Assembly (NCBI GenBank): GCA_020444245.1
Contig: JAHLLI010000014.1
Coordinates: 1-64,000, forward strand
Direction: 5' to 3'
Length of the DNA: 64,000 nt
From: Actinomycetales bacterium
GTDB lineage: Bacteria; Actinomycetota; Actinomycetes; Actinomycetales; Cellulomonadaceae
Below, piece after piece: positions 1 through 64,000 of this stretch. The translations under genes were made by a program, and so were the position numbers. Position 1 is the first letter of the stretch; every line of letters starts with the position of its first letter. Below the pieces are notes generated by a model. That model was not told where the DNA came from. It saw only the letters and a program-made list of their open reading frames with translations, and did no database searches.

Positions 1-97
1 GGCTCCGCGCCCGGTCCACCCGCCCTCGGGTCCCGGTCCCGTGGCTCCGCGCCCGGTCCACCCGCCCTCGGGTCCCGGTCCCGTGGCTCCGCGCCCG
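1..97. repeat. 42-bp tandem repeat, at least 2.3 copies, cut by the window edge
   Basis: A 42-bp unit beginning GGCTCCGCGCCCGGTCCACC is repeated exactly at 1-42 and 43-84. A third copy starts at 85 and diverges after about 13 bases. The array may continue to the left of the window. From 98 to 262 I see no gene and no convincing site. The repeat has no start codon and no obvious dyad, so its role is unknown. Confidence 0.85.
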
Positions 98-262
98 CTT
101 CACCACCTCCCCGGCCACAGGCCTCGCGCTCGCTCCATCGGGCGCCGGGCCCGAGCCACTGGCCTGCGCCAATCGGTGGACGGTCATTGACACGGCGCCT
201 CTCGGCTGTTTACCGTCCGGCGACGATGGCCCGTGCGGGCCCAGGGTTCGGGAGGAGGAGCG

Positions 263-319
263 ATGACCGAGCGTCGAATGCCGTGCGCTGCGTCCCTGCC
301 CTCCTGTCGGTGTTGCTGA
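263..319 (+). CDS. Cysteine-rich leader peptide (18 aa) upstream of thioredoxin
   Basis: This short ORF starts with ATG at 263, right behind a very strong Shine-Dalgarno run (GGAGGAGGAG, 251-260). It reads MTERRMPCAASLPSCRCC and stops at 317-319. Four of 18 residues are cysteine, and the last four codons are Cys-Arg-Cys-Cys. Cysteine-tract leader ORFs that act as cysteine-responsive attenuators are known upstream of sulfur genes in mycobacteria. The place here, 65 bp before a thioredoxin gene, and the two hairpins that follow fit that model. It is too short to be judged by length or codon bias; the SD and Cys tail are the main support. Confidence 0.6.
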   Translation: MTERRMPCAASLPSCRCC

Positions 320-365
320 GGGCGCAGCCCTCCACCGCCCCCGCTCGCCCGCGGCACACGCCGCG
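318..365 (+). promoter_or_regulatory. Two hairpins between leader ORF and thioredoxin gene (possible attenuator)
   Basis: A hairpin with 6-bp arms and a 3-nt loop (GAGGGC/GCCCTC, 318-332) begins on the stop codon of the leader ORF. A second (CGCGGC/GCCGCG, 350-365, 4-nt loop) ends 19 nt before the thioredoxin ATG. No U-run follows, so an intrinsic terminator is not evident. A stalled ribosome on the Cys codons could block the first hairpin. This is inference. Confidence 0.4.
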
Positions 366-384
366 CCGGACCCCCAGGACAGCC

Positions 385-843
385 ATGCTCGCGCTCGTCA
401 TCACCCTTGTGCTCGCCTCCGCCGTCGGGCTGGCCGTGCGGCACCGCAACGGCCGATTCCGCGGCGTGGAGCCCCTCGCCGACGCGCCGGCCGCCCGAGA
501 TGAGGTGGCCCTCGCCGTCCCCGGGGCTCGCGCCACGTTCGTCCAGCTCTCCGCCGAGCACTGCGCGGTGTGCCCGTCGGTGGCCCGAACCCTGAGCGAG
601 CTCGCCGCGAGCACACCGGGCGTCGCTCACGTCGAGCTCCGGGCCGAGGACAACCTCGACCTGGTGCGCCGGTACGACGTGCGCCGATCACCGACGGTGC
701 TGCTCGTCGACGCCGCCGGGGACGTGGTCGCGAGGACCTCGGGAGCCATGAGCGCCGCGCAGGCCCGGGCCGCGCTCGCGACGCTGCCGGCCCGTCCGCC
801 CACCACCGACCAGCCTGAGGAGCTCATCGATGCCCACGCCTGA
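385..843 (+). CDS. Membrane-anchored thioredoxin-fold protein
   Basis: A 152-aa protein with one N-terminal membrane segment (residues 1-18) and a thioredoxin-like domain from about residue 50. The redox pair is C60-A-V-C63 (EHCAVCPSV), an unusual CxxC without the WCGPC context. A cis-Pro-like RRSPTVLLVD stretch follows near residue 105. I chose ATG 385 because the frame upstream to 187 is Arg/Pro-rich and unlike protein, and because the start puts the membrane segment at the N-terminus. It overlaps the next gene by 14 nt, so the two are coupled. It probably acts as a thiol-disulfide or persulfide reductase at the membrane together with DUF4395. Confidence 0.8.
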   Translation: MLALVITLVLASAVGLAVRHRNGRFRGVEPLADAPAARDEVALAVPGARATFVQLSAEHCAVCPSVARTLSELAASTPGVAHVELRAEDNLDLVRRYDVRRSPTVLLVDAAGDVVARTSGAMSAAQARAALATLPARPPTTDQPEELIDAHA

Positions 844-1345
844 CACCCACTCCTCCGCCGCCGCGTTCGCCCCGGCCGGCGGCTCGCCCGTCGACCACGC
901 GTCGCAGGCCCCCGGCCGGCCCACCGGCATCGACCCGCGCGGACCGCGAGTCGGCGCCGGGGTCACGGCGACGCTCCTCGCCGGGGTCCTGCTCCTGGGC
1001 GACGGGCCGGGCGGCCGCCTCCTGCTCGCCCTCGTCACAGCCCTGTTCGCCACCGGGGTCGTGCTCGGGCCGGCACGCTCGGTCCTGGGCCGTGCCTACG
1101 CCGTGCTCGTCGCTCCCCGGCTGGCGCCGGCCACCGAGCGTGAGGACCCGCGGCCGCCGCGGTTCGCGCAGACGGTCGGGCTGGTGATCGCGGGCGCGGG
1201 TCTCGCGCTCGCGCTCCTGGGCGTTCCCGGCGCACTCGTCGTGGCCGCGGCGATGGCCTTCGCGGCCGCGTTCCTCAACGCGGCGTTCGGGCTGTGCCTC
1301 GGCTGCGAGCTCTACCTCGTGATCGCCCGCTGGCGGGGCCGCTGA
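830..1345 (+). CDS. DUF4395 family integral membrane protein
   Basis: A 171-aa protein with a roughly 35-residue cytoplasmic-looking lead, then GIDPRGPRVGAG, about four hydrophobic segments, a central ERxDPRPPRFAQ loop and a C-terminal LGCELY motif. This layout is typical of DUF4395. The family has no established reaction but recurs beside thioredoxins and rhodaneses in actinobacteria. Here its start lies inside the thioredoxin gene (14-nt overlap), which supports a working pair. The two Cys in the last membrane segment (CLGC) could be redox partners of the thioredoxin, which is inference. Confidence 0.85.
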   Translation: MPTPDTHSSAAAFAPAGGSPVDHASQAPGRPTGIDPRGPRVGAGVTATLLAGVLLLGDGPGGRLLLALVTALFATGVVLGPARSVLGRAYAVLVAPRLAPATEREDPRPPRFAQTVGLVIAGAGLALALLGVPGALVVAAAMAFAAAFLNAAFGLCLGCELYLVIARWRGR

Positions 1346-1363
1346 CGGCTCACCGGGCGGCGC

Positions 1364-2938
1364 TCACCCCGAGTCCCGTACCGCGCGGCTCTCGACGTCG
1401 TCCAGCACCTCGTCCGCGGCCTCGGGGCTGACCTCACCGCGGCGCCGGGCCGCGATCACCACCTCACGCTCCACCTCGGCCGCGCGGCGCAGCAGGTCGT
1501 CCACCGCCTGCTCGTCGCCGGCGTCCTGGTCGTCGTCGTCCGCGCCGTGCCGCGCGGTGACGAGCGCGTCCTGGGCCGCGAGGTACCCGCGGTACTGCAT
1601 GACGACGGCCTCGCGCACGCGGTCCGGGACGTCGTCGGTGTCCGAGCGCAGCATCTCCAGCGCCTCCGCCGTCGCACGCCGACGGAGCCGGCGGGCCTCT
1701 CGAGCCACGTCGACATCGCTGCCCACCCCGAGACGGCGCACCAGCGGCGCCAGCGTCAGCCCCTGCGCGACCAGCGTCACCAGCACCGCGGACAGCCCGA
1801 CGAACACGATGAGGTGCCGCTCGGGGAACGAGGCACCGCCGGCGACGGCGGCCGGTAGCGCGAGCGCCGTCGCCACCGTCACCACACCGCGCATGCCGGC
1901 CCACGCGGTGACCGCGGTCTCTCGCGCGCCCACCGGCGTGGCCTCCCGCGGATGACGACGATGGCGCACCCGCGAGGTGGCCACCTGCGGGAACAGCCAG
2001 GCGAACCGCACGACGATCAGGGTCCCCACCACGGCGCCGGCGAGGCCCAGCGTGCGCGCGTCCAGCGGCGCGTTCTCCAGCACCGCGGTCAGCTCGAAGC
2101 CGATGAACACGAACACCAGGCTCGTGATGAAGTAGTCGGCGTACCTCCACACCGCCCGGCCCAGGAGCCAGCCGCCGGAGGTCAGCGCCGAGTGGCTGAA
2201 CGACCGCATGTACAGGCCCATCACCAGCACCGCGAGGACGCCCGAGCCCTGCAGCTGGTCGGCGAGCAGATACACGCCGAACGGGACGGCGAGGGTGATC
2301 GTCGTCTCGGGTGCGGCCAGGTGGAGCCGGGCGATCGCGGTCTGCGCGAGCATCCCACCGGCCAGGCCGACGCCGACCCCCACCACGACCGCGAGCACCA
2401 ACGACACCCCCAGCGAGGCCGCCGAGAGCCCGCCGGCCACGACGGCGCCGACCGCCACCTTGTAGAGCACCAGGGCGGTCGCGTCGTTGAACATCCCCTC
2501 GCCCTCGAGGACGGTGACGAGACGGCCCGGCAGACGCAGCCGTCGCGCCACGGCCGTCGCAGCCACCGGGTCCGGCGGGGACACGACGGCGCCGAGCACG
2601 AAGGCGGGGCCCCACGCCAGGCCCATCGCGTGCGCGACGACGGCCACGACGGCGGCCGTCACGGTGGTCAGCCCGACCGCGAGCACAAGGATCGGCCGGG
2701 CGTTCTCCCGGAAGTCGCGCGCGGTCGCCTTCTGGGTCGCCGCGAAGAGCAGCGGCGGCAGCACCAGCGGCAGGATCATCTCGGGCTCGATGCGCAGCGC
2801 GGGCACGCCCGGCACCAGCGGCAGCAGGAGTCCGAACATCGTCAGCAGCACCGGGTACGGCACCCGCCAACGGTCGGCGAGGGGCGTCAGCGCGACGATG
2901 CCCGCGAGCATGACGGCGACGAGCACGACGGTGGCCAC
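1364..2938 (-). CDS. CPA1-family Na+/H+ antiporter
   Basis: A 524-aa polytopic protein with about 12 membrane helices and a charged 100-residue cytoplasmic tail rich in Asp/Arg. The ion-binding region is clear: VSPPDPVAATAV followed by EGEGMFNDATALVLYK, the Asp-containing motifs of monovalent cation:proton antiporters. It should exchange Na+ or K+ for H+ to control pH and salt. The start is GTG 2938 rather than the farther upstream ATG 2995, because a good SD (GGGAGGAG, complement of 2943-2950) sits just ahead of it and the extra residues look non-structural. It converges on the DUF4395 gene with an 18-bp gap. No regulatory partner is adjacent. Confidence 0.88.
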   Translation of the reverse strand: MATVVLVAVMLAGIVALTPLADRWRVPYPVLLTMFGLLLPLVPGVPALRIEPEMILPLVLPPLLFAATQKATARDFRENARPILVLAVGLTTVTAAVVAVVAHAMGLAWGPAFVLGAVVSPPDPVAATAVARRLRLPGRLVTVLEGEGMFNDATALVLYKVAVGAVVAGGLSAASLGVSLVLAVVVGVGVGLAGGMLAQTAIARLHLAAPETTITLAVPFGVYLLADQLQGSGVLAVLVMGLYMRSFSHSALTSGGWLLGRAVWRYADYFITSLVFVFIGFELTAVLENAPLDARTLGLAGAVVGTLIVVRFAWLFPQVATSRVRHRRHPREATPVGARETAVTAWAGMRGVVTVATALALPAAVAGGASFPERHLIVFVGLSAVLVTLVAQGLTLAPLVRRLGVGSDVDVAREARRLRRRATAEALEMLRSDTDDVPDRVREAVVMQYRGYLAAQDALVTARHGADDDDQDAGDEQAVDDLLRRAAEVEREVVIAARRRGEVSPEAADEVLDDVESRAVRDSG

Positions 2939-3037
2939 GGCGCTCCTCCCGGTGACTCGGATGCCTCCCCATGGGGTCCGGCGCCATCGAACCACGGCCG
3001 CGAGCCGGCCGACGACCGGGCCCCGCCGACGCGCGGC

Positions 3038-3751
3038 CTACATCGCCTCCTTGATGCCCACCCGGACCAGCCACCAGTTCACCGGGTAGGACGTGACGAA
3101 CCCGGCGAGCATCGCCAGCTGCATGACCGCCCAGAACTGCGGAGTGCTGACCGCGAGGCGCCCGCCGAGCACGGCCGGCAGGACCGCGAGCTGGGCCAGC
3201 GCCATCAGGCCGTACATCCCGACCTGCCACGCGGTGATCGACAGCGTGTCTGCCTTGACCGCGAGCCACAGGCCCTGACGCACGGTCACCTGCCGCATCG
3301 GGGCTATCGCGTAGTACTGGAAGGCGATCCCGATGAGGTAGGCGGCGACGAAGTCGACGATCCAGCGGGCGTAGAGCTCGTCGGAGTACAGCGTGCCCAG
3401 CCCGACCGCCGCTGCGAGCCCGGGCACGAGGATCAGGAACGACTCACCCACGACGTCGCCGAGCGTGCACCCGGCCCCGCAGTGGCTGGCCCCGACCGCG
3501 ACCGACGCCGGCCTCGGCCGCTCCTCGGTTCGTGTCCCCCGACCCCACCGCAGGTACAGCGCGAGCCACAGCACGCTGCCGAACAGCATCGTCACCGGCC
3601 AGACGACTGCCATCACCCGCATCCGCGGTGGGTGCCGGACGACGTCCACCGTCACCCAGGCCGCGCACACGGCTGCGAGCGCGAGCGAGGCCACGGCGAC
3701 GGCGGTGGTCCAGGTCGGCAGGTCGGCGAGCGTCAGGGTCGTCGCAGTCAC
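3038..3751 (-). CDS. DUF4396 family membrane protein
   Basis: A 237-aa membrane protein. It has the features I associate with DUF4396: a short ASHCGAGCTLGDVVGE block near residue 100, ADTLSITAWQVGMYG, and the C-terminal LAGFVTSYPVNWWLVRVGIKE. About six helices are predicted. The HCGAGC stretch looks like a metal or haem site, but no function is established. I use GTG 3751 because a TAGCGT -10-like hexamer lies 7 nt upstream, the leaderless layout seen repeatedly in this window; a longer start at 3787 is possible. Confidence 0.82.
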   Translation of the reverse strand: MTATTLTLADLPTWTTAVAVASLALAAVCAAWVTVDVVRHPPRMRVMAVVWPVTMLFGSVLWLALYLRWGRGTRTEERPRPASVAVGASHCGAGCTLGDVVGESFLILVPGLAAAVGLGTLYSDELYARWIVDFVAAYLIGIAFQYYAIAPMRQVTVRQGLWLAVKADTLSITAWQVGMYGLMALAQLAVLPAVLGGRLAVSTPQFWAVMQLAMLAGFVTSYPVNWWLVRVGIKEAM

Positions 3752-3758
3752 CGGTTCG

Positions 3759-3764
3759 ACGCTA
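3759..3764 (-). promoter_or_regulatory. -10 hexamer (TAGCGT), leaderless, for the DUF4396 gene
   Basis: Minus-strand TAGCGT ends 7 nt before GTG 3751, so transcription would begin at or next to the start codon. It matches the spacing of the other leaderless promoters listed here. Confidence 0.45.
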
Positions 3765-3861
3765 GGCGAGGCCTGCCCGACCCGCACGCCACCTCACCCG
3801 AGGTGACGGCGCGCTGGTCTGGCGCGACGCGGAGCCGGTCGGACCTCCGTCCGCCTGACCG

Positions 3862-4896
3862 TCAGCCGGGATCGACGGCGGGGCGCTCGCCCTCCGCCCG
3901 GTCCACGGGCTCGGCCACTGGTGCCCGCCGCGTGGCGAGCAGGCTCGTGACCGTGACCAGCGCAAGGATCCCGAGCACCGCGACGAGCGAGACGGACGTG
4001 GGCACCGTGGGCACCCCCGGCCAGATCCCGTGGGCCCAGTGCAGCACGAGCTTGACGCCGATGAGCACGAGGATCGCCGCGAGCCCGTAGCCCAGGTGCA
4101 CCAGGCGGGCCAGCACGCCGACGAGCACGAAGTACAGCGCCCGGAGCCCCAGCAGGGCGAACGCGTTCGTCGCGAACACGAGGTACGCGTCGCCGGTGAT
4201 CCCGAACACCGCAGGCACCGAGTCCACGGCGAACACCACGTCGGTGGCGAACACCGCCACCACCACGACCGCGAGCGGCGTCAGCGCGCGCCTGCCGTCC
4301 TCGACCACGGTCATCCGTGTGCCGCGGTAGTCGTCGGTGACCGGCATGAGCCGGCGCAGCAGCCGCACCGAACGCATCGAGGAGACGTCGACCTCGTGGG
4401 TGGCGCCGCTGCGCTGGTCGCGCAGCAACCGCACGCCGGTGACCAGCAGGATCACGCCGAACAGCAGGAACGCCCAGCTGAGGGACGCCAACGCGGCCGC
4501 GCCCAGCGCGATGAACGCGCCGCGCAGCACGAGTGCGCCGACGATGCCGAACAGCAGCACCCGTTGCTGGAGCGAGGCCGGGACCGCGAAGGCGGTCAGC
4601 AGGAGCATGAAGACGAAGAGGTTGTCCACCGACAGGGACTTCTCGACCAAGTACCCGGTGAGGAACTCGACGCCGGTCGACGACCCGTAGCGCGCCCACA
4701 GGAACCCCCCGAAGGCCAGAGGCAGGGCGATGTAGAACGCGCTCCAGCCGGCGGCCTCGCGCATCGAGACCTCGTGCGGGCGATGGGTCAGCAGGAAGTC
4801 CACGCCGATCAGGACCACCACGGCGACGAGCGTGACGGCCCACAGCGCAGGCGTGCCGATGGTGGTCAGGGCCAGGGCGGCGGTCTCGGTGTGCAC
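3862..4896 (-). CDS. TerC-family integral membrane protein (probable Mn2+ exporter type)
   Basis: A 344-aa polytopic protein. Diagnostic TerC segments are EKSLSVDNLFVFMLL, the central basic loop, FATDVVFAVDSVPAVFGITGD and FALLGLRALYF. The paired acidic residues in DNLF and DVVFAVDS are those expected to line a metal path. TerC/Alx/YceF relatives export or buffer Mn2+; older annotation calls them tellurium resistance. GTG 4896 is the start: GGAGGA lies 8 nt upstream (complement of 4905-4910) and the protein then begins VHTETAALAL. The frame upstream is not protein-like. A candidate yybP-ykoY riboswitch precedes it, supporting Mn2+ as the effector. Confidence 0.9.
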   Translation of the reverse strand: MHTETAALALTTIGTPALWAVTLVAVVVLIGVDFLLTHRPHEVSMREAAGWSAFYIALPLAFGGFLWARYGSSTGVEFLTGYLVEKSLSVDNLFVFMLLLTAFAVPASLQQRVLLFGIVGALVLRGAFIALGAAALASLSWAFLLFGVILLVTGVRLLRDQRSGATHEVDVSSMRSVRLLRRLMPVTDDYRGTRMTVVEDGRRALTPLAVVVVAVFATDVVFAVDSVPAVFGITGDAYLVFATNAFALLGLRALYFVLVGVLARLVHLGYGLAAILVLIGVKLVLHWAHGIWPGVPTVPTSVSLVAVLGILALVTVTSLLATRRAPVAEPVDRAEGERPAVDPG

Positions 4897-4914
4897 GGGC
4901 AAGGTCCTCCTCGG

Positions 4915-5012
4915 AACGTGTCCGAGGTCTCCTCCACCCATCGATCGGGCCACCGTCCGAGGTCGCCCGTGGCGCCGTACTGACCGGATCGATGCGTGGG
5001 AGTACTCCCCTC
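4915..5012 (-). promoter_or_regulatory. Putative yybP-ykoY (Mn2+) riboswitch controlling terC
   Basis: Read on the minus strand, the leader contains GGGGAGTA (complement of 5003-5010) and, about 70 nt later, GGAGACCTCGG (complement of 4922-4932). These are the conserved L1 and L3 loop signatures of the yybP-ykoY class, with complementary arms between them (ATCGATC at both sides; CCGGTCAGTACGG in the middle). A TACCCT -10 sits at 5020-5025. The element ends about 20 nt before the SD of terC. In known members Mn2+ binding turns on a downstream TerC/MntP-type exporter. The call rests on loop motifs and location; no covariance model was run. Confidence 0.72.
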
Positions 5013-5092
5013 GGCGCTCAGGGTAGGCGACCGCCCCGATTCCCACCAGCAGATGTCTCCCGCCGTGACCCCCGACGTGGCACGGTGGTGCG

Positions 5093-6064
5093 ATGGAGAG
5101 CGTGCACGGCAGCATCACCGACGTGCCCGGCGTCCGGGTCGGGCAGGTGCAGCGCCACGAGGACGGCTGGCTCACCGGCGTGACGGTCGTCCTGCCCCCG
5201 CCGGGATCGATCGGCGGGGTCGACGTCCGCGGCGGTGGCCCCGGAACGCATGAGACCGACGCGCTGGATCCACGCACCCTCGTGCCGACCGTGGACGCCG
5301 TGGTGCTCACCGGCGGGAGCGCGTTCGGCCTCGTCACCGCGCACGGCGTCCAGCGCTGGTGCGCGGAGCAGGGCCGGGGCTTCCCCGTGTCGGACCGCCC
5401 GGGCGAGGTCGTGCCCATCGTGCCGGCCGCGGCGATCTTCGACCTCGGTCGGGGCGGGGTCTTCGGCCACCACCCCGACGAGCAGATGGGCTACGACGCG
5501 GCGGTGGCCGCCGGCGCTGCGCCCGAGCACGGGCCTGTGGCGCGCGGCACCGTCGGCGCAGGGACCGGTGCGGCGATCGCCGGGCAACGCTTCAAGGGCG
5601 GCGTGGGCACCGCGTCGATCCGGATCGCCGGGGGCGCCGTGGTCGGCGCCATCGCGGTGGTCAACGCGGCCGGGGCGCCTGTGGCGATGGCGGGCGGCGT
5701 GCCCGAACCGCCGCCGTGGGCGGCCGCCGGCACGGAGCAGCCCAACACCACCCTCGCGGTCGTGGTCACCGACGCCGCGCTCGACCCGGCCGAGACGTCC
5801 CGCACTGCGACCGCCGCTCACGACGGGATGGCGCGGGCCCTGGACCCGGTGCACACGATGGCGGACGGGGACACCGTGTTCGCGCTCGCCACCGGCCGCC
5901 TCGAGCTGCCGTCCGACCGCCCGGCCCGGATCGCGTCGCTGGTGGCTCTCCAGGCGGCCGCTGCCTCCGCGGTGCGGCTCGCGGTGCTGGACGGGGTAGC
6001 CCGGGCCACGCCGGTACGGACCGAGCGGGTGGACCTGCCCGCCTGGCCGACTCCCCTGACCTGA
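5093..6064 (+). CDS. P1 family (DmpA-type) aminopeptidase
   Basis: A 323-aa member of the N-terminal-nucleophile P1 family. The N-terminal ITDVPGVRVGQ, the GGSAFGL segment near residue 75, the Gly-rich GTVGAGTGA, KGGVGTAS and the QPNTTLAVVVTDA block are all family hallmarks. The precursor should self-cleave just before the conserved Thr/Ser in the NTTLAV stretch (about residue 220), giving two chains. It probably hydrolyses short or amidated peptides in the cytoplasm; no signal peptide is present. It is transcribed divergently from terC. Confidence 0.85.
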   Translation: MESVHGSITDVPGVRVGQVQRHEDGWLTGVTVVLPPPGSIGGVDVRGGGPGTHETDALDPRTLVPTVDAVVLTGGSAFGLVTAHGVQRWCAEQGRGFPVSDRPGEVVPIVPAAAIFDLGRGGVFGHHPDEQMGYDAAVAAGAAPEHGPVARGTVGAGTGAAIAGQRFKGGVGTASIRIAGGAVVGAIAVVNAAGAPVAMAGGVPEPPPWAAAGTEQPNTTLAVVVTDAALDPAETSRTATAAHDGMARALDPVHTMADGDTVFALATGRLELPSDRPARIASLVALQAAAASAVRLAVLDGVARATPVRTERVDLPAWPTPLT

Positions 6065-6174
6065 GGGCTTCGGCGCGCGCCGGCAGGCCCGTGCCGCCCG
6101 CTTGCGCCGCGGCCCGGCCCCGGTCGCGGGTGGGACCTGTGGACCGGGCGGAATACTCCACGTCCGCTAGCGTT

Positions 6175-6190
6175 ATACCCCCCGGGGTAT
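6175..6190. promoter_or_regulatory. CsoR/CstR-type operator upstream of trxA (site A)
   Basis: ATACCCCCCGGGGTAT is a dyad with 7-bp arms ATACCCC/GGGGTAT and a 2-nt CC centre. It lies 26 bp before the trxA ATG and touches a TAGCGT -10-like hexamer (6168-6173). The 7-2-7 layout matches operators of DUF156 repressors (copper-sensing CsoR and persulfide-sensing CstR). Three related dyads occur in this window. Confidence 0.75.
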
Positions 6191-6216
6191 CACCCGACAT
6201 CGACAAGGAGCAACGC

Positions 6217-6618
6217 ATGGCAACCGTCAACCTCACGGCCGAGACCTTCGAGCCGACGATCGGCGCCGACGGGATCGTCCTCGTCGACTTCTGGGCCGCC
6301 TGGTGCGCGCCGTGCCGCCGGTTCGCCCCGGTGTTCGAGCAGTCCTCCGAGACCCACCCGGACGCGGTGTTCGCCAAGGTCGACACCGAGGCCGAGCAGG
6401 AGCTCGCCGGCCGCCTCGGGATCACCTCGATCCCGACCCTGATGGTCTTCCGCGACGGCATCCTGCTGTACGCCGACGCCGGCGCCCTTCCGGCCGCCGC
6501 TCTCGAGGACCTCATCGGCCAGGCCGAGAAGCTCGACATGGACGACGTCCGCCGCCAGCTCGCCGAGCGCGAGGCCGGCCACGACCACGACCACGAGCAC
6601 GACCACAGCCACGCGTGA
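6217..6618 (+). CDS. trxA: Thioredoxin with a histidine-rich C-terminal tail
   Basis: A 133-aa thioredoxin. The active site is FWAAWCAPCRRF with C30 and C33, followed by the cis-Pro loop TSIPTLMVFRDG near residue 75. After the normal domain an extra tail ends in alternating His/Asp/Glu (HDHDHEHDHSHA, last 14 residues), a likely metal-binding extension not found in housekeeping thioredoxin. AAGGAG lies 7 nt before ATG 6217. The gene is first of three that overlap by 4 nt each, and a CsoR/CstR-like operator covers its promoter. It probably reduces persulfides or mismetallated thiols when sulfide or copper rises, which is inference. Confidence 0.88.
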   Translation: MATVNLTAETFEPTIGADGIVLVDFWAAWCAPCRRFAPVFEQSSETHPDAVFAKVDTEAEQELAGRLGITSIPTLMVFRDGILLYADAGALPAAALEDLIGQAEKLDMDDVRRQLAEREAGHDHDHEHDHSHA

Positions 6619-6926
6619 CCGAGCTGGCGACAACCGTCGCCACGCTCGAGGCCGAGGCACTGGCCCAGCTCGAGGCGACGCTCGGCGGCGTGGCGATGTG
6701 CCGCGTCGGTGAGGCGGCCGCGCGCCCTGCCAAGCACTGGGAGGGGCGCGCGGCCGCACTCGCCCAGGTCCGTCGCGCGCTGCGACGTGCCGCGCCAGGG
6801 AGCGAGCCCGACGTGCTGCGCCAGGTGCACGCCCAGTGGACCGCGCAGCTCGACGCGCTGGGCGGCCCCGCCTGGACCACGTACACCACCGCCGGCCTGC
6901 GGGCCCTCGAGGAGCTGACACGATGA
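6615..6926 (+). CDS. Small hypothetical helical protein in the trxA operon
   Basis: A 103-aa protein starting with GTG inside the trxA stop (GTGA overlap). It is rich in Ala, Arg and Leu, mostly helical in appearance, with one Cys (VAMCRVGEAA) and no signal peptide or membrane segment. I do not recognise a family; it is not a DUF156 regulator because the Cys-His-Cys set is absent. Its ends overlap both neighbours by 4 nt, so it is surely translated with trxA and the next membrane protein. Confidence 0.7.
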   Translation: MTELATTVATLEAEALAQLEATLGGVAMCRVGEAAARPAKHWEGRAAALAQVRRALRRAAPGSEPDVLRQVHAQWTAQLDALGGPAWTTYTTAGLRALEELTR

Positions 6927-7327
6927 CCGCTCAGGACCCGGCCCCCGCGGCCCCGGCACGCGTGACCCCCGCCGCAGGCCCCTCCCGTCCCCCGCGACGC
7001 GTGCAGCTCGGCCGCAGGACCCTCGCGTGGGCCATCCTGACTGCCGCGCTCACCGGCGCGCTCCTGGTGTTCCTGCGGCCATCGGACCCGCTGAGCGGCG
7101 TGGCGACCGTCGCGGTCGCCGTGCTCGGGGCCGCGACCCTGGCGCGCTACGTCCCGATGGTGGGCACGCGACCGGAGCTCGGGTGCACACCGTGCGCGGT
7201 GGTCTCCGGACTCAGCGTGCCGATCGCGATCGGCGTGCTCGCCGCGGGGATGGCGCCGCTCGCCACGGCGATCGCCGCCTTCGGCCTGGTGCAGCGCCTG
7301 CGACAGCCGGACACCTGCCCGACCTGA
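6923..7327 (+). CDS. Small membrane protein with a CxxC motif in the trxA operon
   Basis: A 134-aa protein starting ATG 6923 in an ATGA overlap with the previous stop. The first 30 residues are Pro/Ala-rich, then three or four hydrophobic segments follow. A Cys pair (LGCTPCAVVSG, about residue 91) sits just before a membrane helix, facing one side of the membrane. Family unknown. Because it is locked to a thioredoxin, the pair may accept electrons from TrxA or hold a metal; this is inference. It converges on the rhodanese gene with only 3 bp between stops. Confidence 0.7.
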   Translation: MTAQDPAPAAPARVTPAAGPSRPPRRVQLGRRTLAWAILTAALTGALLVFLRPSDPLSGVATVAVAVLGAATLARYVPMVGTRPELGCTPCAVVSGLSVPIAIGVLAAGMAPLATAIAAFGLVQRLRQPDTCPT

Positions 7328-7330
7328 CGG

Positions 7331-7648
7331 TCAGCCGCGCGGCCCCATCACCACGGGGTGCCCGGCCGCCTGCCACGCCGAGGTCCCACCGACGACCGAG
7401 TGCGCGCGCATCCCGTGCCGCTCGAGCAGGTCGGCGACCCGCGCGCTGCGGTTCCCGGTCTGGCAGATCACGAACACGCGCTCGCTCCTGGGCAGGTCGG
7501 CGAGCCGGGCCGCGACGGTGCCCTCCGGCACCAGACGCGCGCCGGGTACGTGGCCGGCCACGTACTCGTGAGGCTCGCGGACGTCGAGCACCAGTGCCCC
7601 GTCCGCCCTCGCGGCCGCCAGAGCCCCCACGGGCACCGATCCGTACAC
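7331..7648 (-). CDS. Single-domain rhodanese-like sulfurtransferase
   Basis: A 105-aa rhodanese fold. LVLDVREPHEYVAGHVPGA is the CH2A-type motif, and the active-site loop is C62-QTGNRS. It should carry sulfane sulfur as a cysteine persulfide. The start is GTG 7648 with AGAGGAG just upstream (complement of 7653-7659). Its -10 (TATAGT, complement of 7678-7683) is overlapped by the CsoR/CstR-like site B, which it shares with the divergent membrane-protein gene. Confidence 0.88.
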   Translation of the reverse strand: MYGSVPVGALAAARADGALVLDVREPHEYVAGHVPGARLVPEGTVAARLADLPRSERVFVICQTGNRSARVADLLERHGMRAHSVVGGTSAWQAAGHPVVMGPRG

Positions 7649-7677
7649 GCCAGCTCCTCTCGTCTCGGGTCGGCGTG

Positions 7678-7699
7678 ACTATACCCCCCGGGGTATGGT
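7678..7699. promoter_or_regulatory. Bidirectional promoter with CsoR/CstR-type operator (site B, 7681-7696)
   Basis: ATACCCCCCGGGGTAT at 7681-7696 is identical to site A. The left edge forms the -10 of the rhodanese gene (TATAGT on the minus strand, 7678-7683). The right edge forms the -10 of the divergent gene (TATGGT, 7694-7699, 6 nt before ATG 7706). One bound repressor would therefore close both promoters. Confidence 0.78.
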
Positions 7700-7705
7700 C
7701 CACGC

Positions 7706-8356
7706 ATGCGAGCGAGGGCGGAACCGATCTGGGGCTTTGGTCCCTGGCGCGCGCCGTCCTCCGGTAGCGTGGCGAGCGTGGGGACCGACGGGCGCGCCGT
7801 TCAGCTGACCCGCGCTGCCGCGATCGCGGCCACCACGCTCGCCGTCGCCACGGGCGCCCACGTCGTCGCGGGCGGCCATCCGGCGAGTCCCGCCCTCCTC
7901 GCCGTGCTCGGCCTGCTGCTCCTCGCCGCCGCGATGCCGCTGGCCCGGGGCCCGGTCCGCCCGGTGCCGCTGCTCGCCTGGGTGGCCGGCGGTCAGCTCG
8001 TGGTGCACACCGTGCTGGGCTGGCTGCACGGCACCGCGCAGGTCAGCGTCCCGGGCCACCACGGCCTCGAGCAGGCGGCCTCCCACCCGGCCGCCGCCGC
8101 GACCGGAAGCGCCGCCATGCTGGCCGCCCACGTCGCAGGCACCGCCCTGGCGCTCGCCCTCATCCTGGCCACCGACAGGTCCGCCGCCGGCGCGCGCCGG
8201 CACTGGGCCTGGGTCCGCTGGGTCGTCACGGGCCGGGACCAGGTCCCGCAGATCCGCGAGCTCCCGACGTTCGGCACCCGCCCACGCGCCCGCCGCGGTC
8301 GACTCATGGACACCGCGGTCCGACGCCGCGGACCACCGCTGCTCTCCCCCGCCTGA
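7706..8356 (+). CDS. Membrane protein leading the copper-envelope gene set
   Basis: A 216-aa protein with four or five hydrophobic segments between residues 30 and 155 and a basic C-terminal tail. Histidines are frequent near membrane ends (GAHVVAGGH, VVHTVLGWLHGTAQ, PGHHGLEQAASH), which would suit metal contact. I do not recognise a named family; similar proteins occur beside CopC/PCuAC genes in actinobacteria. ATG 7706 is favoured because a TATGGT -10 lies 6 nt upstream. A shorter start near 7769 cannot be excluded. Confidence 0.65.
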   Translation: MRARAEPIWGFGPWRAPSSGSVASVGTDGRAVQLTRAAAIAATTLAVATGAHVVAGGHPASPALLAVLGLLLLAAAMPLARGPVRPVPLLAWVAGGQLVVHTVLGWLHGTAQVSVPGHHGLEQAASHPAAAATGSAAMLAAHVAGTALALALILATDRSAAGARRHWAWVRWVVTGRDQVPQIRELPTFGTRPRARRGRLMDTAVRRRGPPLLSPA

Positions 8357-8384
8357 CCGGTCGGCCTCCGACGGCCGCCGGTCA
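8354..8384 (+). terminator. GC-rich hairpin after the membrane-protein gene
   Basis: TGACCGG-T-CGGCC pairs with GGCCG-CCGGTCA around a 6-nt loop, starting on the stop codon. There is no T-run, as is common in high-GC actinobacteria. It separates the membrane-protein gene from copC. Confidence 0.5.
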
Positions 8385-8439
8385 GTCCGTCGCCGCCCGC
8401 CGCGCCCTGGCGCGGATCCGCGACCTCAAGGAGAGCCTC

Positions 8440-9051
8440 GTGCTTCACGCCCGCCCATGGGCGCGCGCTCGTCGGTCGGTACGCGCCGTCCCCGCCGCCG
8501 CGCTCGCGCTCGCGCTGCTCACCGTGGTGGCTCCGGCCGCCCAGGCGCACGACCAGCTGATCAGCACGGACCCACCGGACGGAGCGGTGCTGGACACCGC
8601 CCCTGCCTCGGTCGGCCTGACGTTCAGCGAGGACGTGCTGGACATCTCGACGACGGTCGTCGTCGCCGGACCGGACGGCTCGGTGCCCACCACGGCATCC
8701 GTCGACGGCACCACGGTCACCGCACCGCTACCGGCCGACCTGCCGGACGGTGCGTACACGGTCACGTGGCGTGTGGTCTCGAGCGACGGCCACCCGGTCC
8801 AGGGCAGCTTCGGCTTCACGGTCCAGGCAGCGGGCCCCGGCACGAGCAGCACCGGCGGCTCCGGCACGACGGGCACCGCCTCCGCGGCTCCCCCGACGTC
8901 CGGGGCGGCCTCACCGAGCACCTCGGCCTCGGCCACGCCCCAGGGCACCGCCGGCACCGGGCCGCTCGGCCTGGTCGCCGGGATCGCCGGCGCCGGGCTG
9001 GTCGCAGCGCTCCTCGTGCTGCTGCTCCGCAGGCGTCGCACCCGCGGCTAG
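8440..9051 (+). CDS. copC: CopC-domain copper-binding envelope protein
   Basis: A 203-aa exported protein. It has a signal peptide ending APAAQA, then the mature N-terminus HDQLISTDPPDGAVL, where the first His is the classic CopC Cu(II) ligand. DIS..., the SSDGHPVQGSFGFTV motif follows near residue 110. A Ser/Thr/Gly/Pro-rich linker and one C-terminal membrane helix with an RRRR stop-transfer anchor it to the membrane. GTG 8440 has AAGGAGAG 6 nt upstream. It should bind copper outside the cell and hand it to an importer or enzyme; no CopD domain is fused. Confidence 0.9.
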   Translation: MLHARPWARARRSVRAVPAAALALALLTVVAPAAQAHDQLISTDPPDGAVLDTAPASVGLTFSEDVLDISTTVVVAGPDGSVPTTASVDGTTVTAPLPADLPDGAYTVTWRVVSSDGHPVQGSFGFTVQAAGPGTSSTGGSGTTGTASAAPPTSGAASPSTSASATPQGTAGTGPLGLVAGIAGAGLVAALLVLLLRRRRTRG

Positions 9052-9146
9052 ACGACACCGTCCAGCCGCACCACCCGTCCGTCCACGACTCACCCCGACC
9101 TTCGCGCGCCGGCTCCCGTCGGCGTGCCCCACGACAGGAGAACCCC

Positions 9147-9725
9147 ATGACCCGGTGGCGTCGCGCCGCCCTGGCGGCACCCGCCCTCGTCCTCGCCCTG
9201 ACCGTCGCGGCCTGCGGCTCGTCGACCGACCCCACCGTCGACGCCGCGGCGGAGACCGGTGCCGGCGGGCTCACCGTGACCGACCCGTGGGCCAAGGCAG
9301 CCGACTCCGGCATGACCGCGGCCTTCGGCACCCTCGCCAACGACACCGACGCCGACATCACCATCACGTCCGCCTCCAGCGACGTCTCCCGCATGGAGCT
9401 GCACGAGATGGCGATGGGCGACGACGGCCAGATGGTGATGCGCCCCAAGGAGGGCGGCTTCGTCGTGCCCGCGCACGGCAGCCTCGAGCTCGCGCCCGGA
9501 GGTCAGCACGTGATGTTCATGGACCTGACCGAGCCGCTCCAGCCCGGGGCCGACGTCGACGTCACCCTGACCGCGGCCGACGGCTCCAGCTGGACCTTCA
9601 CGTTCCCGATCCGCACCTTCACCGGCGCCGCGGAGAACTACCAGGGCAGCGACGGCACGACGACCATGAGCCCGACGGATGGCTCGATGACCATGAGCCC
9701 GACCGACGGCTCCGGCGACTCGTGA
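9147..9725 (+). CDS. PCuAC-type copper chaperone lipoprotein
   Basis: A 192-aa lipoprotein (lipobox AAC, Cys 23). The PCuAC domain carries H86, M88, M98, H121 and M123, close to the family HxM-x9/10-M-x21/22-HxM copper(I) site. The C-terminal 25 residues contain a short repeat (TMSPTDGS twice) with extra Met. ACAGGAG precedes ATG 9147. It likely delivers Cu(I) to cytochrome oxidase or to other envelope copper proteins. Its stop overlaps the next start by 4 nt (GTGA), linking it tightly to the peroxidase. Confidence 0.9.
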   Translation: MTRWRRAALAAPALVLALTVAACGSSTDPTVDAAAETGAGGLTVTDPWAKAADSGMTAAFGTLANDTDADITITSASSDVSRMELHEMAMGDDGQMVMRPKEGGFVVPAHGSLELAPGGQHVMFMDLTEPLQPGADVDVTLTAADGSSWTFTFPIRTFTGAAENYQGSDGTTTMSPTDGSMTMSPTDGSGDS

Positions 9726-10918
9726 GCGGTCTGGACCGTCGGGCCTTCCTCCAGGGCGGGGCCGCTGCCGTCGGCGGCGCGGCCCTCGCCCTGGGCGGGG
9801 TCACCGCGTGGGACCACGCGGTCAGCCCGCCCCCGCCCGACGACGCCGTCGGCTCGGCCACCGTGCCGTTCCGTGGGGCGCGCCAGGCCGGTGTCGGCAC
9901 GCCGCCCCAGGCCTTCGCCTCGTTGCTGGCGTTCGACCTGCGGCCGGGGGTCGACCGCGGCGCGCTGATCCGCCTGATGCGCATCTGGACCGACGACATC
10001 GAGCGCCTCACGCAGGGCCACCCCGCGCTGACCGACACCGAGCCGGAGCTGGCCACCGCACCGGCCCGGCTGACGGTGACGCTGGGCTTCGGTCCCGGCG
10101 CGTTCGCCGCGGCAGGCCTCGAGCGCCGTCGCCCGTCGTGGCTGGCCCCGCTGCCCACGTTCCCGGTCGACCGGCTGCAGACCGCGTGGTCCGGCGGCGA
10201 CCTGGTGCTCCAGGTCGCCGCCGACGACCCGATGGCCGTGGCCCACGCGGCGCGCCTGCTCACCAAGGAGGCAGCGACCTTCGTCACCGCGCGGTGGACC
10301 CAGCAGGGCTTCCGTCAGGCGGTCGGTGCGCGACCCGCAGGGACCACGGCACGCAACCTCATGGGACAGGTCGACGGCACCGTCAACCCCGACCCCTCCG
10401 TGGACGCGGACGTGATCTGGCACGGCTCCGACGCCGAGCCGTGGCTGGCCGGATCGACGTCGATGGTGGTCCGGCGCATCGCGATGGCGCTGGACACCTG
10501 GGACAAGGTGGACCGGACCGGGCGCGAGTTCACCATCGGCCGGCGGCTGTCCGACGGTGCGCCGCTGACCGGGAACGCCGAGCACGACCCGCCGGACTTC
10601 GGTGCCGTCGACTCGCTGGGACTCCCGGTGATCGACACTGCGGCGCACATCCGTCGTGCGCACGCCACGAACGCCGGCGAGCGGTTCCTGCGGCGCCCGT
10701 ACAACTACCACGACCCGGCCCAGCCGGCCGGCGAGCAGACCGGGCTGATGTTCATCACCTTCCAGCGCGACGTCGCCACGCAGTTCCTGCCCGTGCAGCG
10801 CAGGGTCGCCGAGCTGGACCTCCTGAACCAGTGGACGACCCCCATCGGGTCGGCCGTGTTCTGGGTGCCGCCCGGCTCCCGGGCAGGCACCTACCTCGCC
10901 CAGGACCTGCTCGCCTGA
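9722..10918 (+). CDS. Tat-exported DyP-type haem peroxidase
   Basis: A 398-aa protein starting GTG 9722 in the PCuAC stop. The N-terminus has a twin-arginine signal (DRRAFLQGG) and a hydrophobic run. The DyP signature GXXDG appears as GQVDGT (about residue 218), with the haem-ligand His in DTAAHIRRAH and the distal Arg in RFLRRPYNY near the C-terminus. The family oxidises dyes, phenols or haem with H2O2; EfeB relatives strip iron from haem. Co-expression with CopC and PCuAC suggests action in the cell envelope on copper or oxidase maturation, but the substrate is unknown. Confidence 0.9.
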   Translation: MSGLDRRAFLQGGAAAVGGAALALGGVTAWDHAVSPPPPDDAVGSATVPFRGARQAGVGTPPQAFASLLAFDLRPGVDRGALIRLMRIWTDDIERLTQGHPALTDTEPELATAPARLTVTLGFGPGAFAAAGLERRRPSWLAPLPTFPVDRLQTAWSGGDLVLQVAADDPMAVAHAARLLTKEAATFVTARWTQQGFRQAVGARPAGTTARNLMGQVDGTVNPDPSVDADVIWHGSDAEPWLAGSTSMVVRRIAMALDTWDKVDRTGREFTIGRRLSDGAPLTGNAEHDPPDFGAVDSLGLPVIDTAAHIRRAHATNAGERFLRRPYNYHDPAQPAGEQTGLMFITFQRDVATQFLPVQRRVAELDLLNQWTTPIGSAVFWVPPGSRAGTYLAQDLLA

Positions 10919-10980
10919 CCGGACTGTGCCCCGAGTCACATACCCGTGACAACGCTGCACTACGTGCGCAGGCCTTGGTC

Positions 10981-11003
10981 CCGTTACTGTCGGTACGTAA
11001 CGG
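10981..11003. promoter_or_regulatory. 23-bp inverted repeat upstream of the SpeD-like/LuxI-like pair
   Basis: CCGTTAC and GTAACGG form perfect 7-bp arms around 9 bp. A CATACT -10-like hexamer follows at 11006-11011, so the dyad covers the -35 area and is placed like an operator. A weaker 5-bp dyad, GTCAC-N6-GTGAC, lies at 10935-10950. The cognate regulator is unknown. Confidence 0.5.
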
Positions 11004-11074
11004 TGCATACTGTGGCCGATCGGTCCTCTCCGGGGCCGATCTGTCACGTTGAAGAGTCATGATTGGGGGCGACG

Positions 11075-11416
11075 GTGCAGGACCTGGCTCCGGAGATCTA
11101 TCGGCAGCGCATGGTGGTCGAGGGGCTCGTGACGGAGCCCATCGATGCGGAGTCGATCAAGGGATACCTCTCCCAGCTGTCCAAGGCGATCGACATGGTC
11201 GAGCTGATCGAGCCGGTGACCCACCAGTCGCCGCTCTACGGCTGGGCCGGCTGGATCCACTGGGAGACCTCCGGCGCCCACTTCTACGCATGGGACGAGC
11301 CTCGACTCTTCTTCAGCGTGGACGTGTACGCGTGCAAGCCGTTCTCCGCCTCGACCGTGGTGGACCTGACGACCGAGTGGTTCGGCGCCACGCGGGTCGT
11401 GCACAAGGAGTTCTGA
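11075..11416 (+). CDS. SpeD-like (S-adenosylmethionine decarboxylase family) small protein
   Basis: A 113-aa protein resembling prokaryotic SpeD in length and in the central block HWETSGAHFYAWDE followed by LFFSVDVYACKPF. Aligned by eye to classical SpeD (ESHLTIHTWPE...VDVFTC), S66 matches the serine that becomes the pyruvoyl group and C87 matches the catalytic Cys, but the processing His is shifted or replaced (H69/Y71). It may decarboxylate SAM or another amino acid, or bind SAM without catalysis. GTG 11075 follows GGGGG at 11065-11069; TTG 11063 is an alternative. The next gene starts in its stop codon (TGATG). Confidence 0.65.
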   Translation: MQDLAPEIYRQRMVVEGLVTEPIDAESIKGYLSQLSKAIDMVELIEPVTHQSPLYGWAGWIHWETSGAHFYAWDEPRLFFSVDVYACKPFSASTVVDLTTEWFGATRVVHKEF

Positions 11417-12144
11417 TGTCGGCCCAGGCGCGGCTGCACGTCAGCCCGACCGGCTCGCTGCTCGAGGCCGCGCGCGAATGCGAGGCGGACGTCTTCTGGC
11501 GGTGGTACGGGAACACCCGCGAGGAGATCGACCTCGAGTACGGGCCCTACGAGGACGCGTCCGTCTTCCTCGCGGTCACGGACTCCGACGGGGACGTCGT
11601 CGCAGCGATGCGCCTGCTCCGCCCCGGCGGCTCCGCCGGCCTCAAGACCCTCCACGACATCGGCGGAGCGCCCTGGTACGCGGACGGCACTCGCGCCGCC
11701 GCCGCCGCCGGGCTCACGCTGACGAGCACGTGGGAGGTCGCCACCGTCAGCAGCCGACGCCGGCTCGGCTCGCAGGGCCTGCGACACTCCTTCGCCCTGT
11801 ACCACGCACTGGGCGCGATCGCGCGGGTCAACGCGATGACGGACTTCGTCGCGGTGCTCGACGACCGGGTGCGCCGCCTTCTGGACTCCGTGGGCCTCGT
11901 GACCCGTCCGATCCCGGGCACGCGCCCTGGGCCGTACCTCGGCTCGCCGTCGTCCACACCGGTGTTCGCCAACGTCAACACGATGCTGCGGGCCCAGCGG
12001 CGCGACCACCCCGAGTCGTTCGCGCTGGTGACGGTCGGCACGGGCCTGGACGGCGTCGCCGTCCCGCCCGACAGCGAGTTCCGGATCGCTCCTGCCGCGG
12101 ACTCGATCCCCTACTCGTGGACGGCGCCCGGCGCGCTCGTCTGA
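11416..12144 (+). CDS. GNAT-fold acyltransferase resembling LuxI-superfamily autoinducer synthases
   Basis: A 242-aa protein. The pattern EYGPYEDASVFLAVTDSDG, VVAAMRLLRP (R66) and later STWEVATVSS (E107) mirrors the LuxI order of an acidic ED motif, a β-strand with RLL(P), and a WE-S/T-R-like strand. FeeM-type N-acyl amino acid synthases share this fold. It then has an ALYHALGAIARVNAMTDFVAVLDDRVRRLLDSVG helical part common to these acyltransferases. It is coupled by a 1-nt overlap to the SpeD-like gene. LuxI enzymes use SAM plus an acyl donor, so a SAM-family partner is suggestive. No LuxR receptor is adjacent. Family call is tentative; product unknown. Confidence 0.6.
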   Translation: MSAQARLHVSPTGSLLEAARECEADVFWRWYGNTREEIDLEYGPYEDASVFLAVTDSDGDVVAAMRLLRPGGSAGLKTLHDIGGAPWYADGTRAAAAAGLTLTSTWEVATVSSRRRLGSQGLRHSFALYHALGAIARVNAMTDFVAVLDDRVRRLLDSVGLVTRPIPGTRPGPYLGSPSSTPVFANVNTMLRAQRRDHPESFALVTVGTGLDGVAVPPDSEFRIAPAADSIPYSWTAPGALV

Positions 12145-12173
12145 CCCGGGCCCTGCCGGCGACGCTGCCGATG

Positions 12174-12193
12174 GCCCCCGCCATCCGGCGGGC
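12174..12193. terminator. Hairpin between convergent acyltransferase and GGDEF-EAL genes
   Basis: GCCCCCGCC and GGCGGGC pair around a short ATCC loop between the two stop codons. It can serve both strands; there is no T-run. Confidence 0.45.
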
Positions 12194-14449
12194 TCAGGCG
12201 AGCCGACTGGTGATCTGGCTCTCCTCCCAGTGACGAACCCACGGGCCCACCGCGTCCGGCGGCATCGGCCGCGCGATGTGGTAGCCCTGCACCACGTCGA
12301 CTCCCAACGGGACCAGCTCACCCATCGCGACCGCGTCCTCGACCCCCTCGGCCACGAACCTCAGCCCGAGCGCCCTGGCCATCTGCGTCGTCGTCTGCAC
12401 GATCATCCGGCTGCGCTCGTCGCTCGCCACCGGCGCGACGAAGGACCGGTCCATCTTCAGTTCCTGGACCGGCAGGTCGCGCAGGTACGCCAGCGACGAG
12501 AAGCCGGTGCCGTAGTCGTCGATGGCCACCTGCACGCCGTGCGCCCGCAGGTCGTGCAGGACCATGCGAGCACGCTCCGGATCGGTGAGGAACGAGTCCT
12601 CGGTGACCTCCACGAGGATGCTCTCGGGCGGCAGCTGGGCCTCCTCGATCGCGCTGAACAGGCGCGGCAGCAGCTGCCCGCCCACCAGCTCGGGCGGTGC
12701 CCAGTTCATCGCCACCCGGAAGGTGAAGCCCGCGTCGCGCCACCGTCGCGCGTCCGCGACGACCTGGAGCATCAGCGCCTCGGTCAGGGCGGGCATGAGA
12801 CCGGCACGGCGCGCGTCGGGCAGGAAGGCGATCGGCGGCAGCAACCCTTCGGTCGGGTGCCACCAGCGCATCAGCGCCTCCATCGCCACGACCTGGCGGG
12901 TCCGGGCGTCGATCTGCGGCTGGTACCACGCGATGAGCTGTCCGCGGGTGAGCGCGGTGCGCAGCGCCTCGCCACGGAGCAGGCGCAGGTGCGACATGCC
13001 GTCCTGCGCGCGGTCGAAGAGCAGGACGCCGGCCTTGGCCTGCTTGGCCTCGTACATCGCGACGTCGGCCCGGCGCAGCATCTCGATCGCGGAGGTGTCG
13101 GTCTCCTCGCGCACCGCGATGCCCACCGACGCGTCGATCGCCAGGTCGATGCCCTCGACACGCAGCGGCTGGCGCAGCGTCGAGCGGATCTCCTGCGCGA
13201 TCTCGAAGAGGGTCAGCTCGTCCTCGCTCGGGACGGACAGCGCGAACTCGTCGCCGCCGAGCCGGGCGACCGACATCCCGGGCCCGGCGAGCTCCCGCAG
13301 TCGCTCGGCCAGGCTGACCAGCACCTCGTCGCCGACGCCATGGCCGAGCGAGTCGTTGATGTCCTTGAACGAGTCCAGGTCGAGCAGCAGGACCGAGACC
13401 GGGCCGCGGTGCTGGATCGCGTGGTCGGTCGCCTCGAGGACCGAGCGACGGTTGGGCAGGGCCGTGAGCTCGTCGGTGAGGGACAGGCGCATCGCCTCTG
13501 TGGCTCCCCGAGCCTCGCGCAGCGCGAGGAGCAGTCGCCAACCGGTCGCGACGAGCACGATCACGGCAGGCGCGCGGACGATCCATCCCGTCACGCCGCC
13601 CGGCGTCACGGCGACCGCCCCGACCGCCACGGTCGCGGCGCCGAGCAGCACCGCCGACGGGATGTCGCGGCGCGGGCCCGCGACATCGACCGGCGACCGC
13701 ACTGCGCCCTCGACGATCAGGGCGAAGCCGCTGCCCCACACCGCGGCCAGCAGCAGGCTGGTCGTGTAGTAGTCCTGGGTGCCGAGCCCGGCAAGGAAGC
13801 TCGAGTCGGCGACGGCGAGCAGGACGAAGCCCGAGGCCAGGAGCGCTGTGCGCAGCTCCTTGTGGCGCACGCGCAGCACCATCTGCCCGAGCACCAGGCC
13901 CGCGAGCACGACGTTGATGAGCGGGAAGAGCACCGCCACGATCAGCTGCGTCGTCTCGCCGGCGAACTGGTCGGCCACCGGCGTGACGAGGACGAAGGCG
14001 GACAGGCACACCGTGGCGCCCCAGATCACGATCGCCTCGAGCGCCACCGACAGCGACACCCGCCGCCGCCTGGTGTCCATGATGATGAAGACCGCCAGGC
14101 CGATGTAGGCAGCGATGCAGGCCCACTCGCCCGTCGCCGGGAAGGTCACGTCGTCCACGGTCTGGCCGGCGTTCACCGTCGCCGAGCCCGCAGCCCACAG
14201 CGCGATCGAGCCGCCGAGCACGAGCATCGCGAGCCGGCGGGGGCGGTCGACGACGCTCACCAGCGCCACCCGTGCGATGAGGACGGCGAAGAACAGCCCG
14301 AGTGTGACGACCAGCGTGATCCTCGCGGGCGGGTCGTCAGGACCGCCGGGGAGCAGGCCGGCGACCACCCATCCCACGAGCATCAGCGCCCAGGGCACCG
14401 GCGCGAGGATGCGGACGAGCCGCATCGCACCGTCCCGGCGTCCCACCAC
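12194..14449 (-). CDS. Membrane GGDEF-EAL protein (c-di-GMP turnover)
   Basis: A 751-aa protein: about nine membrane helices (residues 5-290), a GGDEF domain with intact RLGGDEF, and an EAL domain. Catalytic EAL residues are all visible: MEALMRW, the Asn of AMNWAPPEL, VEVTED, AIDDYGTGFSS, ELKMDRSF, VAEGVED and VQGYHIARPM. The inhibitory RxxD before GGDEF is replaced by GPGM. Both activities may exist, with phosphodiesterase the safer guess. GTG 14449 is chosen because GGGAGGA lies 6 nt upstream (complement of 14456-14462); an in-frame ATG at 14530 would add 27 residues. GAATCC-GGGA-GGATTC (14532-14547) lies just upstream and may be an operator. Confidence 0.9.
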   Translation of the reverse strand: MVGRRDGAMRLVRILAPVPWALMLVGWVVAGLLPGGPDDPPARITLVVTLGLFFAVLIARVALVSVVDRPRRLAMLVLGGSIALWAAGSATVNAGQTVDDVTFPATGEWACIAAYIGLAVFIIMDTRRRRVSLSVALEAIVIWGATVCLSAFVLVTPVADQFAGETTQLIVAVLFPLINVVLAGLVLGQMVLRVRHKELRTALLASGFVLLAVADSSFLAGLGTQDYYTTSLLLAAVWGSGFALIVEGAVRSPVDVAGPRRDIPSAVLLGAATVAVGAVAVTPGGVTGWIVRAPAVIVLVATGWRLLLALREARGATEAMRLSLTDELTALPNRRSVLEATDHAIQHRGPVSVLLLDLDSFKDINDSLGHGVGDEVLVSLAERLRELAGPGMSVARLGGDEFALSVPSEDELTLFEIAQEIRSTLRQPLRVEGIDLAIDASVGIAVREETDTSAIEMLRRADVAMYEAKQAKAGVLLFDRAQDGMSHLRLLRGEALRTALTRGQLIAWYQPQIDARTRQVVAMEALMRWWHPTEGLLPPIAFLPDARRAGLMPALTEALMLQVVADARRWRDAGFTFRVAMNWAPPELVGGQLLPRLFSAIEEAQLPPESILVEVTEDSFLTDPERARMVLHDLRAHGVQVAIDDYGTGFSSLAYLRDLPVQELKMDRSFVAPVASDERSRMIVQTTTQMARALGLRFVAEGVEDAVAMGELVPLGVDVVQGYHIARPMPPDAVGPWVRHWEESQITSRLA

Positions 14450-14558
14450 GAGCGGTCCTCCCTCTTGCCACAGTCCCTGCGCTCGCTCCTCCATCGACCA
14501 ACCGGCACGACGCCTTGAGACAAACCGCACCGAATCCGGGAGGATTCACCCTGACAGC

Positions 14559-14580
14559 CTGTCACGTCCTGTTGTGACAG
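14559..14580. promoter_or_regulatory. Inverted repeat between feoC end and the GGDEF-EAL gene
   Basis: CTGTCAC and GTGACAG are perfect 7-bp arms around GTCCTGTT. It may terminate the feo operon (its 3' end is 14595) or act as an operator for the GGDEF-EAL gene. Nothing decides between these. Confidence 0.4.
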
Positions 14581-14594
14581 TCGCGCCGTGGCGC

Positions 14595-14831
14595 TCAGCG
14601 GGTGGCGCTCGCCAGCGGACAGCCGGCGCACGACGGCGCCGGGGCGCAGGAGGTGCACGCGGCGCGAGGCACGCCGGTGGCCGTCACCTCGACCAGACCG
14701 AGCCTCTCGAGCTCGCCGACCATCGCCTCCGCGAGGTCCGGTGCGAGACCGAGGCGTGCGGCGACGCCGCGCGTGGTCACCCCGTGGGCGACGAGGTCGG
14801 CCACGTCCCCGAGCGAGGCCCGCGGCGTCAC
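14595..14831 (-). CDS. feoC: FeoC-like winged-helix protein with Cys cluster
   Basis: A 78-aa protein starting GTG 14831 in a 4-nt overlap with the feoB stop. Residues 5-55 look like a small winged helix (VADLVAHGVTTRGVAARLGL, then AEAMVGELERLGLVEV). The C-terminal CTSCAPAPSCAGCPL carries four Cys in CxxC-x5-CxxC spacing, as in FeoC proteins that bind an Fe-S cluster. It probably stabilises or gates FeoB in response to iron or oxygen. Confidence 0.8.
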   Translation of the reverse strand: MTPRASLGDVADLVAHGVTTRGVAARLGLAPDLAEAMVGELERLGLVEVTATGVPRAACTSCAPAPSCAGCPLASATR

Positions 14832-16696
14832 CACAGCAACCTGCCCACCTGGAACACCGCCACCGCCAGCAGCCACGCGGCCGCGAGCTGGGCTCCGACC
14901 GCGGCGAGCGTCCACCTCGTGCCCAGGATCCGGCGCTGTTCGGCGACGGTCGCCACGCACGGCGTGTATCCCAGCACGAAGACCATCAGTGCGAGGCCTG
15001 CGGCCTGGGGGTGGCCGTCGGACGTCGCCGTGAGCGTCTCGCGGATCGCCGAGACGAGCCCGCCGGGCTGGGCGGTCGGGTCCACCGCATACGCCTGGGC
15101 GAGCTGGCCGACCACGACCTCCTTGGCCACGAAGCCCCCCGCAAGAGCCGACACCAGGTGCCAGTCGCCGAACCCGGCCGGCGCCATCACCGGGGCCGCG
15201 GCCTCGGCCGCCCAGCCGTACAGGGAGTCGCCCGCCGGGCCCTCGCCGGAGCCTCCCCCGGGCGCCGGGATCGCCATGAGCGCCCAGACCACCACGAGCG
15301 CCGCGACCACGACCTTGCCGGCGCCGGTGGCGAAGGCGCCGACCCGGTTGCCCACGGAGACCAGCGTGGCCCGCAGCCGGGGCCGCTGGTAGGGCGGCAG
15401 CACCAGCACGAGCGGCTCGGCGCGCATGCCACGGAAGGTGGTCAGCCGCAGCGCGGCACCACCGACGAGGACGAGGACGACCGACAGCACGTACATCGCG
15501 AGCACCACGAGCCCGGCGTGCTCCGGGAGCACCACCTCGGCGAGCACGACGTACACCGTGAGCCGCGCCGTGCACGACGTCCACGGCACCAGGAGCGCGG
15601 TGAACAGGCGGTGCTTGAGACCGGGCAGGGTCCTGGTGGCGGCGAGCGCCGGCACGTTGCAGCCGAACCCGAGCACCAGGGGCAGCACGGCTCGTCCGTC
15701 CAGCCCGACGACCCGCATCGCGTGGTCGGCGAGGTAGGCGGCCCGCGCCAGGTAGCCGCTGTCCTCGATGACCGCGAGCGCGAGGTAGGTGATCGCCATC
15801 ACCGGGAGGAAGGTCGCGACGGTCCCCAGGCCGACGAGCACCCCGTCCACGAGCAGCCCGGAGACCCAGGCCGGTGCCCACCCCGAGAGCCACGAGCTCG
15901 CCAGGTCCGCGAGCGGTCCGCTGACCAGCCGGTCGACGAGGTCGATCACCGGCCCGGCGACGGCCGTCGTGAGCTGGAAGAGCGCCCAGAGCACCAGGCC
16001 GAACACCGGCAGGCCGATCCAGGGGTTGAGCAGGAACCGGTCGACCCGGTCGGTGCGCGTGAGGTGGACCTCGGGCGGGGGTGCCAGCCGCGACGTCAGC
16101 TCCTCGACCCAGGCGAACAGCTGCTGGGCGTCGGCCAGCCGGGTGGTGAGGTCCTCGCCCTGCCGTCCCGGGTGGGGATCGACGCCGCGCACCTGCTCGG
16201 CCCTGCCCAGAGCCTGACCCACCTCGTCCAGGCCGCGGCCGGACCGCGGGTCCACGCCGACCACCGGAACCCCGAGCTCGGCCGCGAGGCGCTCGAGGTC
16301 CACCGGCGAGCCGTGCTCGCGCGCCACGTCCAGCATCGTGACCGCGACCACCACCGGACGCCCGCTGCGGGCGACCTGGGCCAGCAGGTACAGCGACCTG
16401 GACAGCGCTGCGGCGTCCAGCACGACGAGCGCGATCGCGTCCGCGTCGGCCAGCGCGTCGACCACGACCATCTCGTCCGGGGATCGGGCCACCAGGCTGT
16501 AGGTCCCGGGCAGGTCCACGACGGTGCGGGCCTCGCCGGCCTGGCGCCACGTGCCACGCTGCATCTCCACCGTGGTCCCGGGCGCGTTCATCACCCGCGC
16601 GCGGGTTCCCGTCATCCGACCGAACAGGGTGGACTTCCCCGCGTTGGGGTTGCCGATCAGCAGGACGGTGGCCGCCGCGGTGGTGGATGCGGTCAC
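14828..16696 (-). CDS. feoB: Ferrous iron transporter FeoB
   Basis: A 622-aa protein with an N-terminal G domain and a C-terminal permease. GNPNAGKS (G1, about residue 15), the Thr of GTTVEMQRG (G2) and DLPGTY (G3) are intact. The expected G4 NxxD reads VTMLD, so the Asn is a Thr, and G5 is weak (VDPRSGRG). The permease has Gate-type segments including GFGCNVPALAATRTL with its Cys, and KEVVVGQLA. It moves Fe(II) into the cell. Its start overlaps the feoA stop by 4 nt. Confidence 0.93.
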   Translation of the reverse strand: MTASTTAAATVLLIGNPNAGKSTLFGRMTGTRARVMNAPGTTVEMQRGTWRQAGEARTVVDLPGTYSLVARSPDEMVVVDALADADAIALVVLDAAALSRSLYLLAQVARSGRPVVVAVTMLDVAREHGSPVDLERLAAELGVPVVGVDPRSGRGLDEVGQALGRAEQVRGVDPHPGRQGEDLTTRLADAQQLFAWVEELTSRLAPPPEVHLTRTDRVDRFLLNPWIGLPVFGLVLWALFQLTTAVAGPVIDLVDRLVSGPLADLASSWLSGWAPAWVSGLLVDGVLVGLGTVATFLPVMAITYLALAVIEDSGYLARAAYLADHAMRVVGLDGRAVLPLVLGFGCNVPALAATRTLPGLKHRLFTALLVPWTSCTARLTVYVVLAEVVLPEHAGLVVLAMYVLSVVLVLVGGAALRLTTFRGMRAEPLVLVLPPYQRPRLRATLVSVGNRVGAFATGAGKVVVAALVVVWALMAIPAPGGGSGEGPAGDSLYGWAAEAAAPVMAPAGFGDWHLVSALAGGFVAKEVVVGQLAQAYAVDPTAQPGGLVSAIRETLTATSDGHPQAAGLALMVFVLGYTPCVATVAEQRRILGTRWTLAAVGAQLAAAWLLAVAVFQVGRLLW

Positions 16697-16917
16697 GACC
16701 GGAGACGGACCTCGACGCCGGCCGCCGTGGCGCCGTCGATCGCCAGCCGCGCGCCGCCGAGTGCGATCACCCGGGCGCCCAGCGGGCCACGGTGCAGCAC
16801 GCGCAGCGTCGAGCCGACCCGCAGGCCCAGCTCACCGGCCCGCAGCAGCGTGGCCTCCTGGAGCCCGACCGAGACGACCTCGACGTCGGCACCCGGGATG
16901 ACCGTGTGCAGCTGCAT
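16693..16917 (-). CDS. feoA: FeoA SH3-like subunit
   Basis: A 74-aa SH3-fold protein, typical size for FeoA. It shows a LGLRVGSTLRVLHRGPLGARVIALGGARLAID core. ATG 16917 lies 6 nt after a TAGCAT -10 (complement of 16924-16929), so the feoABC message is probably leaderless. FeoA assists FeoB at the cytoplasmic face. Confidence 0.9.
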   Translation of the reverse strand: MQLHTVIPGADVEVVSVGLQEATLLRAGELGLRVGSTLRVLHRGPLGARVIALGGARLAIDGATAAGVEVRLRS

Positions 16918-16923
16918 GGCGTC

Positions 16924-16952
16924 ATGCTAGCGATGAGGTAAGGCATACCTAG
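16924..16952 (-). promoter_or_regulatory. feoABC promoter with IdeR/DtxR-type iron box
   Basis: TGAGGTAAGGCATACCTAG at 16934-16952 matches the 19-bp IdeR/DtxR consensus TTAGGTTAGGCTAACCTAA at 14 positions by eye and has perfect AGGTA/TACCT arms. It lies 4 bp upstream of the -10 TAGCAT (16924-16929), covering the spacer and -35. Iron-loaded IdeR there would block transcription. This is the expected control for a Feo system. Confidence 0.75.
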
Positions 16953-16966
16953 CCCCGAAGGTCCTA
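16953..16966 (-). promoter_or_regulatory. DosR-like half site upstream of feoA
   Basis: The minus strand reads TAGGACCTTCGGGG, related to the GGGACCTTTGG/GGGACCTTCGGCC sites found before pflB and the SQR-like gene. It directly abuts the iron box. Weak on its own. Confidence 0.25.
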
Positions 16967-16997
16967 CGCCGGTGCTCGCCGTGCCAATGTCGGTCGA

Positions 16998-17240
16998 TCA
17001 GGCGGTGAGCGCGAGATACGCCTCGTCGGGCGGACAGCCCGCGACGCCGGCCACCGCGCCTGCCAGCGCCCCCAGGGTCACCAGCAGCCCCTCGGGCCCG
17101 ATCCGCACACCGCGACGCCCTGCAGCGGCGCGCAGCTCCACCCAGTAGCACTCGTAGACGTCGTCGTACCCCCACACCGAGTCCGCCGACCAGCCGGGCA
17201 GTGCGAGGCTGCGTCGGAAGGCGGTGCGGGGCGTGCTCAC
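16998..17240 (-). CDS. Hypothetical protein
   Basis: An 80-aa protein from GTG 17240. It has no signal peptide or membrane segment except a small hydrophobic stretch (LLVTLGALAGAVAGVAG). WGYDDVYECYWVEL is the most distinctive stretch. A CACGAT -10-like hexamer sits 6 nt before the start. I do not recognise the family. It shares the intergenic region with the divergent UMF1 transporter. Confidence 0.55.
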   Translation of the reverse strand: MSTPRTAFRRSLALPGWSADSVWGYDDVYECYWVELRAAAGRRGVRIGPEGLLVTLGALAGAVAGVAGCPPDEAYLALTA

Positions 17241-17328
17241 CTCCCCATCGTGCGCCCCACCACCGACACGCGCCCTGCCGTGCACCGACGCGCAGCCTCC
17301 CGGGCACCCGCCGGACACCTCGGGCCCC

Positions 17329-17334
17329 TACGAT
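17329..17334 (+). promoter_or_regulatory. -10 hexamer (TACGAT), leaderless, for the UMF1 transporter
   Basis: TACGAT ends 6 nt before ATG 17341, leaving no room for an SD. Confidence 0.5.
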
Positions 17335-17340
17335 GCCCGG

Positions 17341-18840
17341 ATGGACACCGGCGCCCCCGAGGGGTCCCCCACGCCATCCGTGCCAGGCCGCGACCCGTGG
17401 GTGCAGGCGCCCACCCCGTCGCCGCCCCCCGTGCCGCCCGTGGTCCCGTCGCACGGCGTGGCGGAGCTGCCACCGAAGGAGCGCCGGCGCCGGGTCGTGT
17501 CCTGGGCGCTGTGGGACTGGGGCTCGGCGGCGTTCAACGCCGTGGCGACCACCTTCGTCTTCAGCGTCTGGCTGACCAGCTCTGCCTTCGTCTCACCCTC
17601 GATCGTGTCCGCCGCTGACGGTGCCGCGGAGGACTCGGAACCGGCGAAGGCGCTCGCCGACGTCATCGCGCAGCACTCGAGCTGGCTCGGCTACGGCCTG
17701 TCGATCGCGGCGGTGATCGTCGCGCTGCTGGCACCGGCCCTCGGTTCCCAGGCCGACAGCGCCGGGCGGCGCAAGCTCTGGCTCGGCGTGCACTCCGGGT
17801 TCGTCACCCTCGCGCTCGCCGCCATGTTCCTGGTCGTGCCCGACCCGAACCGCCTCACGCCCTACTTCCTGGGCGGCGTCGCCCTGCTCGCCGTCGGCAC
17901 CGTCTTCTTCGAGCTGGCGGCGGTCAACTACAACGCCCTGCTCGGATCGGTGTCGACCCGGGACAACGTGGGCAAGGTCAGCGGCTTCGGCTGGGGCATG
18001 GGGTACCTCGGCGGGATCGTCCTGCTCTTCGTCCTGCTCGTCGGCTTCATCGGCCTCGGCGACGCCGACGGGATGCTGGGCCTGACGGGCGACGCCGGCC
18101 TGAAGTACCGCGCGGCGATGCTCTTCTCGGCCCTCTGGTTCGGCGTGTTCGCCCTGCCGGTCCTGCTCAAGGTCCCGGAGCCGGCCGCGTCCCGAGGCGA
18201 ACGCAGGCGTCTTGGCTTCCTCGACTCCTACCGCAAGCTCGCCCACGACATCGCCGAGCTGTGGCGTGAGTCGCGCGACACCCTGAAGTTCCTCATCGCG
18301 AGTGCGGTCTTCCGCGACGGACTGACCGGCGTCTTCACGTTCGGAGGGATCATCGCCGCAGGGACCTTCGGGTTCTCCGGCTCCGACGTGATCATCTTCG
18401 CGATCGTCGCCAACGTCGTGGCAGGTGTCGCCACGATCTCCTCCGGCTGGTTCGACGACCGCTTCGGCCCGAAGGCGGTCATCGTCGTCTCGCTGATCGG
18501 TCTGCTGATCGCGGGCACCGCCATCTTCGTCCTGCACGCCGGCGGCGCTCGGGTCTTCTGGACCTTCGGCCTGGTCCTGACGATCTTCGTCGGGCCGGCG
18601 CAGACGGCCAGTCGCACCCTGCTGGCCCGGGTCATCCCGCCCGGCCGGGAGGCCGAGGTCTTCGGGCTGTACGCGACCACGGGGCGCGCGGCCATCTTCC
18701 TCGCGCCGTCGGCCTTCGCGGTGACGATCGCCCTCGGCGGGGCCCAGTACTGGGGCATCGTCGGGATCATGCTCGTGCTCGGCCTCGGACTGGCGCTGCT
18801 GCTGCCGGTGCGCCCCGAGCGCGCGACCTGGTCCTCCTGA
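17341..18840 (+). CDS. MFS transporter, UMF1/Atg22-like
   Basis: A 499-aa major facilitator with a Pro-rich cytoplasmic N-terminus (first 45 residues) and 12 helices. VSWALWDWGSAAFNAVATTFVFSVW at the first helix is the UMF1 signature, related to yeast vacuolar amino-acid effluxer Atg22. The substrate in bacteria is unknown. ATG 17341 is supported by the leaderless promoter. The hydrolase gene follows after 14 bp and may be cotranscribed. Confidence 0.85.
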   Translation: MDTGAPEGSPTPSVPGRDPWVQAPTPSPPPVPPVVPSHGVAELPPKERRRRVVSWALWDWGSAAFNAVATTFVFSVWLTSSAFVSPSIVSAADGAAEDSEPAKALADVIAQHSSWLGYGLSIAAVIVALLAPALGSQADSAGRRKLWLGVHSGFVTLALAAMFLVVPDPNRLTPYFLGGVALLAVGTVFFELAAVNYNALLGSVSTRDNVGKVSGFGWGMGYLGGIVLLFVLLVGFIGLGDADGMLGLTGDAGLKYRAAMLFSALWFGVFALPVLLKVPEPAASRGERRRLGFLDSYRKLAHDIAELWRESRDTLKFLIASAVFRDGLTGVFTFGGIIAAGTFGFSGSDVIIFAIVANVVAGVATISSGWFDDRFGPKAVIVVSLIGLLIAGTAIFVLHAGGARVFWTFGLVLTIFVGPAQTASRTLLARVIPPGREAEVFGLYATTGRAAIFLAPSAFAVTIALGGAQYWGIVGIMLVLGLGLALLLPVRPERATWSS

Positions 18841-18854
18841 CCGCGGCCGGCCCG

Positions 18855-19955
18855 GTGCACGACGACCTGGACTGGAGGGCGGACCCGCTGCCCGGGTGGC
18901 AACAGGCGGACCTCGACCTCGGTCGCGACGACGAGGGCCCGCTCGTCGCGACCCTGGTCCGGCGGGCTCCCGGCGCGCCGGGGGCACAAGCCACACGCAC
19001 CCCGCGCGCGTCCGGCCCGGCCGTGCTCTACGTGCACGGCTTCAACGACTACTTCTTCCAGACCCACGTGGCCGACGCCCTGGCCGAGCGCGGCTACACG
19101 CTCTACGCGCTCGAGCTGCGCCGGTGCGGTCGTGCGTTGCGCGACGGGCAGACCCCGCACTGGTGCACCGACCTGACCGAGTACACCGAGGAGCTGACCA
19201 CCGCGGCCCGCCTGATCCGAGGACCGTTCGGGCACGACCGCCTGGTGGTGATGGCGCACTCGACGGGCGGCCTGGTCGCCAGCCTGTGGGCGCACAGCCT
19301 GCGCAACGCCGGAGTGGTCGACGCCTTGGTCCTCAACAGCCCCTGGCTCGACCTGAACGCCGGCTGGTTCCGGCGCGTGGTCTCCACCCGGATCCTGGAC
19401 GTCGCCCCGCTCGACCCCCGCCAGGTCGTGGCCGACGAGCCGTCGGCGTACTCCTGGCACCTGCACGTCGACCACGGTGGCCGATGGGACTACGACCTGG
19501 CCCTCAAGCCGCCCGAGGGCTTCCCCGTCCGTGCGGGGTGGCTGCGGGCCGTGCGCCGGGGTCAGGCCCGGCTGGCGCGCGGGCTCCAGGTCACCGCGCC
19601 CGTGCTGGTCTGCACGGCCGCCTCGAGTGGGCCCAACACGCTTGCCAACCCGCTGCTGGACGCGCAGGACACCGTGCTGGACGTCGACCAGATCGCCGAG
19701 CGGGCACCGAGGGTCGGTCCGGAGGTCACCCTGGTCCGGATCCCCGGCGGTGTGCACGACCTCGCGCTCTCCGCCCCGCGTCCGCGAGCGATCTACCTGC
19801 GGACCGTGCTGGCCTGGCTGGACGCGGTCCTTGTCGTCGCCGACGACGACGCCGTGGCCGCCGATCTCGCCGATCTCGCCGCCCGCGCCGTCGCTCCGCC
19901 CGACGAGCTCACCCGGGCAGGAGCCGACGCACCCCAGCAGGATCGTTCGTCGTGA
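18855..19955 (+). CDS. Alpha/beta hydrolase (serine aminopeptidase S33-like)
   Basis: A 366-aa soluble hydrolase. The nucleophile elbow is MAHSTGG (about residue 134), the oxyanion strand LYVHGFNDYFF, and the His may be that of GGVHDLALS near residue 300. It resembles monoacylglycerol-lipase-like lysophospholipases. GTG 18855 starts the protein. Its last 47 bp overlap the 3' end of the opposing GDPD gene; both are phospholipid-directed families, so a shared role in lipid breakdown is possible. Confidence 0.85.
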   Translation: MHDDLDWRADPLPGWQQADLDLGRDDEGPLVATLVRRAPGAPGAQATRTPRASGPAVLYVHGFNDYFFQTHVADALAERGYTLYALELRRCGRALRDGQTPHWCTDLTEYTEELTTAARLIRGPFGHDRLVVMAHSTGGLVASLWAHSLRNAGVVDALVLNSPWLDLNAGWFRRVVSTRILDVAPLDPRQVVADEPSAYSWHLHVDHGGRWDYDLALKPPEGFPVRAGWLRAVRRGQARLARGLQVTAPVLVCTAASSGPNTLANPLLDAQDTVLDVDQIAERAPRVGPEVTLVRIPGGVHDLALSAPRPRAIYLRTVLAWLDAVLVVADDDAVAADLADLAARAVAPPDELTRAGADAPQQDRSS

Positions 19956-20721
19956 CCTCTGCGACCCCCGCCGACATGCAGTCGGCCAGGTCTGCGGCGG
20001 TGTCCACGGTCCACACCCGTACCAGCCGGCCGGCCTCGACCCAGCGCCGCACCCGGGCCGGCTCGGCGCGCAGGTAGCCGACCGAGGGCCCGACCCCACC
20101 GGCCCCACCGGAGTCCGCGAGCGCCACGGACTGCCCGAGCAGCGCCTCGGCGGTCGCGATGTCGAGCCCGTCGAGCTCGGCCGGGTCCAGCAGGTCCACG
20201 AGCGGCATCAACGACACCGGGTCGACCGACCGCGCGAGATAGCCCAACGAGCCCGGGTGGAAGCTCATCAGGCTGATGGTCACGTCGGCCACCCGGCCGT
20301 CGCGCCAGCCGGCGTCGTCCAGCACGCGCAGGACCGCGTCCTCGGCGTCCCAGCCGTACGGCGCCGGGTGCTTGAGCTCGATCGCCAGGCTCAGGGTCCG
20401 GCCGGCCGTGGCTGCGAGGTCCACGAGCTCGGCCAGCGTGACCAGCTGCTCCGCCGGCGCGCCCAGCGACCCGGGCGGCCGCGCGCCGCGCAGCAGGTCC
20501 AGCCCGCGCATCTGCGCCAGGGTGTGGCCGTGCACCGGCCCCGAGCCGTCGCTGGTGCGGTCCACCGTCGCGTCGTGCCAGCACACCGCGGCGCCGTCGG
20601 ACGTCAGCCGCACGTCGCACTCCAGGCCGTCGGCACCGTCGGCGAGCGCCTGGAGGTAGGCGGCCCTGGTGTGCTCGGGCCAGGTCGCACTCGCGCCCCG
20701 GTGGGCGATGACGCGCGTCAC
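19909..20721 (-). CDS. Glycerophosphodiester phosphodiesterase
   Basis: A 270-aa cytoplasmic GDPD. AHRGASATWPEHT at the N-terminus, ECDVRLTSDGAAVCWHDATVDRTSDG and a later EIKxP-like stretch (AIELKHPAPYG) provide the His/Glu/Asp catalytic and metal ligands. It hydrolyses glycerophosphodiesters to glycerol 3-phosphate and alcohol. GTG 20721 is the start; a TAGCGT -10 lies 6 nt upstream. Confidence 0.92.
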   Translation of the reverse strand: MTRVIAHRGASATWPEHTRAAYLQALADGADGLECDVRLTSDGAAVCWHDATVDRTSDGSGPVHGHTLAQMRGLDLLRGARPPGSLGAPAEQLVTLAELVDLAATAGRTLSLAIELKHPAPYGWDAEDAVLRVLDDAGWRDGRVADVTISLMSFHPGSLGYLARSVDPVSLMPLVDLLDPAELDGLDIATAEALLGQSVALADSGGAGGVGPSVGYLRAEPARVRRWVEAGRLVRVWTVDTAADLADCMSAGVAEVTTNDPAGVRRLLPG

Positions 20722-20727
20722 GTGTCC

Positions 20728-20733
20728 ACGCTA
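20728..20733 (-). promoter_or_regulatory. -10 hexamer (TAGCGT), leaderless, for the GDPD gene
   Basis: The minus-strand hexamer ends 6 nt before GTG 20721. Confidence 0.5.
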
Positions 20734-20759
20734 TCCGGTGCGCGAACGACCTGCAGATT

Positions 20760-20803
20760 GGGCCTTTCGTCCTAGCCGCATCGCCGCTCTGGGACCTTTG
20801 GCT
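20760..20803 (+). promoter_or_regulatory. Two DosR/DevR-like boxes upstream of the SQR-like gene
   Basis: GGGCCTTTCGTCC (20760-20772) and GGGACCTTTGGC (20791-20802) resemble the hypoxia-response box GGGACTWWAGTCCC (about 11 and 9 of 14 positions by eye). They lie just upstream of the CsoR/CstR-like dyad. Similar sites precede pflB. Confidence 0.4.
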
Positions 20804-20805
20804 GC

Positions 20806-20821
20806 ATACCCACACGGGTAT
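20806..20821. promoter_or_regulatory. CsoR/CstR-like operator upstream of the SQR-like gene (site D)
   Basis: ATACCCACACGGGTAT has 6-bp arms ATACCC/GGGTAT and the same 16-bp length as sites A-C, with a 4-bp ACAC centre. A TAGCCT -10-like hexamer is at 20857-20862, so this dyad lies farther upstream than the other three. It could belong to a second promoter. Confidence 0.55.
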
Positions 20822-20917
20822 GACGTTCGTCCCGAGCGCCCTCGGACGGCGCTGCATAGCCTGGCAACACCGGGGCGACGACCCGCCCCGCTCCGGGCCT
20901 CGACGTAAGGAGACGCC

Positions 20918-22195
20918 GTGCCAGCCCTAGTCGTCCTCGGCGCAGGGACCGCCGGAACCATGGTGGTCAACAAGCTGCGCCCCCAGCTCGGCCCCGACTG
21001 GACGGTCACGGTGGTCGATCCGTCCGACCTGCACCACTACCAGCCCGGGTACCTCTTCCTGCCGTTCGGCACGTACCAGCCCCGCGACGTCGTCAAGCCG
21101 GTCGCCCACGTCCTGGGCAAGGGCATCGAGCGGGTCAAGGCGGCCGTCGACCGCGTCGACGCCGACGCCCGCGAGGTGCACCTCGCCGGCGGTCGCACCC
21201 TGCCGTACGACTACCTGGTCATCGCCACCGGCACGACGCCCCGCCCCGACCAGACCCCGGGGATGGCCGAGGGCATGGGCCGCAACGTCCACGAGTTCTA
21301 CACCTACGACGGCGCCATGGCGCTGCGGCGTGCACTCGAGGGCTTCACCGGCGGCCGGGTGGTGGTCCACATCACCGAGATGCCGATCAAGTGCCCGGTC
21401 GCGCCGCTGGAGTTCGCGTTCCTGGTGGACGACTACTTCACCCGTCGCGGCATCCGCGACAAGGTCGACCTGCACTACGTCACCCCGCTGCCCGGTGCGT
21501 TCACCAAGCCGGTCTCGGCCAGGGCCTTCGGCGACACGCTGACCCACAAGGGCATCGAGCTCGAGCCCGACTTCGTGGTCGAGCACGTCGACGCCGACGC
21601 CGGGACCCTCGTCTCCTACGACGAGCGCGAGGTGCCGTTCGACCTGCTGGTGACCATCCCGCTCAACATGGGCGCGGACTACGTGGCGCGGTCCGGCTTC
21701 GGCGACGACCTCAACTACGTCCCGGTCGACAAGGAGACCCTGCAGTCGACGTTCTCCGACCGCGTCTTCGCAGTCGGCGACGCCTCGAACATCCCGGCGT
21801 CGAAGGCGGGCGCCGTCGCGCACTTCGCGGTCGACGGGTTCGTACCCAACTTCCTCGCCCACATCCAGGGCAAGCCGATGACCCACCGGTTCGACGGCCA
21901 CGCGAACTGCTTCATCGAGTCCGGGCACGGCAAGGCCCTGCTCATCGACTTCAACTACGACACCGAACCGCTCACCGGGGTGTACCCCTACGCGAAGGTC
22001 GGCCCGCTGTCCCTGCTCAAGGAGACGCGGATGAACCACCTCGGCAAGCTCGCCTTCAAGTGGATCTACTGGCACATCCTGCTGCCCGGCCGCCACCTGC
22101 CGGTGCCGATCCGGATGTCCATGGCCGGCAAGGTCCCGGCGGACCACGCCGAGGACGAGCCCACGGACGACGCCCCACCGATCCCCAGCTTCTGA
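20918..22195 (+). CDS. Sulfide:quinone oxidoreductase-like FAD protein
   Basis: A 425-aa flavoprotein of the SQR/NDH-2 superfamily. The FAD motif is VLGAGTAG (7-14), with VIATGTTPRP at 101 and the FAD-binding VFAVGDAS at 283-290. Only two Cys exist, C159 (MPIKCPVAPLEF) and C331 (HANCFIES), positioned like the two redox Cys of SQRs. A C-terminal amphipathic part (LAFKWIYWHILLPGRHLPVP) suits membrane contact. It likely oxidises sulfide to sulfane sulfur and passes electrons to quinone. AAGGAG precedes GTG 20918. TusE and DsrE-like genes follow. Confidence 0.85.
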   Translation: MPALVVLGAGTAGTMVVNKLRPQLGPDWTVTVVDPSDLHHYQPGYLFLPFGTYQPRDVVKPVAHVLGKGIERVKAAVDRVDADAREVHLAGGRTLPYDYLVIATGTTPRPDQTPGMAEGMGRNVHEFYTYDGAMALRRALEGFTGGRVVVHITEMPIKCPVAPLEFAFLVDDYFTRRGIRDKVDLHYVTPLPGAFTKPVSARAFGDTLTHKGIELEPDFVVEHVDADAGTLVSYDEREVPFDLLVTIPLNMGADYVARSGFGDDLNYVPVDKETLQSTFSDRVFAVGDASNIPASKAGAVAHFAVDGFVPNFLAHIQGKPMTHRFDGHANCFIESGHGKALLIDFNYDTEPLTGVYPYAKVGPLSLLKETRMNHLGKLAFKWIYWHILLPGRHLPVPIRMSMAGKVPADHAEDEPTDDAPPIPSF

Positions 22196-22219
22196 CCACC
22201 ACGTACGACAGGAGACGAC

Positions 22220-22534
22220 ATGCCCACCGCCACCATCAACGGCAAGGACGTGCAGATCGACGCCGAGGGGTTCATGACCGAGCCCTCCGAGTGGGACGAG
22301 GCGATCGCCGAGGTCCTGGCCGGCAACATCGGCATCGAGCTGACCGACGCGCACTGGAAGCTCATCCGGTTCCTGCGCGAGGACTTCGCCAAGCAGGGCG
22401 AGACCGCCACGACCCGCCGCGTGCAGACCGTCGGCGGCGTGCCGACGAAGGTGCAGTTCGAGCTCTTCCCCAAGAAGCCCGCCAAGAAGATGGCCTACAT
22501 CGCCGGGCTGCCCAAGCCCAAGGGCTGCGTCTGA
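22220..22534 (+). CDS. TusE/DsrC family sulfur carrier
   Basis: A 104-aa protein with the family core DAEGFMTEPSEWDEAIAE, LTDAHWKLIRFLREDF and C-terminal LPKPKGCV. The only Cys, C103, is the penultimate residue, the invariant persulfide carrier Cys. The second DsrC-specific Cys about ten residues earlier is absent, so it is TusE-like rather than a true dissimilatory DsrC. It follows the SQR-like gene by 24 bp and should accept sulfane sulfur from it or from DsrE. Confidence 0.92.
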   Translation: MPTATINGKDVQIDAEGFMTEPSEWDEAIAEVLAGNIGIELTDAHWKLIRFLREDFAKQGETATTRRVQTVGGVPTKVQFELFPKKPAKKMAYIAGLPKPKGCV

Positions 22535-22564
22535 CCTCCCCCACGACCACCGAGAGGACCTCAC

Positions 22565-23068
22565 ATGACCGACCAGCCCGTCATCCCGTCGTTCGGCGAC
22601 GACGACGAGTCCGACCGCAAGCTCGCCATCATCTGCTCCAAGGGCAACCTCGACATGGCCTACCCCGGCCTCATCCTGGGCAACGCCGCCCTGGGCGAGG
22701 GCGTCGAGACGCACCTGTTCTTCACGTTCTGGGGCTTCGACATGATCACCAAGTCCCGGATGGGTGACCTGAAGTTCACGCCGGTGGGCAACACCGCGAC
22801 GCACATGCCGATGGGTCTGACCCCGATGCCCGGCATCACCGGCATGGCCACCAAGCAGATGAAGAAGACGCTGGAGGACCTGGACATCCCGCCGGTGCCC
22901 GAGTTCCTCGAGCAGATCGTGGCGGCCGGCGGTCACCTGTGGGCGTGCCGGCTCTCGGCGGACATGAACAAGCTCACCGACGCCGACCTGTACGACGGCG
23001 TCGAGGGCATCATCAGCGCCTCGGACTTCATCGAGATGACCGAGGGTGCGCAGCTGCTGTTCATCTGA
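22565..23068 (+). CDS. DsrE-family (DsrE2-like) sulfurtransferase
   Basis: A 167-aa protein of the DsrE/peroxiredoxin-like fold. IICSKGNLDMAYPGLILGNAA at residue 23 and HLWACRLSADMNKL near 128 supply the two conserved Cys. THLFFTFWGFDMI and the C-terminal GVEGIISASDFIEM are typical of DsrE2-type proteins, usually membrane-anchored, but no anchor is visible here. It probably passes persulfide sulfur between the SQR product and TusE. It starts 30 bp after tusE. Confidence 0.88.
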   Translation: MTDQPVIPSFGDDDESDRKLAIICSKGNLDMAYPGLILGNAALGEGVETHLFFTFWGFDMITKSRMGDLKFTPVGNTATHMPMGLTPMPGITGMATKQMKKTLEDLDIPPVPEFLEQIVAAGGHLWACRLSADMNKLTDADLYDGVEGIISASDFIEMTEGAQLLFI

Positions 23069-23079
23069 GGCCCTTCCCG

Positions 23080-23115
23080 GACGCCGGGGCGGCAGTGCAG
23101 GGCCGCCCCGGCGTC
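23080..23115 (+). terminator. Strong hairpin after the DsrE-like gene
   Basis: GACGCCGGGGCGGC pairs perfectly (14 bp) with GCCGCCCCGGCGTC around an 8-nt loop, 11 bp after the stop. Its last bases overlap the next operator. It should end the SQR-TusE-DsrE message. Confidence 0.75.
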
Positions 23116-23145
23116 ATATACCCCCAGGGGTATATGACCTATACT
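23113..23145 (+). promoter_or_regulatory. Promoter of rhodanese lipoprotein with CsoR/CstR-type operator (site C)
   Basis: GTCATATACCCC and GGGGTATATGAC are perfect 12-bp arms around CA (23113-23138), containing the core ATACCCC-CA-GGGGTAT. The -10 TATACT (23140-23145) ends 7 nt before ATG 23153, so the transcript is leaderless and the operator covers the -35. This is the most symmetric of the four sites. Confidence 0.8.
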
Positions 23146-23152
23146 CCTCACC

Positions 23153-23584
23153 ATGATCCTGCGCTCCCGTCTCGCCCGTGCCGCCGCCGTCGCCGCCCTC
23201 GGGGTGGCCCTCGCCTCCGGTGTCGCCGGGTGCTCCGGCTCGACCGGCTCCTCGGCACACGCCACCACCCAGAGCCTCGACGCCCAGGCGTTCGCCGCCC
23301 GGGCGTCCGAACCCGGCGTGGTGATCCTCGACGTGCGCACGCCGGAGGAGTTCGCCACCGGCCACCTGCCCGGGGCGATCAACATCGACGTCGAGTCCGG
23401 CAGCTTCACCGACCAGGTCGCGAGCCTCGACAAGACCGCGACCTACGCCGTGTACTGCCGCTCGGGGAACCGCTCGGCCGTGGCGATGGACCAGATGGCG
23501 GGCGAGGGGTTCACCGACCTGGCGGACCTGGCCGGCGGCATCACCGCCTGGTCGCAGGCCGGCGGCGCGATCGTCACCAACTGA
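23153..23584 (+). CDS. Rhodanese-domain lipoprotein
   Basis: A 143-aa lipoprotein: signal peptide with lipobox VAGC (Cys 27), then one rhodanese domain. VVILDVRTPEEFATGHLPGAINIDV and the loop C102-RSGNRS give an active sulfurtransferase. It would act outside the membrane, trapping sulfane sulfur. It has its own promoter under the 12-bp-arm operator and is separated from the SQR operon by a strong hairpin. Confidence 0.9.
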   Translation: MILRSRLARAAAVAALGVALASGVAGCSGSTGSSAHATTQSLDAQAFAARASEPGVVILDVRTPEEFATGHLPGAINIDVESGSFTDQVASLDKTATYAVYCRSGNRSAVAMDQMAGEGFTDLADLAGGITAWSQAGGAIVTN

Positions 23585-23651
23585 CCCGGCCGGCGCCACC
23601 CGACCGCGGACAGATCGGCGGGCGGGCCCGGGGCCTGGCACGCTGGGGGCC

Positions 23652-25765
<2,114 letters not shown>

Positions 25766-25769
<4 letters not shown>

Positions 25770-28273
25770 GCGACCGCGGTCCCGGACGGCGACGGCCCCC
25801 CGAGGGGCGGGTCGTGCCGACCTCGACCTACCGGCTCCAGCTCGGGCCGGACCTCGACCTCGACGCGGCGGCCGCCCAGGTCGACTACCTCGCCGCGCTG
25901 GGCGTCAGCCACCTGTACCTCTCCCCCGTGCTGACGCCTGCGCCCGGGTCCACCCACGGCTACGACGTCGTGGACCACGGCACGGTGTCCGAGGTGCTCG
26001 GCGGCCGCGCGGCCCTCGAGCGGCTCGCGGCCACGGCGCGTGCCGCCGGGCTCGGGCTCGTCCTGGACGTCGTGCCCAACCACATGGCCGTGCCGACGCC
26101 CGCGTACCACAACCAGGCGCTGTGGTCCGTGTTGGCCGAGGGCCCCGACTCGCCCTTCGCGCACTGGTTCGACGTGGACTGGTCCGCCGGCGAGGGCGCG
26201 GTCCTCATGCCCGTGCTCGGTCGGCGCATCGGAGCGGTGCTGGCCTCGGGTGAGCTCACCGTGGAAGAGCTCGCCCTGCCCGGTCAGGACGAGCCGCAGC
26301 CGGTGCTGCGCTACTTCGACCACGTGTTCCCGGTCCGACCCGGCACCGAGCACCTTCCGCTGGTCGACCTGGTCGCCGCGCAGCACTACCGCCTCGCCTA
26401 CTGGCGGGTCGCGGACGAGGAGCTGAACTACCGGCGCTTCTTCGACGTCGGGTCGCTGGCCGCGATCCGCGTCGAGGACCCTGAGGTCTTCGACGCCACC
26501 CACCGCACCGTGGTCGACCTGGTGCGCAGCGGAGTGGTCGACGGGTTGCGCATCGACCACCCGGACGGGCTGGCGGACCCGCAGGACTACCTGGCCAGGC
26601 TCGCCGAGGCCGTGGACGAGGCCTGGGTGGTCGTGGAGAAGATCCTCGCCCCCGCGGAGGACCTGCCCGACGACTGGGCGACCGCCGGGAGCACCGGGTA
26701 CGACGCGCTGTGGCGCATCCAGCAGGTGTTCGTCGACCCTGCCGGCGCGGGCGACCTGGCGGCGCTCATGCACCAGCTCACCGGCGACACCGGGGATGCG
26801 CTGCCCTTCCTCGTCGAGCGGGCCAAGCGCGAGATCGTCGCAGGGCCGCTGTACGCCGAGGTGCACCGGCTGGCCGAGCTCGCCGCCGCGATCTGCGCCG
26901 ACGACGTGCGCCTGCGCGACCACACCCGTCGAGCGCTGCAGGACTGCCTGGTGGAGCTGCTCGTCGCTGCGGACCGCTACCGCTACTACGTGGTGCCCGG
27001 CGTCCCGCCGCGCGGCGAGGTGGCCGCGGCCTTCGCCGAGGCGGTGGAGGTCGCGCGAAGCCGGCTGGCGCCCAACCGGCACGAGACGCTCGACCTGCTC
27101 GCGGAGATGCTGCTCGGCAAGGAGTCGGGCTCGGCCGGGCGCACCCGCGAGCCACGGCGGGACGAGCTGGTGATCCGGTTCCAGCAGACCTGCGGCGCCG
27201 TGATGGCCAAGGGCGTGGAGGACACCGCCTTCTACCGCTGGACGCACCTGGTGGGCCTGTGCGAGGTCGGCGGCGCCCCCGAGCGGTTCGCCATCGCCCC
27301 TGAGGAGCTGCACTCGTGGGCAGGCCACGCGCAGATCCACGCCCCGGTCGCGATGACCACCCTGTCCACGCACGACACCAAGCGCTCGGAGGACACCAGG
27401 GCCCGCCTCGGCGTGCTGTCCGAGCTGCCCCGGGACTGGGTCGCCCTGGTCGCCGCGGTACGGGCCGCCACCGCCGAGGCCCGCCCTGCCCTGCTCGACG
27501 GGCGCACCGAGTCACTCCTGTGGCAGACCCTGGCCGGCACCTGGGAGGGCGGGCCGCTGGAGACCGACCGGTTGACCCAGTACCTCATCAAGGCGATCCG
27601 CGAGGCCAAGGAGCACACCAGCTGGGTCGCCCCGGACGAGGCCTACGAGCGTGCCGTCCTCGGCTTCGCCCGCACGGCCGTCCGCCACCCCGAGGTGCTG
27701 GCCGCGTTCGAGACCTGGGAGCGGCGCGCCGCTCCGGGCGTGCGGGCCGCCACCCTGGGCACGAAGCTGGTCCAGCTCACGCTGCCCGGCGTGCCGGACG
27801 TGTACCAGGGCACCGAGTCGGTCTCGGTCGCGCTGGTCGACCCCGACAACCGCCGGCCGGTCGACGTCGAGATGCTGTCCGAGACCCTGTCCCGGCTCGA
27901 CGCCGGCGAGGGCCCGCGCGACCTGGGCGAGGAGAAGCTCCTGGTCACGTCACGCGCCCTGCGGCTGCGCGCCCGGCATCCCGACGCGTTCACCGGGCAG
28001 GCCGCGGGCTTCCAGCCCTTGCCGAGCTCGTCCGGGCACGCCCTGGTCTACGCCCGCACGGTCCAGGACCGCCCGGTGGCCGTCACGGTGGCCACCCGTC
28101 TCGCGCTGTCCCTGGAGCGGCTGGGCGGCTGGGGTACGCACACGGTCGCCCTGCCCGACGGCGACTGGCTCGACCTGCTCACCGACCGGGTGGTCACCGG
28201 CGGTCTGGTCCGCCTGAGCGACCTGCTGAGCACCTACCCGGTCGCCCTGCTCACGCCCACGGAGGACGGCTGA
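25766..28273 (+). CDS. treY: Maltooligosyl trehalose synthase
   Basis: An 835-aa GH13 enzyme. STYRLQLGPDLDLD at the N-terminus, LSPVLTPAPGSTHGYDV, DVVPNHMAV, VDGLRIDHPDGLADPQDYL and WVVVEKILAPAEDLP are TreY hallmarks, and MAKGVEDTAFYRW is specific to the family. It rearranges the reducing end of maltodextrin into an alpha,alpha-1,1 bond. ATG 25766 lies in the glgX stop. Confidence 0.95.
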
Positions 28274-28274
28274 C

Positions 28275-30065
28275 GTGACACACCCGCGCTCGCACGGTTG
28301 GGACGCCCAGGGCTGGCGCCCCGGGGTCTGGGCGCCGGATGCGACCCGGGTCGGTCTTCGGCTCGACGACGGCGACGTGGCGATGGCCCCGTCCGGGGGC
28401 GGATGGTGGACCGCGCCGACGCCCCTGCCGCACGGCACCGACTACGCGTTCACCGTCGACGGCTCCGACGCGCTGCCCGACCCGCGCAGCGCGTGGCAGC
28501 CGCACGGTGTGCACGCCGCGAGCCGGGTGTTCGACCCGCGGCTGCACGAGTGGCGCGACCGGGACTGGCCGGGCCGCGACGTGCGCGGCGCCGTGGTCTA
28601 CGAGCTGCACGTGGGCACCTTCACCCCGGCCGGCACCCTGGACGCCGCGATCGAGCGGCTGGGACACCTGGCTGACCTGGGCGTGGAGATGGTCGAGCTC
28701 ATGCCGCTCGCGGCCTTCCCCGGCGTGCACGGCTGGGGCTACGACGGTGTCGCGCTCTACGCGGTCCACGAACCCTACGGCGGTCCGGCCGCCCTGCAGC
28801 GGTTCGTCGACGCCGCCCACCGGCGGGGCCTGGCGGTGTGCCTCGACGTGGTCTACAACCACCTCGGGCCGTCGGGGAACTACCTGCAGCGCTTCGGGCC
28901 GTACTTCACCGACACCCACCACACCCCGTGGGGCTGGGCGGTCAACCTCGACGCGCCGGGAGCCGCCGGCATGCGGGCGTTCCTCGTCGACAACGCGACG
29001 CGGTGGCTGCGCGAGTTCCACGTCGACGCGCTGCGGCTGGACGCCGTGCACGCCCTGGTCGACGACTCGGGCCGCCACCTGCTGGCCGAGCTCTCCGACG
29101 CGGTCGCCGCCCTGGCCGACGAGCTGGGTCGCCCGTTCAGCCTGGTCGCGGAGTCCGACCTCAACGACCCCGCCACCGTCACCCCGACCCTCGACGGCGG
29201 GCTGGGCATGACCGCGCAGTGGGCCGACGACGTGCACCACGCGCTGCACGCCTGGGTGACCGGCGAGACGCACGGGTACTACGTCGACTTCGGCAGCGCG
29301 GCGACCCTCGCCCACGCCCTGACCCGGGTGTTCGTGCACGAAGGCGACTGGTCGACGTTCCGCGGGCGCCCGTGGGGCGCGCCCGTCCCACCCGGCACCG
29401 ACGGCCATCGGTTCGTGGTGTTCGGCTCCGACCACGACCAGGTGGGCAACCGCGCGCTCGGCGACCGGCCCTCGCACCGGCTGGACGGCGGGCGGCTCGC
29501 GGCGACAGCGGCGGCGGTGCTCGCCTCCCCGTTCACGCCCATGCTCTTCATGGGCGAGGAGTGGGGCGCGAGCACGCCGTTCCTGTACTTCACCGACCAC
29601 GCCGAGCCCGAGCTGGTCGAGGGGATCCGCCGTGGCCGCACCGAGGAGTTCGCCGGGCACGGCTGGGCCGAGCTGTACGGCGGAGCCCCCGACGTCCCGG
29701 ACCCGCAGTCGCCGGCCACCGTCGACGCCAGCCGGCTGGACTGGGACGAGGTGCACCGCGGCGACCACGCGCGGCTGCTCGCCTGGTACCGGACGCTGAT
29801 CACGCTGCGCCGCTCGGAGCCCGCGCTCGCCTCGGGCGACCTCGGGAGGGCGAACGCCGACGCGGACCCCGAGGACCGCTGGGTGGTGCTGCACCGCGGA
29901 GACCTCCGCGTGGTCCTGCACGTCGGCGACGAGGCGACGGTGCCGCTGGACGGTACGGTCGCACAGGTGCTCGCCGCCTGGGACGACGTCGTCCCGGCGC
30001 CCGACGGGCTCCACCTGCCCGGACCGGGCGCGGCCGTGGTGCGCGTGACGAAGGAGGCCCGATGA
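28275..30065 (+). CDS. treZ: Maltooligosyl trehalose trehalohydrolase
   Basis: A 596-aa GH13 enzyme with an N-terminal E-set domain (GVWAPDATRVGLRLDDG), DVVYNHLGPSGNYL, nucleophile motif VDALRLDAVHAL, acid LVAESDLND and GSDHDQVGNRALGDR. It releases trehalose from the TreY product. GTG 28275 starts 1 nt after the treY stop. Its stop overlaps the PPK2 start (ATGA). Confidence 0.95.
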   Translation: MTHPRSHGWDAQGWRPGVWAPDATRVGLRLDDGDVAMAPSGGGWWTAPTPLPHGTDYAFTVDGSDALPDPRSAWQPHGVHAASRVFDPRLHEWRDRDWPGRDVRGAVVYELHVGTFTPAGTLDAAIERLGHLADLGVEMVELMPLAAFPGVHGWGYDGVALYAVHEPYGGPAALQRFVDAAHRRGLAVCLDVVYNHLGPSGNYLQRFGPYFTDTHHTPWGWAVNLDAPGAAGMRAFLVDNATRWLREFHVDALRLDAVHALVDDSGRHLLAELSDAVAALADELGRPFSLVAESDLNDPATVTPTLDGGLGMTAQWADDVHHALHAWVTGETHGYYVDFGSAATLAHALTRVFVHEGDWSTFRGRPWGAPVPPGTDGHRFVVFGSDHDQVGNRALGDRPSHRLDGGRLAATAAAVLASPFTPMLFMGEEWGASTPFLYFTDHAEPELVEGIRRGRTEEFAGHGWAELYGGAPDVPDPQSPATVDASRLDWDEVHRGDHARLLAWYRTLITLRRSEPALASGDLGRANADADPEDRWVVLHRGDLRVVLHVGDEATVPLDGTVAQVLAAWDDVVPAPDGLHLPGPGAAVVRVTKEAR

Positions 30066-30913
30066 GCAAGAACCCGTGGGACCGCTCGCCGCTCGAGGTC
30101 CTGCGCGCCGGGCCCGAGTTCGACCTGGCCTCCTTCGACCCGTCGTCGACCCCCGGCTGGAGCGACGACAAGGACGACGGCACCGAGCGGATGGCCGAGC
30201 AGGGGGCCCGGCTCGCGGACCTGCAGGAGATGCTCTTCGCCGAGGGCCGGAGCGGCGGGACCCGCAGCGTGCTCCTGGTGCTCCAGGGCATGGACACCGC
30301 CGGCAAGGGCGGGATCGTGCGGCACGTGGTGGGCATGGTCGACCCGCAGGGCGTCGACCACGCCTCGTTCGGCAAGCCGACCAAGGAGGAGCTCGCCCAC
30401 CACTACCTGTGGCGGATCCGCAAGGCCCTGCCGGCACCGGGACGGCTGGGCGTGTTCGACCGCTCGCACTACGAGGACGTGCTCGTGGTGCGGGTGGAGA
30501 ACCTGGTCCCGCCCGACGTCTGGGGCGGGCGGTACGACGAGATCAACGACTTCGAGGCAGAGCTCGTCGCCTCCGGGACCTCGGTGGTCAAGGTCGCGCT
30601 GATGGTCTCGCCCGACGAGCAGCGCGCGCGGCTCCGCGAGCGGCTCGAGCGCCCCGACAAGCACTGGAAGTACAACCCTGCGGACCTCGACGTGCGGGCC
30701 AAGTGGCCGGCCTACCGCGAGGCGTACCAGGCGGTCCTGGACCGCACGTCGACCGAGATCGCGCCCTGGTACGTCGTCCCGGCGGACCGCAAGTGGTACG
30801 CGAGGATGGCGGTCACCGAGCTCCTCGTCGACGCGTTCGAGCGGCTCGGGCTGCGCTGGCCCCTCGCGGACTTCGACGTCGACGCGGAGATGGCCCGCCT
30901 CGACGCGTCCTGA
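30062..30913 (+). CDS. PPK2-family polyphosphate:nucleotide phosphotransferase
   Basis: A 283-aa single-domain PPK2. Walker A is GMDTAGKGG (76-84), the lid/Walker B is FDRSHYEDV (132-140), and WKYNPADLDVRAKW plus APWYVVPADRKWYARM complete the family. It transfers phosphate between polyphosphate and nucleoside phosphates; class cannot be fixed by eye. It is translationally tied to treZ by a 4-nt overlap, which suggests joint use in energy or osmotic stress. Confidence 0.92.
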   Translation: MSKNPWDRSPLEVLRAGPEFDLASFDPSSTPGWSDDKDDGTERMAEQGARLADLQEMLFAEGRSGGTRSVLLVLQGMDTAGKGGIVRHVVGMVDPQGVDHASFGKPTKEELAHHYLWRIRKALPAPGRLGVFDRSHYEDVLVVRVENLVPPDVWGGRYDEINDFEAELVASGTSVVKVALMVSPDEQRARLRERLERPDKHWKYNPADLDVRAKWPAYREAYQAVLDRTSTEIAPWYVVPADRKWYARMAVTELLVDAFERLGLRWPLADFDVDAEMARLDAS

Positions 30914-30943
30914 GACCCGACCGCGGGCGCCCCGTGGAGGGCC

Positions 30944-31930
30944 TCACGCCGTGAGTGCGGTGAGGCGGGACAAAGCACGGAAGTACTTCTTCCGGTACCC
31001 ACCGCGCAGCATCGCCGGGCCGAACAGGCCTGCCGTGCCCGACCCGCCCAGCAGCACGGGCACGTCCCGGTCGTACAGCCGGTCGACGAGCACGACCAGG
31101 CGCAGCGCGTCGGCCTGGTCGGTCAACGGCCCCACGCCGGTGAGGCCGACCCGGCGGACGCCGTCCAGGAGGGCGCCGTACCTGCTCGGGTGCACGGTGC
31201 GCAGGTGGGCGATCAGCGCGTCGAAGTCGTCGCACGTGACGTCCTCGCCCACGGCGCGCTCGCGCACCTCGTCGTCCGGCAGGCCCGGCTTGGGCTCGAC
31301 CGCGGTGCGGTGCCGGTAGTCGGGGCCGTCGACCCGCAGCACCTCGAACCGGGCCGCGAGCGCCTGGATCTCGCGCATGAAGTCCTCGGCGGCGAACCGG
31401 CCCTCTCCCAGGGACTCGGGCAGCGTGTTGGACGTCGCCGCGAGCGTCACCCCGCGGTCACCGAGCTCGCGCAGCAGTCGGGCCATCAGCACCGTGTCGC
31501 CCGGGTCGTCGAGCTCGAACTCGTCGATGCACACGAGCCGGTGGGCGGACAGCGCCCGGACCGTCGCCGCGAAGCCCAGCGCCCCGACCAGGTGGGTGTA
31601 CTCCACGAACGTGCCGTAGACGGCGTCGTCCCCCACCGCGTGCGCCAGGGCGGCCAGCAGGTGCGTCTTGCCCACCCCGAACCCGCCGTCCAGGTAGACG
31701 GCGTCGGGGGCCTGCGCGCGGCGGCGCAGGCGTGCCAGCCCGCGGGCGGGTGGCAGCGCGAGTCGCTCCGCGAGTGCCACGAGCCGCGCCCTGGCCGCCG
31801 CCTGGCTGGGGTGGTCCGGGTCGGGCCGGTAGGTGTCGAAGGTCGCTCCCGCGAAGTGCCGCGGCACCACGAAGGCGCCGGTGAGCTCGCCTGCCGGCAC
31901 CTCCGGCCGGCGCAGCAGCGTGCCGGTCAC
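30944..31930 (-). CDS. zapE: ZapE/AFG1-like ATPase
   Basis: A 328-aa AAA-type ATPase. VYLDGGFGVGKTHLLAAL is the Walker A, LVCIDEFELDDPGDTVLMARLL the Walker B and partner motif, and LAATSNTLPESLGEGRF the sensor-1 stretch. ZapE relatives modulate the Z-ring. GTG 31930 overlaps the SDR stop by 4 nt, giving a two-gene operon. It converges on ppk2 with a 30-bp gap. Confidence 0.88.
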   Translation of the reverse strand: MTGTLLRRPEVPAGELTGAFVVPRHFAGATFDTYRPDPDHPSQAAARARLVALAERLALPPARGLARLRRRAQAPDAVYLDGGFGVGKTHLLAALAHAVGDDAVYGTFVEYTHLVGALGFAATVRALSAHRLVCIDEFELDDPGDTVLMARLLRELGDRGVTLAATSNTLPESLGEGRFAAEDFMREIQALAARFEVLRVDGPDYRHRTAVEPKPGLPDDEVRERAVGEDVTCDDFDALIAHLRTVHPSRYGALLDGVRRVGLTGVGPLTDQADALRLVVLVDRLYDRDVPVLLGGSGTAGLFGPAMLRGGYRKKYFRALSRLTALTA

Positions 31931-32589
31931 GCCACCTCCACCACGGCGGGCGAACCCGCGTCGGCCAGCACCCTGGCCACGGCCGAGGCCACCTCGCGCC
32001 GATCCACGGTGTCGGCCGGGTCCAGGTTCCGGTCGTCCCCGCGGACCGCGGCGCCGACGCTGACCTCGTGGAACCGTACGCGCTGCCCGATCTCCTCGGC
32101 GCGCAGCACGTGCAGCAGCATCCGCTGGCCCGCCCCGGTGACGTTGATCGGCCCCGAGCCCGGCATCGCCTCGGTGGCCGCCGCCCCGCCGAGCGTGACG
32201 TAGACCGGGTCCGGACCCGCCAGACGGGGTGCCAGCGCGCGGGCGGCCAGCCAGTGCGACGTCAGGTGGCTCTCCAGGATCGAGCGCCAGGTGTCCGGCT
32301 CGACGTCGACCAGCTGAGGCCCGAGCCACCAGCCGCCCAGCGCTGCCACAGCCGCCCTCGGGGCCCATCCCGGCTCGTCGAGCACGCTCGTCAGCGCGTC
32401 CGGGCGCTCCCAGTCCACGCCCGGCACCACCCGGACACCAGGAGGCGGCTCGGCCGGACCGGCGCCGCGGGTGGGCAGCACCACGCGCATCCCCGCGCCC
32501 ACCAACCGGTCGACGACGGCGCCCCCTACCAGCCCCGTGCCGCCCGCCACCACGACCACCGGGGCGTCCGCACGTCCGCCGTCCACCAC
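31927..32589 (-). CDS. SDR-family NAD(P)-binding protein
   Basis: A 220-aa Rossmann-fold protein. VVVVAGGTGLVGGAVVDRLVGAG near the N-terminus is the cofactor motif. The usual YxxxK is not clear (PINVTGAGQRMLL occupies the region), so it may be an atypical or non-catalytic SDR. The start is taken as GTG 32589 because a TACCAT -10 lies 6 nt upstream; GTG 32586 is equally possible. It is coupled to zapE. Confidence 0.78.
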   Translation of the reverse strand: MVDGGRADAPVVVVAGGTGLVGGAVVDRLVGAGMRVVLPTRGAGPAEPPPGVRVVPGVDWERPDALTSVLDEPGWAPRAAVAALGGWWLGPQLVDVEPDTWRSILESHLTSHWLAARALAPRLAGPDPVYVTLGGAAATEAMPGSGPINVTGAGQRMLLHVLRAEEIGQRVRFHEVSVGAAVRGDDRNLDPADTVDRREVASAVARVLADAGSPAVVEVA

Positions 32590-32595
32590 GGGTCG

Positions 32596-32601
32596 ATGGT
32601 A
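32596..32601 (-). promoter_or_regulatory. -10 hexamer (TACCAT), leaderless, for the SDR-zapE operon
   Basis: The minus-strand hexamer ends 6 nt before GTG 32589. Confidence 0.45.
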
Positions 32602-32678
32602 GGGGTGACCCCGCGCGCCGCGCCCGCCGTCGGCCCCGGCCATGGTGGCACTCGGCGCGGAGCACCCCCGCGCCCGGT

Positions 32679-32684
32679 TAGGCT
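32679..32684 (+). promoter_or_regulatory. -10 hexamer (TAGGCT), leaderless
   Basis: TAGGCT ends 6 nt before ATG 32691 of the hypothetical gene. Confidence 0.55.
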
Positions 32685-32690
32685 CGCGGC

Positions 32691-33167
32691 ATGACGCTCA
32701 TCGTCGTGCTCACCGAGGAGGCGCTCGGCGCCGCGGATGTCGAGCACATCCTCGACCTGCACCCCGACGCCCGGTTCCGCGTCCTGGTCCCGGCCGACAC
32801 CGAGCACAACCTGCTCGCGTCGATCATCGACCACCTCAGCCTGGGCGAGCTGCGCGAGGCGCTCGACGACGTGCTGGGGCGCGAGCCGCAGCCCGCCGCG
32901 GCCGCCGCGACCGCGACCGAACAGCTCGCGACGTCACTCGCGGCGTTCGAGGCGGCCGGGGCCGCCGCCGACGGGCAGGTCGTGGCCGACGACCCGATGC
33001 CCGAGGTTCGCGCGGCCGTCGCCGACCCCGAGGTCGCCGAGCTCGTGGTGGTGACCACTCCGCACGCCCTCGCGGACACCTTCCACCGCGACTGGGCCTC
33101 GCGCGCCCGCGAGGAGCTGCGGCTGCCCGTGCTGCACCTCTACGCGGGCACGTCCGAGCTGGGGTGA
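32691..33167 (+). CDS. Conserved actinobacterial hypothetical protein
   Basis: A 158-aa acidic cytoplasmic protein, mixed alpha/beta, beginning MTLIVVLTEEALGAADVEHIL and ending ELRLPVLHLYAGTSELG. The pattern of parallel strands (RFRVLVPADTEHN, ELVVVTTPHALADTFHRDWASRA) recalls a universal-stress-like or Rossmann fold, but no catalytic motif is visible. The leaderless promoter fixes the start. Function unknown. Confidence 0.75.
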   Translation: MTLIVVLTEEALGAADVEHILDLHPDARFRVLVPADTEHNLLASIIDHLSLGELREALDDVLGREPQPAAAAATATEQLATSLAAFEAAGAAADGQVVADDPMPEVRAAVADPEVAELVVVTTPHALADTFHRDWASRAREELRLPVLHLYAGTSELG

Positions 33168-33219
33168 CCTCCAGAGCGGCACCGGGGCCGGTCCTGGTCC
33201 GGCTGGCAGACTTCGCACC

Positions 33220-35025
33220 ATGACGCGCGCACCGGCCCCTGGCGGCGGCACGCGCCGTCACAGCGCCGGACGCGCACCGCGGCCACCCCGCCACGCTCGG
33301 CGGCCCGAGCGGACCCGGCTCGTCCCGCTGGGTACGGGCCCCAGCCCCGGCGGCGCCTCGTCGACGGACCTCGGGGACGTGGCGACCGGCACCATCCCGG
33401 TGACGTCCGGCTTCGGGCGCAACTCGCTGATCCTGACCCTCGGCACGTTCGCATCACGCGCCACGGGTCAGGTGCGCATGATCCTGCTGGTCGCGGCGAT
33501 CGGCATCACCGGCACGGTGGCCGATGCCTTCGACATCGCGAACACGCTGCCCAACATGCTGTTCGCCCTGCTCGCGGCCGGCGTGCTGCAGGCCGTGCTG
33601 ATGCCGCAGATCATGCGTGCCATCGCCTCCGATCGCAGCCAGGAGCGCCTGGACACGCTCGTCACGCTCGCCGCGGCCGCCCTGGTCGTCGGGACGGTGG
33701 CGCTGACCCTGGCGGCACCGGCGCTGATCCGGCTGTTCACGCTCTCCGCTCAGTGGTCGCCGGAGGCGCGTGCTCTCGCCGTGGTCTTCGGCTTCTGGTG
33801 CATCCCCCAGGTGCTCTTCTACGGGCTGTTCGCCGTCCTGGGTGAGCTGCTCAACGCCCGCGGCCAGTTCGCGGCCACCGGTCTGGCGCCGATGGCCAAC
33901 AACATCGTCTCCATCGTCGGGTTCGGCGCGTTCATCATGATCTGGGGGCGCGCGGACGGGCCGCTGAACGACGTCGGCGCGTGGACCACGGCCCAGACCG
34001 TCGTCCTGGCGGGCACGGCCACGCTGGGCGTCGCGGCCCAGACCGTCGTCGTGATGGTCGCGCTGCGCCGTGGCGGGTACCACTGGCGGCCGCGGCTCGC
34101 CCTGCGGGGCATCGGTCTGCGCTCGGCCGGCAAGGTCGTCGGCTGGACGGTCGCGGCGGTCGCGCTCGAGCAGCTCGGCCTGGTGCTGCTCAAGAACATC
34201 ACCTCCAGCGCCGGCCAGTCCGCGGCACCCGGCGAGGTCGTGGCCGGCAACGCGACCTTCACCAACGCGCTGACGATCTACCTGCTGCCGCACTCCCTCG
34301 TCGTGGTGTCGATCATCACCGCGCTCTTCCCCGGGATGAGCCGCGCGGCCGTCGAGCGCGACCTGGACGGCGTCCGCTCCGCGATGTCCACCGGGCTGCG
34401 CACGGCGGGCATCTTCTCGGTCTTCTCGGCCGCCGTGCTCATCACGATCCCGGGGCCGGTGATCAAGGCCCTGCTCATCACGCTGTCCCCCGAGGCGGTC
34501 GCCGTGGCCGCCCCGGTGCTGCGCGCGCTCGCGCTGGGGCTGGTCGCCCTCGGCGCGACCGTGATGGTCAAGCGGATGTACTTCGCGTTCGAGGACGGCC
34601 GCAGCATCTTCGTGATCCAGGTGTTCGCCACGGCGACGATGAGCCTCGTCCTGCTCCTCGCGGCGCGGGCGCTGCCACCGAGCCAGTGGGTGGTCGCTGC
34701 CGCGGTCGCCTACGCGCTGTCGGCGTGGGTGTCGGTGCTGCTCCGCGTCCGGGGCATGAGCCGGCTGCTGCACGGCATCGACGGCGCCCGGGTGCTGCGC
34801 CTGTACGTCCGTGCGGGGCTCGCCGCAGGCATCGCCGCGGCCGTCGGCTGGCTCACGGCTCGCCTGCTGGGCGGCCAGGGAGACCTCACGTGGGTGCACT
34901 CCCTGGTGGTGAGCGGGGTCGTGGGCCTGGTGATGCTCGGGGTGTACGTGGCTCTGCTCATGGCGCTGCGCGTGCGCGAGCTGGACGACGCCCTGCGCCC
35001 GCTGCGCCGCCGTCTGCGACGCTGA
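33220..35025 (+). CDS. MurJ/MviN-like lipid II flippase family protein
   Basis: A 601-aa membrane protein with a basic, disordered first 65 residues and about 14 helices. NSLILTLGTFASRATGQVRMILL at the first helix, DAFDIANTLPNMLFALLAAGVLQAVLMPQI, and LLNARGQFAATGLAPMANNIVSI are typical of the MurJ/MATE-like MOP superfamily. It may flip lipid-linked cell-wall precursors. A FemX-like gene, an ATP-grasp ligase and an aminotransferase nearby keep the cell-wall theme. It might not be the sole MurJ in the genome. Confidence 0.88.
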   Translation: MTRAPAPGGGTRRHSAGRAPRPPRHARRPERTRLVPLGTGPSPGGASSTDLGDVATGTIPVTSGFGRNSLILTLGTFASRATGQVRMILLVAAIGITGTVADAFDIANTLPNMLFALLAAGVLQAVLMPQIMRAIASDRSQERLDTLVTLAAAALVVGTVALTLAAPALIRLFTLSAQWSPEARALAVVFGFWCIPQVLFYGLFAVLGELLNARGQFAATGLAPMANNIVSIVGFGAFIMIWGRADGPLNDVGAWTTAQTVVLAGTATLGVAAQTVVVMVALRRGGYHWRPRLALRGIGLRSAGKVVGWTVAAVALEQLGLVLLKNITSSAGQSAAPGEVVAGNATFTNALTIYLLPHSLVVVSIITALFPGMSRAAVERDLDGVRSAMSTGLRTAGIFSVFSAAVLITIPGPVIKALLITLSPEAVAVAAPVLRALALGLVALGATVMVKRMYFAFEDGRSIFVIQVFATATMSLVLLLAARALPPSQWVVAAAVAYALSAWVSVLLRVRGMSRLLHGIDGARVLRLYVRAGLAAGIAAAVGWLTARLLGGQGDLTWVHSLVVSGVVGLVMLGVYVALLMALRVRELDDALRPLRRRLRR

Positions 35026-35252
35026 GCTGCGCTGGGCGCGGCCCGAGTCCGGCGGCACGGTGCGATGCATCGATCGATGCGACCGGCGGTTGGTCGGCAC
35101 TCCGCCGCTTCGGACGACGAGCAGATGACCATCCGGTCCCGGATCGATGTCCATGAATCACTCACCAGAGCGACGAGAGGCGCTCCGCGCCCGCCATCCC
35201 TCGGATGCACGCCAGCGCGCCGAGCACGCGCGGGCTGCGGCATGTGCGGGGC

Positions 35253-35530
35253 GTGAGCGGCCCACGCGGTTCATGTGACGGGAGGTGTGGATGGGGCGGG
35301 TGGGGTGGCGCATCTGTCACTGCCGCCCCTGCCGTCACCTGATCCGCGTGGGGTGCTCACCGGGCGTTGTCGATGGCGGTGGTGGCGGGGCTGTGGCGGC
35401 GGCCGGCGCGGCGAAGCGTGCTGGAGGCCCGGTTCGCCGTCCGCAGGGTGGACGGCCCCGCACGGCTCGGTGTCTGAGCGCCCACTTCGCCGCGTGGGGC
35501 GCCGGGACCACGTCGGCGAAGCGCCCCCAT
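35253..35530 (+). repeat. Dispersed structured repeat, copy 1 (about 280 bp)
   Basis: This stretch is clearly similar to 54542-54823, with identical runs of 28 bp (35438-35465), 22 bp and 19 bp. Its first third folds into a long stem: GTGAGC...CCACGCGGTTCATGTGACGG (35253-35282) pairs with 35331-35360 with few mismatches. The second part contains smaller hairpins. No credible ORF is conserved in frame between copies. The rest of the MurJ-FemX gap holds a perfect 14-bp palindrome (GCATCGATCGATGC, 35067-35080) and nothing else I can name. Confidence 0.75.
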
Positions 35531-35634
35531 CACGCACAGCGGCTGATCGGGCGCTGCGGCGGCGCTCCCCGTACCTCGATCGCACGCGGGGCCGCCCGGG
35601 GCCTCGGCTCAGCAGGTCACACCCGCTGCCGGGC

Positions 35635-36639
35635 TCACCGCCGGCGCAGCCGGCGAACCACCTGCTTGGCCGCCGGAAGGCCGCGGTCCCAGGCCGCGTA
35701 CAGCACGCCGTTGAACGGGATGTCGATCGTGCCCGCCATGAGGTCCTCGTGCTTGGCGAAGCTCCGCTTGAACTCGCTGATGCCGTCGTTGAGCAGGCCG
35801 TTGAGGTCGTACCGCTCCAGCCCCGCCTCCCGGGCGAGGCGCACGGCGTGCCACTTGACCGGCGCGTTCGCGCGCGCCTTGCGCCCGGCGTCGTTCACGC
35901 CGCCGTACAGCTCGAAAGCCGTCCGGTCGGACGCGGCGCACCACACGAACGAGCACGGGGCGCCGTCCGCGAAGGCAGCCACCAGGAGCGACGCGTCGCC
36001 GAGCTCACGGTGGACCGCCCGGTAGTAGTCGTCCTCGTGCAGCGCGAACCCGGCGTGGGCCGCCGACTCCCGGTACAGGGCGATCACAGCGTCGAGCTCG
36101 TCGTCGGCCACGACCCGCCGGATCTCCACGCCACGCCCGCCCTTGCGCACGTCGGCGCGCGTCGTACGCCCGAGGTCCGCCATGAGCTCCTCGTCGCTGC
36201 GCGTCAGGTCGAGGATGAGCGTCGAGCGGCACAGGATCGTGCTGCGCGCCTGACGGGCACCCGCGACGCCCAGGTCGGTGCCGTCCGGCCAGTCCGGCTC
36301 GAAGGTGACGCCGATGCCCCGGACGTGCGTCGCGCACCAGTCGACGACCGCCTGCGCGACCTGACGACGCACCTCCGGCGAGCCGGCGCCGTCGGGTGCC
36401 ACCACCGGGCCACGCGGCACGTAGCTCAGGGCCCGGAAGGGCGGCGGGAGGCGCCGGACGAGCACCTGAGCGAGACCGAGCAGCGATCCGTCGGCGGACA
36501 CGACCCGCAGGCGGCGGGCGGTCCACGGCCCGAGGGCCTTCACCTCACCCCAGCCCCACAGCTGCAGCGGGTGGCCGCCGCCGGCGCGCACCTCGGCGTC
36601 CCAGGCCGCCCGGTCCTGCACCTCGGTCACGGTGGTCAC
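35635..36639 (-). CDS. FemX/FemAB-like peptidoglycan bridge aminoacyltransferase
   Basis: A 334-aa double-GNAT protein of the FemABX family: HPLQLWGWGEVK at the N-terminus, SYVPRGPVVAP, TLILDLTRSDEELMADLGRTTRADVRKGGRGVEIR, and a C-terminal YDLNGLLNDGISEFKRSFAKHEDLMAGT, the usual FKxxFG-like end. It would use aminoacyl-tRNA to add a residue to lipid II or a related acceptor. GTG 36639 is chosen over ATG 36690 because a purine-rich GAAGGGGG lies just upstream. It is divergent from the ATP-grasp gene, sharing its promoter region. Confidence 0.85.
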   Translation of the reverse strand: MTTVTEVQDRAAWDAEVRAGGGHPLQLWGWGEVKALGPWTARRLRVVSADGSLLGLAQVLVRRLPPPFRALSYVPRGPVVAPDGAGSPEVRRQVAQAVVDWCATHVRGIGVTFEPDWPDGTDLGVAGARQARSTILCRSTLILDLTRSDEELMADLGRTTRADVRKGGRGVEIRRVVADDELDAVIALYRESAAHAGFALHEDDYYRAVHRELGDASLLVAAFADGAPCSFVWCAASDRTAFELYGGVNDAGRKARANAPVKWHAVRLAREAGLERYDLNGLLNDGISEFKRSFAKHEDLMAGTIDIPFNGVLYAAWDRGLPAAKQVVRRLRRR

Positions 36640-36824
36640 GCCGCCGCCCCCTTCGTAGGTCTGCTCGATCGGGCCCGGCGACACTATCAACGCCGGGCGG
36701 CCACAAGCACGGCGGCGCCCGTGCCCGCCCGCCGAGCCCCGGTGCCGGACGGCTCCCCCGCTAGACTTCTACGGCCTTCGCCGGTGGCGTAGGCCCACCC
36801 CGACCCCGTGAAGGCGACCCACCC

Positions 36825-38066
36825 ATGCCGGCGGACCGTGACTTCGTCCCTGTGATCCTCGGCACCGGGCTCGGTGCGTACAACCTCGCCCGCTCCCTGC
36901 ACGAGGCGTTCGGTGTCCGTTCCGTCGCGCTCGGCCGGCACGCGCTGCGCGAGACCGCGCACTCCCGCATCGTCGCGGTGCGCGCCCGACGGGACTTCGA
37001 CGACGAGGAGGTCATCGTCTCGGCGCTCCAGGAGCTCGCCGACGAGCTCTCGCAGACGCACCCCGGGGCCCCGCTGCTCCTGCTGCCCACGATCGAGCAC
37101 TACACGAACGTCGTGCTCAGGCACCGCACGGAGCTCGACGACCGCTACCTCGTGCCGCTGCCCGATGCCGCGACGGCCGCGCGGGTCATGAACAAGACGG
37201 ACTTCTACGCGACGTGCGAGGCGCTCGGGGTCCCCCACCCGGAGTCGCTCGTCGTCGACGTCACCGCGCTGGACGACCCGCACCTGGGCGAGGACCTTCC
37301 GTTCGGGTATCCGGTGATCCTCAAGCCGTCGGACACCGACCGGTACCCGCGCCTGCGGTTCGAGGGCCACCAGAAGGTCTACCTGCTCGACGACGCCGCC
37401 GCGCTGCGCGACGTCGCGCGGAGGATCTACGCAGCCGGCTACGTCGGCGACCTGATCATCCAGGAGTACCTCTCCGGCGACGAGTCGGTGATGCGCGTCG
37501 CCAACACCTACTCCGACCGCGACGGCCGGGTGCGCCTGGTCTCGGTCGGGCAGGTCGCGCTCAGCGAGTACAACCCGGACCTGGTGGGGAACAACAACGC
37601 GATCGTCACCGTCCCCGGCCCGGACATCGCCGACTCCGTCCGCACCCTCCTCGACGGCATCGGTTACCACGGCTTCGCGAACGTCGACGTCATGCTGGAC
37701 AGGCGGACCGGCCTGTCCAAGATCCTCGAGGTCAACCTCCGCCCCGGCGCGACCGCCTTCTACACGATGGCTGCGGGCGGCAACCTCGCCCGCTGCGCCG
37801 CCGACGAGCTCGTGCTGGGTCGCCGGGTGTCGCCGTTCGCGACGACCGCGGAGCGGTTGTGGCTCAACGTGCCGTACGCGGTCGCCCGCTGGTTCGCCCC
37901 GGCGTCCACGCGCGGCGTCCTGCGCCGCGCGGGACGGGCCGGCCGGGTGCACACGTTGCGCTACGGCCCCGACCTGTCGCTGCGCCGCCGTGTCGACATC
38001 GCCCGCATCGACCTGCGCCACACGCTGGACTACGTCAAGTTCTCCGGGCACCGTCTGAACCACTGA
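36825..38066 (+). CDS. ATP-grasp carboxylate-amine ligase, D-aspartate-ligase-like
   Basis: A 413-aa ATP-grasp protein: N-terminal VILGTGLGAYNLARSLHEAFG, PTIEHYTNVV, MNKTDFYATCEALGVPHPES, FGYPVILKPSDTDRY, and metal site FANVDVMLDRRTG...ILEVNLRPGATAFY. This order resembles D-aspartate ligases that attach a D-amino acid to the diamino acid of peptidoglycan. Cellulomonas walls are A4beta (Orn with D-Glu or D-Asp), so this is a good candidate for the bridge ligase. A TAGACT -10 sits at 36771-36776 and GTGAAGG upstream may be the SD. Confidence 0.8.
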   Translation: MPADRDFVPVILGTGLGAYNLARSLHEAFGVRSVALGRHALRETAHSRIVAVRARRDFDDEEVIVSALQELADELSQTHPGAPLLLLPTIEHYTNVVLRHRTELDDRYLVPLPDAATAARVMNKTDFYATCEALGVPHPESLVVDVTALDDPHLGEDLPFGYPVILKPSDTDRYPRLRFEGHQKVYLLDDAAALRDVARRIYAAGYVGDLIIQEYLSGDESVMRVANTYSDRDGRVRLVSVGQVALSEYNPDLVGNNNAIVTVPGPDIADSVRTLLDGIGYHGFANVDVMLDRRTGLSKILEVNLRPGATAFYTMAAGGNLARCAADELVLGRRVSPFATTAERLWLNVPYAVARWFAPASTRGVLRRAGRAGRVHTLRYGPDLSLRRRVDIARIDLRHTLDYVKFSGHRLNH

Positions 38067-38069
38067 CGC

Positions 38070-38098
38070 GCCGCAGGCACGACCGCCGCGTCTGCGGC
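38070..38098. terminator. Hairpin between convergent ATP-grasp and DegT-like genes
   Basis: GCCGCAG and CTGCGGC are perfect 7-bp arms around 15 nt, right after the ATP-grasp stop. No T-run. Confidence 0.35.
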
Positions 38099-38116
38099 TC
38101 CGCCCGGCGGGCAGGC

Positions 38117-39313
38117 TCAGGCGTGCAGTGCCGCCCGGACGAGCGCCGAGATCCGGGTCGCCTCGGGCTCGGTGACGCGCGTGGGCAGGTTGACCACGCG
38201 CTCCACGAGGTCGCGCGTCACCTGCAGCGCAGGGTCCGCCGGGTCGTACCCGTAGCGCCCCGGCTCGGTCACCCCGGGGAACAGCGCCGGCCGGTACCAC
38301 CGCCCCGCGTACACACCCTGACCGCCGAGCTCGGCGACCAGCCGCTCCGCCGTCGCACCGTCAGCCGCGAAGAACGGGAAGCGGACGAGCGGCGTCGCGC
38401 CTGCGACCGCACCGGGGACCTCCACCAGACCCGCGAGCTCGCGCAGATAGGTCGCGACGACCGCGGCCCGCGCCGCCTCGATCTCGTCCAGGCGGCCCAA
38501 CGCCACGGCCGCCTGCGCGCTGACCCAGTCCGAGGGGGCCATGGGCCGGTAGGGCAGCCCGCCGCGCAGCTCGACGGGTGCGATCGCCGGCTCGAACACC
38601 CTCGCCGCCGCCAGGGCGCGGCGCGTCCCGCGGCCCAGCGCACCGGGGACGCGATTCAGCACGCGCACCTGGTTCCGGTACGTGCGGGCGGCGAGGTCGA
38701 GGCGAGTGCCGATGGGGGGCAGCCCCGCGAGGTCGCCTGCGACGCGTGCGCGCAGCGCCGGGTCCGCCAGGTCCGGGCTGACCCAGACCGCCCCGCCGAA
38801 CCGGGTGGGCAGCATCTTCTCCACACCGAAGGAGTGGATCGAGACGTCGGCGAGGGGGACGCCCTCGGTGCCGGTCGCCATCCGACCCGCGCAGTGCGCC
38901 GCGTCCTCGACCAGCAGCGCGCCGGCGGCATGGGCGGACGCGCGCAGCCGCTCCGCGTTGCCCGTGTCGACGATGCCGAAGGTGTGCTGGAGCATGACCG
39001 CGCGCGCCGTGTCCGGGACGGTGAGCCTCCCGCCGTCGATCGCGACGCTGTCGCGGGCGACGTCGGCGTACACCGGGCGCAGACCCGCCGCCAGGATCGG
39101 GTCGACCGCCGTCGAGCACGTGAACGCCTGCGTGACCACGTCGCCGGCACCCCGCGCAGCCTCGATCGCCTCGAACACGACCTGCATGCCGTACCGGGCC
39201 TTGAAGACGAGGAACCAGTCGGCCGGACTGGTGCCGGTCCGCCGGGCGAGGGCGGACGTGACGTCCTGGTGGGGGTTGACCCCCGTCACACCGAGCTGCG
39301 CCCCGAGCGCCAT
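38117..39313 (-). CDS. DegT/DnrJ/EryC1/StrS-family aminotransferase-like protein
   Basis: A 398-aa PLP-fold protein. VTQAFTCSTAVDPILAAGLRPVYADV, EDAAHCAG (cofactor Asp) and SIHSFGVEKMLPTRFGGAVW (likely Schiff-base Lys) are family motifs. These enzymes usually transaminate nucleotide sugars; here the sugar is unknown. GGGAGTGACC precedes ATG 39313. Its position between the ATP-grasp ligase and DUF3000 suggests a wall or surface-glycan role, by context only. Confidence 0.85.
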   Translation of the reverse strand: MALGAQLGVTGVNPHQDVTSALARRTGTSPADWFLVFKARYGMQVVFEAIEAARGAGDVVTQAFTCSTAVDPILAAGLRPVYADVARDSVAIDGGRLTVPDTARAVMLQHTFGIVDTGNAERLRASAHAAGALLVEDAAHCAGRMATGTEGVPLADVSIHSFGVEKMLPTRFGGAVWVSPDLADPALRARVAGDLAGLPPIGTRLDLAARTYRNQVRVLNRVPGALGRGTRRALAAARVFEPAIAPVELRGGLPYRPMAPSDWVSAQAAVALGRLDEIEAARAAVVATYLRELAGLVEVPGAVAGATPLVRFPFFAADGATAERLVAELGGQGVYAGRWYRPALFPGVTEPGRYGYDPADPALQVTRDLVERVVNLPTRVTEPEATRISALVRAALHA

Positions 39314-39410
39314 GGTCACTCCCGTCCGACGACGCCGGTCAGCGTAGTGCCGACGCGTGACCGGCGCGCCTCCCCGCGCGCCGCTCCCGGGAGCGCGGCG
39401 CACCGCGACG

Positions 39411-39416
39411 TACGCT
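39411..39416 (+). promoter_or_regulatory. -10 hexamer (TACGCT), leaderless, for DUF3000
   Basis: TACGCT ends 6 nt before GTG 39423 and 9 nt before ATG 39426. Confidence 0.5.
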
Positions 39417-39425
39417 GCCGACGTG

Positions 39426-39983
39426 ATGACCGCACCGGGCACCCCCAGTCCGTTCGTGCAGGCCCTGCATGCGCTGCGTGAACGGCGGCTGCGGGCAGAG
39501 GTGCGTCTGACCGAGGTGCCCGCACCTACCAGGATCGCCCCGTACGCGGTCGCGCTCAGTGCGGAGATCGACGCGGACGGCAGCGGCGAGGACGTCGGCT
39601 CGGGCCGCTTCGTGCTCCTGCACGACCCCGCCGGCCAGGAGGCCTGGAACGGCACGTTCCGGGTGGTCACGCTCAGCCGCGCGATCGTCGAGGCGGAGCT
39701 CGGCGGCGACCCGATGCTCTGCGCCGCGGCCTGGAGCTGGGTCACGGACGCGCTCGAGGACACCCCGTACCACTCGCTCGGGGGCACGGTGACCCAGGTC
39801 GTCTCGCAGTCCTTCGGTGCCCTGCACGAGCGCCCCGACACCGTCGAGGTCGAGGTGCGCGCCTCGTGGACACCTGAGGGCGACATCGGCGCCCACCTGC
39901 AGGCCTGGGCCACCGTGCTCTGCACGGCGGCGGGCCTGCCGCCGCTGCCGGACGGGGTCACAGCTCTCTCGCGGCACCGCTGA
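39426..39983 (+). CDS. DUF3000 family protein
   Basis: A 185-aa cytoplasmic protein conserved in actinobacteria next to RNase D. It shows PFVQALHALRERRLRAEVRLTEVPAPTRIAPYAVALSAE, SGRFVLLHDPAGQEAWNGTFRVVTLSRA, and DIGAHLQAWATVLCTAAGLPPLPDGVTAL. No reaction is known. ATG 39426 or GTG 39423 may be the start; both fit the leaderless -10. Confidence 0.9.
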   Translation: MTAPGTPSPFVQALHALRERRLRAEVRLTEVPAPTRIAPYAVALSAEIDADGSGEDVGSGRFVLLHDPAGQEAWNGTFRVVTLSRAIVEAELGGDPMLCAAAWSWVTDALEDTPYHSLGGTVTQVVSQSFGALHERPDTVEVEVRASWTPEGDIGAHLQAWATVLCTAAGLPPLPDGVTALSRHR

Positions 39984-40065
39984 CTCTCACCCGCTGCGGC
40001 ACCTCAAGGGCCTGGGGGGCACTGCCGATAACCAGGGCAACGACCGACCCGCCCCTGGAGCCCCC

Positions 40066-40593
40066 GTGAGCGTCGAGCAGGTTCGCACCACCCAGGCCGT
40101 CCGCGGCACGGTCCGACCGGCTGCGCGCCCGCACGCGCCGTTCCCGCCCTCGCAGCGCAGCGCGCCCCGGGAGAACGGCGCGGTCTGCCTGGTGCTCCCG
40201 GAGATCGCCGAGGGCGACGCCCCCGTCCTGGTCCGCAACCTGCGCCGTCGCGACTCGGCCCACGCCGTGCTGCTCGCCCGCACCGCGGGTCGTCGTGAGC
40301 TGGTCACGCTGCTCGGCGGTGGGATCCGCGGCGCCCTGACCACGGAGGCGTCCGGTTCGGTGAACGGGGCGGCCCAGGCCGCCGTGCACCGCGCCGGTCC
40401 CGAGCTCACCGCCCGGGAGCTCGGCGTGCTCGAGCTGGTGGCCGACGGCAACTCGAACCGCGAGATCGGTGAGGCGCTCGAGCTGAGCGCGCTGACGGTC
40501 AAGAGCCACCTCGCCCGGATCTCCCGCAAGATCGGCACCGGTGACCGGGCCGAGATGGTCGCGTACGCGATCCGCAACCAGCTGCTCGCCTGA
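40066..40593 (+). CDS. LuxR-type helix-turn-helix regulator
   Basis: A 175-aa protein. The C-terminal 65 residues are a LuxR/FixJ DNA-binding domain: ELTARELGVLELVADGNSNREIGEALELSALTVKSHLARISRKIGTGDRAEMVAYAIR. The N-terminal part lacks the phospho-acceptor Asp of a receiver domain and no autoinducer-binding domain is visible, so it is an orphan regulator conserved at this locus between DUF3000 and RNase D. GGAG lies 5 nt before GTG 40066. Confidence 0.88.
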   Translation: MSVEQVRTTQAVRGTVRPAARPHAPFPPSQRSAPRENGAVCLVLPEIAEGDAPVLVRNLRRRDSAHAVLLARTAGRRELVTLLGGGIRGALTTEASGSVNGAAQAAVHRAGPELTARELGVLELVADGNSNREIGEALELSALTVKSHLARISRKIGTGDRAEMVAYAIRNQLLA

Positions 40594-40616
40594 CACGCGC
40601 GGCCCGCGCGAGGGCC

Positions 40617-40622
40617 TAAGTT
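40617..40622 (+). promoter_or_regulatory. -10 hexamer (TAAGTT), leaderless, for RNase D
   Basis: TAAGTT ends 6 nt before ATG 40629. Confidence 0.5.
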
Positions 40623-40628
40623 GGGACC

Positions 40629-41858
40629 ATGCACGACGACGCCGGCCCGCAGGAGCCGGCAGTCGTCCCCCTTGACGAGCCCGCCGATGGCGTGCCCGAC
40701 GTCGTCGTGGCCGACGCCGATCTCACCCGTGCGGTACAGGCGCTGGCAGGGGGGTCAGGACCCACGGCGGTCGACGCCGAGCGCGCCTCCGGCTACCGGT
40801 ACGGGCAGCGGACCTACCTCGTGCAGATCCGGCGGGCGGGGGCCGGCACCTGGCTGATCGACCCGATCGCCCAGCCGGACCTCTCCGCCGTCTCCGACGC
40901 GTTGCGCGGTTCGCAGTGGGTGCTGCACGCCGCGTCGCAGGACCTGCCCGGCCTCGCCGAGCAGCAGATGGTGCCCGACGCGATCTTCGACACCGAGCTG
41001 GCCGCTCGGCTGCTGGGCATGCCCCGCGTCGGGCTGGCGGCCGTGGTCGCCGACACGCTCGGACGGGGCCTGGCCAAGGAGCACTCCGCGGTCGACTGGT
41101 CCACCCGCCCGCTGCACCCCGACTGGCTGCGGTACGCCGCCCTCGACGTCGAGCTCCTGGTCGAGGTCCGCGACGTGCTCGCCGGCCGTCTCGAGGAGGC
41201 CGGGAAGGCCGAGTGGGCACGCCAGGAGTTCGAGGCCGTGCGAACCGCCCCGCTGCCCGCGCCGCGGGTGGACCCGTGGCGGCGCACGTCCGGCCTGCAC
41301 GCGGTGCGCAGCACGCGCGGGCTCGCCGTCGTCCGCTCGCTGTGGGAGGCCCGCGACGCGGACGCACGCCGGCGGGACATCTCCCCCGGCCGGGTGCTGC
41401 CCGACGCCGCGATCGTCGCCGCCGCGCAGGCCCTGCCGAGAACGGTCGCCGACCTCGTCGCTCTCAAGCAGTTCTCGGGCAAGGGCACCCGGCGCCGGGC
41501 GGATCAGTGGTTCGCCGCGGTGGATCAGGCGCTCGCGCTCCCCGAACGCGCGCTGCCCTCGTTGCGCGGTCCGGGGACCCCCGGGCCGCCGCCGCAGCGG
41601 GTCTGGAAGGAGCGCGACCCCGCGGCCGCTGCGCGCCTCGTCGCCGCCAAGGCCGTGATCGCCGAGGCCGCCGAGACCTACCGCGTCCCGGCCGAGAACC
41701 TGCTCCAGCCCGACCTGCTGCGACGCACGTGCTGGAGCCCCCCGGAGCCACTGAGCCGCACCGGCGTGCAGGACGCCCTCCTGGACGGGGGCGCGCGCCC
41801 GTGGCAGGTCGATCTGCTCGCCGGGCCGCTCGCTGAGGCGCTTGTTACCCTCGGGTAG
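40629..41858 (+). CDS. rnd: Ribonuclease D with HRDC domain
   Basis: A 409-aa 3'-5' exoribonuclease. The DEDD residues are seen in VDAERASGYRYGQ, LHAASQDLPGL and YAALDVELLVEV. An HRDC domain follows (LPRTVADLVALKQFSGKGTRRRADQW), and a second helical C-terminal domain (residues 320-405) completes the protein. It trims tRNA and other RNA 3' ends. Confidence 0.92.
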   Translation: MHDDAGPQEPAVVPLDEPADGVPDVVVADADLTRAVQALAGGSGPTAVDAERASGYRYGQRTYLVQIRRAGAGTWLIDPIAQPDLSAVSDALRGSQWVLHAASQDLPGLAEQQMVPDAIFDTELAARLLGMPRVGLAAVVADTLGRGLAKEHSAVDWSTRPLHPDWLRYAALDVELLVEVRDVLAGRLEEAGKAEWARQEFEAVRTAPLPAPRVDPWRRTSGLHAVRSTRGLAVVRSLWEARDADARRRDISPGRVLPDAAIVAAAQALPRTVADLVALKQFSGKGTRRRADQWFAAVDQALALPERALPSLRGPGTPGPPPQRVWKERDPAAAARLVAAKAVIAEAAETYRVPAENLLQPDLLRRTCWSPPEPLSRTGVQDALLDGGARPWQVDLLAGPLAEALVTLG

Positions 41859-41908
41859 CCCTGGACGCCGCGGTCGAGACGGCGGTCCGACGCACCTGGA
41901 GGGACGCC

Positions 41909-43981
41909 GTGGCCGAGCCTGAGGAGAGAGTCACACGCGCGTACGTCACGGACGTGGCGACGGCGGGTGGCACGGTCGCGCTGCTTCGCCTCGACAACGG
42001 CCTCGACAAGCCCCTGACGCTCGGCCCGCAGGGCCTGGCCGCCCTGCATGAGACCCTGCTCGAGCAGCGACGCCGCGCGGCGGTCGGACAGATCCAGGCG
42101 GTCGCGATCACCGGCCGTCCCGGCCATCTGTGCGCGGGCGCCGACCTGACCACGATCGGGCGCATCACCGACCGTGGCCGCGCGGCCGAGATCGCCAGGC
42201 TCGGTCACGACGCCCTGCGTCTGCTCGGCGAGCTCGGCGTGCCGAGCTTCGCGCTGATCGGCGGGCTCGCGCTGGGCGGGGGCCTGGAGATCGCCCTGCA
42301 CTGCACCTACCGGACCGTCGCCGCCGGCACGCGGGCCCTCGCACTCCCCGAGGCCCTCCTGGGCCTGGTCCCGGGCTGGGGTGGTTGCTACCTGCTGCCG
42401 CGACTGGTCGGCACGGCCGAGGCGTACCGGATCATCCTGGACAACCCGCTGGCCGGGAACCGCCTCACCGACGCCACGACCGCCGCCCGGATCGGGCTGG
42501 TCGACGAGGTGCTGCCCGACGAGGGCTTCGTCGAGGCCTCGCTGGAGTGGGCCGGCGAGGTCCTGGAGGGACGGGCCGTGCCCCGCCGGCCGCTCGACGA
42601 CCCGGCGACCTGGGTGCGCGAGACCGCCGCCGCACGCGACCGTCTGGAGCGCCGCCTGCACGGCGCCGCGCCGGCGCCCTACCGCGCGCTGGACCTCGTC
42701 GCGGCAGCGCGCACCCGGGACCGTGACGCCGGCTTCGCAGCCGAGGACGAGGCGCTGACCGACCTGATCGGCACCGACCAGCTGCGCGCCGGCCTGTACG
42801 CGAGCGACCTGACCACCCGGCGCGCCCGGACCACTGCCGGCGCGCCCGACCCGGCCCTGGCGACGACAGTCCGGCAGGTCGGGATCGTCGGGGCCGGCCT
42901 GATGGCCGCGCAGCTCGCTGTCGCACTCGGCGGCCGCCTCCAGGTCCCGGTCCGGATGCGCGAGGTCGACGAGGAGCGGGCCGCGGCCGGCCGGCAGCGC
43001 GTCGCCGACCTGGTCACCCGCCAGGTGCGGCGCGGCCGCCTGCGCCAGGAGGCCGCCGAGCGCATGCTCGCCGAGATCACGGTGGGCACCGACCTGGGCG
43101 ACCTGGCGGGATCCGACCTGGTCGTGGAGGCGGTCACCGAGGTCCTCGACGTCAAGCGCGCGGTGTTCGGCGAGCTCGAGGACGTCGTGGCGCCCGACGC
43201 CGTGCTGGCCACCAACACCTCGGCGCTGTCCGTCGCGGCGATGGCCGAGGGACTGCGCCGACCGGACCGCGTGGTGGGGTTGCACTTCTTCAACCCGGTC
43301 GCCCAGATGCGCCTGGTCGAGGTGGTGCGGGCCGCGCAGACCTCGCCGTCGGCGCTCGCCACGGCGGTCTCGGTCGCGCGCGACACCGGCAAGACCGCGG
43401 TGATCGTGGCGGACCGTCCCGGCTTCGTCGTCAACCGGCTCCTGCTGCGCGAGCTCGCGCAGGTGCTGCACTCGGCCGAGACGGGCACGCCCGTGGAGGT
43501 CGTCGACGCCGCACTGCGTCCCCTCGGTCTACCGATGGGACCGTTCGCCCTGCTCCAGCTCGTGGGCCTGCCGGTGGCGCTGCACGTGCTGGAGTCCCTG
43601 CACGAGGACCTCGGTGAGCGCTACCCGCTGTCCCCGGGGCTCGCTGCGCTGTCCGCGGCCGGGCGCCGGGTGGTGCCCGAGCCCGACGGGTCCGGGCGCG
43701 AGGCGGACGTGGACCCGTCGATCCAGGAGGCGTTCGGCGCGCCGGGCGGACCCGGTGCGATGACGGCCTCCGGCGTGCTGGACTCCGTGCTGGCCGCGCT
43801 GGCCGAGGAGGTCGGCCTCATGCTGGACGAGGGCGTCGTGGTCTCCCCCGAGCAGATCGACCTGGCGATGATCCTGGGCGCGGGCTTCCCGTTCCACCTC
43901 GGCGGCCTGCTGCCGCACCTGGACCGCTCGGGCTGGTCGCAGCGGGTGGTCGGGCGTCGTCTGCTGCCCGAGCTCGGCTGA
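41909..43981 (+). CDS. Bifunctional enoyl-CoA hydratase/3-hydroxyacyl-CoA dehydrogenase
   Basis: A 690-aa FadB-like fusion. The N-terminal crotonase has ITGRPGHLCAGADL and IGGLALGGGLEIAL (oxyanion hole). The HAD part has GIVGAGLMAAQLA (NAD motif, about residue 327), NTSALSV and GLHFFNPVAQMRLVEVV with the catalytic His. It performs two steps of fatty-acid beta-oxidation. GTG 41909 follows GGAGGGAC. The thiolase partner is not adjacent. Confidence 0.93.
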   Translation: MAEPEERVTRAYVTDVATAGGTVALLRLDNGLDKPLTLGPQGLAALHETLLEQRRRAAVGQIQAVAITGRPGHLCAGADLTTIGRITDRGRAAEIARLGHDALRLLGELGVPSFALIGGLALGGGLEIALHCTYRTVAAGTRALALPEALLGLVPGWGGCYLLPRLVGTAEAYRIILDNPLAGNRLTDATTAARIGLVDEVLPDEGFVEASLEWAGEVLEGRAVPRRPLDDPATWVRETAAARDRLERRLHGAAPAPYRALDLVAAARTRDRDAGFAAEDEALTDLIGTDQLRAGLYASDLTTRRARTTAGAPDPALATTVRQVGIVGAGLMAAQLAVALGGRLQVPVRMREVDEERAAAGRQRVADLVTRQVRRGRLRQEAAERMLAEITVGTDLGDLAGSDLVVEAVTEVLDVKRAVFGELEDVVAPDAVLATNTSALSVAAMAEGLRRPDRVVGLHFFNPVAQMRLVEVVRAAQTSPSALATAVSVARDTGKTAVIVADRPGFVVNRLLLRELAQVLHSAETGTPVEVVDAALRPLGLPMGPFALLQLVGLPVALHVLESLHEDLGERYPLSPGLAALSAAGRRVVPEPDGSGREADVDPSIQEAFGAPGGPGAMTASGVLDSVLAALAEEVGLMLDEGVVVSPEQIDLAMILGAGFPFHLGGLLPHLDRSGWSQRVVGRRLLPELG

Positions 43982-43990
43982 GCGACGGCG

Positions 43991-44791
43991 CTAGGCGACG
44001 GCCAGCCCGCTCGCGCGCAGCTGGATCCGCACCCGCTCCATCACGTCGACGTCCGGCTCCTCCGTGAGCTCGAGCCGGTACTCGGCGCCCAGGGTGTGCC
44101 ACACCTCGCGGCCGGTCTGGTCGAACGGCAGCACCTCGACGCGCTCGACGTTCTCCAGGCCAGACAGGTGGTCACCGACGGCGGCCACGTTGTCCCAGGC
44201 GTCGGTCAGCCCCGGCACCACGACGAACCGCGCCCACACCCTCGTGCCCCGGTCGGCGAGCCGGCGGGCGAACTCCAGGGTGGGTGCGAGGTCACGCCCG
44301 GTGACCGAGTGGTACACGTCGGGCAGCCCGGACTTGACGTCCAGCAGCACCAGGTCCGTGTCGTCCAGCATGGGCTCGGTCGCCCGGCGGCCGAGGTACC
44401 CGGAGGTGTCCAGGGCGGTGTGCAGCCCGGCCTCCTTGGCACCGCGCAGCACGCGGGCGACGAAGGCCGGCTGGAGCAGCGGCTCGCCACCGGAGACGGT
44501 CAGCCCGCCTCCCCCGGCGACCAGCAGCGGGGCGTCACGCTCGATCCGCGCCAGGGCGGAGTCGATGGTGTGCAGGGCGCCGTCGCGCATCAGCCACGCG
44601 TCCGGGCCGTGGCAGTACTGGCACCGCAACGGGCACCCCGACAGCCGCAGCACCAGCCGCGTCCCGGGTCCGTCCGCGTCCGTCGACCGGTCCCACGAGT
44701 GCACCGAGCCGATCTCGCCGGCGCGCAGCGCGGCCATCTGGGTCGCTCGGCCGTCCTCGCAACAGGTCGACCTCTCGCTCAGGACGCTCAT
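43991..44791 (-). CDS. pflA: Pyruvate formate-lyase activating enzyme
   Basis: A 266-aa radical SAM protein. The cluster motif is RLSGCPLRCQYCHGPD (CxxxCxxC), followed by GGGLTVSGGEPLLQPAF and TALDTSGYLG. It installs the glycyl radical on PflB. AGGAGG (complement of 44796-44801) precedes ATG 44791. It lies 143 bp after pflB on the same strand with a hairpin between. Confidence 0.94.
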   Translation of the reverse strand: MSVLSERSTCCEDGRATQMAALRAGEIGSVHSWDRSTDADGPGTRLVLRLSGCPLRCQYCHGPDAWLMRDGALHTIDSALARIERDAPLLVAGGGGLTVSGGEPLLQPAFVARVLRGAKEAGLHTALDTSGYLGRRATEPMLDDTDLVLLDVKSGLPDVYHSVTGRDLAPTLEFARRLADRGTRVWARFVVVPGLTDAWDNVAAVGDHLSGLENVERVEVLPFDQTGREVWHTLGAEYRLELTEEPDVDVMERVRIQLRASGLAVA

Positions 44792-44890
44792 CGGTCCTCC
44801 TGCCGGTCCGCTCGGTGCTGCCATTGTGCAACCCGACCTCGGGCCCGGAGGGGGACCTGTCGGCCGGGGGTGACCAGGTCGGTACGTGCG

Positions 44891-44928
44891 GCCGGGCCCG
44901 CCCCCGGTCGTCGAGGGGCGGGCCCGGC
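44891..44928 (-). terminator. Large GC hairpin between pflB and pflA
   Basis: Perfect 14-bp arms (GCCGGGCCCGCCCC / GGGGCGGGCCCGGC) around 10 nt, 5 bp after the pflB stop. No T-run. It may lower pflA relative to pflB by partial termination, or protect the pflB 3' end. Confidence 0.65.
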
Positions 44929-44933
44929 GCTGC

Positions 44934-47207
44934 TCACAGCGCGCCGTGGAAGGTCCGGGACAGCACGTCGAGCTGCTGCTCACGGGTCAGGCGGACGAAG
45001 TTGACCGCGTAGCCCGAGACCCGGATGGTCAGCTGCGGGTACTTCTCCGGGTGCTCCATCGCGTCCTCGAGAGTCTCGCGGTTCAGCACGTTGATGTTGA
45101 CGTGGAAGCCGGTCGCCACGTTGTAGCCGTCGAGCAGGCCGACGAGGTTGGTCACCTGCTCCCCGCGCGTGCGGCCCAGGCCCGAGGGCACCACCGTCGT
45201 GGTCAGCGAGATGCCGTCCTGGGCCTCGTCGTACGGCAGCTTGGCCACCGACAGCGCAGAGGCGAGCATGCCGTGGGTGTCGCGGCCGTTCATCGGGTTG
45301 GCGCCCGGGGCGAACGGCTCGCCGGTCCGGCGCCCGTCCGGGGTGTTCCCGGTGTGCTTGCCGTAGACCACGTTGGACGTGATCGTCAGCACCGACTGGG
45401 TGTGCACCGCGTCGCGGTAGGTCGGGTGCTTGCGGATCTTGTCCATGAACGTGCTGACGAGGTCGACCGCGATCTCGTCCGCGCGGTCGTCGTCGTTGCC
45501 GTAGGTCGGGAACTCACCGGTGACGTCGTAGTCGACGACCAGGCCGGTCTCGTCGCGCACCGGACGGACCGTCGCGTACTTGATGGCGGCGAGCGAGTCG
45601 GCGGCGACCGACAGGCCGGCGATGCCGCACGCCATGGTCCGCAGGATCACCCGGTCGTGCAGGGCCATCTCGACGCGCTCGTAGGCGTACTTGTCGTGCG
45701 ACCAGTGGATGCAGTTCAGGGCCTCGACGTAGGTGCCGGCGAGCCACTCGAGCAGCTCGTCGTACCTGGCCCGCACCTCGTCGTAGTCCAGCACCCCTCC
45801 GCCCACCGGCGCGCTGAGCGGTGCGATCTGCTTGCCGGACATCTCGTCCCGGCCGCCGTTGATCGCGTACAGGAGCGCCTTGGCGAGGTTGACCCGCGCA
45901 CCGAAGAACTGCATCTGCTTGCCGACCGTCATGCCGGACACGCAGCACGCGATGGCCGCGTCGTCGCCGCACTGGCTGCGCAGCAGCTCGTCGGACTCGT
46001 ACTGGATCGCGGAGGTGTCGATCGAGACCTTGGCGCAGAACTCCTTGAAGCCCTCGGGCAGCTGCGGGCTCCACAGCACCGTCAGGTTCGGCTCGGGGGC
46101 CGGGCCCAGGTTGTACAGGGTGTTGAGGTAGCGGAACGAGGACTTGGTCACGAGCGATCGACCGTCGTCGCCCAGACCGCCGATCGACTCGGTGACCCAG
46201 GTGGGGTCGCCGGAGAACAGCGCGTCGTACTCCGGGGTGCGCAGGAAGCGCACGATCCGCAGCTTGATGACGAAGTCGTCGATGATCTCCTGCGCCGTGG
46301 ACTCGTCGAGGGTGCCCTCGGCGAGGTCGCGCTCCATGAAGACGTCGATGAAGGTCGAGGTCCGGCCCAGCGACATGGCCGCGCCGTTCTGCTCCTTCAC
46401 GGCCGCCAGGTAGGCGAAGTAGAGCCACTGCACGGCCTCGCGGGCGTTGGTGGCCGGCCCGGAGATGTCGAAGCCGTAGGAGGCTGCCATCGTCTTGAGC
46501 TCGTCCAGCGCGCGGATCTGCTCGGCGTTCTCCTCGCGCTCGCGCAGGGTCTCCTCGGTCGGCGGCTCCATCATCAGCTCGGAGCGCTCGACCTTCTTGG
46601 CGGCGATCAGGGCGTCGATGCCGTACAGGGCGACGCGGCGGTAGTCGCCGATGATCCGGCCGCGGCCGTAGGCGTCGGGCAGGCCGGTGATGATGTGCGA
46701 GTGACGGGCGGCCTTCACGCTCGGCGGGTACACGTCGAAGACACCCTGGTTGTGGGTCTTGCGGTACTCGGTGAAGATCTTCGCCACGTCGGGGTCGGTC
46801 TCGTAGCCGTACGTCTTGAGCGCGCCCTCGACCATCCGCCAGCCGCCGTTGGGGATCATCGCGCGCTTGAGCGGGGCATCGGTCTGCAGGCCGACGATGA
46901 TCTCGTCGTCGCGGGAGATGTAGCCCGGCGCGTGCGAGGTGATCGTGCCCGGGGTGTGGGTGTCGACGTCGTAGACGCCCTTCGCCCGCTCGACCGGGAA
47001 CATCTCGCTCAGCGCGGCCCAGATCCGCTCGGTGCGCTCGGTGGCCGGAGCCAGGAAGGCGTCGTCGCCGTCGTACGGCGTGTAGTTGCGCTGGATGAAG
47101 TCGCGGACGTCGATCGCGTCCTGCCACGGCCCGCTCACGAAGCCGCGCCAGGCGGTGCTCGGCGCCTCGGGGGTGCTGGCCGGGGTGTGGTCGGCGGTGA
47201 TGGCCAT
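44934..47207 (-). CDS. pflB: Pyruvate formate-lyase
   Basis: A 757-aa glycyl-radical enzyme of usual length. The Cys pair is AIACCVSGM (C421-C422) and the radical Gly is G732 in [10 protein letters not shown]. It converts pyruvate and CoA to acetyl-CoA and formate without oxygen. ATG 47207 follows AGGAGAG; a farther ATG at 47255 is less likely. DosR-like boxes lie upstream. It marks a facultative anaerobe. Confidence 0.97.
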
Positions 47208-47273
47208 GACGCCTGCTCTCCTCGTGGTTGTGCTCGTTGATACGACGCTACGCACGAAGTCATGGGATGACCA

Positions 47274-47321
47274 GGGACCTTTGGTCCGGTCGACCTACGG
47301 CAAGGCTCGGCCGAAGGTCCC
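47274..47321 (-). promoter_or_regulatory. Two DosR/DevR-like boxes upstream of pflB
   Basis: GGGACCTTTGGTCC (47274-47287, arms GGACC/GGTCC) and, on the minus strand, GGGACCTTCGGCC (complement of 47309-47321) each match about 10 of 14 positions of GGGACTWWAGTCCC. They lie 67-115 bp upstream of the pflB ATG. A hypoxia-sensing response regulator would fit an oxygen-sensitive enzyme. Confidence 0.5.
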
Positions 47322-47401
47322 GATGGGGGAACGTCGGGTCGGCGGGGAGAGCGGACGTCCGGGTGAGCGCGGCCCGGCCTACGACGCGCGACGCGCCCGG
47401 C

Positions 47402-49282
47402 TCAGCGGCCGGCGATGTCCAGGCGCCGCAGGGTGTCGTGCGCGACGTCCTCGGCGCGCAGCCGCAGCGCCTCGACCAGCTGCGCGCGCGAGGCGTGCTC
47501 GAGGAACCGCGCCGGGATCCCGAACGGATGGACCGGCGTGCGCACCCCGGCGGCGACGCAGTGCTGGGCGAGCATCGAGCCGACGCCGCCCTCGGTGATC
47601 CCGTCCTCGATCACGACGGCGCAGGTGTGGTCCCCCACGGCCTTGACCAGCGACTCGGGGACCGGCAGCACCCACCGCGGGTCCACCGCGGTCGCGGTCA
47701 GGCCCTCGGCGGCGAGCAGCTCCGCGACGCGCACCGCGGTCTGGGCCATCGCGCCGATGCCCACCACGAGCACGGAGCGGGGACCACCGTCGTGCCGGGC
47801 GAGCACGTCGAGCTCGGCGACCTGGTCGACCGCCGCGAGCGGCGGCGGCAGGGGCCCCTTCGGGTAGCGGACCACGGTGGGCGCGTCGTCGACCTCGACC
47901 GCGGCCTGCAGGGCGGTGCGCAGCGTCTCCTCGTCGCGCGGCGCGGCCAGCCTCAGGCCGGGGACCAGGCGCAGCAGCGACATGTCCCACTGGCCGTTGT
48001 GACTTGCGCCGTCGTCACCCGTGATACCCGCGCGGTCGAGCACGAACGTCACGCCGGCCTTGTGCAGCGCGACGTCCATGAGCACCTGGTCGAACGCCCG
48101 GTTGAGGAACGTCGCGTACACCGCGACCACGGGGTGCATCCCGGCGAACGCCATGCCGGCGGCCGAGGTGACGGCATGCTGCTCGGCGATCCCGACATCG
48201 AAGACCCGGCTCGGGAACTCCGCGGCGAACGGAGCCAGGCCCACCGGCTCGAGCATCGCCGCCGTGATCGCGACCAGGTCGGGCCGGCGCCGCCCGAGCC
48301 GCACCATCTCGTCGGCGAACACCGAGGTCCAGCCGAACCGGGACGGCGCGATCGGCAGACCGGTCTCGGGGTGGATGACGCCGACGGCGTGGAAGCGGTC
48401 GGCGACGTCCTGCTCGGCGGGGCTGTAGCCGCGGCCCTTCTCGGTGATCACGTGCACGATCACGGGTCCGCCGAACGCCTTCGCGCGCTCCAGCGCGCCC
48501 TCGACGGCGCGCACGTCGTGCCCGTCGACCGGTCCGATGTACTTCAGGCCGAGGTCCTCGAACATGCCCTGCGGGGAGACGACGTCCTTGATGCCCTTCT
48601 TCAGCCCGTGCAGGGCCTCGTACGCGAACCGTCCGGGCGGGCCGGACCGGTTGAGCGTGCGCTTGCCCCAGGCCAGCACGTTCTCGTAGCTGCGCGTGGT
48701 GCGCAGCGTGGTCAGGTGCGCAGCCAGCCCCCCGATGGTGGGGGCGTAGGAGCGCTGGTTGTCGTTGACCACGATGACCAGGCGCCGGTCGCTGCCCGCC
48801 GCGATGTTGTTCAGCGCCTCCCAGGCCATCCCGCCGGTCAGCGCGCCGTCGCCGACCACCACGGCGACGTGCCGGTCGGCCGCGCCGCGCAGCTCGTTCG
48901 CCTTGGCGATGCCGTCCGCCCAGGACAGCCCGGACGACGCGTGGGAGTTCTCCACCACGTCGTGCTCGGACTCGCTACGGCTCGGGTAGCCGGACAGGCC
49001 GCCGCGCTGGCGCAGCTGGCTGAAGTCCGACCGGCCGGTGAGCAGCTTGTGCACGTAGGCCTGGTGGCCGGTGTCGAACACGATGGTGTCGCGGGGGGAC
49101 TCGAACACCCGGTGCAGCGCGATGGTCAGCTCGACCACGCCGAGGTTCGGGCCGAGGTGCCCGCCGGTGCGCGAGACCGCGGCGACCAGGAACTGCCGGA
49201 TCTCGGCCGCGAGATCCTCGAGCTGGCCGGGGCGCAGCGCTCGCACGTCGGCCGGCGAGGAGATCCGGGGCAGCAGAGCCAT
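47402..49282 (-). CDS. dxs: 1-deoxy-D-xylulose-5-phosphate synthase
   Basis: A 626-aa thiamine enzyme, first step of the MEP isoprenoid pathway. [35 protein letters not shown] (ThDP motif), [17 protein letters not shown] and [18 protein letters not shown] are all present. ATG 49282 is set by a TACGAT -10 ending 6 nt upstream; the gene is leaderless and divergent from guaB1. Confidence 0.97.
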
Positions 49283-49288
49283 CGGGTC

Positions 49289-51472
<2,184 letters not shown>

Positions 51473-51491
51473 CCCGCGCCGGTGCCGGTCC

Positions 51492-51497
51492 TAGGCT
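51492..51497 (+). promoter_or_regulatory. -10 hexamer (TAGGCT), leaderless
   Basis: TAGGCT ends 6 nt before GTG 51504 of the amidotransferase gene. Confidence 0.55.
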
Positions 51498-51503
51498 GGC
51501 CCG

Positions 51504-52211
51504 GTGAGCCCGCGCCGCGCCCTGGTCCTCCAGCACGTCCCGTGGGAGGGACCAGGGCTGATCGGCGAGGCACTGGACGCGCACGGCGTGGACGTCGAGC
51601 GCCGCATCGTGCTCGACGAGCGCGCGCCCGGCCTGCCCCGTCCGGACGACCTCGCCGCGCTCGTCGTGATGGGCGGCCCGATGGGAGCGCTCGACGACGA
51701 CGCGCACCCCGGCCTCGCCGCCGAGCGTCGGCTGCTCGCGGACTGCGTCGCCGCCGACGTCCCCGTGCTCGGCGTGTGCCTGGGCATGCAGCTGCTGGCC
51801 GTGGCGCTGGGCGGCACGCTCATGCCCGGGCACGGCACCGAGATCGGCTTCGGCCCGGTGGAGATCACCGCGCCCGACCCGGTCCTCGCCCCGCTGGGCC
51901 ACGCACCCGCCGTGCTGCACTGGCACGACGACGCGGTGGGCCTGCCGCCGGGCGCCGAGCCGCTCGCGCACACCGCGCTGACCCCGGTGCAGGCGTTCCG
52001 CGCCGGCTCCGCGCTCGGGCTCCAGTTCCACCTCGAGGTCGACCGGACGTTGCTCGCGGCGTGGCTCGCGAGCGACGCGATGCCCGCAGAGCTCGCCGAG
52101 CACGGCATCACCGACCTGCCGGCCCAGGCAGAGATCGCGATCCCGGTGCTCGAGCCCGGCGCACGCCACGGCCTGGCGTCGTTCGCCGCGCTGGCGCGCG
52201 AGCGGGTCTGA
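51504..52211 (+). CDS. Class I glutamine amidotransferase-like protein
   Basis: A 235-aa GATase1 domain protein. The catalytic triad is visible: Cys in PVLGVCLGMQLLA, His and Glu in GLQFHLEVD. VVMGGPMGALDDDAHPGL is typical of stand-alone YfeJ/GMP-synthase-like amidotransferases. The ammonia acceptor partner is unknown. Confidence 0.88.
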   Translation: MSPRRALVLQHVPWEGPGLIGEALDAHGVDVERRIVLDERAPGLPRPDDLAALVVMGGPMGALDDDAHPGLAAERRLLADCVAADVPVLGVCLGMQLLAVALGGTLMPGHGTEIGFGPVEITAPDPVLAPLGHAPAVLHWHDDAVGLPPGAEPLAHTALTPVQAFRAGSALGLQFHLEVDRTLLAAWLASDAMPAELAEHGITDLPAQAEIAIPVLEPGARHGLASFAALARERV

Positions 52212-52240
52212 CTTCCCCGGCCGCCGCCGGGCCCGGACAG

Positions 52241-53554
52241 CTACCCTGCGGTGCTCGGGTCCAGCACGGACGCCAGGAACAACGGCCACCCCGTCGCACC
52301 GTCGGTGATGGCGAACAGGTACGGCCGGTCCACGGTCATCGTGATCGGGTCCTGGGCAGGCGCGGCGCCGGCCGCGACACCGATCTCGGTGACGGCAGCA
52401 GCCTTCGTGCCGTCCTCGTCGACCTGGAGCACGCCCTGCTGGACGGCCTGCGCGACGTAGGGCGGAGCCGGCGGATCGACCAGGAGGCCGTCGAGCCCGG
52501 CCGTCTGCGGGGACGTCAACGCCCCCAGGCCCATGGCGTCCAGCGCGGGCAGCAGGTCCAGGCTCGTGGTGAGGTCGAGCTTGGGCAGCGCGAGGAGCAC
52601 GTCGACGGGCGTCTGCTCGTCGAGCGCCGCGCTCAGCGCCGCGACGGTGGCCGGATCGGCGGCGGCGGGGTCGGCGGCGGCGTCCGAGCCCTCCGGGGGC
52701 AGGATCACGTCGGCGTACAGCTGCGGGTTGCCCTCGTCCACCTGCACGTACGGGAGCCGCACCGCGCGCCAGCCGTCCTGCTCGACGTAGGCGAACGTTG
52801 TCGCGAGGTGCATCATGTCCACGCTCGTCGCGGTGCCGTCCGCCCGGGTGAAGTCGGTGGGCTGCGTGACGTTCGGGTCGAACGACGTGCTCCAGCGGGC
52901 CGCGAGCGCCACAGCGTTCTGCAGCACCAGCACGAGCTCCGGGCTCGGCGTGATCGCCGACTCCTCGATGAGGCCGCCGGTGTTGTCCCGCACCCACGCG
53001 TCCAGGGCCCGCTTGCCGTCCTCGCTGGCCAGGTCCGTGACCAGCACCCCGGCGCCGTAGCCGGCCCTGAGCCGGTCGAGGTAGTCGGGCTGAGCCTCCT
53101 GCTGGTCGTCGACCACCACCTGGTTGGCCAGGTGCACGACGGGGATCTCGGGCAGCTTCTTCGCGCCGACGGCGGCCGGGTCGCCCTCGTACCGTGCGAG
53201 CGTCGCGCTCAGCGCGTTGACCGCGTCCGTCCGGGCGTCACCGCTCGCGCCGAGCGCCGCGTCCAGCGCCGCGGCGGACTCCCCCGAGGCGCCCTCCGCC
53301 AGCATCGACAGGGCCACGACGAGGCTGGCGGGCGAGACCACCGTGCCCGCCGGGTCGTCCCCGGCTCCCAGCGCGGCGAACCCGGCGCGCCACGACGCTG
53401 CGACCACGTCGCCGATGGAGGTCGCGCTCGACAGGGCGACCTCGACCCGCTCGCCCTGGCCCTCGAGCATCGTCGGGATCGCGTCGGGCGTCCCGCACGC
53501 GGCCAGACCCAGCGCCATCGTCAGCCCCCCTGCCGCCACCGCTACGCGCCTCAT
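52241..53554 (-). CDS. Serpin-family lipoprotein
   Basis: A 437-aa lipoprotein (lipobox LAAC, Cys 20) with a full serpin fold. VVSPASLVVALSMLAEGASGES (shutter), LQNAVALAARWSTSFDPNVT, the hinge VDEDGTKAAAVTEIGV and the C-terminal VDRPYLFAITDGATGWPLFLASVLDP are classic. The reactive loop after the hinge is small-residue rich (AAGAAPAQDP). It is probably an anchored inhibitor of secreted proteases. A CAGGAT -10-like hexamer lies 6 nt before ATG 53554. Confidence 0.9.
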   Translation of the reverse strand: MRRVAVAAGGLTMALGLAACGTPDAIPTMLEGQGERVEVALSSATSIGDVVAASWRAGFAALGAGDDPAGTVVSPASLVVALSMLAEGASGESAAALDAALGASGDARTDAVNALSATLARYEGDPAAVGAKKLPEIPVVHLANQVVVDDQQEAQPDYLDRLRAGYGAGVLVTDLASEDGKRALDAWVRDNTGGLIEESAITPSPELVLVLQNAVALAARWSTSFDPNVTQPTDFTRADGTATSVDMMHLATTFAYVEQDGWRAVRLPYVQVDEGNPQLYADVILPPEGSDAAADPAAADPATVAALSAALDEQTPVDVLLALPKLDLTTSLDLLPALDAMGLGALTSPQTAGLDGLLVDPPAPPYVAQAVQQGVLQVDEDGTKAAAVTEIGVAAGAAPAQDPITMTVDRPYLFAITDGATGWPLFLASVLDPSTAG

Positions 53555-53664
53555 ACCCGGATCCTGTCACCGGGACGGCTCACCTTGCGCCGGACCATCG
53601 CCCCGTCCGGTCGTGTGCGGGCGTCGACGCGTCCAGCGGTGTGGCGAGGTGACGGCCGGCCGGC

Positions 53665-54483
53665 TCAGTGCGTCCGCCGCGCGACGCAGAGCAGGTGCGG
53701 GCTCATCCCGAGCAACGACGGCTCCGCCTCCACCCGCCGGGCGGCCTCCAGGACGACCTCGCGATCGACGTCGTCGTCGAGGCGGGGAGCGAGATGACCG
53801 AGCCAGCCCGCCATGCCCTCCACACCGACGGTCTCGACCACGTCCAGACCCGCATCGGTGGCCTCGGCGACCAGCTCCTCGGGGCGGTGGAAGTAGGCGG
53901 TCGTGAACCATCCGGGACGCCCGCGCGGGTTCTCGTGGCGTCCGCTGGCCACATCGACGTCGACGACCGCCCGGAACTCGGGGTCGAAGAGGTGCTCCTG
54001 TGCGAGCCCGTCGAACAGCGAGGCGAAACGGGAGATCGCCATCGCGATGACCACGCCGCCCGGCGACACCGCGCGGGCGGCCTCACGCCAGACGGCGACC
54101 CGGTCCGCGCGGTCCTGCAGGTGGTAGAGCGGGCCGAGGACGAGGACCGCGTCCTGGGAGGCGTCGGCGACGGGCAGCCGACGTGCGTCCCCCACGCTCG
54201 CGGTGAATCGCTCGATGCCCCCGAGGCGATCGCGAGCGGCGGCCACGTGCCGCTCGACGAGATCCACCAGGTGCACGGTGTGCGAGTCGCCGAGCAACCA
54301 CTCGCTGTGCACGCCGCTGGCACCGCCCACGTCGAGCACCCGCCGCGGCCCCGCCCCGAGGTACCGGCGCACCACTTCCTGGACGCGCCACAGCTCGAGC
54401 CGGCCCAGCCCCCCGCGCAGCCGGCCGTCCTCGTCCGTCTCCGACTCGTAGTGCCGGCGGACGGCGTCGCCCTCCTCGCTCAT
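53665..54483 (-). CDS. Class I SAM-dependent methyltransferase
   Basis: A 272-aa methyltransferase. Motif I is VLDVGGASGVHSEWLL, followed by VHLVDLVERHV, GDARRLPVADASQDAVLVLGPLYHLQDRADRV, and GGVVIAMAISRFASLF. It resembles methyltransferase type 11 proteins; the substrate is unknown. The start ATG 54483 has a TAGCCT -10 6 nt upstream. Confidence 0.88.
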   Translation of the reverse strand: MSEEGDAVRRHYESETDEDGRLRGGLGRLELWRVQEVVRRYLGAGPRRVLDVGGASGVHSEWLLGDSHTVHLVDLVERHVAAARDRLGGIERFTASVGDARRLPVADASQDAVLVLGPLYHLQDRADRVAVWREAARAVSPGGVVIAMAISRFASLFDGLAQEHLFDPEFRAVVDVDVASGRHENPRGRPGWFTTAYFHRPEELVAEATDAGLDVVETVGVEGMAGWLGHLAPRLDDDVDREVVLEAARRVEAEPSLLGMSPHLLCVARRTH

Positions 54484-54489
54484 GTGACG

Positions 54490-54495
54490 AGGCTA
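54490..54495 (-). promoter_or_regulatory. -10 hexamer (TAGCCT), leaderless, for the methyltransferase gene
   Basis: The minus-strand hexamer ends 6 nt before ATG 54483. Confidence 0.5.
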
Positions 54496-54541
54496 GATGC
54501 CCCGTGGTCGGCGGTGCGGTACGGCCGCGGCACGAGCGTGC

Positions 54542-54823
54542 GTGAGCAGCGGGCGCGGTTCATGTGACGGGAGTGGTGGACGGGGCAGCTGAGGCAGCAC
54601 ATCCGCCACAGCTGCACCTGCCGCCACATGAACCGCGTGGGCTGCTCACCGGCGCCGGCGGCGGCGGACGATCCCGCTTGGGGCGGCGGCCGGCGCGGCG
54701 AGGGGCGTCGGAGGCCCGGATCGGCGTCCGCAGGGTGGACGGCCCCGCACGGATCGATGTCCGGGCCCGGCTTCGCCGCGTGGGGCGCCGGGCCGCGCCC
54801 GCGAAGAGCGCCCCGTCGGGCCC
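54542..54823 (+). repeat. Dispersed structured repeat, copy 2 (about 280 bp)
   Basis: The same orientation as copy 1 at 35253. The 5' arm GTGAGCAGC...CGCGGTTCATGTG (54542-54566) pairs with 54625-54649 over 25 positions with 3 mismatches. A second stem is GCCCGGA/TCCGGGC (54714-54720 and 54760-54766), and a third joins GGGCCCG with CGGGCCC near the 3' end. The 28-bp identical run is at 54725-54752. It fills most of the methyltransferase-acnA gap; the remaining 86 bp show nothing clear. Confidence 0.75.
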
Positions 54824-54909
54824 ACCTCGGCACGAGCGCGCGCCGCAGCCCCGCCGGCCGCACCTCGATCACACCGAGGGGCGGGCGACGGGGCGGCGGC
54901 CGCGGGACC

Positions 54910-57729
<2,820 letters not shown>

Positions 57730-57820
57730 GAGTGCTCCTTCGGCGGTCGTGGGAACCCGGGTGATCCTCGGGTCAGGCTAGTCGTGCGGTGGCTCGGCCA
57801 CGCGGCGAGGCCCCGCAAAG

Positions 57821-57838
57821 TATCTTGACGTCAAGATA
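57821..57838. promoter_or_regulatory. 18-bp perfect palindrome upstream of acnA
   Basis: TATCTTGACGTCAAGATA is a perfect palindrome, AT-rich against its surroundings, about 40 bp upstream of the acnA -10. It looks like a MarR-type operator. TamR is a MarR protein that controls aconitase in Streptomyces; whether this is its site is inference. It also lies 33 bp beyond the 3' end of the RNA methyltransferase gene. Confidence 0.65.
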
Positions 57839-57870
57839 TCGCATCCGGACGGTGCATGCACCCGCCCGGG

Positions 57871-59088
57871 TCACCGGTCGAGCACCGCGACGGCCTCGAC
57901 GTGGTGGGTCATGGGGAACAGGTCCAGCGCGCGCAGGCTCGTCAGGCGGTAGCCGTGCTCGGAGAACAGCGCCACGTCGCGCGCGAGGGCCGCGGGATCG
58001 CACGCCACGTGCACCACGCGCTCCGCGCCGCGCGACGCCACCGCGGCCACGACGTCCCGGCCGGCCCCCACCCGCGGGGGGTCGAGCACCACCACGTCCG
58101 CCCGCTCGGGCACCGATGCGGCCAGCGCGTCCGCCACGGACCCGCCGTGCAGGTTCACCCACGGCCGGTCGTGCAGGTTGCGCCTGGCGTCACGCAGAGC
58201 CGTCGCGTCGCCCTCGACGGCGTCCACGCGGCCGGTCTCGCCCACCAGGTCGGCCAGCGGCGCCGTGAACAGCCCGGCGCCGGCGTACAGGTCGACCACC
58301 CGCGCCCCGGGCCGCTCGCCAACCGCGTTCGCCACGGCGCCGGCCAGCACGGTGGGCGCCGCCCGGTGCACCTGCCAGAAGCCGGTCCCGGCCACCCGCC
58401 ACACGTGCTCGCGCCCGGCCACCGTCGCGCGCTCGCGCACCGACGTCCGCGCCGTGGGTCGCCGATCGGGGCCGGACGCGCCCCACGGCGTCCCGTCCAC
58501 CAGCACGAGCGGCCGGTCTCCCCCCACCGGCGCCACCGCGGTGATCCGCGACCCCGCCGGCCACCGCCGCGCCAGCAGCGCTTCGACGTCCATCTCCGCA
58601 GCGGCGAGCGGCATGGCCGCCAGGGCCTGCACGTCGTGCGAACGGTGCCGGTGCATGCCCGCACGGCCCTCGGCGTCGGCGACGAGCTCGACGCGGGTGC
58701 GCCAACCGAGCCCGTCGGTCTCGCCCGGCGCAGCCTCCACGGTCACCGGCAGGTCCAGGCCGGCGAGCCTCCGGAGCTGCTCGGCGACCACTGCCGCCTT
58801 CCAGGTGCGTTGAGCGGGCAGGGTCACGTGGCCCAGCTCACCGCCACCCACGCCGCCCGGTCCGGCCTCGGGCCACGGGCTGGGCACCCGGTCCGGCGAC
58901 GGCTCGAGCACCTCCACGGCGTCACCGCGCCAGTACCGGGCGTCCGGGCGTGCATCGGTGAGCGCCACGCGGACCAGCTCACCCGGCAGGGCGTGCCGCA
59001 CGAACACCACGCGGCCCTCGTGGCGCGCGACGCAGTGGCCGCCGTGGGCCACCGGGCCGACGCGCAGCGTCGGGCTCGAGCCGCTCAC
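57871..59088 (-). CDS. TrmA/RlmD-family class I RNA methyltransferase
   Basis: A 405-aa protein. An N-terminal TRAM-like OB part (VGPVAHGGHCVARHEGRVVFVRHALPGELVRV) is followed by a methyltransferase with VVDLYAGAGLFTAPLADLVG, VVLDPPRVGAGRDVV and HVACDPAALARDVALF, where the Cys is the m5U catalytic residue. It should make m5U in tRNA or 23S rRNA. The target is not clear. GTG 59088 overlaps the APC stop by 4 nt. Confidence 0.92.
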   Translation of the reverse strand: MSGSSPTLRVGPVAHGGHCVARHEGRVVFVRHALPGELVRVALTDARPDARYWRGDAVEVLEPSPDRVPSPWPEAGPGGVGGGELGHVTLPAQRTWKAAVVAEQLRRLAGLDLPVTVEAAPGETDGLGWRTRVELVADAEGRAGMHRHRSHDVQALAAMPLAAAEMDVEALLARRWPAGSRITAVAPVGGDRPLVLVDGTPWGASGPDRRPTARTSVRERATVAGREHVWRVAGTGFWQVHRAAPTVLAGAVANAVGERPGARVVDLYAGAGLFTAPLADLVGETGRVDAVEGDATALRDARRNLHDRPWVNLHGGSVADALAASVPERADVVVLDPPRVGAGRDVVAAVASRGAERVVHVACDPAALARDVALFSEHGYRLTSLRALDLFPMTHHVEAVAVLDR

Positions 59089-61169
59089 GCGTCCGTCGGG
59101 CCGGGTCGCGTCGGCTCGTCGGGGCGGCGCGTCTCTCGGGCTGCTCGCTCCTTGAGGGCGGCGGCCCTGGCCGACTCCGGGTGGGTCGCCTGCCAGGTCT
59201 TGGCCTCCTGCTGGTGCGAGGACTGCAGCTGCCACGGCACCGACGCGACCACGACGCCCGGGCTGAACAGCAGCCGGGTCTTCAGACGCAGGGCGCTCTG
59301 GTTGTGCAGCAGCTGCTCCCACCAGTGGCCCACCACGTACTCGGGGATGTACACCACGACCAGGTCCCGCGGGCTCTCCCGCCGGATCGACTTGACGTAG
59401 CCCAGCACCGGCCGGGTGATCTCGCGGAACGGCGAGTCGAGCACCGTGAGCGGCACCGGCACGTCCAGCGCGTCCCACTGCTTGCGCAGCTCTGCGACGT
59501 CCTCGGGGTCCACGGCGACCGTGACGGCCTCGAGCACCGAGGGCCGCGTGGCGCGTGCGTACGCGAGCGCCCGCATCGTCGGCTTGTGCAGGCGGGACAG
59601 CAGCACGATCGCGTGGACCCGGCTCGGCAGCGCGAGCACGGAGTGGTCGTCGTCCATGGACGTCTCGTCGCGCACCTGGTCGTAGTGCCGCCGCACGCCC
59701 AGCATGATCACGTAGACGATGACCATCGCGAGGATCGCGATCCAGGCGCCGTGCGAGAACTTGGTGATGAGCACGACGATCAGCACCATCCCGGTCATCA
59801 CCAGGCCGATGCTGTTGATCACGCGCGAGCGCTTCATCCGGCTGCGCGCCGCGGGGTCGGGCTCGGTGGCCAGGTGCCGGTTCCAGTGCCGCACCATGCC
59901 CAGCTGGCTGAGCGTGAAGGACACGAACACCCCGACGATGTACAGCTGGATCAGCCGGGTGACCTGGGCGTCGAACGCCCAGATCAGCACCACGGCACCG
60001 CCCGCCAGCGCGAGGATCCCGTTGGAGAACGCCAGCCGGTCGCCGCGGGTGTGCAGCTGGCGGGGCAGGAACCCGTCCCGCGCCAGGATCGATCCGAGCA
60101 CCGGGAAGCCGTTGAACGCGGTGTTCGCGGCGAGCACCAGGATCAGCCCGGTGACCACGGACACCACGACGATCGCCGGGGAGAACCCGGAGAACACCGA
60201 GTGGGTCAGCTGCCCGAGCACGGGGTGCTGCTCGTAGCTGTCCCCGACCGCCACGCCGTCGCGCAGCAGGTTGGTGGCGGGCAGCTCGACGTAGTGCACG
60301 TGCGCGGCCTTGGCCAGCACGAGGATCGAGATCATGAAGGTGATCGACAGGGAGCCGAGCAGCGCGAGGGTGGTCGCGGCGTTGCGGCTCTTGGGCGGCT
60401 TGAAGGCGGGCACGCCGTTGCTGATCGCCTCGACACCGGTGAGGGCGGCGGCGCCGGACGCGAACGCGCGCAGGACGAGGAACCCTCCGGCCAGCCCCAC
60501 GAGGCCCGCCTCGAAGCCCGATTCCGGGAGGATCGTCAGGTCCGCGCTCTCCGCCGGCGGCAGCCCTCCGGCGGCGAGCCGTACGAACCCGACGATGGCC
60601 GTGGTGAGCACCGCGGCCATGAACAGGTACGTAGGGATGGCGAACAGCCGGCCGGACTCCTTGACCCCGCGCAGGTTCATCACCATGAGCACGGCCACGA
60701 TCGACACGGCGAACAGCGCCTCGTGCCCGCGGAGCGACGGGATCGCGACGGCGGCGTACTGGGCCCCGGAGGACACCGACACGGCCACGGTGAGCACGTA
60801 GTCCACCAAGAGCGCGCTGGCCACCGTCAGCCCGGCCTTGGGCCCGAGGTTGGTGGTGACCACCTCGTAGTCACCGCCGCCGGACGGGTAGGCGTGCACG
60901 TTCTGCCGGTAGGACGTGACCACGACGGCCAGCACCGCGGCGACGGCGAGACCGACCCACGGCGAGATCACCGTGGCGCTCAGCCCGGCGATGCTCAGGG
61001 TCAGCAGGATCTCGTCCGGCGCGTAGGCCACCGACGACAACGCGTCGGAGGCGAACACGGGCAGCGCGATGCGCTTGGGCAGGAGGGTGTGGCCGAGTCG
61101 GTCGCTGCGGACGGGACGTCCGACGATCAACCGCTTTGCGGCATCAGCGATGTCCGACACACGGGCCAT
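59085..61169 (-). CDS. APC-superfamily transporter, KimA-like
   Basis: A 694-aa protein with about 12 helices and a 180-residue cytoplasmic C-terminal domain. PVFASDALSSVAYAPDEILLTLS, AYPSGGGDYEVVTTNLGPKAGL, and the long C-terminal part with VVVYIPEYVVGHWWEQLLHNQSALRLKTRLLF are typical of the KimA/YdaO-like actinobacterial group, a high-affinity K+ importer in Bacillus. Two TrkA genes lie divergent and support potassium. TAGCAT overlaps ATG 61169, so a leaderless start at GTG 61160 is possible. Confidence 0.85.
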   Translation of the reverse strand: MARVSDIADAAKRLIVGRPVRSDRLGHTLLPKRIALPVFASDALSSVAYAPDEILLTLSIAGLSATVISPWVGLAVAAVLAVVVTSYRQNVHAYPSGGGDYEVVTTNLGPKAGLTVASALLVDYVLTVAVSVSSGAQYAAVAIPSLRGHEALFAVSIVAVLMVMNLRGVKESGRLFAIPTYLFMAAVLTTAIVGFVRLAAGGLPPAESADLTILPESGFEAGLVGLAGGFLVLRAFASGAAALTGVEAISNGVPAFKPPKSRNAATTLALLGSLSITFMISILVLAKAAHVHYVELPATNLLRDGVAVGDSYEQHPVLGQLTHSVFSGFSPAIVVVSVVTGLILVLAANTAFNGFPVLGSILARDGFLPRQLHTRGDRLAFSNGILALAGGAVVLIWAFDAQVTRLIQLYIVGVFVSFTLSQLGMVRHWNRHLATEPDPAARSRMKRSRVINSIGLVMTGMVLIVVLITKFSHGAWIAILAMVIVYVIMLGVRRHYDQVRDETSMDDDHSVLALPSRVHAIVLLSRLHKPTMRALAYARATRPSVLEAVTVAVDPEDVAELRKQWDALDVPVPLTVLDSPFREITRPVLGYVKSIRRESPRDLVVVYIPEYVVGHWWEQLLHNQSALRLKTRLLFSPGVVVASVPWQLQSSHQQEAKTWQATHPESARAAALKERAARETRRPDEPTRPGPTDA

Positions 61170-61281
61170 GCTAGGACCACTCGGGGACCACCACGCGCGA
61201 GCGTCCGCTGGCAGGACCGCTCCCCAGCGCCGGCGGCGTCCGGCCAGGACGCATCGCGCGTCTCCGAGGCCGCGGACGGTA

Positions 61282-61287
61282 TAGCGT
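61282..61287 (+). promoter_or_regulatory. -10 hexamer (TAGCGT), leaderless, for the trkA pair
   Basis: TAGCGT (inside TATAGCGT) ends 8 nt before GTG 61296. Confidence 0.5.
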
Positions 61288-61295
61288 CAGGGTCC

Positions 61296-61961
61296 GTGCA
61301 CTTCGTCATCATGGGATGCGGGCGGGTCGGCGCGACCCTCGCCTCGTCGCTCGAGCACCGCGGCCACTCGGTCGCCGTCATCGACCAGAACCCGGACGCG
61401 TTCCGTCGCCTCGACCCGGAGTTCTCCGGCAAGAAGGTGACCGGCGTCGGCTTCGACCGCAAGACGCTGGTGCAGGCCGGGATCGAGGACGCCTACGCGT
61501 TCGCGGCGGTCTCCGACGGCGACAACTCGAACATCCTCGCCGCGCGTGTCGCGCGCGAGCAGTACGGGGTGGACAACGTCGTCGCCCGCATCTACGACCC
61601 GCACCGCGCCGAGATCTACCAGCGCCTGGGGATACCCACGGTCGCCACCGTGCGGTGGACGTCGGACCAGGTGCTGCGCCGGCTGCTGCCGATGGGAGCC
61701 ACCGACGAGTTCCGCGACGCGTCGGGGCAGGTCGTCATGGCCCAGGTCGACCTGCACCCGGGCTGGACCGGCAAGCCGGTGAGCCACCTGGAGGCGGCCA
61801 CCGGGGCACGGGTCGCGTTCGTCACCCGCTACGGGGACGGCATCCTGCCCACAGCGACCACGGTGATCCAGGAGAACGACCTGGTGCACGTGCTGGCCCT
61901 GGCCACCGAGCTCACCAAGGTCGAGCGGATCTGCACGCGCGTGCCGGCGGAGGTCAACTGA
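61296..61961 (+). CDS. trkA: TrkA-family potassium uptake regulator, first of two
   Basis: A 221-aa RCK protein: HFVIMGCGRVGATLASSLEHRGHSVAVID is the N-terminal NAD-binding motif, and a C-terminal TrkA_C domain (residues 140-215, KPVSHLEAATGARVAFVTRYG) follows. It gates potassium transporters through NAD(H) or nucleotides. The second trkA starts in its stop (TGATG). Confidence 0.93.
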   Translation: MHFVIMGCGRVGATLASSLEHRGHSVAVIDQNPDAFRRLDPEFSGKKVTGVGFDRKTLVQAGIEDAYAFAAVSDGDNSNILAARVAREQYGVDNVVARIYDPHRAEIYQRLGIPTVATVRWTSDQVLRRLLPMGATDEFRDASGQVVMAQVDLHPGWTGKPVSHLEAATGARVAFVTRYGDGILPTATTVIQENDLVHVLALATELTKVERICTRVPAEVN

Positions 61962-62635
61962 TGCGGGTCGTCATCGCCGGAGCGGGCTCGGTGGGCCGCT
62001 CGATCGCCGCCGAGCTGCTCGCCGCCGAGCACGAGGTCACGCTGATCGACAAGAACCCTGCGGCGATGCGGGTCGCCTCGGTCGCCGACGCGGACTGGTT
62101 GCTCGCCGACGCGTGCGAGCTGTCCGCCCTGGAGCAGAGCCGGGTCGCCGACTGCGACGTGGTGGTCGCGGCGACCGGCGACGACAAGGTCAACCTTGTC
62201 GTGTCGCTGCTGTCCAAGACGGAGTTCGGCGTGCCGCGCACCGTCGCCCGGGTGAACAACCCGCGCAACGAGTGGCTCTTCGACGAGGCCTGGGGCGTGG
62301 ACGTGGCGGTCTCCACCCCGCGCATCATGACGGCGATGGTCGAGGAGGCCGTGGCCGTCGGCGACCTGGTGAAGATCTTCACGTTCCACCAGTCCGGCGC
62401 GGACATCCTCGAGCTCACGCTGCCCCCGGACTCGCCGATGGTCGGCACGCTCGTCGGCGACGTGACGTGGCCGCGCGACACCGTCCTGGCGGCCCTGGTC
62501 CGCGACACCGCGCCGATCGCCCCCACCCCCGAGGACACCCTCGAGGCCGGGGACGAGCTCATCATCGTGGCGGGGGCTGAGGCCGATCTCGACGATCTGC
62601 ACGCGCTCCTGGTGACGCCACCAGCAGCCACGTGA
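61961..62635 (+). CDS. trkA: TrkA-family potassium uptake regulator, second of two
   Basis: A 224-aa RCK protein: RVVIAGAGSVGRSIAAELLAAEHEVTLIDKNP, then DADWLLADACELSALEQSRVADCDVVVAATGDDKVN, with a TrkA_C end (DSPMVGTLVGDVTWPRDTVLAALVRD). The pair is conserved in actinobacteria and may act on the KimA-like protein or a Trk channel elsewhere. Its 3' end overlaps the opposing DUF3159 gene by 74 bp. Confidence 0.94.
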   Translation: MRVVIAGAGSVGRSIAAELLAAEHEVTLIDKNPAAMRVASVADADWLLADACELSALEQSRVADCDVVVAATGDDKVNLVVSLLSKTEFGVPRTVARVNNPRNEWLFDEAWGVDVAVSTPRIMTAMVEEAVAVGDLVKIFTFHQSGADILELTLPPDSPMVGTLVGDVTWPRDTVLAALVRDTAPIAPTPEDTLEAGDELIIVAGAEADLDDLHALLVTPPAAT

Positions 62636-63290
62636 TCCACAGCGCGACGGCGAACAGCGGGACGCCCATGGCGAGCTTGGCCGCGCCGAGCGCCGCCACC
62701 TCGGCGCCCCAGTAGAGCGGGAGCTGGACCGCGAGTCGGAGCGCGAACACGGCGCCCATCACCCACGTCGCCCACACGAACCGACGCCGCTCGTGGGCCT
62801 TGTCCGGGTCCGTCCGCCACGCCATCGACTCCCCGCGCAGCAGGGCCACGACCACGCCGACCGCGGGCCACCGCACGGCCAGCGACACCAGCATCGCCAG
62901 GAGGTAGCCGGCGTTGGCCAGCAGCCCGCCGGCGAAGTAGTCCTGCGCCCGGCCCGTCCACAAGGCCCACACCACCCCGATCCCGACCCCGAGCACGCCC
63001 GAGAGCGCCTGGGTCACCGGGGTGCGCTGGACCAGCCGGACCACCACCGCGACCACCGCCACGGCCAGCGACGCGACAAGCGAGGCCGTCAGGGCCCGCG
63101 TGGCCACGTAGACCACGACGAACACCAGGCCCGGCGCGGTCGACTCGACCAGCCCGCGCACGCCGCCGATCGCGTCGACGAACGAGAAGTCGTCACCGAT
63201 CGCGGCCCTCAGGCCGCGCGCCGCGGCCGGCCCCTCGACCGGAGTCGGGTCGCCCTCCGGCGACGGCCCGTCGGGGCCGGCGTCACTCAC
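62562..63290 (-). CDS. DUF3159 family membrane protein
   Basis: A 242-aa protein with an acidic N-terminus and about six helices. DDFSFVDAIGGVRGLVESTAPGLVFVVVYV, VQRTPVTQALSGVLGVGIG, GRAQDYFAGGLLANAGYLL, and RRFVWATWVMGAVFALRLAVQLPLYW are family segments. Function unknown. GTG 63290 lies inside the OB-fold gene by 8 nt. Confidence 0.92.
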   Translation of the reverse strand: MSDAGPDGPSPEGDPTPVEGPAAARGLRAAIGDDFSFVDAIGGVRGLVESTAPGLVFVVVYVATRALTASLVASLAVAVVAVVVRLVQRTPVTQALSGVLGVGIGVVWALWTGRAQDYFAGGLLANAGYLLAMLVSLAVRWPAVGVVVALLRGESMAWRTDPDKAHERRRFVWATWVMGAVFALRLAVQLPLYWGAEVAALGAAKLAMGVPLFAVALWITWLLVASPGARADRRDRPQPPPR

Positions 63291-63678
63291 CGGGCCTCGG
63301 CACCAGCTCGTACGCGGGGTTGTAGACGGTCGGGTGCCCGCTCTGGAAGCAGACCAGCCCCTCGAGGCGCAGTCGGCGGCCGGGCTCGATGCCGGCCACC
63401 GCACGCCGGCCGAGGAACACCAGACGCAACGCGCCGCTCCCGTCGAAGAGCTCCGCCTCCAGGGCCGGGACCTCGGTCGCGGGACGCAGCCGGACGCTGC
63501 GCAGCACGCCGGAGACCCGCGCGCGCCGGCGCGGCACCAGGTCCGAGACGGGGGTGCACCCCGTCTGCTCGGACTGCTGCTGTCGTTCCTCGGCCGCCTC
63601 GAGCTCGGTACGCGACGCAAGCATGTCGTGCAGCACCTCGCGAATGCCTCGTGGGGCGGTGGGGGTCCGCCGTGCCAT
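63283..63678 (-). CDS. OB-fold nucleic-acid-binding protein
   Basis: A 131-aa protein. Residues 45-125 form an OB fold (RARVSGVLRSVRLRP, FDGSGALRLVFLGRRAVAGIEPGRRLRLEGLV). It is conserved between DUF3710 and DUF3159 in actinobacteria. It may bind single-stranded nucleic acid. ATG 63678 overlaps the DUF3710 stop by 1-4 nt (ATGA). Confidence 0.88.
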   Translation of the reverse strand: MARRTPTAPRGIREVLHDMLASRTELEAAEERQQQSEQTGCTPVSDLVPRRRARVSGVLRSVRLRPATEVPALEAELFDGSGALRLVFLGRRAVAGIEPGRRLRLEGLVCFQSGHPTVYNPAYELVPRPGE

Positions 63679-64000
63679 CAGTGCACCTCGGTGATCTCGG
63701 GACCGCGTTTGAAGGGGTCGATCAGCCCACGGGCGTCGGGCACCTGGGGGGCCGGGCTCATGTTCGGCATCGTCAGGGCGATCAGCTCGCGCGGGGCCAT
63801 CGCCTCGGCGCCCCGCACCACGACGATGTCGGCGAAGAGGTCCTCGAGCACACGGGCCGCCTCGGGGTCGACCGCGGCCCGGCCGGTGACCACGCCGCGC
63901 AGGAACCAGCGCGGCCCGTCGGCCCCGATGAAGCGGGCCGGGCGGTGACCGGTCCGGCCCTCCGGGGTGCGGACCGGGAGCCGTGCGAGCAGCTCACGTC
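63678..64000 (-). CDS. DUF3710 family protein (5' end cut by window)
   Basis: Reading from 63998, the frame gives 106 residues of the C-terminal part: RELLARLPVRTPEGRTGHRP, then ARFIGADGPRWFLRGVVTGR and DIVVVRGAEAMAPRELIALTMP. RFIGxDGPRWFLRGV is the DUF3710 signature. The start lies beyond the window. Function unknown; it forms an operon with the OB-fold and DUF3159 genes. Confidence 0.88.
   Translation of the reverse strand, partial: RELLARLPVRTPEGRTGHRPARFIGADGPRWFLRGVVTGRAAVDPEAARVLEDLFADIVVVRGAEAMAPRELIALTMPNMSPAPQVPDARGLIDPFKRGPEITEVH

Follow-up and report, generated by a model that had tools for sequence, protein, structure and literature searches.

An overlapping pair of SpeD-like and LuxI-like genes beside a membrane GGDEF-EAL protein gene may make and detect an undescribed chemical signal

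The window analysed here is a stretch of 64,000 nucleotides from an actinobacterium of the family Cellulomonadaceae. It carries two short genes that overlap on the forward strand and, convergent with them, a gene for a membrane protein; the features of this locus are listed below, with positions given in the window.

11075..11416, + strand: speD-like gene; 113 aa, GTG start, TGA stop at 11416
11405..11410, + strand: Shine-Dalgarno-like AAGGAG for the luxI-like gene, within the last speD-like codons
11416..12144, + strand: gene for a LuxI/FeeM-like GNAT-fold acyltransferase (the luxI-like gene); 242 aa, ATG start, TGA stop
12194..14530, − strand: gene for a membrane GGDEF-EAL protein of 778 aa, convergent with the pair and 49 bp away; proposed receptor/output
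13496..14530, − strand: N-terminal multi-TM region (aa 1–345) of the GGDEF-EAL protein, used for alignment A3; proposed sensor

Both of the open reading frames reported in a first-pass annotation of this DNA are real and lie where it placed them. The one-base overlap that it described is the sequence TGATG, in which the speD-like stop and the luxI-like start share the base at 11416. This overlap is kept in all 11 genomes of the window's family that carry the pair, and the AAGGAG in 10 of the 11, with AAAGAG taking its place in L004. The AAGGAG is suitably spaced for starting translation of the luxI-like gene, and, to judge from this arrangement, the two genes are probably translationally coupled. 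A longer start for the speD-like gene, TTG at 11063, is possible; the GTG start is backed by the alignment of the 11 genomes. The upstream neighbour of the pair, in the latter part of window positions 8750–10918 (+), looks by eye like a Dyp-type peroxidase with a Tat-like start.

The likeness of the first protein to SAM decarboxylase, proposed in the first-pass annotation, is borne out by profile and by fold. Pfam AdoMet_dc (PF02675) matches it with an E-value of 6.2e-9, scoring 36.6 bits where the cut-off is 25, while the stricter SpeD model, the NCBIfam equivalog TIGR03330, is not reached (12.8 versus 75.65 bits). The AF2 model of the protein (pLDDT 97.2) has the class-1b AdoMetDC fold, and its best Foldseek matches are the Thermotoga maritima AdoMetDC structures 1tmi, 1tlu and 1vr7, at TM 0.79–0.80 and 14–15% identity. 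A sequence search of the PDB with the SpeD profile returned chance matches to RNA-binding proteins and nothing else, and no viral or phage relatives of the protein were found. A search of plasmids gave three distant SpeD relatives (Acaryochloris, Nostoc and Halioglobus), with no LuxI-like gene within their flanks. The relative on Acaryochloris marina plasmid pREC2 (L132:5908-7357), which carries DSGISLYVW, lies just 3' of a two-domain GNAT acetyltransferase that did not match the LuxI-like profile.

According to PMC10407285, T. maritima AdoMetDC uses S63 as the pyruvoyl serine, H68 as the processing and catalytic histidine, and C83. The window's Ser66, at the pyruvoyl serine position, and Cys87 had been described as retained, and they are kept in 80 of 80 SpeD-clade loci, where the search patterns WAGWIHW and AHFYAWD account for part of the invariance from Ser66 to Tyr71; both residues are also kept in five relatives found without motif patterns. 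The accompanying claim that the processing histidine is displaced is right in that the canonical position most likely holds no histidine, and can now be refined. In an ungapped alignment the His68 column of T. maritima is filled by Tyr71 (Ser+5), which is Tyr throughout the same 80 pattern-selected loci (80/80), and an invariant His69 lies at Ser+3; one profile alignment alternatively puts His69 on the canonical histidine, at the cost of two gaps. In outer relatives whose detection did not depend on the search motifs, this stretch is ESGAFVYTW, DSGISLYVW, DSGISAYVW or ESGIALYTW, and because the Ser-Tyr-Trp spacing is the same in these, the ungapped alignment is favoured. Thus, on the evidence of the alignments, Tyr71 most likely occupies the position of His68, and this replacement speaks against taking autoprocessing of the speD-like protein for granted. 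Most other actinomycetote AdoMet_dc proteins carry ESHxxxHT[WY]. Two AdoMet_dc proteins, at L106 (G284) and L108 (G172), have SHLSIHTWPE, with LSYG or LAYG replacing the Cys motif.

The SpeD clade stands apart in a phylogenetic tree, on a long branch with strong support (100/99), L116 having been left out of the AdoMet_dc set and L103 out of the tree. Kinship of the clade with a tandem SpeDC-like group was neither shown nor rejected (p-AU 0.43). Members of that kind, at L122 (202-1881) and L123–L125 (family f19), carry ETSSITGHF and resemble the SpeDC type described in PMC10407285; at L122 a canonical SpeD and an ORF that resembles spermidine synthase by eye stand in tandem with this SpeD. Spermidine synthase (PF01564) exceeds the cut-off in none of the 11 pair genomes, where three weak sub-threshold matches were seen, and the window protein therefore counts as an orphan SpeD as PMC10407285 uses the term. 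The orphan SpeDs assayed in that paper were ornithine or arginine decarboxylases.

The second protein had been assigned to the LuxI/FeeM superfamily, an assignment that its fold upholds and that its profile matches fall short of. Pfam Autoind_synth stays below threshold (E 0.0042, 17.1 bits versus a cut-off of 24), as does exosort_acyl (E 4.2e-4). Among 54 rows of the family, matches at E≤0.01 were obtained with exosort_acyl for 40, Autoind_synth for 9, Acetyltransf_5 for 7 and FeeM for 4, the best FeeM match being 1.3e-4. When the AF2 model (pLDDT 92.9) was searched with Foldseek, the AHL synthases BjaI and RpaI filled the top three places; FeeM (2g0b) came 8th, TofI 14th and LasI 22nd, amid other GNAT enzymes including SpeG. 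TM values for these matches, normalised by query length, are about 0.5–0.6.

Residue counts were made over the 70 rows of at least 200 aa, three truncated LuxI-like rows of less than 200 aa being set aside. Arg66 and an Asp or Glu at 107, which we take to be LasI R70 and E101, are kept in 70/70, F27 is likewise present in 70/70, and position 46 is Glu or Asp in 59/70. The conserved residues of LuxI are, we assume, R23, F27, W33, D44, D47, R70, E101 and R104 in LasI numbering. At the equivalents of R23, W33, D44 and R104 the family instead has Glu (70/70), Asn (69), Gly (58) and Thr or Ser (69). Since positions that we take to define LuxI are changed, AHL-type chemistry is disfavoured, and synthesis of AHLs by this protein seems unlikely. 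Going by its modelled fold, we regard the luxI-like protein as an acyltransferase-fold member of the LuxI/FeeM superfamily for which the name AHL synthase is unsuitable.

To examine the pairing we used a scan with the SpeD alignment over one genome per species. This gave 120 relatives, the best 80 of which serve as our named loci, with gene calls and start codons from custom scripts. A LuxI-like gene lies directly downstream on the same strand in 73 of these best 80 of 120, its start at most 17 nt from the speD stop in 61 of the 73 (start choice being that of our own scripts). L082 has a divergent LuxI-like copy, beyond the 73, and in six of the 80 loci (L036, L050, L062, L080, L086 and L087) none was detected beside the SpeD gene; the genomes of L036 and L062 carry a LuxI-like gene elsewhere. 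As a control we took 22 other PF02675 places, from 21 of 149 actinomycetote genomes, and found no LuxI-like gene beside any of them in flanks of up to 1.5 kb (0/22; best chance match E 0.048). A six-frame PF02675 search missed even the window's own copy, so that blanks in that search mean little. Our conclusion from 73/80 SpeD-clade loci against 0/22 control places is that the SpeD-like and LuxI-like genes are paired beyond chance.

The first-pass annotation had held that a SAM-family partner beside a LuxI-like gene was hard to see as chance, and the pairing itself vindicates that view and supports a functional link between the two genes. The shared-SAM argument behind it is weak, since FeeM-type acyltransferases, to our knowledge, do not use SAM. 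It is weakened further by SpeDs without spermidine synthase, which can be ornithine or arginine decarboxylases (PMC10407285). Neither outcome that the annotation had named against its own proposal came about: the proteins do not fall into unrelated families, and their adjacency is conserved outside the window's genome.

In a sample of 150 genomes of the family, the 11 genomes with the SpeD gene are also those with a LuxI-like gene; the search listed 12 of 150, and G073 and a second G130 place were dropped as spurious (partial, E about 1e-3). The reverse test found SpeD in 11/11 family genomes with a true luxI-like gene and in the one other such genome of the phylum sample (396 genomes). The pair is rare in the phylum, at 2/396 genomes by alignment A2. 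Alignment A5 found nine of 386. Three belong to the clade proper (the window's genome, G433 and G335), one (G424) has an outer relative, and five have other kinds of SpeD. A LuxI-like neighbour is present in two of the three clade-proper genomes (2/386), G335 being the one without. Hosts of the pair include Actinotalea, Geodermatophilaceae, Micromonosporaceae, Nocardioidaceae, Acidimicrobiia, Mycolicibacterium sphagni and Saccharibacteria, several of the non-actinobacterial loci being MAG contigs that are possibly misbinned. Over 70 pairs the mean distance is 0.65 for the luxI-like and 0.35 for the speD-like protein, the former thus evolving faster, and the mirror-tree correlation is 0.82, uncorrected for species kinship.

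Two of the named loci have features of their own. At L086:7989-10614 (a Micavibrio MAG) the clade SpeD is overlapped by the gene for a 255-aa protein without a Pfam match, which is followed by a gene resembling a PLP aminotransferase by eye. At L060:8010-11425 (Mycolicibacterium sphagni) the SpeD groups among those of Saccharibacteria in the tree, the neighbour is a 7TM kinase as it is in Saccharibacteria, and a transfer between phyla is possible.

The GGDEF-EAL neighbour of the pair went unmentioned in the first-pass annotation. Pfam identifies GGDEF (5.7e-37) and EAL (7.7e-66) domains, and a simple hydropathy scan shows ten hydrophobic segments at aa 38–339, with the GGDEF at 425 and EAL-domain motifs present. 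The N-terminal TM region is common to pair-linked GGDEF-EAL proteins of other families, and by a profile of this region 47 of the 73 pairs have a GGDEF-type sensor nearby; as the profile was built from 41 such neighbours and 40 of the 47 counted loci lie inside it, this figure shows mutual likeness and varied arrangement rather than independent discovery. The sensor gene is upstream on the same strand in 22 of the 47 loci (mostly Geodermatophilaceae), downstream and convergent in 21 (Actinotalea and some Acidimicrobiia among them), downstream on the same strand in two (L064, L068) and upstream and divergent in two (L061, L073).

The survey of the family, from whose pair genomes three rows of profile A3 derive, is a fairer test than the locus count. 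Here a close sensor adjoins the pair in 11/11 pair genomes, against 2/139 of the others (Fisher p 5e-15, uncorrected for kinship). Strong matches (E≤3e-64) occur in 13/150 genomes, namely the 11 pair genomes, G013 and G135, and the next match is at 1.6e-39. No SpeD or LuxI-like gene was found near the G013 and G135 sensors in the stretch examined (12 kb; the whole 3.8-kb contig). Some match to the sensor domain is present in 61/150 family genomes, with three further weaker matches in the window's own genome; weaker matches being this widespread, the domain cannot be called pair-specific. At L119:1492-3330 (G335) the genes for a clade SpeD (ENSGAHFYAW) and for a GGDEF-type sensor, which the profile matches at E 6.6e-40, are divergent, and the 1.5 kb downstream of the SpeD gave no LuxI-like match.

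In seven of the 73 pairs, six from Saccharibacteria and one from Mycolicibacterium, a 7TM histidine kinase lies directly downstream instead. Five such kinases, one of them from L082, outside the 73, were scanned in full or in part: HisKA was found in all, the 7TM model was reached in three, and GAF was at or below the cut-off in most. A single-domain response regulator gene lies upstream on the other strand in nine Saccharibacteria/Saccharimonadia loci and in L089 (one of them scanned with Pfam). Neither kind of sensor accompanies 19 of the 73 pairs. Ten of these are Micromonosporaceae pairs, for which 5–8 kb were searched on each side; for the remaining nine no more than 3 kb of contig follow downstream, and in four of them a fragment of an EAL or kinase protein is visible. 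We considered whether the GGDEF sensor region and the 7TM region of the kinases are homologous; no homology was detected by sequence (hhalign probability 0.9%), and the idea of the same ligand with a swapped output is thus not established. At L080 (Saccharibacteria) the GGDEF sensor profile gives a weak match, at E 8e-4 in a search of 991 genes, to a standalone membrane protein that has no Pfam match. Other neighbours scanned in distant lineages are unrelated or nameless: FolD in Saccharibacteria, three proteins without a match, and, in Micromonosporaceae, a protein kinase, an ABC transporter and an RNA methyltransferase.

A role in signalling becomes plausible through the membrane GGDEF-EAL protein encoded beside the pair. 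The reading that we prefer, to which we give somewhat less than an even chance, is that the locus is a small module of decarboxylase, acyltransferase and membrane sensor for a signal or a signal-like metabolite. In such a module the speD-like protein would gain a pyruvoyl group through self-cleavage at Ser66 and would decarboxylate ornithine, arginine or another amino acid, these being likelier substrates than SAM, to give an amine. Its translationally coupled LuxI/FeeM-like partner would acylate the amine, with acyl-CoA or acyl-ACP as the donor, the acylated product would leave the cell, and the polytopic GGDEF-EAL neighbour would read it and change the level of c-di-GMP. In Saccharibacteria and Mycolicibacterium sphagni the 7TM-GAF histidine kinase would take the place of the GGDEF-EAL receptor. 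A broader reading, possible though doubtful in our view, is that this is a new class of cell–cell signalling, a two-enzyme synthase of acylated amines with interchangeable membrane receptors: GGDEF-EAL in actinobacteria, and a 7TM histidine kinase with a single-domain response regulator in Saccharibacteria.

Several other explanations must be weighed against the signalling module. The pair might serve the membrane or secondary metabolism by making an N-acyl amine or an aminolipid, comparable to the products of FeeM or to palmitoylputrescine, with the sensor merely regulating it or neighbouring it for other reasons. Such a role would fit the presence of FeeM among the fold matches, the ten Micromonosporaceae pairs without a nearby sensor, and the eDNA-derived long-chain N-acyl compounds and palmitoylputrescine that appear in the literature. 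However, the sensor adjoins the pair across lineages of differing gene order, close sensors go together with the pair within the family, and L119 has SpeD and sensor with no acyltransferase in the flank; we consider this explanation rather unlikely, if still a serious contender. It is also conceivable, with a lower probability again, that the LuxI-like protein is not a synthase, and is instead a maturation or control partner that binds CoA or acyl-CoA and drives or gates pyruvoyl formation in a SpeD without the processing histidine, in the manner of PanZ and PanD. PanZ has a GNAT fold. The tight one-to-one coupling of the genes and the Tyr found at the canonical His68 position in 80/80 loci (partly imposed by the search patterns) speak for such a partner, as does the CoA-dependent PanZ/PanD precedent (PMC3473359). 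Against it, the top fold matches are AHL synthases, the outer relatives that share the Tyr (G424 and the Acaryochloris, Nostoc and Halioglobus plasmids) have no LuxI-like gene in their flanks, and the LuxI-like partner is the faster evolving of the two (0.65 versus 0.35, 70 pairs).

Two further explanations dispense with one half of the pair. Loss of the canonical histidine could mean that the speD-like protein has no catalytic activity and serves as a subunit for regulation or ligand binding, leaving the LuxI-like enzyme to make the product alone, and dead AdoMetDC paralogues are indeed known, an example being the trypanosome prozyme (PMC5201418). Yet Ser66 and Cys87 are kept in 80/80 loci and in the five pattern-free relatives, and the speD-like protein is more conserved than its partner, so that we think a dead subunit quite improbable. 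Lastly, a divergent LuxI could carry out ordinary AHL synthesis beside an unrelated SpeD. AHL synthases do head the fold matches, and the AHLs of Rhodococcus kroppenstedtii depend on a luxI homologue, as reported in PMC13136126; the changed LuxI-defining positions, the near-obligate pairing with SpeD, and the lack of any LuxR-type gene among the few neighbour proteins scanned nevertheless make this very improbable indeed.

If the signalling module is the right reading, pair and sensor together may make and detect an undescribed chemical signal. The actinobacterial genomes treated in PMC13136126 carry LuxI homologues alone, without canonical LuxI/LuxR pairs, and the present locus is a concrete alternative to LuxI/LuxR: a conserved pair of enzymes that probably work with a membrane receptor and a c-di-GMP output. 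It also adds an orphan SpeD clade in which the catalytic histidine is replaced. That paper mentions no decarboxylase, SpeD or GGDEF, and PMC10407285 mentions no acyltransferase, LuxI or GGDEF. Among the matches listed in a full-text literature search, which covered titles and the starts of abstracts and left most subscription papers outside, no paper concerned a SpeD–LuxI pair. The pair occurs in genera with named, cultured strains, such as Actinotalea and Blastococcus, and the Saccharibacteria, with their reduced genomes, gain a candidate small-molecule pathway. Saccharibacteria with known hosts live on actinobacteria, and for this reason a system common to both could, if our reading is true, carry signals between epibiont and host.

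Each part of the locus has a counterpart in a known system. The ornithine and arginine decarboxylases SpeDC and SpeDA (PMC10407285) share with the window protein the SpeD fold, the conserved Ser and Cys, and the lack of an above-cut-off spermidine synthase in the genomes tested. Of the Gln, Thr, Phe and Tyr diagnostic of SpeDC, only the Thr before the Ser, which the tandem SpeDs of L122–L125 (taken as SpeDC-like) also have within their ETS motif, is plainly common, in a comparison made without the exact columns of the published figure. In contrast to SpeDC and SpeDA, the window clade is separate, has Tyr at the His68 position, and sits beside an acyltransferase gene rather than polyamine genes. 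With LuxI enzymes (BjaI, RpaI, LasI) and the N-acyl amino acid synthase FeeM the luxI-like protein shares a GNAT-type fold, Arg66 and the acidic residue 107; it differs from them in the residues at the LuxI positions R23, W33, D44 and R104 (Glu, Asn, mostly Gly, and Thr or Ser), in falling below all family cut-offs, and in its coupling to a SpeD. PanZ–PanD, likened here by description, similarly joins a CoA-binding partner to a pyruvoyl decarboxylase, with the differences that PanZ is an activator and that the fold of PanD is not that of SpeD.

On the receptor side, MbaA has GGDEF-EAL domains, and the NspS/MbaA system of Vibrio cholerae reportedly reads a polyamine signal through this membrane c-di-GMP protein, which sets a precedent for the sensing of amines. 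That system differs in using a periplasmic binding protein, and we know of no LuxI-like enzyme in it. RpfR, a GGDEF-EAL receptor whose gene is adjacent to rpfF, is soluble and contains PAS, and RpfF is a fatty-acid enzyme with the crotonase fold. RpfF/RpfR, the BDSF system described in PMC4698668, is likewise a conserved gene pair of signal synthase and sensor, whereas the window locus has two enzymes and a membrane sensor.
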